64,000 bases of DNA from Sipunculus nudus. Taxonomy: Eukaryota > Annelida > Sipuncula > Golfingiida > Sipunculidae. The translations under genes were made by a program, and so were the position numbers. The DNA lies in the NCBI GenBank assembly GCA_026874595.1, contig CM049321.1, forward strand, positions 19,748,979 through 19,812,978. The letters run 5' to 3'. This document shows, one piece after another, positions 1 through 64,000 of this stretch (position 1 is the stretch's first letter; the number at the start of each line of letters is the position of its first letter). The notes beneath the pieces were generated by a model. The model was not told the origin of the DNA. It did not search any database and saw only the letters and a program-made list of their open reading frames with translations.

Positions 1-1692
1 CCTTCTTAATGACATACCTTTAGCTGTCAATCATAAACTTCACCATCTCCCCATAATTTAAGCCTGATAGGAACATGAACTTGATGCACTTTTCAATCAC
101 AACACTTTGTGATATTAAAAGGAAGTAAGCCAAATTTAATACAGTAGACATTAAAATATTATCACCATATTCATCTCAAACAGAAAGTACTTAACATAAT
201 CGTGTAATCATGGCACAGAATATACCATCATGGACTTCATTATTTAACAGTCTTCTAAAAATTCTATATGCATGTTTTGGCATTTTTATGTAACGTTCGT
301 CTAAAACCAATCTACAGCGATTGTCATGTGACCTATACACCCGTGATGTCATTAAATATCACCCAGTGGGTTATGTAACAGTGGACACATCACATGTGTG
401 ATGTCATCATGGATCTGTCTCCTGCCATGAGTGCGTAGAATAAAAAAACAACAGGATTATATGCAGTGTTCTTCTATATTAAACTTGACGTTTTTTTCTA
501 TATACAACCAATCCTGACAAAGGGCATGCTATGCAATATATTCAAAAAAGTTTCTACAGCTACTACTTTGTTGACAAATTAAGCATTTTTTTATATATAA
601 TAATGTACAATGCTTAACTGTGAAAGAATAATATCTGCACATCAAACAAGACCACACATGGTGCGTGTGTTATATAAAAGCTGCCCTAATCTGTTTCCCT
701 AATTCTGACAGACATAATCAATAAATTAATATTCCTTTCTATCAATTCTTAAGCAGTGTAGTATTACTGATAAAAAGTGTTTTGTTCTAATAAACTGCGT
801 TCAACCAGAATTATATTCAGAAAAAAAAACACTGCTGTAAACTGGTTTTATATTCTGTTACACTTTTGTCAACTGTTGACATGTTTTATGACACTGCTGT
901 CAAAATTCTGTTCAACTGCCATCAGAGAATAGTAAGGTCTGATTGACAGCATAATATTAAAGCACAATAAATTTTATAATACACTGATTTCAACCAGTAG
1001 TATATTCTGATAAAAAGGTTTTCAACCAAAAAGCATTTTTTTCAAAATGTGGCAATTAGGAATAAGTACGGTTTACCTGCTGTTAACCAAGATTATGTAA
1101 TACACTGCCTTTAGTTAAGATTTATTTTCTGTTGTACATGTACTCCCATTTGCCAGGCTTTTTACCAGTATAAGTACTAATCATTACATAACCGCTATGT
1201 CAGGATCACATTGAGCCTGCGCCGAACAAAATAATGTCACTTCAGCATATAGCAAAGACTGCATACAAGTCGCTGACGTTTCATATGTGACTATGTACAA
1301 TCAAACTCTCCAGTCCTTTTTTTTATATATTACATGGTACCTGTATGTGTATATACAAATTAACAGCAGATCACCTCAAGAATAGTAGAGTTCTCATTTC
1401 TCCTATATAATACATGAGGAATACTTGTAATATATACAACCATGATTGGATATGCTGATATTATCCCAACATTTCACCTATTATGACTCATTATCCCACA
1501 ATTTGCACCATCATGACATATTATATTATTAATAATGATATTAATAATAATATTTAATATACAACCTTCATTTTTTCATCACTCTGATAAAAGGGTCTTT
1601 TCAGTACTCTGTGAAGGGATCTGCTTTCATTAAACACCAGTTCCAGGCTTTTCAGATATGATGACCACAATATCTGTGGGGAACTGTACATT
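1..1692 (-). other. 3' UTR/downstream of terminal exon 20b
   Basis: AT-rich, no convincing ORF on either strand. AATAAA on the minus strand at 1121-1126 is one possible distal poly(A) signal. No repeat boundary is clear. Confidence 0.4.
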
Positions 1693-1873
1693 TTACCGGC
1701 TTTGCGTGCTTGGAGGATCAACGACGATTTCCGGAGCGTGGGTTATCATGGGTTTGCATTCATCATCATCATCGCTTATTTTGAATCGAACTTGTGGATT
1801 TGAATCGATTTTAACCTTCTGCATTTCTATATCATCCCTTCCTTGCTCCACTACAGACGAACGTCGGGGTTTC
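1693..1873 (-). CDS. SLC4A7/8/10-like: Terminal exon 20b: alternative C-terminus
   Basis: 181 bp, acceptor CTGTTTCAG|GAAA (better pyrimidine tract than 20a), stop TAA at 1693-1695. It begins in the same phase as 20a and encodes 59 residues: [59 protein letters not shown]. It keeps a basic start and an acidic centre but lacks a PDZ-type end. Use requires skipping 20a. RRSS is a possible basophilic-kinase site (inference). Confidence 0.83.
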
Positions 1874-4800
1874 CTGAAACAGATTATCAATACCTCTTTT
1901 AGTTATTATGAAATCAATGTAGGCAACTGATTTACTGACATATACATTACAAAAAAAAATACACATAATCATAAGACATTTTAACTGACAGAGAAAAAAC
2001 CTGTTAAAGCCTTAAATTTTGAAGAATTTTTTTAACAAGACATGTTTCATTTAAAAAAAAATAAATTGTTAAAAAAAATTGACTGCTTTTAATTTACAGC
2101 TTATCAAAATTTTTTTTTTTGGTTTTCAATAATGAATACATAAAATCACTGTAACAGTGTTGTGTGAAAAACTATGAAATTTCAAAACTTTTTACATCAT
2201 CATCCTTTTCTTTTTATTTGAAGCTTCACCTTTATAATCATTTGCTACTTAATCATTTTAATTTTAAAAATGAAGAAGTTAAATAAAATAAAGTTTCTTT
2301 ATAAATATATGCATGTCTGCTGAACATAATATTGTTGCCAAGTTCAGCCTGAAACGTAGCTGCAACAAAAATGCTGAATCAGCAGAATTAGTGAGGCAAA
2401 ATAGTTCAATACACTTTATAAAACACGTAAAGTGTGAACAATAAATATGTAACAGGCTGGTTGCCATGGCAACAGTAAGGCGAGTGTTAGTGCACCCACA
2501 GCCCATGAGACTGACCAACAAAGTTGCGAAATATGTACAGAACGGGTAAAATGGTGAAAAATTAATAATAAGTAAAGCAAATCTATGTACAAACACTTTT
2601 CAAAAATGCTCCATGTTCTGTAGTTAGAATGTGATATATCCACATCTCCTGCTTGTTAATGTAATATGATGTTATGAATTAGAAAGTAATTAGTCACTTG
2701 ATGGCAGCAACAGGTTTTACAGTCAGGCCCAGACAATGCATCTGGTATGAGGCTGAAAGACCATACAAACAGCACCACTCATCTCTGCCTAGCTGAACTA
2801 CAGGTCTTTCCCAGTTTATTGCTTGATATAAATATGCTTTACTGCAGGCTCAACCATAATGCCTTGCAGCAGTGACTGCAATTACATATACCTTTTCTGC
2901 CTACATCAGATTCTTATCACTTAATGTGAAGGATTAATCATCCCAATCAACTGTCATAAAAAATAATATGCATATGAAAGTGTTTCATTCCTACCAACAG
3001 ACACATTAATCATCCCAATCAACTGTCATAAAAAATAATATGCATATGAAAGTGTTTCATTCCTACCAACAGACACATTTTTCATAACATAAGGGATCAT
3101 TAAGACACTTGGTAAAACTCCAAGGTTTTACATACATGGGCTTACTGGTACCAGCAACTATATTGCAAATGAATGTAAATGGTGGTAAAAAATATGGTGG
3201 TCTTTTGAATAAAAAAAGATATGCTTAACTTGAATACTGGACATCCAACATCAAGGTTTACAGGTAAAGGCAATGCGTAATCCAGAAGACAAAAGACTAA
3301 TAGACTTTCCATGGTAAGCATGTTTTAATGCTATGGCAGTACAATGGCTTACACATGGAACTTTCAGCATTGCAACCAGCTCCGTAATCCACTATTAAAA
3401 CATGAGGCCTTCAACTCCATTGTCCAATGCAAGAACAATAAGAAGAGGCTCGCTTTAATCCCTGATGTGTCCAGATTGGTCATTGGCTTAACATCAGGAA
3501 TTTTTGGGACTCACCAAGGTGACATCAGGAAAAATTGAAGGATTGAAGAGACATCAGGACAATTTGAAAATATTAGAACATTTCAGAATCGGGCTGACAC
3601 TGGTACACTCAGGGTGACATCTGGAGACATCAGAACAGTATATCTGAACTCATCGCTGAGACATACAGGATGTTTGAGCCAGTCCATTCAGTAATGTCCA
3701 CTAGGACCTTAACTTGAACAATACTTTTTTTTAAAGACTATGCCTCCAATTCCATTTCTATTTTCCTAACCAGGACAGGGGCATCTTCATATAAAGTGAA
3801 CACTAGTACATATATATCTGACAGAATAAAGTGAATTTCATATTACACTGGTAAACAGGGGGTTAATGTAGTTTACTAAACTACAATTAAATGATAATAC
3901 AAAAATATCAGGAATTCTCCTATGTAAGGTCTATACATGCATTACTGTATACCTTGAGTATTTAAATTATCTGGATCCCTTACAACATGCACATTAACCT
4001 GATAAATGCTATATCTATAAATGGTATATCTATAGCACCTCCCATACAACTACAAGTTTTTTATCTGTGCTTTTCGATAACTCTGTGCAATTACATAATT
4101 GTGCATTATAACTATAACCTGAACCCAGAATCTAAAATATACCTTGAATAAAACCAATATTTTTGTGCTTCATGCAAATAATAATAATAAAAAAAAAACA
4201 ACAGATCCCTTTCTGTTTTCTGCTATATTTATACAAAGTAGCATTTTACTGATAAATTAATGTTTAAAGTGTTTGCTGGGAAAACCTTCCAAACAACTTG
4301 ATTTTTTGCTACACTGATGCAAAATCTGCTGAATATTGGAAAATGCTTAGCTATATTTTGTTTTATCATATTAATTAATCAATTAATCTATATATATTTT
4401 ACAGGTAAATTTTAAACAATTTATAATTTATTTATATGGATAAGAAAATTTACTTAAACAATTTATTTATATGGATAACAGATTTAACAATGAGGTTAAA
4501 TTATTCTTTAAAGAGCATCCACATGAAGAACATACGTGATCAAATAAAACAAAAGTTTGAAAAATGACAAAAGTTTGGTATGGAAAATCTAGAAAGTGAA
4601 TTGTTTAAAAATTATATTTTACTGAAGAGAATATTTAAGAATAAACATGGCTTACTTTTTTTACTTAAAATAACATTTAAATAGAAATGTGTGTATGAGT
4701 TACATGTACTCTAGAAAATAACAGACCATGCAAAAAAGTTGATTCTTTCAGGAATAAACATGACACCAAGCAGTTACTGTTTTGCACTTGGTAATTTCAC

Positions 4801-7800
4801 TTGGAGGGTTATTATTTATACACAAAATGAAATTTGCCAATGAACTTAGTAAATAATTAAGTCAAAGGTGTAACATTGACTGTTTAATACAGAGATCTAA
4901 AAATGAAAGCATCATGTGCTAAGATAAATTTGGAAATGAAAACCTCTGGACCTAGTATATGTAAGGGAAAAAAGTTTGTATCTGTAATTTCATGTAATGT
5001 AATTAAAACATAATCTAAATCTATGTATATGTTCATTGTAGACTAAATTAAACATGAGATAAACATATTTCCTTTCTCAGCATGTTGATGCATCTAACTG
5101 CAACTAATGGATTACCATATCATATGCTAATTTTGGTTTATTTAGCTGTTAAATCAAGATATATACAAATGATGAGATGTTAATAATATCAATGCAGCTC
5201 CAAGAAACAAAATCATCACCCAACTACCAAACAAAAAAAATGGTTAGGGAACAGAAGGAATGAGGTGACCATGGAAACAGTATTAGTACATCTCTATGGA
5301 CGGTTAGTGCTGGCCAAGAACCCATTTCCAGTTGAAGGTTTTTCTAGGAATCAAGATTATATACGACACCTCAAAGCTTGGTGTCAGTTATATCAGGTTC
5401 GTCAAGGTTGATGCCCACTTCCGGGTCTCCGACCTCAAAAGATACAGTTTTGCATCTGTCGTTACTCATGTCCACTGCTACGCTGTCTGACTTCTTCTTC
5501 TTTTTCGATTTCCTATGAGTTCAGTCAATTTGGTCGTTAATTAAAACAGAAAAATCAATCCTTAAAAAATCAGTCCTTTATTCGCAGGTAGCAGTTTTTA
5601 CCAACATGACTTACTTTACTGGGAAACCCTGAAAAAAAATCACCTTCTCTTAGATTTGTTCGTTCACGCTCCCAGTCCTCATTCATACCGACTTCTCTGG
5701 TTAAATACTGAGGGAAATATGAAAATGTTCTCAATTTATTAAATGTTATGAAATTATAATTTAATTTTGTCTACAAACAGTCTTGCAGCAAATGGTCACT
5801 TGAAGTGACTGTCCTCAAAATTGGAAGACCTGGACAAGTGAACCCTACATACTTAACAGAGAGAAATTCAGGGAAACAATTCACCTTCATAATCGAATCA
5901 GGAGTTAAAACTTATCACTTTAAATAAATCAGGTAATTAGGCCACTAATAAAAATAAGAATAACATCAATAGCTACATATGTTTTGGAAGAATTATCCTC
6001 AAATTACAGTTTATTCAATTGCATCAGAGATGTATGAATAATAAAGAAATATCACAGAAATAAAGGATACGTCAGATTAATTACCAATTATGAAAGATCA
6101 ATTTAATAATATTGTACAAATCATATACAAAATAAAAAATATTTTTGGGGTTTTTCTGAAACCTGGGTAAGACCTATCAGTTGTATAATTAAGGTTGTAA
6201 ATGCTATGATACGAGGCTGCTTATATTCCTATTTAAAATGGAAGTAGGGCTTAAACCTTCAGGCCTTACTGTCCAGTTCATCCAGCCATAGCTTTCATCC
6301 CATGTTGTTGACCTTTCGTCAAGTCAAAGGTCATAGGTTACAATGACTTTGGCTGGGTGTGCCAGGCCATCTTATTTCCATCACAAACACCAGGGGTCCC
6401 TACTGTGGAAGGAGGTGCAAATAAAGAACCTACATATTTAAGACTGTGCATCAACAACACACTCTGTGCTAATATAAGGTTATATACACATCAAAATCAT
6501 GCACAGTGTCGTGAATTAACATAGGGATTACCCAAAAGCACACATACCACACACAAACACGGCAGAGACAAAGCACACATTTATATGCAGAGGTCAAAGG
6601 TGAAAATATCACTGACAAATATCATTTTAGGCAAAAAATCCCTTATACTCTAGAAACACAACGGTGTGTAAAAAATAAAAGATGAAACCGTGAAGAGAAA
6701 ATCAATGGTGGGCCCCCATTCCAATCTACGTCTATGCCAATACTAGGGGGAGCCACCTTAAAATAAATACCAAAAGTAACTTACAGAGAAGTTCTGAAAA
6801 ATGTACAATACAGAAATCAGTACATAAGCCATTTTTCTTTAAAACACATGCTGCGCAGTTTCAGATGTGAAGCTTTATGCAAGTCAGGAGCATATCTGTA
6901 TTATGCTGTGAAGAGACAATAATGCAATACTGTAACAGCTATCTCTGATAAAGCAGATGCATTTAATGCAACATGTTTGAGCATATTTTACATGTAAACT
7001 TAAGCACTTTATGTTGTACCCAGCCATATGTATGTACATGTATATCTATATAAATGTAACATGACAAAAACATGGTATGTTTACTTTTTGTAATTAATAT
7101 ATTTTCCCCCTATTTGAAGAAACATGACAATGTAACCATATGAAATATCACATTTGTGTAAATTTTTTTCCTGATTGGTCAAACGGTTCCCGTTTATGTG
7201 TGGAAACAGACGCACAAACGGACGCTGGGCAGAGGAAAGGTCAGAGGTCAAGGTCACTTGGTAAGGCACCAGTTCATATGTGACCGGATAATTTGTGTAA
7301 GTTTCGGAAAAATCCGTCCAGTAGTCTCAGAGGAGTTCTCCGGAAACGAACGCCGCGGCGGCGGCCGAACCCGGTCAAAAACATAGTATCCGCAAAACTT
7401 CGTTTTGGCGGATACAAATAGTGTACCCAAAACTGTGTCCGATTCCAGAAAATAGAATTGGGTTTAGATGTGTGATTCTTCAGCTATTTGGAGCACACCT
7501 GGTTGGACTTCAGTGGGTAAAACAAAAAAGACATAAAGGAATTGTGGTTGGACATCAGTGGGTTAAACAAAAAGTACATTATGGAATTGTGTTTTAAAGT
7601 GACAAAGAAGGGAATAATCTCAGAAAATGATAAATGGGCCAAACAACAACAAAATTCCTGCAACTGAAGTCTAACAAATGTTATCTTAACTTTTCTGTGC
7701 TTATCAGCTTTGTAATTATTTTTAAATAGCTCCATGTTAATAAAGGCCATTCCACTGATGAAATGAAAAGAATAAGCAGGAACTATTATCAACTTTCACC

Positions 7801-10800
7801 CCTCCAAGAGATAGGCTTTTGACTAGGTTTACCTTTCCATGGGAAAATTTGACTTTCCATTAAGATGGTTAATTAGAAGCATAAACTGAACAAGCCCTGA
7901 ATGACATACCCTTTGAAAACATGGAATTGTAAGATTTCTGATTGCTGCTTATGACAGTGTTCAAGAAACAGTGGTTATTTTGGTATGTTTACACTAACTG
8001 GCCAATAATATATTTCCTTGAAAAACACACAGACTGCATAGGGTTTAAAAATTCATTAAATAAGTAATGCCAATACTTATGAGAGCTCAAGTAATGTCAA
8101 ATATGGAATTTGTATAAATATAACCTCTAAATATGGGAAAGATGTAATCTGTTACATAATTTCACCTATGTTTCAGCTGCAATAAAAGTGAAACAATTAT
8201 GCAAATCCACCAAGTGTTCATTATTCAACAAAAAAAGACATTTATGAACTAAAGAAATATAATGCCACACCAGACATTCATACATTAAAGTGATTTGCAC
8301 ATTCTTCACCTAAATGCTTACAAAACCAGACAAGACAAAAGTGAAGTTTAATATAATACCTTTTACGGGGCCTGTAGCCACCTATTGTCTCTGGGTCCTC
8401 ATTGGCTACCAGTTGTTTCCAGATTGCTGTACGTGACATTTCCTCTGAAATGTTAACCTCTTTCTTTGTAGGGTTATAAGTAAGTTGATCAACTGGGATT
8501 GTCAATCGTTTACCATCACGCAGTGGTACCTGAAGTGTGCCTCCTCCCCGCATTTCAATGATCTGCTCCTCCTGAAAGCACATAATGACATCTGGTGTCA
8601 AATGGGTGAACTTAAATATTGATTCATATTTCTGCCACCAGGGTACACCACAAACTATCCTCTGGTGAATATGAAATGAAATAAGCTTATTAAGATGACA
8701 TAGCATGCCAAAGAAAATGAGAAACGTCATGAACACTATACAAAAGCAGAGAGCATGTCTGCAGCTTTACATCAAAAACCTATTAAATGTAGCAAATCTA
8801 TGAAATAAATATTAAAGCATACTGAATCAAAGCGAAATAATATAACAAGACATTATAATGCATTATGATACCAAAATACCAAAGTGCTAAAATTTTTTCG
8901 GAAACTGTCAATTAATAAAGTTAACAATAAGAAAATATATTTCAGTAAACACCACAATCAATGAAAAACTGAACCATACACTACTTGCATGCCAAATTTA
9001 CAATACATTCACTGATCTTTTCTTTATAAACCTTGAAAATATTTTAAATTTGAGACAGGGACCATGTATCCATTATACACACCCCTTTATGAACTATCTT
9101 TAACTACTGGGGAATTTGCTATAAATCTAAATCCTAGAATTACTGTTTAATTAAATTAAATGTAAAAATCAACTGAACAATTAGCTCAAATCCTCAATAT
9201 GTGTGCAGCTACTCAACAATTTATGTGCAGACCCACTCCCAAAACAATCATCTAACCAAATCATGCACCAATATATGTTTCATTCTTTAACAGTTTAAAT
9301 GAATTATCTGGTAAATTCTTTATAATACAAAAACCTGATTCTCTGTTTTGTTTTTCTAGCTGTACAGTGCCTCAACCCATAGCTATAAAAATCATCTTAG
9401 CTGTGCACCATAATGATTGCTTATCATGCATGAAGACATATTTATTATGCAAGATGGCAGGAAAAACAAACTGGAGAGATTACATTTAACAAATACCCAC
9501 AAAAAATTGAGGGGATATAAGAAACTTCAGTAACTTCAAGTTTTAAAAAGCCTGACAATGGGGTCAGCAAAACTTTGGAGAATCCTTGTAAAACATGAAG
9601 ACTTTTGACACTTATTGAATAAATGAAATTTAAAAATGGAATTATGAAAATTTGCCATTTTAACAACCATGTAACCTTTAACCAGTTTACAAGAAATAAA
9701 TGGCATTAGGCATATCAAATATGGAAAACAATGAAAACTGACCATATAAATATGACAATTATTGTGCTTAAGTTATTAAATAATCAACTTTTAAGCTCTT
9801 TTATGTCAATGAAATAAAGTACTTATGTTAAAACAGTCTCTGGTAATGCATGGGGTTAAATGGTCTAGATTCTCATTTGGAGAGATTTTCATGCAAGGGA
9901 GACATGATTCTGAAAATAAAATACACTATGATTAAGTCTATTTTGTGCCATGTTAAATTGAAAGCTACCATCTTGCAAAATCCTCTAATGCATGACAAAT
10001 TTAAGATTAAGCATGGGTGCATTTGCTTCTGAAAATATTTCAAAACTGCAACAAATATACTGAAGCACCTGTGATATCAGTCTTGCAGTGTGTAATTGTA
10101 ACATTTTATTTCCATAATTATATATTCTAAATCCTACACTAAGATAATTATAACATATCACTGTTATTACACATTCAATGAGCTAATCTGTTATAATTAC
10201 TTGATTGAACCACTTGAATCAATCCGCTAGATCTGATTTCTGCAGTTGTACCTAGGTAATAACTTTCCATAGCGTTCCCTCTTCATAAATTATTATTCAA
10301 TCACATAATATACAATGATACACTAATTATCATCATATCATCATATACTGTTAGGTGAGCATGAAAACTGAAACAACTTTAGAACCCTCCTCCAAGACTT
10401 GGGGTCTTGCTGATGAACTAAAGGCAGAAGGTCACATCAAAATTCAATGAACTCTTTGTCTGAAAATTACTACAATCCAACCAGGATTATTAGTGTATTA
10501 ATTCCATTGATTTTCATGAATTATCCCTAAATTATCTTAAAACCACAGAACACTGAGAAACCTGACCTTTGAAACCAAATTTGCACAAGTGGAATCATTC
10601 AAAATAGTGTTAATTTTGATTCATTGTCTTAATTAAAAGATACTTTGCTTTAACTAATTTTTGAAAAGGAACTGGTGAAGCCTCAGTGAAAGTTTACATT
10701 ATAACAATACAAAGCACATTGACTGACGATGTGACCTTTTCCCTTTACTACCAGGTCCTCCAGTTTTTCCTGTTACCTTAATGTCTTTCTCCGCTACCTA

Positions 10801-13800
10801 GAAATAAAGGTCATTGTTTGAAAGAAGTGTGGATTGTAGACAAATCTTTAACACTCTATTATCCTCTAAGGATATTTCAGCTGTCACAGCAATTCAATCT
10901 TTCTGTGGACTCATCAGGAATAGATAGCATTTCATGAGAAAAAAAAATTTAACCCTCAATTTCAGTTAACATACACACACATACACAAATGCATGCACGT
11001 CCAGTTGTATAATTTGGCAAATAAGAATTTAAAACTGATACAGATGAGCAAATAGCATATTTTTATCTAGAAAAACAAATATTAAAGCACAGGTAATATG
11101 TGTTTCTCTATGTTTGTTATCAGGGATTTTAATCTTTATGGAATTTAAAAAATTTTTTTAAAGGCTCAATTTTGGAAAAATTTGATTTGATGATATTATG
11201 AACATGAAGAATGATAGTAAATGATGTTAATAGTAAAGAATGATCCATACAGAAAAATCATTAAAATTATCTTAACGATTCAGATTATCCTATCAAGTGT
11301 CATCTTTACAGATACCAAATAATAAAGGAAAACAGTCAATGAAAATAAATATTCACAGAATCCTTAATATTATATAAACCCCAGCTACATTTCTATACTA
11401 TGTACACATATGTTATAACATATTATCTTTGCTTGCCTGTGCATTTAGGATCCTAACATCTGGAAAAATGTGTGGGAAAAATATAGGGTGAAATGGGGTG
11501 GGGTAGGGGGTGGGCATTAGGTGGAATGTTGGGGAAGGGTGTTCCACTTAGAAGATCTACCAGGTCAGAAGTCCCCTTTTCAATCATCTTAATACATCAT
11601 AAAATACCACAGGAAAACACACACAAAAACTAAATCTTCAACAGAGGATGGAAACATCTCAAGATGTCCTAAAGTAGGAGACTTATACAGCAAACTAACA
11701 CAGTCATGCAATTGTGGATACAGATTTTTTTTTAAGAAATGTAACATTTTCTTCAATGCCTTGTTTAACTACTAAAATATATAAGAAAAATATCATAATA
11801 TAAAGATTATGATAAACTGATGGTTTGAAACTTGTGATTTTATATGAAATGGATTAGTTGATTTTTGTTCCAAACACATATTTGATGTCTATAAAAATAA
11901 TCAAATAAGATTTAAAGTATAAAATATATAAAAATATATTTTTTTTTCAAATAGAATGGGGAAGGACAGGTAAGTCATTCATGTTCTATTCTACATGGGA
12001 AGGTAGTAAGTTTTTGATGAAAAAATCTATAATATCAGTAAGTGCATTGTAGTGGTTCAAGCTCACACCATACAGACCCACTACAGCCTAAACACCAAGT
12101 AATCTACACATCAATCACACAAAAAGCTGCTTTTAACAGACAGAATGAATATGGGTCACAATTTAATGCAGAGTGCAGAAAAAAGGACAGGACATGCAAT
12201 ATATCTGAAATATTCCTTTAAATAGAGAACACTACACATGTTCATCCTGATCAGGCGGTCTGAATTTTTGCCCAAATTATTCAGACTCAAATTCTTAAGC
12301 ATCTGGGTACAATCTCTTTATGCATATAGCCAGATTTTCATGAATTCATTTAATATTTATTGGCAGTGAACCATACCTGGTTATACTGTAAACTTCATTC
12401 TTGACTCCAAAGAAAAGGTAAAACTCACAAAAACTTTAGTCATAAATCTACTGAACTGTATAACTCAACTATATGAAATGTTGATGTTCTAAACAAGAAG
12501 TGACTAATTGTCAGCTGTAACCTTATAAGATGACAGCCTCAAATAGCTTAAATCTGCAATGTGCAACTGCTCAAATTATCAATGGCATATGCCAGCAAAC
12601 TTAGCGAGCCAAGTACCACTTATGGTAACACAAATTCAATGAAAAGAAGAAAATATTTTTTTTATGAAAAACTTTGGGACATTTTCATACCAGGCATGGT
12701 CCAATGTAACTGCATCCCATATTTCCGTATTGTATGCAAATGAATAGGCATACAGCATTTTGATCCACATCACAGATTCCACATATTCTGTGTCTGTTAA
12801 ACGCAGCTTAACTCATACAAGAGCATGCTACCCCTTGACCCTGGTCTACAACGGAAAAATAACTACACATATTTCACACACATGCAGTCCGAAAGATCAT
12901 TTAAACGAACTAGAAATGTTAAATACCTTTCCATTAACTTCCTTATTGCCCTAGAAATACAAACTTAGAGATAAGTTCCCTGTGCAGGAGGGAGAGCAGA
13001 GTGGAGCAATTAACTGTTATCTATGTCATAATTAATTGTGTAATCATTTATCTCTTAATGATAAAATAATAACTATCAAAAGAATTTTTTTACATTACAA
13101 ATGCTGCTTTGAAAAAAAAAAATAAAATTTCCAATAATTTTTTTTTTAACTCTGATTTTATCAAATGATCCCTACTTTCCACTCTAAATCAAACTGAAAG
13201 CTCTTGCAATATAAGTGGATTAAATAGTTTTATTACTGTTAAATCATGCTATGAAATGGAAATAAATTAAAATAACTAAATTTCCACTGTTCTTCTCTTT
13301 ACTGATCAAATAATTACTCCATTTCCTATATATATATATATCACATTACTTTAAACTAAAGCTCTTTCAAGATTCTTTGAAGGAATAAACTCATTTTCTA
13401 TAACATGATTAGCTACAATAATACTGATTGCATATTTCCTTTTTTAATCCAATAACTTATTATGTATAATGATCAGCATTAGACTGAAGATATTTCAAGA
13501 GATATAAAGAGGATAAAAAGAGCTTTAAACTTAGGAGAAGAGTTATCTGATTAATCAGGTGATAACCATTAAAATACTTAAGCTTTAATAACACAGGTTG
13601 AACAGGAATTTTGTTTAAGCAGCAGAATTCATATTTGATTTTATATTAATGACACAAACGTAAATTTCCAATTGAAATTTCTCAACACATCAGCTTGGTC
13701 AAATCATAATAAATTAAACCCACTATAGACTTGGGTTAGAGGACTTATCTTAGACAGAATATTCATTCTTGATTAAAACAAGTTGTTGAATTTGCCCTGG

Positions 13801-16800
13801 CAGTAACATTGTTAGGTAAAATGTAGTAAACTGTAACCATGCATTATAAAGCCTGAAGCCCTCGCAGAACCATGTGAAACTGAAAGCACACATGCCACTA
13901 TGCCAGCATATAACACAGTAAGCTACAGAAGAAATTTAAGACAAAAAGAAATGTAAAACAGGTAAGATTTGTCTGTTTTAAAGATATGAGTATCTCTTAT
14001 AATAAGCTGATATTATATATAAAATTATATACAACTTGGCATCATAAAACCTAAAACCTTAATAAACAAACAAACAAATGTTTAATTTAAAATTAAAAAA
14101 AAAAATATTAGAATAATAAATTCATAATTTGGCATTCATGTCAATTTAATCTAATGATGCATGGTAGGACCAATTGTCATTACTTTCAATACCCTTTGAC
14201 CTGAAGGCGGTAAAAAATAGCAATATTGAAAGAAAATGGAGTCTGTATAATAAAATATAATAAAAACAGAAAAATTCTACAATAAGAATTACATAGCACA
14301 TAAAGAAACATTAAAAAAAACATAAAGAAAAAATTTTCTTGTACTCAGACTAATTAAATCAATTTAATTCTTCAGCACAAATCAATGCATACTTTGAAGT
14401 TTATATGAATAATTTATGGTATAAGGCAAGTATATTTGGGTTTAATGTGGTGACAAAGGGCATGGTGAAAAAATATGCAAGGCATTTGATAACATGTGAT
14501 TATTGATAAAGCAACATTAAAATTACATGCAAATTAAAATGGGACATGAAACAGTGACTATATCACGCTGCACTCGCTGTTGTAATGCGTAATGCTGCAA
14601 ATGATGGACGTACACTTCCATATTAGAAATACGATGAAGATTATATAAACACTTCAGGGATAATACATTGTTCAGTTTAAGTAAAAAGTATACATGAAAC
14701 ATGTAATGTGTTATGTTTGTATCACATTTGTTAAAGATAATGGGGGTGATATTTACTGTTAAATGTGAAGTATCAATCTGAAAAATTAAAATAATTAATT
14801 AAATTAACGAAAGAAATTTGCAAGAAACTGTGATCCATTTATTACTAATTGCAAGTGGAAATTTAAAAATATTTAATTCAAGAAAAAGTGTAAAATTGTG
14901 AATAAATACTTGAAATTAATTTTTCATTATCCTTTGTAAAAATTTTTTAATTTAATTTTTTTTCTCTACTCTTATTCCTGAAGTGAAAAAAAATTGACAA
15001 CTAACATTTGTTGAAAAAAAGGTAAAGTCTTTGAAAGACACTGAACCCTAATATAAATTCAAGTATGTTAATTTTTTTCCAGTTTTATACTCCCATTTCC
15101 CCCTGTCATCCTTCATTTTATTGTACATAAGACTAACTGAAACTGATCACTGATATGTGTTGTTCCCTGCAAATAATATATCTGTAAACCTCCATATTAG
15201 AGAAACGTGGAAAATTATGTAAACACTTTAGGGATCATACTTTGTACAGTTTTTTATGTAAAACATATACATAGAACATGTAAAGTGTTATTTGTATGCA
15301 TGTCTCACATTTTTCACATATGTTAAAAAAGACAGGGGTGATATTTACTGTTAAATTTGTGGGATCAATCTGAAAAATTAAAATATTTAATTAAATAAAT
15401 TAACAAAAAAACTTGCAAGAAACTCTGATCCATTTGTTACTAATTTCAAATGAAAATTTTAATATATTCAATAAAACCAAATCATGAAAGTTGCAAAATG
15501 GTGAATAAGTACTTGAAAATTTAATTTTATTATCTTCTATAATTATGACTTGAAATTTAACTTTCTTTACAATCCTGTAATTCCTCAAAGGAATAAATTG
15601 AAGTTTGTTGTAAAAAGAAGAATGTCTAGTTTTTTTAAAGATACTGAACTTTAATTGACTGAGCATTAAATTAAACTCAGGTTTATTCAGTTTTTTTTAA
15701 AGTTTTATACTCCAAGTTTTCTCTGACTTCCTCCATTATTGTATATAGAATCAACTTATTATACTCCAGACTTACTCTTTCTCTGTCTTCCTCAAGTTTT
15801 TTCTTTGCATCCTCCTTTTCTCGTTTATGCGACTCTGGCATGATGTCATCAAGCCATTTCAGCTCATGTCTCGTAAACAGGAAGTCCATAGCCTTCCGCA
15901 CAAAGCACATAGCCAACACCTGTTCATGGATAAAATTGTGGCGATTGATATTTTATGAAAGACACAGAAAACTAGTGACCCATGGGTCATGACGCTCAGT
16001 TGAGTAGCATGACATTTAAGTCTTACATTCACAACATATCTTATATCACCTGAAAAACCAAACTGATATTTACTTTAGATGTGATCCTGACCATTCACTT
16101 TGTGTTACCCAAAGTTGACAGTAAATCATTTAAGTGATGAAAAGACTGATTAGATAATAGAAAATCATACTTCCTGAATATTTAATATTACTATGAAAAA
16201 AAGTTCTGCTTCTCTGTTGATGCTTTTTTTTTAAATGTGAGATTTTCTGAGCAAGTAATGATGTTTTGTTTCAACTAAAAATTAGTATGAAGATTTTACC
16301 TTGGGACACACAACTCATTGTTTAAAAAGACTGGATCACTAATTGTACTTATTGGATATAATGACCATGTTTATCACATGTCATATCCCCTGTTTAACAA
16401 TACTATTACAGCTCTGACAGGACCTTATCTAGTAATGCAAAGAGGATCACTGTACTTCACTCAAAATATGATTACTTGTAGTATCAGTGTCTCATTCCAT
16501 ACACTGCACTGAGCTATGTCAAGTGTGTACGTGGTAAGTTAATAGCAGTTTACAACTGCTCAAAAACTACTCACTTAAAAAATCCTAAAACATGTGTCTT
16601 ACCATAAGTGGGAAAACAATGGAAATTTGTTTGATCTGTTTAATTGTCCACAAGATGGCGAGACAGAGGATTTGTATTGCCGTAAACAGGTGGCATCGCT
16701 TCAACGGGACGTGGCGCAGGAACATGTAGTCTGGTTGGTACTTGGGCGGCATAAAGATGATGGTTATCCGCTGGATGAACTGAAATTAAGAAATAATATA

Positions 16801-19800
16801 TTGTAAACCACAAGAAATTCCAGGTAATAACGACAGACCTTCCAAATGAACTGCAAATAGAAATATTACTTAATGAATTATGGAATAATAGGTAAACTCT
16901 TTAGTGGTTATCTAATAAATCAATTATATAAAAAAATTGTTGTTTTCTTTCAAAATTGATTAAAATGACTGCATATTTAATCATACACCATTATATATGA
17001 CATCCACAGAAGTCATATTATTTGATAAGATATATTCTTATGCTGTCAGAGACATATGAAAGACAGGCAAAATATAGTGAGCAGCACTAAAACCCAACTT
17101 TATCTTTCAATCATCGAATATGAATTAACAACAGATTACTACCACTTATACTCTTAGATTAAATGGTAACTGAAAGAGTTCTATATAACACTAGAAGATA
17201 CTCCAAAAAATATTGACAGACACCTTACTGTTAGAGTTTTAATCAATCCAGTTCACACATATTTTGATAGATAGATGAACAGCTAAAATAAATACTGACT
17301 GAACTTTTTATATCACCTGTAATCAGATTGCAAAGATTGATATAAAAAAACCATGTCAGATCTTAATGCATTCTGATAATAAAGAATATGAATCTCCACT
17401 AAACTGACCTTCCTTTCCAATTTGATAAGATTTAGCAGGCATATGAAATAATTCATATAATAATAGATGCACTCTGTGTAATTTATATACTGCATAATGA
17501 AATCACTGAAATAAAACCCTTGCTAAACTAGGATGAGTATGATTTTGGGATGCATAATAGATATATATCTCCCCTCCCTGTAGGCCTCCCATCCACAAAT
17601 TTGAGAAAAAAAAATATGGACCACTTTAATGGTTTTGGGGTTCACAAAAATCCTAAGATTTCTGAAGATTTTACCTTAAAGATGAAGGTTACTGGTTTTT
17701 GTAAAAATTTGTGATCTTGGTAGAGACAATTCAGATATAAAATTTCACAAAAAAAAGTTGAGTGGTTTAAAAGTTAAAGCTTTCAAAAAATATTTCAATT
17801 TAGCTGATATGTACTTGATGAATATGGTCAAGGTCATCAGTTTTCCATCCTGTTTGAAAATTTGGTTGAATCAAATGTGTATGAATTTGAGGAAAGAATA
17901 GGCAGTACTTCAAAAGTTTCCACATTCTAGAAATCATGCAATGAGCAATTATTCCTAATCTGACCTGAAACAATTTGTTTTTCAAATTTTAGGAAACCAT
18001 TATATGTCTCCCCCCACGGGAGGGGGGACATAATACAGAAAAGGTGAAAGGTGTTATTACCTGCTAATAGTGGTTATATGTATAGGAAGGAACAAACTGT
18101 AAAGGGAACTAACCTGCACTCCTTTCAGTGATGATATACCCATAAACAAGAATACACCATATAACACAGGCATGGGAATAAACTGAAAGAAAAGAACACA
18201 TCACAAATATACATATAAAGTTCATATGACACATCATAACCGACCCATGGATTAATTCTATACCAATTTAGTTTATCAATTGATCAATTTACTTTAAAAC
18301 TCATTTGGTTTGTGAAAATGCCTGGCTGAACCCCCAAAAAAAATCTTTTCTATCTATAACATGTATCTATATAAAGACTTATAAGATACAAATCTGTGAG
18401 TAGGCTGTGCAAGCATACACAAGTAATTATCATTAAACAGTGATTTCAAAATCATTAAAGTACATACAAATGTAGGAGGAATTTGTTATTCAGACACAGA
18501 GACAGATATGTCCTAATTCCAGTCATTCCTGTTATTGACTACAGCAAATTCAAAATGTGACCTACCAGTGACTTCAACTGACGATTTCAAAATGATTGCA
18601 CCTTATGTTTTTAACAGTCTATAATTATAACCAGGAACAAAAGATTATTACTCATGCAGGGAGATATTTCTTTATATCAGATCATGGGAAAAATTCTAAA
18701 AAGAAGTAAAATTCTAATTTGGGATTCCTTTAAAATGTGTTAATGTCATATCAGGTATTCTATTCCATTTGTACTATCTTATGAAGATATAAAACACAGG
18801 TATTTATAAAAAAACATTGGACCCACTTTGGTGTAACAGAGTTATGATAGAAGATTTTTTTAGCATGTAAAAGTCACATACCTTCAGCACCCCAGTAAGT
18901 ACGACGGACAGACCAACAAAGATAAACACTACCACCCCAGTCACCCTTTGTTCCCTGTTAAATGAAGAAAACAGAACAGAATTAAATTAGTCAAAGTATC
19001 ATTGTTTTAACAGACAGATATGTTTTCCCTGAGACAACCATCCTTAACAATATCAAAATTCTAAGAGACAACTTTTACTTATGACAGTTCACCATGTAAA
19101 AATTTGAATTGCACAGGCATAGTTCATGCAAAACAATGTTACACACGAGCATTTCAGGGTATCTGGAAGGGGAAACGTGTTTGTAATACCCTTATTAGAC
19201 TTACAGGTAACAAATAAGTTATGATATTATTTATGATGGGTACCTTTTGTTTCTAAATTTTCGACACTTCATGTACAGACAGTTATTAATATGCATGGGA
19301 TGCTAGTAAGGGTGAGTATAAATGTCTGTACCCGTGCCGATGGGGTGTCTTATCAATGAAGGTTCAATTTTATCGCACCAGCTTCCCTTTCACAAATACT
19401 GCACACTTAAAACCCTTGCAAACATAAAGCCAACCATGGTAAACTTGAACTTTATGACACAGGATATTAATGCATGAGGAAGAAATTATTGATATTTTTT
19501 TTAAACTTGCCTGACACCCAGGAACTGAGGTTTCTCGCCTGGAGCAGCTGTCTCGGATTCTCTTGTTAAACTGCGAACATGGTTGATTGACAGGACAGTA
19601 GCAGCCACAAACCAAGGCAGTCCCAGGATTGAGCAGATTCCAATTAAAATAGCTATGATGAACAGGTCAAGATGATAACCTCCCCCTTTCTGTAAGAAAA
19701 GAATGTGCTGGGTACAAAACATGCAAGCTCGTGGTTGCAAAATATACCCAACTACTGTTTACAAAACATGCCTGTCTGATAAAAAAATAGTGTCATCCAA

Positions 19801-22800
19801 CTTTATTTAAATCAAATACTTACAACAAATAGGGCAAAAGTATATGTCCTTCCAATTTATATAATTAAGAAAAAATTAAAAATACAGGAGTGATTAGTGG
19901 TTGAAATGCTTGCATGACTGGTGGTTACAAAAGCACGTTACACTAAAGCTTTTTTTCTTAAACAGGCCTATTCTGATATCTGCATGGTGCTTATCAACTA
20001 AAGATATATCCATCACGTAGGCATTATAAGAGCCTTTCTAAGCAGGTATTACCTATAGATTCTTAAAGTTTGCAGTTTAAGCAAAAATCAACATAAATTG
20101 TACAGGTAAGACGTGGATAGACGGCTTTAAACTGCTAGGAGGAAGCCAAATTGTGAACAGAACATTAATATTCTTTCACATCAAATTTTTCTTTAAACAT
20201 AAAAACTTTTAATTTCTCCTTATTCCTGTAATCAATGTTGATATAACATACCAAAAGTTTGTGTTCTTTACGATTTACGATAACGGCGGTAATCTGCTGA
20301 TCCATAAAGATAAGAATCGTGGCAAGCAGAGCAGGGAGGATTCCTGCCGGGATTGTCCACAAGGGGTTGTCCAAAGGATTAACGACCCATCCACGATCAT
20401 CACGTGTTGGCTGAAAAAAAAAAACGTATCCTGTGTTAAAGCAGAAATGGTACACTAGCCAACTGTAGTTAACATTTACAAACTTATTATGAATGAGTTT
20501 ATTTATTATATTGTCATGTACAATATTATAATACAAGAAGAAATAAAATAAATGTCTGCTTATAGTATCGAAACCTCACAGGGGTTTATATGACATTCAT
20601 TACTCTAGTTGATAATCGTAGTACAGACGTACAAACATTTCTTTCTGATCTTCCAAGCATGGCTACAAAGTCACTGATTTCTTGAACACTGTTATGAAGC
20701 AGGTATATAAATTGACTCTTCGGAGATAATCCTAACTATTAGGAATAGATTTGTAAGTTCCGCTCTGATTTTCTCATATTGTAGACATGAACATATCAAA
20801 TTAATTTCATCTTCAACTGAATTGTCCTTACACTCAGTGCATCTTCTTTCCTTTACACCCTTTACCCTTTAGTTTTAAATGAAACGAAAAAAAAAATTCT
20901 TGTGAGAAGTATTAAGGAATCTGAGAGATTAGAAAGGGCCATCTAGGGTAAAATACACAAAAATTACATAGGGTGTCCGATAAAAAAGTGTGGAATTCTT
21001 AAAGGGCATTATGTCATTGGCTGAAACACAAAAGAGAAAGAGACACTGGTGTGGACAATATTTATTTTGTAGGAAATAGGGAAAAATTAACAAAAGAATA
21101 CGCACTTGTCCCAGAGAACTACACCAAGGATAAATATACCACAATTGGGGGCTCAAGGGTGAACTAACGCAGGTAAACCATTGCAGAGAGAAAACACAGT
21201 TCAGTGTTATATTATGAATTATGATGCATGATGTAGTAAACCTAAAAACATTCATTAACCCTGATCATCTTCATATTCATTTAAGAGACAGCACCATCTA
21301 TGCTATCTGCATAAAAACACTGGATTCAGATATAAAGGGGCTTACAAGATTTCAGAGGTACATATGACAATTTAAAGCAATAATTAATCATTGTAGATCT
21401 GAAGGTTAACTAAACCTATTCCACGTGTTTGTTGTGTGAATGGAGGATTTCATCCAGATCCCAGACTTTGCCCTGATTTGATTGGCTGGTACACGTGTGA
21501 CATCATGGACTGAATTTTATCAACAACTCAGATCTAGTAATGCATGTTGTTTTTATTCTCTCCTGAAAATTTGGGACTGACAGTCACAGAAGTACTGTGT
21601 TTTACTGAGATCTAGAATTTTTAGGCACAGGGGATTTCTCAGTGAGTGACGTCATTGCCAAGTTGACAGTGCTCATAGATGTGCCAAACGTTTTTGAACA
21701 AATCACACAATCTCATGTTTTTTTTTTTTGGGGGGGGGGGGGAATAGAAAGAAAACATGTTTTTCCTGCAGGAACTGAGCTCATTTTATGTAAAATTTAT
21801 ATTAATATTTTTTTCATAGGCAATTATGTTATATGATAATATAATGAGATTTGGAATACGTTTACTTGACCTTAAAAAACTCTGACAAAAGACATCAATT
21901 CAACAACAACTACGTTTATTACAAAGGTTTTGGTTGGTTTAAGAATATTCAACTTTAGTCTAACCAATTTTTCAGGATCTTTTCACAAAGCTTCAGGACA
22001 CATGCCCTAAAACCCTGTTTTTCCAGGATTTTCCAGAAATCCAAGGATGTGTGGAAACCCTGAAATACAACAGCTTAAACTCACCTTGAACTTGCTGGGT
22101 ACCTTCAGTTTTGGAGTAGCCAAGCCAAGGCCAACATCGACTCCTACCATCAGAACAATAGCCAGCAGCACGGAGAAATCACTGATCAGGGAGCGCACCT
22201 GTAAAGATTACAAGACTATTGTCTGTTCCTTGGCAGGGTGCCCATTGAAATACGGCTGTTATCCCTGTTTACTGCTTTTAATGCGTGAGCTGTTAAAATT
22301 TAAACTCACATGGCAATATTAAATCATGTTAATTTTATTGTTTTTAATCAAGAAAAATTTCAGCTTGTTTGTTGATGGCTCCCTCTATTGAAGAACAGTG
22401 AAATTATACCCATCCAATAAGAATTATATTTAAATGTGCTACTGTTATGGTAAGCATGCTACAGTTAAAAAAGCACAAAGACTTTGCTTCGTAGGTCATT
22501 ACTTGCCAATAAGACATTAGGATCATATGTCATTTAACTATGACCTTGCAGTACATTCCAAAAGCTTAATGCCTAGGATATGTTCCACATCATCACTAGT
22601 GTTTACATGATAAATCTTTGCAGCAATAACTAGAATATCAACAGAAGCTGATAAAAGCCTTCAGCCAAAAGAACAGTGTTTATAGGTGGTAACAGTAATA
22701 AGTATGAAATATTTGTTCTCACATGGATGTATATCTGTACATGTCTCAGTTATAAATTTAAACTGGAAAGGTATGTAGTACCTTTGCAAGTATGGTAAGA

Positions 22801-25800
22801 CAGATCTCATGCAGGACTTAGAGATCATCAAGGCATATCTTTATACCATGTTCATAATGATCCACCCAGTGGTTCCGGAGAAATAAGGTCCTTAGTTTTT
22901 TTTTATTCTAAGCTCTGTGACCTTGAAAAGTAGGTCAAGGTCATCCATCTTTGAACTTGACCAAGATTTTGTTAAATGCATCAGCACTGAAGAAATGAAG
23001 TTGCTATGTTGAATACCTTTGGAGATATCCTGCTTACAAGGCCAAAGTTGAAAAAATCCAATGAAAATTTATAAAAAAATCAGAAATTGTAGATGGCGCC
23101 ACCAACATTGTGCAGCAGGTACAGACATTCAGTCCAAATGATCATTGTATGTTTTGTGAAAATCTACCAAATGGTTCCTGAGAAATAAGCTTCAAAGTGT
23201 TTTTCTATAATCAGCTCCAAAACATAGAAAAATAGGTCAAGGTCACCCATTTTCGAACCTGACCGAGATTTTTTAAAATGCATAAACACTGAAGATGAAG
23301 TTCCTGTATTAGATACCATTAGAGATATCCAGCTCACAAGGCAAAAGTTGAAAAAGTTGATAAAAATTCATTAAAAAATCAGAATTTGTAGGTGGCACCA
23401 CCAAACTTGTGCAGCTGGTACAGACTATCAATCCCAATGATCATAGTAAGTTTTGTGAAAATCCACCCAATGGTTCCTGAGAAATCAACTTCTCTGTGTT
23501 TTTCAATAATCAGCTCTCAAACATAAAAAAATAAGTCAAGGTCACCCATCTTTAAAATAGACCAAGATTTTGTCGATATACATCTTCACCAAAGAAATAA
23601 AATTCCTACAGTGAATCCTTTTAGAGATATCCCGCTCACAAAGTAAAAGATAATGAACGCTGGACGGACAGCTTGGGTGATGAGATATACCCATCAGCCT
23701 AAGGGCTGAGGGCTTAAAAGGCAATTTGAAGACTTAAGCTATGTTTCCATGTGCACTAAATATAGTACCAGAATATGGATAAAAATCAATACTGACTAAA
23801 TCAGCCATGTTATCTCAGAACAACATATAGAAAATATATGTTTGTCATGTTGGGTACATATGAAATCTCTTTAAAATTAATTGACGAAGACACCCATAAT
23901 CAGATGACAGTAACGATGACTGATGTCATCAATGACTTTACGAAGGGTTACCTTTAAGAAGAACAGACTGATTTAATGAATGAGACGCAAACACTGGCAG
24001 TGAATAAAAAAAAAATAGTAAACAGAAAAAAAATGGTAAAATCTAGCCTAATAGTAGTACAACTTGATCACATGAAATTAGAATGTCTTAGGCCACACAC
24101 AAAAAAAATGTTGTTCTACAGACCATTGCAATAACAAACAATTTGGTGCCTTTTTATTACCAGATAAGTTACAATACTTGGAACTTGTGAGCTCTCCAAG
24201 GAAATACAAAATATTGCTTCAATTCTTGAAGGTTTAAATGATTGGCAGAAAATTTACCAAATTTCCTATACCTTTAAATGTTTTTCTTTTTTTGGTTCAG
24301 AAAAAGTGCATAAGCACAAATTCGCGACAATACCGAGGGTTTAGTCTTCCTTTGCAAAGAAGAACAATGGGCCCATTGGTTACAGAGCTAAGCCAAATTT
24401 GGTAAAATTCCAGTAAATGCAAAATATACTTATTTCCCTAGTTATTATTCTTTTTATATTAGCATTTGCAAAGCTAGAGAGAAATAATTTAGTAATAATA
24501 AAGCACTAAACATATGACATATGATTGTCAAACTATAAATACTCTGACATGAATGCCATGGAAAAACATGGTAAAGGTTTTTAAGACACTGTGTTGCATT
24601 TGAAATATTTACAGCAAGTGGACAGTAAGTACTGAGAACTTTATTTCATTTTCTGTTGAGGCAGAAAATAATGATATTAAGTCTATATTTAACCCTACTT
24701 TTTCAGCCTATATAGTCAGCCTAGCTTAAAATTCATCCACAAAATATCAGAGCGGCGCAGAATAATACTTTTTTTTGTGTGGCCTAAATATTCTGATGAT
24801 GTCATTTGTTTATTTGACCCACCTTGGTAGGGAAGTACCTTGAAGTTTTAAACTCTTTTAGGGAAAATGATATGGCAAAAGTTCCAATAAAAAGCAGACA
24901 GGACAGGAAGAACACATCGGGGACGGGTTCGTGGTGACCGCAGCCTGGACCAATTGGGACCCCTTTGGCCTTCTTGCAATCCTCGTAATTTAAACCGAAG
25001 TACTTGTCTGGTATTGTAATGTTTGTGACATTTCCAGTGACGGTGCTCATCAGTGAGGAGATGGTTGTAGTTACAGCTTGCATCCCATCTGTAACTATAT
25101 ACAAAAGAAACAAATTTCAATCAGTTCAAAATTTTATCAGATTTAGTACATTATCATTATTATATAAAGTGGATAATAATAATATGGAGGATTGTGGCAT
25201 AATGTTAAGAGTTTTGGACCTGTCACAGAAAAGATTATGGGTTTGTGTCGTGTTCTGACAGGCTGCAATGCTTAGACCCCTAGCCAAAGTCTGTACCACA
25301 AGAGTGCACTCTCTCAACCCAGGAGTGAATGGGTACTGGTCATTGACAATGGGCAAATGCAGAATAAATACCCCTCCAGCACCTAATATGGCTGCTTGGG
25401 ACGTATACACCAAGGGGGGGGGGGGGGGTTACTGTTTATTAAAAGGACTGAAGCACAATTAAGGTAAAGTCAGATGAGACAGACTATAAACCCCACCGTG
25501 ACCTTTACCTTTAATAAACACACTGTAACTTCACAAATGGATAAATGTTGCCTCAAGCTAGTAAACAGAAATCCAGCTGCACCTATTACTGGTAAATAAG
25601 CGTTTGCAAATGCAAACATGTTATTATCCAATAATAAATTAACCAGAAAGCATTTGCATTCTTGATTTCTTCTAAGACCGAAAGAAATTCCATAATTATG
25701 AAATATAGAAAAATCAAAAGTCCTTTAAATTGGCCTTTCATATGGGATATAAAGTTTAAGTCACTGATTATCTTTAACTTTCAAATAGACATAGAGCCAA

Positions 25801-28800
25801 TTATATCATGGGTGTATCGAGAATTCTTTTTTTTAAACATTTTTTTTTCGCAGGGCGGTATATGCCGCCATTTTTTAATGATAGCTGAACAATGTATGTT
25901 CATCTTCAGAATCTGATTAAGGTTTCGGGAGTATGTGACAAGGTGGCAGCACATGCTTCCGTCATTTTATATCCTGGTTTTAACAAGGCCCAATGATAAA
26001 CCACCTTCATGCCTTGAAGTTGTCCAGACCTTTTTTTTAAGATTTTTTTTTGGTGGAGGTAACTGCCTCCATTTTTTAATGCTTTTTAATGCTAAAGTAT
26101 ATATACACAGCAGAGTTCCATTCCGGTTTTGGACTACGTGAAAGGGGCTTATATCCGATTTTTCCTGGTTTCAACCAGATTCAGTATACCACTCCTGTGG
26201 GGCCTGGGTGTGTGTCATCCTAATTACTGGGTCATAACACCAAGGAACCCCTGAAAGGCGTACTAGTTTGTGAGTGAAACGTGGCTGTAGAGCACAGCCT
26301 ACAAAGCATACAGAGGGGTCACACTGAATGGTGGCCGACAATGAAAATCTCAATACTCCTCAGGTGAGAAGCAACCTCACTTTTTCAATGCTTTGATTCC
26401 TGTACTCTACAGCTAGTTCACAAAAGTTGCGGGTACTCTGAGAATATTATGCAAAAAATTTCACTGGGCTTGAGACAGAAAAGGCAGTGCAGCAGTTATT
26501 TATATTATTATTCATATTATTAGTTTTACAAATTTATCAAAACCAATGCTTTTAAAGGTAACTGTATCTTTTTTTCACACTAACATACATAATTATTACT
26601 TATTATCAAAACATTAAAATTTGTTGAATAAAAATGTTCTTAGCAGATCATTAAAACTTTCAAAGTCTCCCATGTTGTGTACATCTTCTGTGGGTGAATT
26701 CCAATAATCATGCACTGATTTAAATGTCATTGAACTGTATTACCATTTATCTGAGACTCAGGCTACATCTAGAAAACCTACCTGTATTGGCTGTTGTGTT
26801 TGGGGCTGGAGTGGGCATGGGTGGATAACATATGCATGTATAATTCTCATCAATATCTGGGGTCAGGTCAACAGGTGCATCATCTTCGGATATGTGGATC
26901 AGTTTCTTGAAGGCCTCATAGATGAAAATGAGGCCGATCAGAACAGCAAAACTCTCCTCCGTAAACCTTGTGATGTAACGCACCAACGCACTCAGGTCAA
27001 AGGCCACCATGATAAGCAAACAGATGCACACCCACATGCCGATCCAAAATCGCAATGGTAAGTAGTTTAGACCCGTATCTCTGAAAATAGGTGCACAAAA
27101 TGTTACATTAAGGTATACAATATTGCACAAAAGTTAAAAATAAACTAAAAATATTCTGTATGAATTTTTTTTGTGTAGGAAACTGGCATATAAATTACAA
27201 TATATCCTTATAAAAAATCTTCTGTATACAATTATCTGGTGTATAAAGCTAGAATATAATGCTAGTGTATTCAGCTTTGGTGATCAACAAAATATATACT
27301 GAAAATACTGGTGTATACAGATGATTTATGTAGGGGGATATATTGTGAAACTTGCATGAACTTCACACTTAAAATTTTAGCTCACAGGGCCAAAAAAAGA
27401 ATGGTCCCAGGCACTTTTTTCTGGATGTCAGATGTTTTTTTTTTATTTTTTTTTACCTTTTTTGTATGTTTCAATAAAAATGTCAAATGATCAGGGGAAA
27501 GCATGAAAATAACAAATTGTTTTGCTAAACAGGGAAAAGTACTACATTTATTGTATTTTTTATCTTCTTGAAAGATAAAAATCAAAATAACAATTTTTGA
27601 TGCAGGGGGTTAAAATTGATGCAGGCGGTGCCTGGGAACCATACCTATTATTTTTTTGGCCTAAGAGAGTCATTAAGTATCAGATTATTGTATGCAGGTG
27701 ACTGAACAGGAATTAGTTGTATACCAAAACCTGCTGTGCATAATACAAGCTTTTGTATTGACAAGGGAGGTACTGTGGTTGGTTTTCATTCGAGAGATTG
27801 AAATTTTGTGATTTCTTCAATTCGTGAGGGATTCATTTTCATAATTTTACCAGAAACTATAAGTTCAGCAGTATTTGATTTGATTTTAAATTTTCAATAA
27901 ATGTTACATCTTTCTCATTTCTGGTTTGATATGTCTTGTGTGATTACTGTGTGTTTTACAATGATTAATGCTTGTATGCATGAGCAAGTTTCGATACCAT
28001 GCACAGATTAGGTTGCCATTCAGATTGTTTCTAGAGGTATGAAAACAAATCTGTTCGTGCGGATGCATCATCCCCTATTGTTCATCTTAGTTGATTGGGC
28101 ATCTCATACTCGAGTGTTTCATATTCGCAATTACATCACATTTGCAAATATTGTGAAATTAAACCCTTGTGAATAAAAGGGAACCACTATGTGGAGTTAC
28201 TTTTAATCAAGCATATTTACACTGTGCAGTTGCATGTCTTTGTTTGAGGGCAGGACTCACTTGCAGAAGGTGTACACTATAGTTTCAAACACCAGCACTG
28301 GACCAGTACTGCCAATGATCGTCAGAGGCTGGCCAGCGAACAGATGGTAGGAAATACCACTAATAGCACCACACAATATACTCTCCATCGCAGCCTGCAA
28401 GTAATAAATAGAGTATAAATTTCATAATGATTATAGTTACTTACCTGTAGTGCTATAAGAAGTACATGCAACTTATTTCATGAAATAAGACTGTTTTCCC
28501 AGCAAACATCAATACAGTAATCTAACAGCCCCTAGCGCCATCTACCTGAGAACTAACACACTAATAATTTCAATTTGTTCATTCTGCTAATATAAAAAGT
28601 CAAAAATATTTTTAGACATATCACACTTACTTTACAAGCACTCTGAGGTATGTATGTGTGGTAATCTTTTTTATATAATTTTATTCATTATCTTTTTACC
28701 TTAATTTAACCACACCTTGCCACAGCTGTTGAGGATTTTTCTCCTTACCCGTTAATGTATTCACAAAACAGTTACATGCATTTTTCAACTGTTGTGACAC

Positions 28801-31800
28801 TTGTCGGACGTTTGCACACAAAAAAAACTGTGAAATGTCCCATTCTTGTTCAAATTTAGCTGTGATTGTGATAGCAGGGGAGAAATAGAATATATATATC
28901 AGAATTCTTTCACTAAAAGAAAGAGGAAGAAAAAGTGCTGCTAAAAAAAATTGGAAGAAAAGAATCATTGGTGTCATTTTCAGGAAATCTTCAAAAAAAA
29001 AGAAAGACCTTTTTTGGTAGCCCTGTTCCTCGATTTTATCATGTTCATACATGGGAGACTGTTCAAAAGTACAGGATGAAGAAGGAAATACATACAATTT
29101 CAGACATTTGTTTTTATTTTACAGGACCATAAATCAATTTGTTGCGTGTGATTTATACAACTGAGTAAGTTTCAGAAAATCAGCCCTGTTTTTTCCAGTT
29201 GCACTAACAGATATGGATAGCTGCATGATGCCGGTGGACTAAAGTTTGCCCACCCTGATATACAAACTGGAGACTGAACATGCTTTGTCTTACTATGTGA
29301 TTCTCCGTTGCATGTCCCAGGAGTCCACCAAACGTGATGATGGGCGTCAAACAGGCAAAGTACAAGAACACAAAGGAGGCTAAACACTGGATGTGCAGCG
29401 CATCTTTTATGTCGCTCAAGTAGAACGGTGCCTTCCTTTTCACATCATTTATCAAACCACCAAACATTCTGAAAAATCAGAATACAGGGGTCATTTTGAT
29501 TTGAAATTTTCACCTTTCCAACAGAAAAGCATTAATACAGGTTCACCTTTCGGCAAAATATTTACCTTTCCGCTGTTAAGATGCATCCTACCGTCTTACC
29601 AAACTTTCAGTCACACTTCACTCATTGTAAACCAGATTCTGCCACCGTACATGACATCTTACATGCATACTTGCATGCAAAAAGAACTAGATGTTTTCAA
29701 TAGTAACACTGTTATATCAGAAACACGAGTGTGCAGGAAAATATAAGAGATGAATTTTTACGTGTTGCCTGTCAGACACAGGCAGAAAGGCGACATTTTG
29801 AGCCCTGGATTATATAAAATACAATGAAATCAAGGCTGAATTCTAAATCAAGAGAAAAATGAAAATTTGGCAAAATTATGTAACAAATATTATATTATAT
29901 ATATCAGGTGGCTTATGGTAAGCCCAAACAAATTGTCTGACAAATATTAACACTTCGTTTTTATGATACTGCTATCTTGTGTTTTAATCTGCAACACATC
30001 AGGGCAAATATATCTCTTTTAACTTATACACATCAAGTTAATGTTTAAACTGAATTTTAAGGTCATTACATTTGGTACAGTTCTGAACATGTAGTACTTC
30101 TTACATATCTTGGAACTCTGTCCCTGTAAAATGGTTCATAATAATATTATCTGATATAAATAAGTGCATCACAGCACAATTACAGAAAACAAAATAGGCT
30201 GCATAAAAAATTATTGTTCATGGAAAAAAAATGCTTCTTACTTTTTTATCAAGTAGTATTTCCTAATCTTCAACCACACTGATAGTGAGCTGCCAGAATG
30301 AAGTAGCGTTATTTTTATGTAAAAATAGTCAAGCCACCATACAAGTCTGCAAGAAGCTAGTGTACTAAATACAGGATGTACTTAAAAGTCAAACAGAAAA
30401 TATGTGGAATTAATGGAAAATATGTCTCCAGGATAATATGAAGTGCTGCAAGGTAATTACTACCCACTATTCTTACATAGTGGTTATATGTTGCTTTTAC
30501 CTTTCGCTTAAACACTGCTTGCTTTACCAGAGTTTGCTGGGTTTCACCACCAGGCCCTGGCATAGGGCCAGGAATATAAGTGGGGTATCACTCTGCAGCA
30601 GCAGCAGAAAAGTGAAGCTGACGCTTGAGCTGATCACGTTAAAATCCAACATGGTCGGATCTGCACCAGCTCCCTCAGCAACAACAAAGTAAGAAAGAAT
30701 GAATCACATGGTTGGTCTGAGCTTGTAAGGCTTAAGTAGAAGATACTGATAAAATGAAGAAGCAATTGACATTGAGAATGGCACAGCATGCCAAGGGCAA
30801 AAGGATCCAAGACGCCTTCCTAGGTCAGCTCTAGACTGTCACATACCAGGTCCAAGAAGTGTAGTCGAATAAACAAGGAGAGCTACAGCAGCCACACCCA
30901 TCCTGAACAAAACGCCTGTACACCTCCTGCACTGGCATGCAGACAGCGCAGCTTTGCCTAGAACTCTTTATTGCGAATGTTAAACAAGTGATCATTTGTT
31001 TTCCTCATCAGCAGTGTATCACTTCGCATCCTGTCTTAACTTTGAACCTTCTGAGACTCTGCTCACATTGGTGCGATAACATTTTTGGCTCAAAGCCAGC
31101 TGCCTGGTGGCCAAACCCAGCAAAGCCTGATAAAGCAAGCAGTTGTTATGTGAAAGGAGATAGCAGCATATGACCACTTCATAAGGATTACCAGTTATTA
31201 TAAAGATGGAACAAGTCTAAATCCCTATGAACTGACCTTCCTGTTCGTACAAGCGTGGCATCCCCATGTTCCTCCTCCTCTTCCTCCTTCAAAGCAGAAC
31301 CGTTAGGTACGCCACCTAGTGTGCCACTCCCACCCCGGGGTAGCTGCCCACCGGTCTTTCTTGATGACTACAAAGGTCATAAGATCAACAAAATATTAAC
31401 CACTCCTGTATTAAGTGTAATTTGATGCTTTAGTCTCACTGAATTTGATATCTCACTAAACAACTATTAGACAGGTACAACAATAACTAAGATTCATTCA
31501 GGCCTGGACATCTGCAACTAGTACGAGGTTGTAAAAGAGAACTTACAGAGTCAACTATCAATGCTTGGTTTGCAGTTCCTTCAAAACAGAATGGCAGGCT
31601 GCCTCACTAAATTTTTCAAAAATATTTCCACCCCACAAAAAATAATAAAAAAAATTATGAAACAATGTAAATTGCTTTGAAATTGTTGTAAATTTAAGCT
31701 CAATTGTTGTACCTCTATAATTTTTGGAAGTGGAGAACTTAATTAAATGTTCTTCCATGCAAAACCTGGATATAAACACATGTACTTGATTGATGAGACC

Positions 31801-34800
31801 TCTCAGCATATATAAATATATTCAAGGCCTCCACGTTGGCCTTTTGATGGCACTTTCTATGAAATGAGGATGAACATAAGAATGATGTTATTATTTGAAA
31901 ATCTGGATTTCAGGTTTTTATGCACAGGGTCATGACCTGTCATTTTTACATTACAGCAAATGTCAGAGGTCCTATGAAGATATTACCATTTTGCCAGTCA
32001 TGCAGCTGTGGAGTTTGAACCGCTTTGCCTTAACAGTAATACTCTGCATTTACCCTGGTATGACAATTACAGAAATTACTTGGTGTGCCAACTAATCTAT
32101 TATATCAATGTTTGATTGTTTTCCTACATAATTTAATTGATTCCATTATTTTTCCATCATCGTTCATAAACGATGATGTATGCACATCCAAAGAAGTCTT
32201 ATTATCCCGATAAATCATTCTATTTCTGTCTGATATATAAGAAAGACTGGACACAAACAGTGAAAAGCATTCAAATTGATCCTTGTGCAACACATGAGTG
32301 ACAACAACCCAGCTGTTATTTTGACCTTTCAGCTTGATGTACAAGGGAAGACCGACTTTACTAGAACAATAGTTTAGCTAAAGTCCTACACAGTAGATTT
32401 AACACTTTTATAGATGGCAGGGCTTGACATTAATGGTTAACTGCTTGCCCGTGGCAAGTGAAAATAGTGATAGGGCAACTAAAAGTCACCTCCTACTTGC
32501 CCAGTCGGGCAAGTAGGTCCAACACAAACCTTCACCACAGGCCTGAAAAAGGATGTTTGAGTTCTTGAATACAATCAATGATTTTTGTAGGGCAAGTAAA
32601 ACTTTATGCAAGGCAAGTTAGATGTTGCAAGTTCTTTCAAAAGTAAATGTTGAGCCCTGGATGGAATGATGGACCATTGTTCGTTTTATCTTTCAAACAT
32701 CAAACATGATTTTGCATCCGATCCTTACCACCATAAACTACAATATTAGATACCCAATCCCCTATTTTCATGAAAATTAAAAGTCATTTTGGATGCAACT
32801 GGATTTTGGCAATTAACAGAATATACTTACCTGGGATGGAACGGACGGTGGAGGTTCAATTCTAATGGACGGATCCCACTCCCCAGGTGGCAGCACAGTC
32901 ACTTGGTCGAGGAACTCATCAATTCCAGCCAACAGATCCTCTCTGTTTTTAGCTTTGTATGCAACATCATGGAAAATCTGTATAATTAAATACCAAAATT
33001 ATACTGCTATTGTCCATTTATACATGCATATGCCTTGTATAAAAAAAGATTATACCAAAACATTGATAACACAAAAATGATACTTAACCATATTAATGTG
33101 TTTCTTTTTTATTATTTTGTAGAGTATAGAAAGCGAAATTTGTTTCCTCATAAGAAGTCCTGCTACTTTTGCAGGAACCAGTTTAGCTCCACTGCAGGCT
33201 AGAACTGCAAGGTGTAATACACAAACAAAAGCAGCCTTTGCATTCAATTCAATTATAATGTAATTACACAGGTTGTCAATCAAACATTTTCCTCCTACTA
33301 TGAACTATACTAAGATCCCTAAACTTTGATCTTAAGAGAGACTCAAGTTTACATACCAAATATTTTAGGAAATATAACTAAATATTCAAATCATGTATGT
33401 TAAAATCAACAAAGTTTAGAATCATATTCAGTAAAAATGTTGATAAAATGTAAAAATAAAATAAATATGAAAATGCACCTCATCAGACATAAGTGTAGCA
33501 ATGGAGCGTCCGATTTCGTGGTAACGCTCCTTGTGACCTTGGGGTCCTAGCAACAGGAAAATGAAACGTGTTGGCACTGGAACTTCTGTCAAGTCTCCCA
33601 GCATCTCTGCTTTGGTGAGACGCACAAACGCAATGATCGGGTTGCTAAGGAAGTCCACCTCGCCGACCAGGATGTTGGAGGCTTCTGCTCCCGGAGGAAG
33701 TTTCTTCATGAAATGTTGGTTCACCTGGAAATGACAAATATAGCAAAAGTAATTACACCTGTATATATAAAATACAGTAAATAAATGTAAGATATATAAT
33801 TATATTGACACAAAATACAAGATACTGGATATTTAATAACAGATGGACTACAAAAAGTGATCAGTGCCCTCTAATGACAAACTGTTCATTGCTAGCAATC
33901 CTTAGTCATCATGTATATCAGTCTTAAATGATCATATAAGTCATTTATTCTAACACAAATGAAATCTAAATAATGCAAGGTTAATATCTGAAATTTTTAG
34001 GTGACAGACTTTGCATGACATAGCAGGGCAAATTTTGGCTCTCTTGAGTGATCAGAAACGTCACATAAAATGTCAAGTGTCATGGTACTTGTCAAGTTGT
34101 ATAAAACCCAGATTGTTTTGCAAATGGTAAAAATTTAGAGATAACCACTGATAAATAAAGACAAATATTGGGATTAAAGCTGAAAACTTATCAATAATCA
34201 GCAAATTTTCTTAAAATATATTGTGAATAATTAGTTATAATGTTTGATAGTTGTCCGATATCAACATAACTGCTAACTTGAATATTATATTGTTGTGATA
34301 AACTATATCATATGTTACCATGATGAGTGTTGGAGGTCTTGATATCGATCTTAGCCTCAATCTTGGTAGCCGTGACAAACATGACTCAGTTAGGACCCCC
34401 TACTGAGTCGCGACACAAGCCAAATTTAGAACCGCCCTGCAAGTCCACGCCACGCTTTATAACCGTATCTCCGCATACAGTCAGCAGGCAGAAATCTCCC
34501 ATACATGCAGAACAATATACGAATATATTGGGTTATAACGGAATATTTCACACACATGGTAGGTGTCTTTGGAGAGATAAGAAACTTATGAAAATGTCTA
34601 GTGGGTTTATTTGAAGTGACATGATACTTGTAAGCAATGAGGCATTGTCAAAAATGATGAAAATATTTGCATCCTCATTAACTCGATCCTCAGATTTAGA
34701 TGTCCAGGCACTCTGGCAAGCCAGTAATCTGGCCATAATGTCAGAGGGCTGATCTGGCACTACAATCTTGGCCTCGAGGCCGTGTCTCAAGTTCTGCCTG

Positions 34801-37800
34801 CATCGGAATGGCTTGACCTCAGATATGATTTGGGCAGAGGCTGGCTCCAGGCAGCTACAGAAGTATTTTGTATACATCTGCTTGGAATGTAGTCCCCTTT
34901 CTTTCTGCTATAAAAATTTTGCAGCTTTGTTCATGAAACATAATTGAAACAGTAATGGTCTCATAAGCTACACCTCATACCAGAATTCAGACATTGAATC
35001 CTAATTGTATGGAGTCTGATTTGGTTTGCAGGTGACTTAGCCTTGGCCTCGGAGGGCCGTGACTCTGATTCAGCCTTGTCCTCTGAGGGGGTTGACTCAA
35101 CTACAACACTGACCAAGACTAGTGACAAACCTTGTGAGATGACGCCGTTTCAGAGAGAGTCCCACCACTTTCTGTGCGGAGCAGATCCTTGGATGATCCT
35201 GATCCTTTAAGCTGCCCTGGTTCCGTTCGACTTTTGGATAATCCATCATCTGAAAAAATGCAGCAGACATTAACACGGGCACATATTACATATGGTTCAA
35301 ATGGATCATTACATTCAAGTATGTTTTACATATTACCATAGTAAAAAATGTCTGGCTTAGAATCAAGATAATGATGTTACTTTAAAAATCATGTTCAATT
35401 TAATCAATATATGCTCTCGAAATTACTTGGATACTAACATGGTGAGTTGAAGTTAACACATTGATTTATTTGTTAAATAAGTAAATAATGGATAAACTTC
35501 CTTGCTTATTGTTGTTTTTATATGACAGATGTAGATCTGCTTTTCCTGGTAAAAATACAATGTCATTCTTTGGCAGCACAAATGAGTTCCTTTAATTACA
35601 AGTAAAACAGTAGTGAAAGCCTTTCTTTCTTATGAATGCCTAGGCATACGATTAAAAATCAGGACAAAAATTCAATCAAATATTAATATATGTAAGAAAG
35701 ATGTAAAAATATTACAGGTGTACCACTTTACAGGTATAGCATAAAACAAGGAGCAGGCTGGAGGGAGGGTTTTAACATTACCAATAAAATATACCTGTGT
35801 GCCTGCTGAAACTACAGAAGAACGATAACTTGTTTTCAAAAGAGAAATCTCATCAAGCCAAACTCTAGCAAGCAAATGCAAAAAGTAAACACATCCTTGC
35901 ATTCCGAAAATTTCACAGAGACAAGGTTCGAGTGGAGCCATGAAAACTGCTCGATATCTGAGGCAAGCATCACACATGTACAGATTTTTAAAAGTTTGTA
36001 ACCCCTGAAATAAGACCACTGCTAAAAAGTGTGGTGTTGTATGAGATTGCTTGTATGTGATCTGAGTGATCTGTTTCAGACTTTGCGGAAGTGGTCTTAG
36101 TTCAGAGGTGGCCTTAAAAAGAAGGTTGGTTACAAAGAGTGGTTTTAATCATTGAAATATTCATAAATGCATAAGTACATCTGTATTGTCTAAAAAAAGT
36201 TTATAACACAGCAAATGGGTCATATGGAACAAATAAATATGTGATAATTCACACATGTGCATATATATAGACAGTGCTTACTGTACATCCTACTATATAT
36301 GTGAGCTTTATAGTTCTACATGACTGTGAATGTGAAGTGAAAGTACAAATTAAATTTAATAATAACATATTAACACAGGTGCTTTCTTGAGTCAGAACAG
36401 TTTATATTGTTAATAATAATACTAAACAAGAGCAGGTTTACACTGAAGGGATCATTTAAATTAAATCAACTGAAAACTTCTTAAAAATCTATGTCATGTT
36501 ATTTTCCTTTTATTTGTATTCATATTTGTATCAGTTTCTGTTTTCTGAAGCAATCAATCCAACAGACTAATCTGAATTTTATTCAAATATGACTTGAAGA
36601 AAATTTGTATTGTATCATTAATACCTCAAATATTTTTTTATATATGCAACAACAAATCTATTATGTGGCATACCACATGAATGTCTCAAATAAAAATATA
36701 AAGTACACAATGTGAAAATATTAAATAAGATATCAAGAACCTATAGACACATCAAACTGATTTATAAGTATCTCATTCAGTTTATAAATGAAAATGTAGT
36801 AAAATTCATTTATGATAACATTTTAGATCTCATTTAATTGACTGGGAGTACAAGCATATGCACTATTTTGAAGAAATAATAAAGGCACTGATAATGACAG
36901 TAATAATAATATATTAATAATTACAACGCTAACAAACATCATTAGACTTGAAAAAACACTATAATACTGTAAAATGCCATGATGACAATGTAGAAACCAA
37001 ACCTTTTCACATCCAAAAAATGAATAAGATGAGAAAAACGACAAGAAAGCTTGGCAGCCATTTTCCCACACAGGCTAAAGATATATAACGTTTTTGGATA
37101 TACCAACACAGTGTACTGAATAATATGATAAAACATATTTATATACCGTGATTCATGACCACACTTATAATTATCAAATCATGTGAACACATCCAGGGCC
37201 ATGCACTGTCATTCCATGGTTTATGCAGTCTACAAATAATATTCATATAGTACTACAATACTATAGTCATCTGTCCCACACCTTATCCAATATTATATTG
37301 TTCTAGTTGGCATGTATTTCAGTATCTAATGGTGATAGAGCACTAAACACACTGTCATTGTTTAATTGATATATGCTAAATGTTCAATGATTATTTCAAG
37401 TTGACTATAATGGATATCTAAATTATCAAGAATAACATAATTCTATGATCATCTGGTTTTAACTGAATGGCAAATGATTTTGAAAATAATATATGAAGAA
37501 TATTCATCAAATTCCTGTAAAAAATAAAAAAAAAATCCAGAATAATAAAGCTTACATGCCAGCCAGTTCGTTTTCAGAGATGGAAAAGAAAACATTTTTT
37601 AAATATGGAAACTGATACATTAGATTGAGATATATATATGAAATTTTTATTTTACAATTCTGATTCTCAAATTACAATAATTAACTTACCAAACTGAAAC
37701 TTAATTGTTATATTTCATATTACAGGAATCAGGATTTAGCAATCCATGAATATGAAAGGCCCATTTTTTTCTTGGCATTTGGTATCGCATTGTTGAAGCA

Positions 37801-40800
37801 TATTGGTTAAAGTGTGGAACAGTGATATATTTTGACACGTGGGGTTTTAAAGCAAAGGTGAGCAATAAGTAAGACAGTTGTCATTTATACCCCACAGAAC
37901 ATGGGTATCCAGCTTCACAACTCCTTTCCCGCTCGAGCCTGACCCCAAAACATAACCAACAACTCTCATTAGCATACAATTTGCATAAATTTGCATAGAC
38001 TTTACATGTGATTTTCATTCTGACTGACACATCAGTACCAGTAATTTTTTGGTGTTTATTAATCAAAAACTATCTTCTGAAAACATTTGCATACCTTAAT
38101 CTCATTACCATACAATTTGCATAAATTTGCAGACTTACATGTGATTTTCATACTGAGTAATCAATGCAATTAGGTCATTATTACTCCTTTTGGGTACAAC
38201 AGAGTGCTATAAACCAAAAAGAGAACACATATGCATGGATTATTATGTTAATTACCATATAATTTACATAAAAATCTGATAACCTCCTGCTCAAAAATAT
38301 ATATTTGGTGCTTATCAAAGAAACCTGACATCATATAATATGAAGATTAGATCATAAACAAATTTTTCCCATAAATTAGAGTTAAACACATGTAAAGTCA
38401 GGGTTCAAACTGCAAGCATACTACAAAGACATTCACAACATTAAATGCATGTATAATTAAGTATATCAAGGAAAAACCTACACTGTACACAGACTGGAGG
38501 CTCATGAGAATTTTCCAGAGCTCATGTAACTTCCATATATTATATTATTAATGCACATTATGCAAATATAATATATTACAAATATGCTTAAATTTATATT
38601 TATGAAATAAAGATACATGACACATATCACAGGATATATGTATCATTAAATCTGGGGGATATTAGCATTCAACAAGAAAAGTTCATGAAGAGAATGGTGA
38701 CATGTAAAGGACAGCTGGAAATATTCTTTGAAAATGATTCAATTTTCATTTCCATAGGCTGATAAAAGTGATATACCAGTAACAAATTACCCCTATCCAT
38801 TCATTAACTGACTCATAAAATAAGGAGAAATTATAATGAAAACAGTAGCATTATGTAGGGCAACATTAACAAATTTCCAGCTTTGGCTTACATGTTCATA
38901 CCTTAGATGTATCCTCAGGTTACCTTATGCATAGAAACAGATTTTTTCTTCTGTTTCTTGTCTTTTCATTTTTGTACTGTCATTTAGCATATGCTAATGT
39001 TCATAAAATACCTTTATAGTCTGATGGTATTAGAGATAATGAGACAAAAAAGGTTGAAAATAATTACAACAATGACAAATGGTAAACATGAAGACATGGG
39101 TTTATACATAAGGGTAAATATGAAAGGGATAATTATCTGTTAAAAATGACTATATTTAGAAGATTATACTATGCCGAACTACAGAGGACCAAAACAGGAA
39201 GAAGAAAAAAAGTCTGTAAAAATTTGTTTTATATTATTATGTAAAGCTAGAAAAAATATTTGGGAAGCATTCAATATGAACTTTAAGCAACACAGCCAAC
39301 AGGTTTCTACTATGCACCATAAAAAGCCGACCAATCTAAAGTAAATAAGCAAATATCCAGTGGCCAGCACATTATATTTCTAATTATTTGCCGCAAAATT
39401 GCTGATAAATGCTCCTTTTATTCCAGGTCAGCTAAATATGCTTTGGAGCAATAAGACAAGTGACACTTAAAAAAGTTCAACCATATAAATGTCCCAATAA
39501 AGTTCTGGAACTACATGAAAACATGAAGCAAATAAACCAAGTTTGCTTAGGAAAACTGGCAGCAAAGTTTGAAAATCACTTAAATATACAAAACAGAAAT
39601 AAAATATAAGGCATCAAACAGATAGAATTGTGTACACAATGCAAGATCATCAGCTGGTTTAAGAGTAAGCTGAGACATCCATATGCTATGGCTGATGAGC
39701 TATTATTAATAGCATAAATGACTAAAAAGGGAAACACTAAGCTCTCAAGGTAAAGAAGATTGTCTGAACAACAAATGTTTGCTAATATATACATTCAGGT
39801 AATGTATGTATATGTATAAACATATATAGTTAAGCATACAACCATGCAGGGAAACTGAAACTGTCAGAATTTATCCGTTGGCCTGTCACTCTATATATGT
39901 CACCTGAAGAAATCTAGCATTTCATATTCAAATAACCCAGTCTGAAGAACTGAATGGATTTTTAATTTCTTTAAAAAAAAAACCTTTAGTAAAGTTAAGA
40001 CAAATATTCTTGTGGGCAAGACAATGGAATGTCATCAGTGGTTCTTACTGTATTGTCATAAACCCTTAGGGCCTCTGATATCCAGTTTTTGATTGGGTCT
40101 GGCAATAACATAGAATAACACAATGGTCCTGGGTTTAGGTACAACTGTGATGTTGATCTTCAAAAGTTCAATACCTTCATTGATGCCATGAAGATAATAT
40201 TTATCAGCAAACAGATACAGCATATTGCCAAATATCAATATAAACAAGTATTTTCTTAATACTCCATAGAGAGTTCACTTGAATTTTCAAGTAATTGTCT
40301 TCTGACAATAAGGTTTCATCTGAAGCTATTACTTAAGTAAGTCTAATTCAAATCCATGGGAAAGTGGAACACGATGTCTGAAGCTTAAATTAAGGCTGAA
40401 AGAAGGAAATGGAGATTTCTTTTCTGTTTCTATTGTAGTTACAAATGAACAGCTTTTACATGAGTTAATTAATTTTTACAGTTTCTCCTAAAGGTTTTAC
40501 TAAAATAAGTAGAATTTTACTGCATGGTAAAGCAGGAAAACTTTCACTGCTTTGCTGGTTAAAAATGAACTGCTTTTAAACAAATTAACCAATTTTTACA
40601 GTTTCTTTTTAAGGATATGTCCTAGACCTGCATGTGACAAGCTCTGCTGGAAAGCATGAGGATTAAAATAACCGTATCATAGAAATTTTAGATTTTTTTC
40701 AAGGGTCCTGGGTATCAGGTTTCCATACATAAATCCAGGAATAAGTTATAAATCATGACCGGAACAGACATGGGGCAACAGTGCATATCTCATGTTTCAC

Positions 40801-43800
40801 TTGGAGGTCAAATCTTTATTCCATACAGCTTTGGAACGTCAAAGGAGAAAAAAAAGTATTTTTTTTTTTTACAAAACAAATCCTTTTTCCTTAATTACTT
40901 AGTTGTCAAAGTTGATTAAGCCCATAATGATTAGGCTTCACATTTAAATCATATTATATCCTAAATTCCTTCTATATCCTTACACTAAATCTTCTGGAAA
41001 ATATCAAGATTAATCCACACGCAAAGTTAGACAATATATTGTTACAAAGGCAAATAGTTGAGGGGAAAAATCCTGGGCCGATCCGGGAGTCGAACCAAGG
41101 TCGGTGGCGCACAAGTCCGGCGAACCAACCGCTTCGCTAGCAAAGCAAGCTTCACTAGCAAAGCAAGTTTCACTAGGGAGACAGTGCGGTCCGCTTTTAT
41201 GTGCACCCCGTAACAATATACTTGAGGGTCTATTACATATACTTATTAAAGTTAGGAAAAAATATGACAGGTGACCTATATGAGAGTGACCAACATCTGG
41301 TTTTCTACTACAAACATCTACTACATCAAACCTGTCTACAGGAACAGGGGGACAGGAGCTGGGCTTACCATGGCCATGATGATGGTGGTGGTGGTGGTGA
41401 TTGGATCCATTGGCTGAGATCAGAATATTCAACATCATTTGCATATTTGCATAAATTATCATAATTTTTTTTAAACGTTTACTCTCCAAGGATCCAAACA
41501 GAGTCTGGCAGCTTGACGACCAGTAAAAGAAGGGAGTCTCTTCATTCCGTGTACAAATCTGACAATTTCCCATACACATAAAATACTATATCACACAAAT
41601 CCACACTCAAGCTGTTAATTCAAACTGTATCTTGTTTCTCAGAAAACTGCAAAATCACTTTGTCATGTAGAAACAAATGCACTAATCATATCCTTACCCT
41701 GAAAAAAAAAAGACAATGGAAACATGGATTTAGGATTGTAGATCCCGGTATGAAACTCTGAAACTTGTGGTTCTAAAACCATTCTTGAGTTCTATTTTTT
41801 TTTTTAAATCTGCCCATCTTATTAATAAACTATAGCTCTGCTTTTGGATCCACATGTTCTTTGACAATATTTGTGTGTGGATGGGGTACCTTGGAAACTG
41901 GTGTATTCTAAATGTATTGGCCTACCCACAGAGTAGCATCTAGAAGAAGAGCTCGGCAAATTATTTTTGGGAAATTTTGCAGTATATCGTATAAAAAGAA
42001 CACAACATTTAAACATCCTTAAACATTCTGACAAATTGTTGGTATTATCCAGCTAAAATGATATGAGGTACTATTTACTCTTTGTAACATCTTTCTAATC
42101 CATTTTCCTCTGTAAATCTTAATTTCATCTGTTTGCTTTCACAACCTGATTATATTTTTAAGCACATACATAACACATAATCTGTCCCTTGTTTCTTTTA
42201 ATTTTCTAGGCTTTGGCATATGTGTTCTTTGAATTTTATATAAGTATTTATGTATTACCTGTCAGTCAAAAAAATAAATTATAAACAATAATCATTTCTC
42301 AAGGACACATCAGATTGTTACCATTAAGCATTCTGTATAACAATATTTGAAATTCTGCTTTAAAGGTTCTGGTACGGTTTGAACCAGGACTACTAGCTAT
42401 ATACTGGTAGTTAATAACTTGCGCACCAGGCTATGTCTACCCCTGCCATCATTACTTTCTATTTCATGTTAAATCAAAGTGTTATAACTGACTACCTGTA
42501 AAAGTTTTAGTTTTCTAAATTTATATGGAGACAAAACTTGGCCAATTCACCCTCTAAACTGATGTTAACAAAGATATACATATCATTTTTATATATCTTA
42601 CATGAAATTTGTCCTATTTGTGTTTAATACTGAACTTTACTGGTCATTTCTTTTCCAGTAAGTAAATATAACAGTGTTCACACCATAAATGCTGCCAACA
42701 CTACTGAAACTGTCATGTTAACATATATCAAGGAATTATATTTTTTACCACATTTACTCTAAATTGATTACAAGTAATGCCTCTATTAGTTTTGCAGGTA
42801 AATTTTAGTACTGAAAGGTATTTCACAGAAAAATTCTAAGTGTAAGAAAATATTTATATTTAATGTATATATATATATAAACAATTTATGCAAATTATAT
42901 GTAAATGAAGCTGTGCATCACACAGGACTAAGCTATGGTGGCATAAAAGCGAGAGCTCGAACTAGTGTATGTACTGGCGTCGCCCTAAATGCAACTGGCT
43001 TTGAAGCTTTCAAATTCAAATATTGTCGCCCTAAATACAACAGGCTCTGAAGCTTTCAAATTCTAAAATGTCCATTCCCGCTCAAAACATATTTATATAC
43101 GTTACCGTGTCCAAATCTAGGAAAATGTAGGAGATGATGGTGGTGATGATGGTGGTGATGTAGACTATGTTGGTGTTGCTGACAAAGTCCATGCTCCAAA
43201 GCTAATAACATTTGTTTAACGGTTAATACACTGTATCATACAGTCACTGCTAATCACTCAGATATATCAAATTTCGACATAGCAAGTTAACTTCTTTATT
43301 TGTTATGCTTCAAATGCAGATGACTTTTAAGATTAAGATAGTTTTAAGCACAGGTGTTTTGAAATGATGAATACTAAATTTACATGAAATTATGTCTTTA
43401 TCACAAAATATTAATGCACCTTGTTAATGCATAAAAACTGCTCCAGTCCAGTAAGAAGAATCTTATTATCATTTGAATTATGAGAGGCCATTAAGTTTAT
43501 CCAACTACCTCTCAATTAGGAGGATAATACATATGTTACTTATCACTGAATTGTTAAGAAAATTGATTATTTAAGATAAAATGATACTAGGATATGATTT
43601 GAAATGTCAGTTAGTACATAAATTATCTACCGTAAAATCTCCACTTAAAACCGCGGTTTAATCAAGAAATTCAAAATCTTGAAATCAGGTTGATCTCCTG
43701 AAAGCACTGTGCGGTTTATACTAGAAGGGTTTCCTGAATATCTTCCTGACAGTCATCGTTTTTGGGCCGGCGAGTGAGCGATAATATTGCAACTTTCAAA

Positions 43801-46800
43801 GGCCGTTCTTAGCAGCAGTCTCGCATGCATGGGAGCCGTGTGTAAATGTATTATTTACGGTTATTTATTTATAAATTAAAATATTGCTGATTAGTTTTCG
43901 TGTGATATATAACTTGTTATAAAATCTTGGTAATTGTTACCAAATAATACGTTTACAACAACCCTGCTGTAACACACAGCGGCCTAACTGCATTAAATGC
44001 GGCGGTATCCAGGACCCAGGATACCGCCGCATAAAAAGCTTCAGAGTAAACTAGAGAACTTCAAACCCTTGTCGGAAAAAAATCGTGTAAAATCAAATAG
44101 TGCGTTTATGACAAGGAAACTTTAAGTAATCTAAGGGAGATATAGTACTTTATTCGAATGACCACGAAATTCAGCTAAATATTGTTTTAGTATGTAAACA
44201 AGACTCACTTTTAAAACTTTGCAATCCTTGCGCTTGAAACTGTCTCAGAATCTGAAACAATGAACTGCGTGACCTTTGATCGCTGAGCCAACAAGGCCCG
44301 TTACCACTGGTTACACAGGCGGCTGCCGGCCAGCCGTGGCTGGAGGGAAAACCCAGAGCAGACATCGTTCCCCGTGTATCACCGTTTATTAGGATAATAC
44401 ATATTCTTCTAATCAACATTTAAAGTGGACAAACACTGTCTAAGTGGAATGTTATATGCGTATTTGATAAGAATATCTTTATTTCTTAACGAATACGACA
44501 TTTTCAGACGAAATATAATTTAATTGTCATGTGGAATGTCTTCAGTTTCCTCAAATTATCTTCTAGGGCTCTCGCACAGCGTAGCGTAGTAAGAGAGGAC
44601 GGGTGCTAAGGCTAACAGCGGCCCACATCGTTGGGCATGGTCAAGCAAAATTGAAATAAAAGCCTACTATAAACCCATTTGCGGCATTATTTAGGAATGT
44701 TATTTGTTTAAAACGTAAAGTAAATAAAAAGCTGACATCGCAAAGAGTCACACAATGGCAGACGATCGTTTTAAAATCAAGTTTGAGTGCCGCCATGTGC
44801 TGAAACGCCCCGGTATTCTGCTAAGAATATTTTGAACGGCTGTACGCGGTGGGTGGTAAACAGAACAGCCACCTATTTCGTCCCAGCGTGCCTTGCGCGT
44901 ACACTGCCTTGACAAAATGGCTCCCCACACGGAAACTTTCTTCAGGAAAAAAACTTGCTTACCCCGACTGGCCACTTTAATTTTACCTTAAAATCACTCG
45001 TATTCAAGCGTCATGTTTCCTATAGGTGCGTATCACGACAAGGTAACTTCAGTTACTTTGATATTTAGTTAAGGTGACCAGCGATGTTTTCAAACGAACC
45101 AGCAAATTGTAACATGGAGCGATGTCAACGTACGATGTGACGATGATAATACCGAAGTAACCGGTATGAAAATGATTTGAATCTTCCGAGTAATTCCAGA
45201 AAATGGAATTTTCATCAAAAATTAAGATTTCAAAATATTACTTTTAGAATTAAAATATACAGTGACTTGAAATGGATAAGCAAAATATTTTTTCAAAATA
45301 TAATGACAAATCAGTAGCAAACAAGAATACGGCACGGAATATAAAATCTGTATAAACAGGCAGAGGTTCACCGGCCCTTGCGTCTTCCCAAACTTCATGC
45401 TTGAGTGACCCTTCAAAAAAAGTCTTATGATGTGTTTAAATAAAATGCCCAAGGAATTTTAAAGTGGACAGGAATGGCCGAGCCGCAACCTACGCGTGTT
45501 CATTTCTAGATGATAGCTTGATTGTGTCTATTGTCAAATCATTCCGTAGCGAAAGTTGGTGCGGTTTTAAAGGGGGGTTTTTAGTATTTGAGGCCCTCGC
45601 GGTGTCTCACCTGGAATTTCGGCGAAGTCTGGGTGCGGTTTTAATCGGAAGTGCGGTTTTAAGTGGAGATTTTACGGTAATTGAACTACTGTTACAGAAA
45701 GTTTCTTGTTAACTGAATGAACAGGCTGAACTAAATTAAATTTAGGAAGAATTCCTAAATTAAGGCCATTCAAATGTACATGCTCATACAAATGTAAGCA
45801 TGTGCATGCTTATGTGCAAATACAAATTACATTCAAGTGTATTTTGGGTTTTTAATATTTTGATCATTTCAATTACTTTTTCTACTATTAGAACAATAGA
45901 ATACGTTTTTTGTCTCTGCCAGGTGGATATGCGTTCATCCATGTTTGTGTGTGTGTTTGTTCATGACATAACTCACGCAATCACAAACAGAATCTCAAGA
46001 AATTTTCAGGGTATTTCAGAAATTGGCCAATGAAGAATCAATAAGATTTTGGTGTGGATCCAGCACATCTTCCAGATTCAGGAATGTCATCAAGGAATAT
46101 TCACAAATGTACAGTCACTTGCCCACGAATGACCTGGGACTATGGGTCAAGTAAGTTAATTCAAACAAGGTTTGAGGGACTTCCAACACCATGGAGGCTT
46201 GAATTCCTTTGAATGCAGATTTAATTTTCTTTTCCTCCAACCATTTTTATGTCTACATAATGAAACTGAACTTTGAAAACTTTTCTATTAAAATTATTTA
46301 CATTTTAGGTTATTATTTTTATTGATTCTGTATATTGTTAAGCAAAATGCGGTGTTAAAACCATCTGACATTTACAGATAATTTTGTAAAAAAAAATAAT
46401 TAACATTAATCAATATTTGAGTTGAAAACAATCAGAATTTATCAATTATGTCAAAGATATAAACAGCAATACGAATAATCATAACCTTTTTAATTTACAT
46501 ATTTTTAGAATTAAAATTTTATTGAAAATAAGAAGCTTTTAATTACCTTATCAATTATAAACTTCTACAGTGGCATCCCTTGCAACAACCCATACATTTA
46601 AATAAAATCTGAAATTTGTTTCAAATTCATATTAGACCCCAAAAAGTACATATCATTTTTAAAGCTGGACAGTTTTTTTTCAGATGGCATATATGTATTT
46701 ATGAAATTCAAATTTATTTCCTTAAGATATTTAATTTTTTTTAAATATTCATTAAATATGTACACTATTTTAGTACCATGTAACAGTTAGCCACTTTTTG

Positions 46801-47600
46801 GTGAGGTAATATAAAACAACATGACAGTAAACATTTTTTTCTGTTTTTCCTCCACCTTTTCCTTTTTTTCTAATTTTGGTTCAATAATCAAAATTAAAAT
46901 TTTTCTTTGATTAAGATGCTACCGTATAAATGAATAATAAATGTGTGACATGACTGCACCATAAACAAGACACCACAGATTTCTTTTTACATTATGAATA
47001 TGAATGCTCAACAGCAAGACAAAGGGGTCATGCAAATGGCATCAACCGAAAATCAGGCTCTGAATTTTCTCGTAAAATGTCCACTCAAACAGCACTGTAG
47101 AACAGGAAGAAATCCAAGCATGGAGTGCATGATTAGTCTGTCAAAGTTAATCAATCCAACCATTCATTTCAGCTCATTATGATACTAATTAGTATATATA
47201 AATATTCATATATTTATTTTTTAATAATAGGCTGGTAGTCAACAGTGCTAAAACTCTAAATAAACCTAGCCTTGTATTTGGGGTTCTCCATTCCTTCAAA
47301 CAGCATAGTGGGCTACCTCGCTAAAAAATTTATGGCTACCCCCCCCCCCCCCCCAAAATGAAGCAAGATGATATGATGCAAAGTAATTAAAACTTCTGCA
47401 AATTTAAGCTGGTCAATTGTTTGCCCATTTGTTGTATTACTCTATAATATTTGGAAATGGAGAACGCTGGAATTGGATTGAAAGGACCTTTGAGTACCTG
47501 ACACTGACATTTAATTTTTATAATTCTCAGTATTCTTTCAATGAAGAAATCTCCTGATTATATTATAGACAGATTTGATGTTATATAAATATATATATTA

Positions 47601-47641
<41 letters not shown>

Positions 47642-50600
47642 CAGCGTTTGCATACAGTAATGGGCACATGATTACAAGCAGTTTATAATCTTAAATGTGA
47701 CCTTGGGAGAGTAACTATTCATGGCAAGATTTCAATATTTCTTTATGCTAAGAAGCATAAGATCCAAATAACTACAAACGGACCACTTTTTATTTTTCTC
47801 TTTTATGTTTGGTCTGTTTAACCATGGGATCAGATACTATACCTTACTTTTAGGAAGCATGGATCTTAAAATATGTTGTCCTCATTTTTTTATGGTGCCT
47901 ACATGGGCCTATTACAGATGAATTTGTTATCTTTAAAGTGTTATATAATACAATATTTTCCTCCTTTTTTTCAATTACCCCAGTCTGAAATCTTAAGTCC
48001 TTATTGGTGAAAACATCAACACAATTTTCAATTCAGGAAATTAAGAGAAGTGCCACATTTAAACTTTTTGTTGAGCAAAGTGTAATCTAGGGAAGCTCCC
48101 TTAAATATATTATATACAAGAGCATCGTGAATGGGAAAAAAAGCCAAATCTAACCACAAAACTGCAATAACAAACAGCACCTGGCTGAAAGTTCTAAAAG
48201 TAAAATGGAAGATGCATTAATCATCAGCATCCCATGCTATCCCATGATGCATTTGACTACCTTCATCACTGCCGTTTCCCACAGTGATGCGTGGCGGACC
48301 AGACGTGCCAGGAATAGCCAAGTGTTCGGCCGAATAAGATTGAGAGTGAGAGAGCTCTGGTTATGGGTAACAGAGAGAAGACAAAAATAGAAAACTCAGA
48401 GTTTGGAAAAATCAGAGAAACAGTCATTCCAGTAATAAGTTGAATACAAGGATCAAAGAAATTTTTAGTGAAGTCTTTTATATAAAGAACCAATTAAATA
48501 TAATATAATATAATATAATATAATATAATATAATATTTTAAATGAACCCTTCAAGCACAAATATGACAACTCAATTATACTCTTAAACATGGGGTCCTTT
48601 ACCTTCTGAAATCACTTAGAGAACACCAAAAAATTAAAAATTGTTTCAAGGGGTCCTCATAATTATTCACACAATGACAGAATGTACACATAGAACCGAT
48701 CCACTATCACTTATAGGTTTTAATTTATGCACTGATTCATCTATGGGAGACTTCTTGCTTTAAGTCTTTAATTAATAATTTTGCTTTTTCTTTTAATTCG
48801 AAAGTCCTGGAGTAACTTTGTTCACATTTTGTTTGGTGTTCTCTGGTTTAAGTTGCCAGATTGTGCAACAACAAAAAATTTTCATTAACAATTTATGTTG
48901 ATTGATAATTAGGTATGTTTTTAAACATTTTCTCAATAGTTTGATAAATGTTATCTCTGAAAAATATGTTTAAAGGATGCAATATATTTTATCAGAAGAA
49001 GAAACTGTCTTTGAAGAAAAACTTACGATGAAGCACTCTGGGTGATAAGTAGTCTGAATAATAGAGTAGGTTAAAACAAATAAACTTACTAAATAAATAA
49101 ATAAAGATTATCATGATCAGTAACTTCTGGGATGTTTTGTATGGCTAAACAATGTTTATTTTTACATAGCAGTAGAGTAAATAATATATTCATGTTTGTT
49201 TCATAAAACTGGAGACTGAGGATTATGAAGTTTTATTCAATGTCAAACTTAACCATGCAACTACAGCAGTTTATATCACATAAATTAGAAGTATACATGT
49301 ATATATATTAATAGGTTAATGTCCTTCTAAAAATTTATGTATACCTGTGTAACATAGCTTTATCTTATGTTCACATAATCATTAGGACAATGACTTGTGG
49401 CTGGCATACTTGCAAGTTTCAATTGACCAAAAAAACACTAGAAATTATGACAATGAATGATATGTTATGTAACAGTCCTCCTGACTTTAATCCGTTAATC
49501 ATGAAATTTATAAATGCATAAAATTATTTTATTCACCAACATATATCTCTGTGATAAGGTAACCATGGTGATATGCAGACCTGCATCAATATATTTCTTC
49601 TTTGATGTTGATTGCTCAAAATGCTTTTTGAGAAAAATTGGTTTGGGTCAGAGAGTTATGGTTTGGGTCTTTCTCGAGTTATTGTAGAGCAAAGTAGGTA
49701 AGAACTGAAATTTTCTTAACATACACTTCAAAACAACAGAAAGAAGTTCATTAGGTTATCATGGAGAAAAGTAGGTGAAATGATTTTATAATTGTAACAT
49801 AATTTTCAATTGAAAACAAAATCAAATTTAAGATTAAAACAGGAACCAAACTGTTAGATTAAAATTGAAAACTGACTTACAATACAATGCCCTGTTACGA
49901 TACAATATACTTGAAACTACAAAAAGGTAAGACATATGAATCCAAATTGCCAAAAAATAAGAAAACTCTCTGCAGGTATTTCCTTTGGCAGATAATGCAA
50001 GTAATAAAAAGGAAAACATAACAGCAAAGTCTTTATTTTGCTATACAATTTGTATTTCTTTTATTTTTATTTATTTTTTATTAATCTATTGCACAACTTG
50101 TGTGAGTAGGTAGACCTGATTAATAGAGAGATATGATAAAACCAATAATTTCCTATATAAAGCTTTAATCTAAGGGATTATAAGACTACATAATACCTCT
50201 TTGGAGACTACAACCAATACCCAAGTGTTCATGTAGGGCTATTTTTACAGTGACATTATGGAAAACCACAAAATCACAGGGCATATTAAACAAATATGTA
50301 CTGGTGTTGTTACACAAAATACAGAACCCAAGACTATAAATGTATATAGCAGTGGCTGTTTCCTATTCTCAATCATATACGTCATAAAAGAAGAAAATTT
50401 ATATGACTGCCTAAAATTGATAAATTTATTGTTCAGAAAACATTTTTGTCAGAAGATGCTCACCTTTGTGTTCCAGTTTCTTCTCAGAGTGTTTTTTGCC
50501 GATCTCAGCAAGTGATCGGATCAGGGGCAGCCCCTTCTTCTCATTATGATTTGATTTGTTGTGTTGGTGACGATGGCGGGAGAGCAGGGCGTCACGAACC

Positions 50601-52550
50601 AGCTCCTTTTTCGATTCCTCCAAGTGTTTTGATGCTACCATATTGTCTAAAACCAAGTCTGAAAACAAAATGGTTAAGTCACAAGGTTAAATGTAAAATA
50701 ACATTTATAAGGAACGCAAAAAATTGATAATCATTACCAACTTTTACGGTATTAACCATCTTAACAGGCGTATAATAATAAGTAAAACATTTACAACAGT
50801 ATTATCACAACAGCAAAACAGATGCATGAGGCACTATTAAATATTATGTACAGCAAATTCCCATCATGCTAAAGTCCTCAGAATCCAGGATTCTGGATTT
50901 TGCAGGTGTCATTTGAGATACTTACTGCTTAGGATCCAGATCCCTACAATCTGCTGTCTGGATCTAAACCCCTGGTTCTAGATCCATACCTATTTCTCCA
51001 AGGGAGAAACATTTTCTTCTATTTCCAAAGACCTAATTTTCTGTACATTGGCATCAGGCATACAAGGACATACAGAAAACAGTATATGTTATTTCTTAAA
51101 CAGGAACATGAATTTGTAATCTGTAGGCAGGAAAAATTATATACTTACATAAAATAACTGATCTTTTCTCTATGATTCCTCACATAAGGAAAGACCAAAT
51201 GAAATTGTTATTTCCAAAAGTAAAATAAAAGGTTCTGTAATTAATAATTTAAAATATGCGCATACGATAAAATATTGACAAACCTGCAACCTGGAAAATA
51301 TTGTTTGCGTTCATATCCAGCATGACGGTACCACTGAGGATGCCTTTACGTAGTTCAAACAAGGAGTGCAGGGACAGCGTGGCCACATGGGGTTTGGACC
51401 ACCTTTCTCCCCCCTCTTCCACGTCCTCTTCAAATTTTACCCATCTGAGAACAGAATATGGCTTCAATGATTACCAATTATTTTGAGAAGTACACCAAAT
51501 AAACTCCACTTCAGTCAGACAAATAGCATAAACAAGAGCACTGCAAATGGTGCATAATATGCCAATTGCATAATTTGTGACCTCTGACCTCATTAAATAT
51601 GCATAAATTTTTATGAGAATTTAAATTTGGTGAAAAACTCTATTGGTAAATGTGTATGTGTTCATGAAAATCCATAGGATTTTTGGTAAGTCCCCTCGGT
51701 GCCTCCAATGTGTGGTGACCTCTGACCTCATTAAATATGAGTTGATTTTGCTGGAAATTGAACTAAGTGAGATATTAATTGATTAACACATCTTTTGAAT
51801 TTGATCAAAATCAATCATATTCCTCGTAAGTTATCGCAGCTACACCACAAAGTAGTCTATTGACCTCTGACCTTATTTTATACATGGATTTTGCCCATGA
51901 TGGAACTCGGGTTAGATGATATATTGGTAGTTATGGTGAGGTTCGTGAAAATCTATCAAAGCCCTAGTATGTTATCACGGCGATACTAAAAGGACGGACA
52001 GACAGATGGTCAGGGGTATACCACAATACATCCCATCATAGACGGGTGTATAAAAAGTGGCTGTCATAAGGTGTAGTGATTATATTATGCACAGCTATTA
52101 ATTATATATATAGTATGAAAGGAAATATTTTGGCACTAAGTGACTTTGACTCCTTCAAATTTTGGTAACATATAAATGATATTTGCAAACTCCTGGGGAA
52201 TTCATATGAGGTAATTTCAAGCATTTCTGGCATAAAATGAGTGATTTTTCCCCCTAATTCTTACTGATTAATCATACAGAAAAAGATGATTAATTTATTT
52301 TCATGCAGGAAAATTGAAACAAAATCAGCTCTAGGGGTAAAGTATGACATATTACTTGAAAAAGATTTTAAGTTTTAAATCCTCTCATGTTAACAGCAAT
52401 ATTACCTGGCAGTCTCTTTCCATTCAAGGTCACCATCATCTCCAACAGACCGCAACTCGTCCATCTCGCAAAACATGTCATGGGCCTTATGGGCTTCATC
52501 ATCGTCATCCTGACCAAGGAGGAACTGCACACGCTCAGAAGGTGGGGTAG
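1693..52550 (-). CDS. SLC4A7/8/10-like: SLC4-family Na+-coupled bicarbonate transporter, whole locus (spliced, 5' incomplete)
   Basis: Integral plasma-membrane transporter moving HCO3-/CO3 2- with Na+, used for intracellular pH control and acid-base transport. Twenty core exons (52406-52550 down to 5371-5512) splice into 1094 residues with consistent phases; two cassette exons and a second terminal exon add variants. Visible order: N-terminal cytoplasmic domain (residues ~1-380; landmarks [77 protein letters not shown]), membrane domain (~385-950; [72 protein letters not shown]), then a charged tail starting at WLDDIMPES. The landmarks match Na+-coupled SLC4 proteins, not AE-type exchangers or SLC26. 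Family members are usually 1000-1250 residues, so about 100 N-terminal residues are missing. Sequence alone cannot tell electrogenic from electroneutral, or Cl--dependent from Cl--independent, transport. The family call is very secure; the subtype is not. Confidence 0.96.
2933..3076. repeat. Exact 72-bp tandem duplication
   Basis: Two adjacent identical copies, 2933-3004 and 3005-3076, starting ATTAATCATCCCAATCAACT and ending CCAACAGACAC. Perfect identity implies a recent duplication or an assembly artefact. Confidence 0.95.
5137..5142 (-). terminator. Candidate poly(A) signal AATAAA for the proximal isoform
   Basis: AATAAA on the minus strand about 230 bases after the TGA of terminal exon 20a, a plausible distance for a short 3' UTR. 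Such hexamers are common by chance in AT-rich DNA, so it is only a candidate. Confidence 0.3.
5371..5512 (-). CDS. SLC4A7/8/10-like: Terminal exon 20a: basic tail ending in a PDZ-ligand-like TKL
   Basis: 142 bp, acceptor CTCATAG|GAAA, stop TGA at 5371-5373. After split Arg 1048 it encodes 46 residues: [46 protein letters not shown]. Poly-Lys at this place is typical of the family, and T-K-L at the end fits a class I PDZ ligand (S/T-x-hydrophobic), as in the ETSL end of vertebrate relatives. The first of two alternative C-termini. Confidence 0.92.
5513..8359 (-). other. Intron between exons 19 and 20a
   Basis: Noncoding. It contains a repeat-like segment richer in GC at 7140-7420 and a stretch at 6290-6345 with AAGTCAAAGGTCA. 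No exon-like ORF with splice sites was recognised. Confidence 0.6.
7140..7420. mobile_element. Repeat-like segment ending in an imperfect palindrome
   Basis: Sharply higher GC than its surroundings. It carries AGGTCA half-sites at 7238-7243, 7245-7250 and 7251-7256 and ends in GTATCCGCAAAACTTCG then TTTTGGCGGATAC, an imperfect palindrome near 7386-7415. It looks like a transposable-element remnant; class unknown and left boundary approximate. Confidence 0.4.
8360..8571 (-). CDS. SLC4A7/8/10-like: Exon 19: C-terminal cytoplasmic tail, common part
   Basis: 212 bp, acceptor CTTTCAG|GAG, donor AAAAG|GTATTA. It encodes residues 978-1047: [66 protein letters not shown]. The part NISEEM(S/A)(R/K)TA-W resembles NBC tails. 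It leaves two bases (AG) that are completed by the first G of either terminal exon. Confidence 0.95.
8572..15775 (-). other. 7.2-kb intron between exons 18 and 19
   Basis: AT-rich intron with no supported ORF. Its upstream end in the gene (right side) holds a diverged tandem duplication of about 590 bp (14610-15720). A G-rich patch lies near 11490-11540. Confidence 0.65.
14610..15720. repeat. Diverged tandem duplication, period about 592 bp
   Basis: The copies match in order: GGTGATATTTACTGTTAAAT at 14745 and 15337, then CAATCTGAAAAATTAAAAT, then AAACT(G/C)TGATCCATTT, then TTTTATACTCC near 15083 and 15704. The right copy stops about 50 bases from the donor of exon 18; no second copy of the exon is present. 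Confidence 0.85.
15776..15919 (-). CDS. SLC4A7/8/10-like: Exon 18: last TM helix and start of cytoplasmic tail
   Basis: 144 bp, phase 0, acceptor GAACAG|GTG, donor GAAAGA|GTAAGT. It encodes residues 930-977: [52 protein letters not shown](I/L/V)MPES is the tail motif discussed as a carbonic-anhydrase contact in SLC4 proteins; a charged, probably helical run follows. Confidence 0.97.
15920..16602 (-). other. Intron between exons 17 and 18
   Basis: It includes GACCCATGGGTCATGACGCT near 15977, a motif that recurs near 56262 (ACCTATGGGTCACGACGCTCAG) and so marks a dispersed repeat. Otherwise nothing recognised. Confidence 0.5.
16603..16779 (-). CDS. SLC4A7/8/10-like: Exon 17: late TM segments
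   Basis: 177 bp, phase 0, acceptor ATTTCAG|TTC, donor CTTATG|GTAAGA. It encodes residues 871-929: [59 protein letters not shown]. The VP(L)xxxH(L/I)FT and LW(x)IK...FP(L/M)M landmarks are conserved. KQIKQIS is more polar than the Ala/Ser-rich equivalent in vertebrates. Confidence 0.96.
16780..18113 (-). other. Intron between exons 16 and 17
   Basis: Mostly AT-rich noncoding sequence plus a MITE-like element at about 17560-18035. Confidence 0.6.
17560..18035. mobile_element. MITE-like element with C/G-rich ends
   Basis: Left end TATCTCCCCTCCCTGTAGGC; right end GTCTCCCCCCACGGGAGGGG followed by GGACATAATA. The right end alone folds into an imperfect hairpin, and the ends are roughly complementary. 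No ORF. Boundaries and class are uncertain. Confidence 0.45.
18114..18182 (-). CDS. SLC4A7/8/10-like: Exon 16: re-entrant/TM segment [13 protein letters not shown]
   Basis: 69 bp, phase 0, acceptor CTTTCAG|TTT, donor GTGCAG|GTTAGT. It encodes residues 848-870, [20 protein letters not shown] plus flanking residues. Almost invariant in SLC4. Confidence 0.97.
18183..18881 (-). other. Intron between exons 15 and 16
   Basis: About 700 bp of AT-rich sequence; nothing recognised. Confidence 0.6.
18882..18954 (-). CDS. SLC4A7/8/10-like: Exon 15: TM10 region
   Basis: 73 bp, acceptor TTTAACAG|G, donor CTGAAG|GTATGT. It completes Arg 823 and encodes residues 824-847, [20 protein letters not shown] then GVLK, the conserved EQRVTG segment and its helix. 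Confidence 0.96.
18955..19510 (-). other. GC-AG intron between exons 14 and 15
   Basis: Starts GCAAGT after exon 14 and ends TTTAACAG before exon 15. No other feature seen. Confidence 0.85.
19511..19689 (-). CDS. SLC4A7/8/10-like: Exon 14: TM9, followed by a GC donor
   Basis: 179 bp, acceptor TTACAG|AAA. It encodes residues 764-822: [54 protein letters not shown]. To keep Arg 823 and the frame of exon 15 the exon must end at AG|GCAAGT, a GC-AG intron; the nearest GT would break the phase. Confidence 0.96.
19690..20251 (-). other. Intron between exons 13 and 14
   Basis: AT-rich; nothing recognised. Confidence 0.6.
20252..20410 (-). CDS. SLC4A7/8/10-like: Exon 13: TM8 with [10 protein letters not shown]
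   Basis: 159 bp, phase 0, acceptor TTTTTTTCAG|CCA, donor CTTTTG|GTATGT. It encodes residues 711-763: [53 protein letters not shown]. The Asp of FMDQQIT lies in the substrate-coordinating region of Na+-coupled SLC4 transporters (known from the family). Confidence 0.98.
20411..22084 (-). other. Intron between exons 12 and 13
   Basis: It contains a T-run joined to a G-run at about 21718-21743 and AGGGTGTCCGATAAAAAAGT near 20970, which resembles a Tc1/mariner-type end, but no partner end was found. A 108-codon minus-strand ORF here has no family resemblance. Confidence 0.5.
22085..22198 (-). CDS. SLC4A7/8/10-like: Exon 12: TM7
   Basis: 114 bp, phase 0, acceptor TTTACAG|GTG, donor TTCAAG|GTGAGT. 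It encodes residues 673-710: [42 protein letters not shown](A/S)V then a hydrophobic helix and PKL(K/H)VP match the family. Confidence 0.97.
22630..23716. repeat. Dispersed repeat array, copy 1: three ~300-bp units
   Basis: Units repeat CCACCCA(G/A)TGGTTCC, the half-site block (AGGTCAAGGTCA), GAGATATCC and TTGTGCAGC(A/T)GGTACAGAC. The half-site block recurs at 22935, 23237 and 23536. The array ends GGACAGCTTGGGTGA...CATCAGCCTAAGGGCTGAGG. It matches the array at 62076-63419 from end to end. Confidence 0.9.
24091..24784. mobile_element. 694-bp non-autonomous DNA element with GGCCACACA termini
   Basis: Left end GGCCACACACAAAAAAAATG, right end (reverse complement) GGCCACACAAAAAAAAGTAT: inverted terminal repeats that continue to TTGTTCT / TTATTCT. 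It is flanked by TTA on the left and TAA on the right, so TA or TTAA-like duplication is possible. No transposase ORF. Confidence 0.75.
24823..25088 (-). CDS. SLC4A7/8/10-like: Exon 11: extracellular loop, Cys cluster, TM6
   Basis: 266 bp, ending CCAAG|GTGGGT. It encodes residues 585-672: a Thr/Ser-rich stretch with NVT and NIT sequons, [49 protein letters not shown]. The C-x-K...GC-GHH pattern matches the loop that carries conserved cysteines and glycans in NBC/NDCBE proteins. A second AG six bases upstream (exon starting 25094) would add Val-Thr in frame, so the 5' edge is ambiguous. Confidence 0.95.
25089..26781 (-). other. Intron between exons 10 and 11
   Basis: It holds a possible SINE-like segment near 25180-25410 (a degenerate B-box-like GGGTTTGTGTCGTG), a G-run at about 25414-25428, and two similar segments near 25830-25880 and 26030-26090 sharing (GCCGCC/TGCCTCC)ATTTTTTAATG. 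No exon recognised. Confidence 0.45.
26782..27080 (-). CDS. SLC4A7/8/10-like: Exon 10: TM4-TM5 and start of the large extracellular loop
   Basis: 299 bp, acceptor TATTTTCAG|A, donor ACAG|GTAGGT. It encodes residues 485-583: [55 protein letters not shown], then a Pro/Asn-rich loop with NYTCICYPP and NTT. NYT and NTT are N-glycosylation sequons in the extracellular loop. FKKLIH sits where relatives carry the K-(M/L)-x-K-type stilbene (DIDS) reaction site, but the motif here is only partial. Confidence 0.97.
27081..28260 (-). other. Intron between exons 9 and 10
   Basis: It holds one GGCC-ended MITE (27388-27661); the rest is AT-rich with nothing recognised. Confidence 0.6.
27388..27661. mobile_element. 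274-bp MITE with GGCCAAAAAA termini
   Basis: Left end GGCCAAAAAAAGAATGGTCC then CAGGCAC; the reverse complement of the right end is GGCCAAAAAAATAATAGGTA then TGGTTCCCAGGCAC. Same terminal sequence as the element at 53478-53789. No coding capacity. Confidence 0.8.
28261..28394 (-). CDS. SLC4A7/8/10-like: Exon 9: TM2-TM3
   Basis: 134 bp, acceptor CTTGCAG|GCT, donor TGCAA|GTGAGT. It encodes residues 440-483: [20 protein letters not shown] then [23 protein letters not shown](L/I)[10 protein letters not shown] on TM3 lines the ion-binding cavity in SLC4 structures. Confidence 0.98.
28395..29293 (-). other. Intron between exons 8 and 9
   Basis: AT-rich; a 133-codon minus-strand ORF (28696-29097) is low complexity with no recognised domain. 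Nothing else seen. Confidence 0.5.
29294..29468 (-). CDS. SLC4A7/8/10-like: Exon 8: entry to membrane domain, TM1
   Basis: 175 bp, acceptor TTTTTCAG|A, donor CACATA|GTAAGA. It encodes residues 382-439: [62 protein letters not shown](I)xD(I/V)KRKAPF is the family signature ahead of the first transmembrane helix. Confidence 0.98.
29469..31236 (-). other. Intron between exons 7 and 8
   Basis: The right part (30500-31180) has noticeably higher GC than the usual intron sequence and includes a short palindrome AGGCCCTGGCATAGGGCC near 30550, perhaps an old mobile-element remnant. No coding signal. Confidence 0.4.
31237..31367 (-). CDS. SLC4A7/8/10-like: Exon 7: linker before the membrane domain
   Basis: 131 bp, acceptor TTTGTAG|TCATC, donor GGAAG|GTCAGT. 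It encodes residues 338-380: [20 protein letters not shown], then a Glu run ([10 protein letters not shown]) and LVRTG, with split Arg 381. The variable spacer between cytoplasmic and membrane domains; the ending RTGR before FGGL matches the family. Confidence 0.93.
31560..31760. repeat. Dispersed repeat, copy 1
   Basis: Shares in order with 47270-47470: (CTT)GTTTG/TTTGGGGTTC, CCTTCAAA(A)CAG, GGCT(G/A)CCTC(A/G)CTAAA, a C-rich spot, then AAATTTAAGCT, TTGTTGTA, CTCTATAAT and TTTGGAA(G/A)TGGAGAAC. Element class unknown. Confidence 0.7.
32418..32655. mobile_element. ~238-bp CAGGG-ended element with 5-bp target duplication
   Basis: Left end CAGGGCTTGACATTAATG; the reverse complement of the right end is CAGGGCTCAACATTTAC. 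GATGG flanks both sides. The interior holds the palindrome ACTTGCCCAGTCGGGCAAGT. CAGGG ends recall hAT-like elements, but a 5-bp duplication is not the usual 8 bp. No ORF. Confidence 0.75.
32831..32977 (-). CDS. SLC4A7/8/10-like: Exon 6: N-terminal cytoplasmic domain, C-terminal part
   Basis: 147 bp, phase 0 both ends, acceptor TTATACAG|ATT, donor CCCAG|GTAAGT. It encodes residues 289-337: [49 protein letters not shown]. Nearly the family consensus at this position. Confidence 0.98.
32978..33478 (-). other. Intron between exons 5 and 6
   Basis: AT-rich; nothing recognised. Confidence 0.6.
33479..33724 (-). CDS. SLC4A7/8/10-like: Exon 5: N-terminal cytoplasmic domain, second half
   Basis: 246 bp, phase 0 both ends, acceptor TTTCCAG|GTG, donor GATGAG|GTGCAT. 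It encodes residues 207-288: [65 protein letters not shown](V/I)LVGEVDFL and [10 protein letters not shown] are diagnostic of Na+-coupled SLC4 members. Confidence 0.98.
33725..35130 (-). other. Intron between exons 4 and 5
   Basis: The right half is GC-richer, with a motif like CTTGGCCTCGAGGCCGTG recurring in variant form near 34355, 34768 and 35043. ORFs here show no known domain. Origin unknown. Confidence 0.4.
35131..35249 (-). CDS. SLC4A7/8/10-like: Exon 4: Ser/Gly-rich linker
   Basis: 119 bp between TTTTTTCAG|ATGATGG and CACAAG|GTTTGT. It takes two bases to complete Asp 167, then encodes residues 168-206: [39 protein letters not shown]. This low-complexity, Ser/Thr-rich segment is likely flexible and phosphorylatable. 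Recognised by phase (it joins exon 3 and exon 5 exactly) and position rather than by strong conservation. Confidence 0.87.
35250..41368 (-). other. 6.1-kb intron between cassette exon B and exon 4
   Basis: AT-rich. It holds a diverged tandem motif ACCATACAATTTGCATAAAT with ACATGTGATTTTCAT near 37970-38160 and, at its upstream end in the gene, a tRNA-like SINE (41080-41220). No other exon recognised. Confidence 0.55.
41080..41220 (-). mobile_element. tRNA-derived SINE head
   Basis: On the minus strand TAGCGAAGCGGT (41128-41139) fits a Pol III A box and GGTTCGACTCC (41086-41096) is a near-perfect B box at tRNA-like spacing. Upstream (minus sense) is a short tandem of TTGCTTTGCTAG(T/C)GAAG. The 3' limit is unclear; it lies in the same orientation as the transporter gene. 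Confidence 0.75.
41369..41413 (-). CDS. SLC4A7/8/10-like: Cassette exon B: His-rich linker insert (15 codons)
   Basis: 45 bp, acceptor TGATCTCAG, donor CATG|GTAAGC (a strong donor). In phase it reads Ala-NGSN, eight His, GH. Length and phases match cassette A, so A, B, both or neither can sit between exon 3 and exon 4 in frame. Both exons end in Gly-His after a His run although their flanks differ, which suggests a shared role or an old duplication. A tRNA-like SINE lies about 150 bp further downstream in the gene. Confidence 0.74.
41414..43105 (-). other. Intron between the two His-rich cassettes
   Basis: It contains a tRNA-like segment (42370-42440) and otherwise AT-rich sequence, with a repeated phrase CGCCCTAAAT(G/A)CAAC(T/A)GGCT near 42980 and 43026. 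No further in-phase exon recognised. Confidence 0.5.
42370..42440 (-). mobile_element. tRNA-like Pol III head, likely SINE relic
   Basis: On the minus strand TAGCCTGGTGC (42423-42433) fits an A box and GGTTCAAACC (42376-42385) a B box. A convincing full cloverleaf does not form, so a relic SINE is likelier than a functional tRNA gene. Confidence 0.55.
43106..43201 (-). CDS. SLC4A7/8/10-like: Cassette exon A: His-rich linker insert (32 codons)
   Basis: 96 bp between an acceptor GTTATTAG|CTTTGG and a donor CACG|GTAACG. In the phase left by exon 3 it reads [16 protein letters not shown], nine consecutive His, then LLHFPRFGH, with no stop; 14 of its residues are His. Its length is a multiple of three and both flanking phases match, so it can be included or skipped without shifting frame. 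Cassette inclusion is inferred from splice signals and phase. The weak acceptor tract and the chance of a plain CAC/CAT microsatellite keep the confidence moderate. Confidence 0.66.
43630..45677. mobile_element. 2.05-kb DNA transposon, TA-flanked, non-autonomous
   Basis: Perfect 25-bp inverted terminal repeats: left begins CCGTAAAATCTCCACTTAAA (then ACCGC), and the right end is its exact reverse complement. TA lies immediately outside both ends (43628-43629 and 45678-45679), as for Tc1/mariner/pogo-type elements. Subterminal GTGCGGTTTTA repeats occur at 45559, 45633 and 45651. No intact transposase; the interior is CpG-richer than the intron and includes a 14-bp-stem hairpin. Confidence 0.88.
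43997..44032. repeat. Perfect hairpin, 14-bp stem
   Basis: ATGCGGCGGTATCC, an 8-base loop AGGACCCA, then GGATACCGCCGCAT. It lies inside the TA-flanked transposon. It could form a strong stem in RNA or single-stranded DNA. Confidence 0.95.
47270..47470. repeat. Dispersed repeat, copy 2, with C-run
   Basis: Related to 31560-31760 (same motif order); here the C-rich spot is expanded to a C homopolymer at about 47340-47354. Confidence 0.7.
47580..47640. repeat. TA-rich microsatellite
   Basis: Interrupted then pure TA repeats. Simple repeat only. Confidence 0.95.
48495..48536. repeat. (TAATA)n microsatellite
   Basis: About eight near-perfect copies of a 5-bp unit. Confidence 0.95.
50464..50658 (-). 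CDS. SLC4A7/8/10-like: Exon 3: N-terminal domain into the variable linker
   Basis: 195 bp, acceptor TTTTCAG, donor AAAG|GTGAGC. It encodes residues 103-166: [20 protein letters not shown] (conserved dimer-arm region), then a basic His/Asn-rich run ([15 protein letters not shown]), then [22 protein letters not shown](D/E)IGKK marks where mammalian SLC4A7/8/10 enter their alternatively spliced linker. The exon ends one base into a codon, the phase shared by both His-rich cassettes and by exon 4. Confidence 0.96.
50659..51283 (-). other. Intron between exons 2 and 3
   Basis: Contains a GATCC-rich stretch (50880-51000) with the loosely repeated word (T)GGATCTA/CAGGATTCTGGAT. Nothing else recognised. 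Confidence 0.5.
51284..51444 (-). CDS. SLC4A7/8/10-like: Exon 2: N-terminal cytoplasmic domain core
   Basis: 161 bp between CTCAG|ATGG and GCAG|GTTTG. It encodes residues 49-101, [20 protein letters not shown] followed by [20 protein letters not shown], among the most conserved stretches of Na+-coupled SLC4 proteins. Split codons at both ends join to exon 1 (Arg 48) and exon 3 (Asp 102). Confidence 0.97.
51445..52405 (-). other. Intron between exons 1 and 2
   Basis: Its left half is a diverged tandem repeat with TGACCTCTGACCT blocks (51540-52050) ending in a GGACGGACAGACAGA tail typical of a repeat end. The rest is plain. Confidence 0.6.
51540..52050. repeat. Diverged ~140-bp tandem repeat with TGACCTCTGACCT blocks
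   Basis: TGACCTCTGACCT occurs at 51578, 51716 and 51861, each followed by a (C)ATTAAATATG / TTATTTTATACATG-like stretch; GTGAAAATC(T/C)AT-like phrases intervene. The tail is AAAGGACGGACAGACAGATG. Probably a mobile-element relic. Confidence 0.75.
52406..52550 (-). CDS. SLC4A7/8/10-like: Exon 1 (first visible): start of N-terminal cytoplasmic domain
   Basis: 145 bp, entered after an acceptor ...TTAG and left through AG|GTAAT. It begins with two bases completing a codon, then encodes residues 1-47: [11 protein letters not shown], an acidic DDDDE run and the end LEWKETA. PS(Q/E)RVQF(I/L)LG opens the conserved cytoplasmic core in this family. There is no start codon in frame, so at least one further upstream exon must exist. 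The basic/His-rich segment that precedes this point in vertebrate relatives was not found in the window. Confidence 0.95.
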
Positions 52551-53477
52551 CTAAGGTCAAAGGTCAGAAATGAGTTGTATAATTACCTGTGAATATATTG
52601 TCTTGATGTTTCAAAAGATCTGATCGTGCCTAATATTCCTACATTTTACCATAGAAGGTGTTTCGGGATGAAAGCGGTTCAACCATCCAACAAGACTCTT
52701 TATGAATAAAGTCAAATTCTCAATGTGTCACCAAAAAAATACACCTGAAAGATCTTTTGTATAATATACTACTGACTGGCATATATGATTATTTAATCAC
52801 AGAAATACATCAACAGTATGAAATGAAATCATGATCCCTTGAACAATAATTGAGAGATATTTTATATTTATTAAAAAAAAATCTGACATCATATGTACAT
52901 ACATGTATGTACCTTTCCAAATTAACTTTTATTAACTACAATTAACTGTGTATCAATAAAAGAAGAATATTCCTTGGGATGAATCCTTCTTGGCACAAAA
53001 ACATGCATTTTTATGTATTTATTCAAAATTAAAAAAACTGCTACAAATTTTAGGTGGTGTGTGAATAAAAAGTATGGTTTATCAAATTTAAAAATTCTGA
53101 TAAATAAATTGCATGCAGTGTTATTAAATAAATGTGAATGAAAACAGAACAATATTACTAAATATGTGGTTGTTAAAAATGTGTTTCTCATTTTAAAGAA
53201 AATGTATATAATAAATGAATTAAAGCCTAATGAAATATGCACAAATGCAAGCATGTATTATTCTGCATGAAAGGAATAATTTCGAAGATTTGGGTAGCTA
53301 TGAGTCCCAATTAATAAACATGATCTTATTATCTGAAATGTTCATAGAAATTCTCCAACAAATTTATAAATACATAATATTAATATAATTTGGGCATATA
53401 ATTTAGAGCATGTCTTTAAAATACATAATAATGCCCCAAGTAACATCTGAACCATTTGGTTAAAAGAAATCTTTAAA

Positions 53478-53789
53478 GGCCAAAAAAGGATAAAAAGGTA
53501 TGGTTCTCAGGAACCACCGTCGTCAATTTTAACTCCCCACACCAAATATTTTGATTTTGATCTTTCATGAAGATAAAATAATGCAATTTTGATATGATTT
53601 CCTTTGTTGTGTAATGCTTTTACCTGTTAAGCAGAAACACCCTGTTTTTTTTCATGTTTTCCATAGTCATATGACATTATTATTGAAACAAACAAAAAAA
53701 GGTCAATAAAATCTTGCCCCCCCCCCCCCCCCCCAACAAAGATTTCTAAAAAAAAGGCCCCGAGAACCATACCTTTTTATTTTTTGGCC
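53478..53789. mobile_element. 312-bp MITE with GGCCAAAAAA termini
   Basis: Left end GGCCAAAAAAGGATAAAAAG then GTATGGTTCTC; the reverse complement of the right end is GGCCAAAAAATAAAAAGGTA then TGGTTCTC. A C-run lies at about 53718-53734. No ORF. Same family as 27388-27661. Confidence 0.85.
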
Positions 53790-56700
53790 TAATACACATA
53801 ATTTTAGTTTACTTTGGTGATGACTGTATGGTAATGATAATCATCGTAATTCAAAATCTGCAGACTGTGACATTTTTACAAGTATTCCGCTACTTTCTGA
53901 AAGAGCATTCAGGAAAAATGATTTCTCTTAGTGCCCTAATGATATTTGCAACTGAAATTTATAATATATTCAAGCAGCTTCTGTGAACAGTTCTTTTAAG
54001 ATTTAAACTGGTATATCATAATCTAGTTTAATTGTTTAACACCTATATATCTTAAAATTTTCAGTGTTATAATATCTCAAACATTTTTTATTATCAATAG
54101 TGTATCACCCTCACATCAAAAACTGCATCCCCAATCATACAATCTAATTACTCATTTTGGAGATGTGTTTTGAATGAATCCACATTTTAAGTATAAACAA
54201 AATGTCATATATTAAATTCTTGGTATTCAAGGTAAAAGAAGATACTGATGTACAAATTAGAAAAAAAACCATGTATAAACTATCTATCTAATACACATGC
54301 AACTCATCTACACTAGTACAAAATAAAAGCAAAATATAAAATAAAAAAATACATCTACAGTTAAAGATCTGGTTGGTCATGATACCATACTGTAACCAAG
54401 GGCACCACACTGTTGCCATATGGACACCATATTAATATTATTATTAAGAAACCATGGTAACCATGATTACCATATGTCATGGATACCAAACAATGTGGCA
54501 CCTGAGCAGTCCTGTTTCATCCACTTTCATCCATTTTTCAATATATTTTTTATATGCATTCATATACATACATTTAAAATGCTCAAGAGGAATCAACTCA
54601 AACACAAACCCTCATATTCATATATACAATCTTATACGTCTGGATATAACAGTAGTTCAGACTGAAGTTTTCATTCAATATGGTTTCATAATACTGCATT
54701 TGAGCCATTCTGTTTATACAAACAACTGGTAACCAGCAATGTTGCTATCACTTCTGCAATGATTTAAACCTAATTTGAAATTAGACTCCAATCTAAGTTA
54801 AAGAAACAAGCCACTTTTAACCTTTTAATCTTCAAAGTAGAATCAACAGAGCTTATACACAGAATATATATAAATTATCTGGCAAAATGTATATGAAATC
54901 AGAAAAAAATGTAAGCCTCTGTCATACTGAAGTTTCTAAAGAAAGCATCCAAATTTAAATCTTAAATTAGTCCTAAGATGGTTCATTTTACAAGGCAACT
55001 GCTAAAATAAGAGGAAGGAAAGAAGTTAAGGAATACAGTCATTCACCTACCAGAGCAAGAAGAATATGAAGAAATTGAAAAAAGGGGAAATAGAAGATAA
55101 AATTCATTACAAACAAATAACATTCCAAAGCAACATTTCAACAAAGGTATTATGGGAAGGTGATGCTTTTACATGGAAAAAGTATATAAGATGGAAGGCA
55201 AACATAAGTCACACAATAAAGGGTACATTAAGAAAAGGGAATATGGTATTAACATGACAAAGAAAAAAAAAAGGCAGGTTGAAGGATATGAATTTAATAT
55301 TAAAAATACCTGAGAGGCCAGAACAGTATAGTAAGATAAATGAAAACACTGTCAACAGAGTGAAGAAAAGATCAGGCAAAAAAGGATGCACTTCATGACA
55401 GGGCAGTCCAACTGACAGTGGTATATCATCAATTATGTTCCTTATATAAAAGGGAAGTATGACTGTATGTTTTCATCAAGGTAAGTTGTTTCATTTGTCA
55501 GTTGACAACATCAAATAAAATGCATGAATCAGATTTCTAAAAAAAATTCTGAATGTTTAGGTTAACACACAAGGAATAATCCATGAAATTTTGGAGGTAA
55601 TGTGGATGACCATAATATGTATTTAATTTCATTTACACCATTTAAGATGTGATAATTTCCTTATCCAGGCCTAAGTCATTCACTACTATTTGAGGCCATA
55701 ATTGTTTCAGAGCTCACCTGTGATTCAACTGTGGAGTTTGTAAACTGTGACACTTAGCAATCTTTTTTAATTAGCATCCTCTTGGAGGTATATATGTGGT
55801 CTCTAACTACTTCTCTAGGGTTTGTATTTGTATTCAATACCATGAGAAATATCACAAACTGAGAGAAGCATTTATCCATTTCATATCCAATCTTTGGGTA
55901 ATTAATGCAATAAATGACTCCTTAAGATGTACAATGGTGAAGAGAAAAAACACAGAGGGCAGCTGGTGATGGGCCACAAGAGGTAATACTGCAGCTGTTG
56001 CCAAATTCCAAAATTTACAAAAAGGAAACATGCTTGACCCTTATTTAATCTGTTCAACTTGCAAATATTTGTAGCTTTCCTGTTGTTAATTCTGGTTAAA
56101 TTAGAACATTATATGGGTACAACTTGTCTGATGTTTACAATATCACACATCAGGTGTGATATTATTACCATATGGCCTTGTTCATGGACACAGCACCAAA
56201 CCTTTGGCTGAATCCAGTGACAAGGGCATAAATTTAGGACACAAATGGAAAAAACAAGGGACCTATGGGTCACGACGCTCAGCTGATCATGATTGAACTA
56301 TAAATGTATCACCATTGTGATACTATATTTAGTCGACAAACCTTATGAATATCATGGACCTATTAGGCTATTATAAAGGAATATAATGTAATATGCGAGT
56401 AAATCATGTATGAAATTACCTGACTGATGGATTAATATGGAGTAAATATAGTGGTTTATTTATTTATTTATTTGGGAGCTGTTGAAAATAGCAATATATT
56501 TGAGCAAATATGAATGCAATGACAGTACACTAAGCAGTGGTAGAATGATGATAAGGCTATTTGTTGAAGGATCTATAGTGTATAGAAGTCTGCAAGATTT
56601 CAATTTGACATATATAATGTTATTATTAACTATGCTGAAGAGTGGATTTATGAATTGTGACTGTATGACATGATATCTCTTAGGTACATTATATTGATGC

Positions 56701-56939
56701 CCACCACATCTACATATTACACAATATTGACATAATTTCTGGCACGTATATAGGCAACAAACAGTTATACAATATATAAAAATATGAATATATCTGATTC
56801 AACTTGTTCTCGTTTACTGAGGCTGACATTGGGATGGGGTTCGGAGAAGGAAACAGTGTGGGCAGCAAAGAGGGTTGGATTTAGAGAGAAAAGGAGATAG
56901 AGAGAGAGGGAGGGAGCATTCAACAGTACTTAAACACCT

Positions 56940-58620
56940 GGAAGGTTAAAATCTAAAATATTATGAAATGTAGATAAAGTCTGAGAGAAAGAGGTAATCA
57001 AGGCCACGGTTGGTTGATATGATTGAAGAAATTGTTGCAAATAATATTTTAAGATCTGACCTTGCGCTTTCATTGGATACCTTTTTGACAGGCTGTTGAC
57101 AGTTCAACATTTTACACATTTGTCTAATGAGATCCAATTTTTTAAATTTAAACTTTAATTAAACTGTTTTTTCTATTTTATGATATGTATACAGTTGCTA
57201 TAAAATCCCCACACCACAGGCGGAAGGACTTGATGGGGGGAGGGGGGGTTACGATGGGAGTTACAACGCCTCTGTCTCTCTGTATATATTTTCTTCAAAT
57301 TATTAAATTTTATGCTATAGCAATAGCACTATTGTTGACAGTGCGAAGGAGCATGGACTTAGGGGTGAGAGAGAGAGAGAGAGAAAGAGAGCTAGAAAGA
57401 GAGAAAGGGAAAGAGAGAGGAGAAATGCTCTCTGGTAATTACTGCCTGACCCAGCCTGACCCAGACACTCACAGAATCTCTGTATATATTTTCTTCAAAT
57501 TATTAAATTTTATGCTATAGCAATAACACTATTGTTGACAGTGCGAAGGAGCAAGGACTTAGTGGGGTGGGGGAAGGGGATGGTGGGAGTTACAATACCC
57601 TTGCATATACGTACAGGATATGAAATTTAATTAATCAGAGCTTACAGGAAAAAAAAGTTTATTCATAATTATTAAATATTTAAAACAGGCAAGAAAGCTA
57701 GAGAAACAAAGCAAATAATTTTAATTCCCATTTTTCTGAGCCAGGAAATTATGAACAATTTTTACATAAATTCCCTTTTTTATATCATCATTTTTTTCCA
57801 GGTTTGAAAATGTAACTATACATTTAGAGTATAACATATATATAAGAATATTTCAGTTGATTCACATTTCTTAATTTCATCAACATATATATCTAATAAA
57901 TTAGGTTTATAGTACCTGTCAACTTAATGGGGTGGAGGGAGGAAGGGAGGCATAGGGGTGAGAGAGAGAGAAAGAGAGAGAGAGAAAGAGAGCTAGAAAG
58001 AGAGAAAGGGAAAGAGAGAGGAGAAAGGCTCTCTGGTAATTACTGCCTGACCCAGCCTGACCCAGACACTCACAGAAGCAGTAAGCAAGGAGTGAAGGTG
58101 TTATGTAACAGCCTGGAACACTGTTAACCAATGACTTGATGTAAACATTCAAGACATGGTGCTATAAATATGGGTCACTGTGCTTAGCTGAAGTTGGCCT
58201 TGAAGGTAAAAATCTAAAATAATAATGGAGATCAAGTCTAAGATGAAAAGGTAATATATGCCATGGCTGGTTGACATGATTGGTTTGTATTGATGAGTGA
58301 GAAATTGTTGCAAATAATATTTTGTGACCAAACCATGCATTCTCTAATGTCAAAATTGAAGCATGTGAGCAGTTTGTGAACATAAGATGTATATTATTAC
58401 CATGATCACTGGCTGGCTTTTTGATAGTTTGTTGACAGTTCAGTAGTTTACACATTTGCTCAATTGGATCTATTTTACATAATATATATTATTAAATATA
58501 TGTATTTTTATTTTATAAAATGTATACAGTTGAAATATAACTGATGTCTCCAGTCCCCAGATGCAAGAACCTGGTGGTGGTGGTTGGGGGGTGGGGGGGT
58601 GGAGGGCTGGAATGATGGGA
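56940..58620. repeat. Nested duplications with GA-rich tract
   Basis: Segment A (57282-57361, TTCTTCAAATTATTAAATTT...GACAGTGCGAAGGAGCA) recurs at 57480-57559. Segment B (GA-rich, then CTCTGGTAATTACTGCCTGA and CCCAGACACTCACAGAA; 57361-57477) recurs at 57955-58078. A longer diverged copy links about 56940-57230 with 58195-58560 (GAAATTGTTGCAAATAATAT at 57029 and 58301). Confidence 0.85.
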
Positions 58621-59599
58621 GTTACAACATCTCTGTATTAACATAGTGTATATACATATAGGATTTCCACTTAATTCAACAATACTTACAGGATTAAATA
58701 GTCCATTCACAATTACATAATATTTAAAAAAGGACAGACAGACTGTTAGACAAACAACGCTGATAATATATTTTAATATTTTAAAGTTTTTCATCTGCAA
58801 TATTACACATCTGAATACATAAGTTGCTTTCAAATTTCAGACATTAATGGCTTAAATCCATACACATACAGCATATGAAAGTTATTTCAACAGTGCTTAA
58901 AGGAAAAATTTCATAATTAGTATATATATTTAATGATAATTGAGAGATGATGGACAGACAAGAGCTGATCACTTTATGTTCCATTCTCCTGGGGCAAGAA
59001 TATGTTTCAATATTAGATCTTAATTTTTTCTAATCCAATTATCTTTCAAATTGAAAAAATTGTACACATTTGCAATATTAACTAATGTCCCAGTGCACAG
59101 GTGACGGTGAGGTGCTAGGGATCAATGACAGCCGGGGGTGGGGGGGGGGGGGGAAGAGATGGGATTAACAACACTTTTGCATAAACATTCAGGGCAAACA
59201 AAGCCTGATCTCCAATTCTGCTGAGGCTCGAAAATAATGAACACATGTTTGTATTAGATCCTCATTTTTTTATTTTAAGTTTAATTTGTATACATTTCCA
59301 ATATAACATATATTTCTGAATATAAACGTTGATTCATAATTCTAAATTGCATCATCATAAATCTCAATCTTGTCATGTAACACCACATCATGCATACAAA
59401 TGTATATTTATATATTCATGGGGGGGGGGGAGGGGGTGTGATATGAGAACAATTGTACACCTGTCACAGCAGGGGATCTCCCCCAGTGACTGAAACAAAT
59501 CAGGAACCCTGGCATAGCTGACTTCCAGTGACCTGGAGTGGCCTACCTGCATCTGGAACAAAGCAAGTGACTACAATAGACCCTCAAGATAAAATTCAA

Positions 59600-60990
59600 T
59601 AACTAGCCTAATTTTCAACCTTTTAGTTTCAAATTTCAGATTTAAACACATTAAATACTTATGTTTACATTCTGAGAAAATTAAATCAACAGTACTCACA
59701 GGGAAAAAATGTGCCATGGTCAAAGTTGGGTAAAATTTCAGGTACTGATTTTATGTTTATGCTAATAACTTATAAAATTTACAAAATACAGATCTAATTT
59801 TGGGTATACAATTGAATCTTAATTAAACAAAGTTATATACTTAAAAAAAATTTTCTAGCTTCAATAATTTTCATGAAACCTGAGTAAATATTTTTCCTGA
59901 TTTTTTACAAAGTCAATTTTGTTTGGGCACATAACTTAAAACAATTACGCAATACTGACATCATTTCTGGCATGTGCATAGCGAATGTATAGAAAAATAT
60001 GTATATTATATATGATCAAAGTCAGATCAGTGGTTTTGATACTAGGCAGTCCTGAAGTGTAACAAAGGGTCTTAATGAAAAAATGAAGTTTTTCATTAAT
60101 ATCTCAAAGGAATTAAGTTCTGGTGACCAAATTCTTGGCATGGTAGGGGATTTTGGAGACATCTTACAGTATGCCTAATTTAAGGAACTTAGAGCTGAAG
60201 CTGGGGAGCTGAGCTCTAGCAAACTGCATAACACTAGGTTGATGTAAACAATATGTGACATGGTGCTTGAAAACTTGAATAAAATCTACAGTTTTTGATC
60301 AACTGGTTTCAAATTTTAAATGTTAACAGTTGAAATGCTAACAAAAACATGCTTTGAAAATTAAATCCACAGCAGTTACAGGAAAAAAACGTGCCATGGT
60401 CACGGTTGGGCAAAGTTTAAGGTACCAATTTTTTATTTTTGCTAATATTTCAAAAAATTTAAAAGATTTTGATCAAATTTTGGGTATACAATTTAATTTT
60501 GATTAATAAAAGTTATATTACTGGAAAAAAAGTGCTTAGCTTTAACAAGTTTTGTGTTAAGTGATCAAATTTTTTTCCTGATTATTTACAAAATGCATTA
60601 TGTTTGGGCCCATAACTTTTTTAAATTATATAATACAGACCCAATTTCTGGCATGTACATAGGAACCATATAGAGGATTATTTATGGTAAATATGAGGAA
60701 AAACAGATGAGTGGTTTTGATATTAGGCAGTCCTGAAGTGTGAAAATAGGATTTTAATAAAAAATTGAGGTTTTTCCTTAATTTCTCTAAGGAACGAAGT
60801 CGCAAAGACCCAGTTTTCGGCTTGGTAGGAGATCTTGGGGACATCTAACATTATGCTGAATTTTGGATTCCTAGGTCTTACGGTTTCAAAACGTGCCACA
60901 TCTACGGACGGACGGACGGACGGACGGACGGACGGACAGACGGACGGACGACGGACAATGGACCACGACTATAGCTCAGATGACTTATAG
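59600..60990. repeat. Two tandem ~680-bp repeat units with GGAC tail
   Basis: Unit pairs match in order: GTGCCATGGTCA at 59711 and 60391, TTTTGGGTATACAATT near 59798 and 60478, TTTCTGGCATGT near 59967 and 60646, GTGGTTTTGATA(C/T)TAGGCAGTCC near 60033 and 60712. The second unit ends in a (GGAC)n tract (about 60905-60955) and ATAGCTCAGATGACTTATAG, TCAGCTGAGCTAAAA. Confidence 0.88.
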
Positions 60991-62075
60991 TCAGCTGAGC
61001 TAAAAATGACATCAGGACAACTCTACTAAAATGTAATTTTCCTGTCTGTGGCTATACCAGTATCCATAACGAACTGATCATCTCAAGAATCACCATAAAG
61101 AATTAGTATAAATACCAAAATGACTCATTAAAAATTTTGCCAATGGAAATATTAAAATTAAAAATTCCAATGATTCAGGAGTTTCACTGCAGGATTGAGC
61201 CTCTTATCTCAAAGCATTACCTGCTTAATTAAAGTAAAAAATTTGTTACTTTAAAAGATTTTATGTGGATCAAAATTATACTATCTATGATCAGTCATGG
61301 TAACCAAACAAACAACACATCCATCAAGACAGCATAACTGGAGGCCATGAAAAGAAATCCTTGACTTTGCAGCTTGATTACTGAAAGATTTGCTGCAGAA
61401 ATAATTAAACTGAAACACTGAGAAATCCTGTCCATTTCCCCAATTTCAAGCAAGAAAGATTAAAGTGTTGTTTCCAGAATTGGTACAGAAATAAATTTTC
61501 GTGAGAGGAGGTAAAATCTGTTCTGTTCCTTTTATAATACACTCTCTAGGGACCACTATCGTTTTGCGTGATAACTTCACTTGGTTGACCACAAATCCAG
61601 CCACATGACCTCTGTCGTCCATCAAAATCTTCATGACATGTGTGAAATTTCCCTAGTTACCAGACACCCAGTAAATAACCAATCTCTGCTTGGTTTGAAG
61701 ACTTGTTCCTCCATTGGTCCCTCGGGTAATTTCGCATGCAGACCACAACAGAATCAATGATATTCAATAATGTTCCTTCCTCGCATCCTCAAACTTTTAC
61801 TGAATGATAGCCCCTTGGAGCTTGTTGGTAGCCTGCACCTCATGATAGATTACCAAAATGTTTCTAAAGCCATGAAGGACATGGGCTTTCAAATCTGAAA
61901 TTGCAGATCTGAAGTCTCTTAAATCTATTGCAAAGGAATATATGTTGTTCTTAAAGTCATTATCTAATTATGGTAATTTGCGAGGTAACTAAAATACTTA
62001 TAATAACACAGGTTTGATCCATTCCACATGTCCTGTCTTATATATCTATCAACAATTTACAAACCACAAAAAAAA

Positions 62076-63419
62076 CTAGAATATTAGAAGAAGCTGACAA
62101 ATCCCTCAGCCAAAAGAACAGTGTTTATAAGTGGAAACAGTAACAAGTATGAAATATCTGTTCTCACATGGATGTATATATACATGTATCTGTTATAAAT
62201 TTAAACTGGAGAAGTAGTGCCTTTGCAAGTATGGTAAGAGCGATCTCATGCAGGACTTAGAGAACATCAAGGCATATCATTATACAACGTTTCACAACAA
62301 TCCACCCAGTGGTTCCTGAGAAAAAGGCTCCTAAGTTTTTTTTTCTATTCTAAGCTCTGTGACCTTGAACAGTAGGTCAAGGTCACCCATCTTTGAACTT
62401 GACCGAGTTTTTGGTCATATGCATCAGCACTGAAGAAATGAAGTTCCTGTGTTTAATACCTTTGGAGATATCCCGTTCACAAGGCAAAAGTTGAAAAATC
62501 TGATAAAAATTCATTAAAAATCAGGTTGTAGGTGGTGCCCAAAAACTTGTGCAGCAGGTACAGACCACCAGTCCCAATGGTTATAGTAAGTTTTGTAAAA
62601 AAAATCCATCCAATGGTTCCTGAGAAATAAGCTCTTTAAATTTTTTCTATTCTAAGATCTGTGACCTTGATAATAGGTCGAGGTCACCCATCATTGAACT
62701 TGACCGAGATTTTATTTATATGCATCAGCACTGAAGAAAAGAAGTTCCTGTTTTTAATGACTTTTGAGATATCCTGTTCACAAGGCCAAAGTTGAAAAAT
62801 CCGATAAAAATTCATTTAAAATAAGAAATAATGGGTGGCACCACCAAACTTGTGCAGCAGGTACAGACCATCAGTCCCAATTATCATAGTAAGTTTTGTG
62901 AAAATCGACCCAATAGTTCCTGAGAAAAAAACTCCTAAGTTTTTTTTTTCTATTCTAAGCTCTGTGACCTTGAAAAGTAGGTCAAGGTCACCCATCTTTG
63001 AACTTAACCGAGATTTAATTAATATGCATCAGCACTGAAGAAATGAAGTTCCTGTGTTGAATGACTTAGAGATATCCTGCTCACAAGGCCAAAGTTAATA
63101 AATCCGATAAAAATTCTTTTAAAATCAGAAATTGAAGGTGGTGCCACCTAATTTGTGCAGCAGGTACAGACCATCAGTCCAAATTATCATAGTAAGTTTT
63201 GAGGAAATCCACCAAATGGTTCCAGAGCTCTAAAACGTAGAAAAATAGGTCAAGGTCACCCTTCTTCGAACTTCACCAAGATTTTGTCAATATACATCTT
63301 CACCAAAGAAGAATCCTTTAAGAGATATCCTGCTCACAAGGTATAAGTTGACAGACACCAGACGGACAGACAGACAGCTTGGGTGACGACAATAGCCCAT
63401 CAGCCTAAGGGCTGAGGAC
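62076..63419. repeat. Dispersed repeat array, copy 2: four ~300-bp units
   Basis: Same family, order and end as 22630-23716. The half-site block recurs at 62377, 62678 (variant TCGAGGTCA), 62982 and 63250. Ends GACGGACAGACAGACAGCTT then GGGTGA...CATCAGCCTAAGGGCTGAGG. Confidence 0.9.
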
Positions 63420-63467
63420 CAAAAACCAATGGGTATAGATGTGAACTCACATTTGGAAACTGCCAAA

Positions 63468-63470
<3 letters not shown>

Positions 63471-63502
<32 letters not shown>
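63471..63502. repeat. TA microsatellite
   Basis: About sixteen uninterrupted TA units. Confidence 0.95.
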
Positions 63503-63505
<3 letters not shown>

Positions 63506-64000
63506 GGCATTAAAAAACTATCATTTTTACCAGTACCCATGGTCATATTTGGTAAAAACTGCCACACGAAAGGAAAGAAATTTATCAAATTTGAAACAAT
63601 AGGCAAAAATAAAATGGAAACAGCCTCTTAAATCCACAAAGTGCTTTTCCTGAAACCCTGAAGTGAAGCTATGGCACTGCCCTGCTTAACTCAAGTTCAG
63701 TTAAGCCAATTTTGAAGAAAATATGTAACGTCAAGTATGGTCTAATCATCAAAAAACAAACAATAAGTATTGTCTCAAAAATATGGACAATCCTGAGTCA
63801 GACCATTACTGACTCATTTTCAACAAAGATGTTTTGGATAAGACCAGGTGTATAACTTGTACATATCCCAATTTAACTTAATGTTACAAAGTAACCTCCA
63901 TATACTAGTATTAGGTTTTAGGAACCAGCAATTCAAATGAGTTGTTGGTGAGAGATCCGGTCCAAAATCTAGTTGATAATTAATTCTGCAGATGCCTTCT

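Follow-up and report, generated by a model that had tools for sequence, protein, structure and literature searches.

The window, by which we mean the whole 64-kb stretch of DNA analysed, carries a gene transcribed from the minus strand, from high to low coordinates, which by its sequence is an SLC4 bicarbonate transporter of the Na-coupled, electroneutral, NBCn1/NDCBE-like type, with transport activity as a prediction. Its exons score above the cut-offs of the Pfam families Band_3_cyto and HCO3_cotransp and are ordered along the window, and a spliced query of the linker region, from which the two segments discussed below were omitted, matched NBCn1 (9ovr, 2.4e-49) and NDCBE (5jho, 1.9e-44) and, more weakly, NBCe1 (6caa, 1.4e-36) and AE2 (2e-22). 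The motifs described as conserved in the N-terminal domains of NBCs are ETARW(L)KFEE, HxH, and VTVLP (PMC5608694), and the frames of the host gene contain ETAR and WVKFEED, HRHQH, and DQVTVLP. The last base of the upstream exon is 50464 (the exon ends in CAC AAA G and is followed by gtgagc), the downstream linker exon begins at 35249 after tttttcag, and the 15.2-kb intron between them contains two His-rich segments, A and B (Table 1).

Table 1. Features of the SLC4 gene around the intron that holds segments A and B, in the order of transcription
Feature	Coordinates	Strand	Description and basis
Upstream constitutive exon, SLC4A7 exon 8 equivalent	50464..50658	-	65 aa; phase 1 end; aligned to NBCn1 (9ovr) and NDCBE (5jho)
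HRHQH, counterpart of the conserved HxH that binds Zn2+ (H167-X-H169 of human NDCBE)	50561..50575	-	Alignment, and motif from PMC5608694
Putative cassette exon A	43106..43201	-	Encodes 32 aa in 96 nt, with nine His in a row; enters and leaves in phase 1; weak splice sites
(CAY)9 run of A	43134..43160	-	Two perfect 12-mer copies CATCACCACCAT plus CAT
Probable cassette exon B	41369..41413	-	Encodes 15 aa in 45 nt, with eight His in a row; enters and leaves in phase 1; strong splice sites
(CAC)5(CAT)3 run of B	41376..41399	-	CAY repeat scan of the window
Downstream linker exon, SLC4A7 exon 10 equivalent	35131..35249	-	40 aa, ending SSHK
Following exon, core of the Band_3_cyto domain	33479..33724	-	Frame list, profile match, and alignment

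Other SLC4 genes occur elsewhere in the genome. Six of them form a tandem array at C7:18433250-18673723, mostly with a spacing of ~40 kb, and the one that was tested best matches NBCe1; because five of the C7 copies are nearly identical in score, the array suggests that a bicarbonate transporter of electrogenic type was recently amplified. Two further genes are found, one on C12 and one at C16:45.05 Mb, the latter of which reads like an anion exchanger. The same assembly holds nine nearly identical COX1 genes of bacterial type on contigs C60, C61, C62, C66, C72, C74, C75, and C89, at least one of which is over 3 Mb long. The best matches in public genomes of the one copy tested are 52-58% identical and scattered over many phyla, and these contigs represent a bacterium without close sequenced relatives, possibly a symbiont or a contaminant.

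Both A and B are open frames bounded by canonical AG and GT dinucleotides, and their inclusion would be neutral to the frame. Because all junctions are in phase 1, the phases permit neither segment, either one, or both, so that the protein could gain 0, 15, 32, or 47 residues. The initial annotation had described two in-frame segments of 96 and 45 nt, alike in entry and exit phase and encoding nine and eight His, which can be read directly from the DNA of the window, and the four insert sizes that it proposed are borne out by these lengths and phases. It had also called the two segments interchangeable, and had listed an initial Ala and a final Gly-His among their shared features. When A and B are aligned to each other, however, the similarity is confined to the CAY repeat; the shared ends are therefore not homology, and since homology is absent beyond the repeat, interchangeability, and with it mutually exclusive use, loses its support. 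For the same reason exon duplication was rejected as the origin of the pair, whose His runs may be recent slippage repeats. A genome search found both segments, with their flanks, to be single-copy, and their reading as part of a transposon or of a duplicated gene was discarded, there being no genomic copies beyond this locus.

Splice sites were scored with donor and acceptor models that combine known sites of the host gene (14 donors, 15 acceptors) with generic values, and the thresholds of the splice controls were chosen after the data had been seen. Segment B, which is preceded by atctcag, followed by gtaagc, and translated as ANGSN-H8-GH, has an acceptor of 8.3 bits and a donor of 8.8 bits, both inside the score range of the gene's known sites, and ranks first among the intron's 86 open candidates of compatible phase. 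The stretch upstream of its acceptor is free of AG for 66 nt, as is true for 4% of the AGs in the intron, a count that is independent of the splice model. We regard B as probably a genuine cassette exon. For segment A, which is preceded by ttattag and followed by gtaacg, and whose C-terminal end past the His run is LLHFPRFGH, the acceptor scores 1.4 bits, near the bottom of the known range of 0.0-12.7 (leave-one-out), and the donor 3.4 bits, below the gene's known minimum of 3.6; it ranks 59th of the 86, and its AG-free stretch, counted in the same model-independent manner, is 27 nt. The equal quality at first ascribed to the two exons thus gives way to a strong B and a weak A. Likewise, the proposal of His-rich cassette exons in the linker of variable region 2 holds well for B by its sequence, and weakly for A by its splice scores.

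The foremost alternative is accordingly that only B is exonic and that A is a degenerate CAN/CAY microsatellite of the intron, which by chance has an open frame with AG before and GT after it, a reading that we place only slightly short of an even prospect. When the same His repeats were placed at random in the non-coding parts of the window, 19% of the insertions gave some candidate and 4.7% equalled the summed score of A, which in addition to its poor sites consists in its repeat of a perfect 12-mer duplication. The His codons outside the pure run of A are equalled in 6/33 control repeats, and His enrichment beyond the run was for this reason dropped as a separate piece of coding evidence. 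On the other hand, A lies 1.7 kb from B and shares its orientation, frame, and phase, such repeats are rare in the genome, and optional exons usually have weak splice sites. We retain A as a putative cassette exon, tentatively.

The location of the segments can be compared with the optional cassettes of mammalian SLC4 transporters. Our alignment to human NBCn1 is interrupted between residues 260 and 369, which correspond to cassette II. In SLC4A7 this cassette is exon 9, between exon 8 and linker exon 10, whereas cassette IV, the equivalent of SLC4A10 cassette A, is exon 11, in the next intron along (PMC4507446), and NDCBE has no optional cassette besides its variable N- and C-terminal ends (PMC4664831). 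Taken together, the break in the alignment, the map of exons 9 and 11, and the cassette-free NDCBE make the insertion site that of SLC4A7 cassette II only. The initial annotation had placed the segments at the spliced linker of SLC4A7, SLC4A8, and SLC4A10 alike; the first of these stands, as cassette II, while SLC4A8 has no such cassette and that of SLC4A10 lies one intron downstream. The region is a variable, disordered linker, in which optional cassettes alter activity (PMC4507446, PMC4664831).

Cassette II (beta) of NBCn1 is like A and B in family, in intron position, between the IGKKHS exon and the variable linker exon, and in being a frame-neutral insertion into variable region 2. It differs in that it is a single exon of 123-124 aa whose splicing is proven, whereas A and B, of 32 and 15 aa, are rich in His and known from DNA alone; its calcineurin-binding segment (the last 57 residues) is by itself longer than A or B. 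Cassette A of NBCn2 (SLC4A10) and cassette IV (gamma) of NBCn1 resemble our segments in being small (30 and 20 aa, respectively) and in belonging to the linker region, but they are inserted one intron downstream of the A/B site, with the linker exon on one side and the VDLHFMKK exon on the other, and we know of no His runs in either. No published description of a poly-His cassette in SLC4 was found in a literature search that was thin on subscription journals, and by their sequence A and B would be a novel form of the already known SLC4 linker cassettes.

What makes such a cassette interesting is the adjoining Zn2+ motif. The residues H167 and H169 of NDCBE align with the first two His of HRHQH, and since this motif is carried by the upstream exon, a His cassette would be ~32 residues away from the Zn2+ site. 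The N-terminal domains of human NBCs bind Zn2+ via the conserved surface HxH (~2 uM by ITC for NDCBE), this binding is weaker at lower pH, and NCBE and NBCn1 depend on Zn2+ in their transport, which it lowers (PMC5608694), findings that strengthen the metal or proton role suggested in the initial annotation. If included, B would contribute 9 His and A 14 to the vicinity of HRHQH, and both runs are longer than the 5 His from which a tract is counted; binding of Zn2+ and Cu2+ has been measured in human tracts of this kind (PMC5756558). The HxH of NDCBE, NCBE, and NBCn1 (PMC5608694) is a metal site built on His, in the domain that would receive A and B, but it is constitutive, structured, and surrounded by acidic neighbours, whereas A and B would bring long homopolymeric His into a disordered loop. 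The human homopolymeric tracts (PMC2644819, PMC5756558), which like A and B have at least 5 His and in which Zn2+/Cu2+ binding was measured, belong mostly to nuclear proteins related to DNA or RNA and are not characterised by optional splicing, whereas the host of A and B is a transporter of the plasma membrane.

Because the Zn2+-binding HxH adjoins the insertion point and His tracts bind Zn2+ and Cu2+, a splice-dependent response to metals or protons would be the most specific explanation of the cassette, and tuning of this kind is plausible, although we infer every step of it beyond the sequence. It is also quite conceivable, if somewhat doubtful, that A and B are real exons whose His tract has no role in metal or pH sensing and is either a neutral disordered spacer or the carrier of a trafficking or partner effect. 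Cassette II of NBCn1 works in such a way, via calcineurin binding and raised activity (PMC4664831), His tracts can serve as targeting signals (PMC2644819), and repeat expansion is cheap in a disordered linker; nevertheless, this alternative leaves aside that two His-rich segments adjoin a known Zn2+ motif in a single domain.

The window holds just two (CAY)>=8 runs, both on the sense strand and both inside this intron. In the genome (1.43 Gb) there are 1,867 overlapping 8-unit CAY matches on both strands, and in an intron of such size ~0.002 sense-strand loci are expected, against the two observed. No CAY runs of >=4 units were found in the stretches examined of the other SLC4 genes (the C7 array, C12, and C16:45.05 Mb), some C7 copies being represented by short loci only. 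We regard it as unlikely that neither segment is exonic, that is, that both are CAY microsatellites of the intron with coincidental splice-like flanks. Such a reading would agree with the slippage type of the repeats and with their clustering, since 4/29 repeat loci on contig C1 carry several runs. It would also agree with the antisense strand of the 64 kb, where one phase-1 candidate scores as high as B, the His run being disregarded; on that basis ~0.2 splice scores of B grade would arise by chance per intron of such length. Given one B-grade candidate in 64 kb of antisense sequence, the weight of the case for B lies in the coincidence of its splice sites with the repeat, and there the controls oppose the microsatellite reading. 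Random insertions equalled the summed score of B at a rate of ~0.0002 (~0.02%), and among 37 other genomic CAY>=8 loci, six of which have any phase-compatible open candidate, one attains the summed score of A, none that of B, and none equals either segment at acceptor and donor alike.

It is very unlikely that B opens a longer exon with a downstream donor (e.g., 41413-41222, 64 aa) instead of a 45-nt microexon, for although the frame stays open far downstream and a donor at 41222 scores 4.9 bits, the donor at 41369 scores far higher and the open frame enters an apparent repeat element near 41220-41060. The stop-to-stop frame that spans B (41585-41010, minus strand, 191 aa) is the longest listed in the window, and the stretch that it enters at ~41060-41220 is richer in G+C and has the appearance of a tRNA-derived short repeat. 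The second-best phase-compatible cassette candidate in the intron, at 41698-41757 on the minus strand, encodes 20 aa, is not rich in His, and either illustrates how noisy the splice scan is or is a further optional exon.

We thus lean, with somewhat more than even confidence, towards a probable cassette exon B and a possible A in an SLC4 intron, with a likely splice-dependent tuning by metals or protons. This reading starts from observed properties of the DNA (sequence, frame, phases, splice-site quality, position, and rarity) and adds to them that the segments would be used as exons, that this use would be optional, and that the His would act through metal or proton binding. Lying in the intron that separates the counterparts of SLC4A7 exons 8 and 10, B and possibly also a weakly spliced A would, on inclusion, preserve the frame and extend the N-terminal domain by a disordered, His-rich stretch, in its variable region 2 and past the HxH motif. 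The likeliest role of this stretch would be to tune, depending on splicing, how the regulatory domain responds to protons and to divalent metals, above all Zn2+. A bolder version, in which two optional poly-His exons extend the constitutive Zn2+ site and splicing sets the zinc and proton gating of pH recovery, making the transporter a splice-tunable metal/pH sensor, seems to us quite unlikely.

If the preferred reading is true, the hotspot that carries cassette II in mammals would have received, independently, a module of different chemistry, namely a His tract next to an established Zn2+ site. The locus would then offer a clean test of the control that a disordered linker exerts over SLC4 transport, as well as a test of intracellular zinc as a physiological regulator of bicarbonate transport. 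For the animal itself, the cassettes may have a bearing on pH control, and possibly also on mineralisation, if it is a calcifier.
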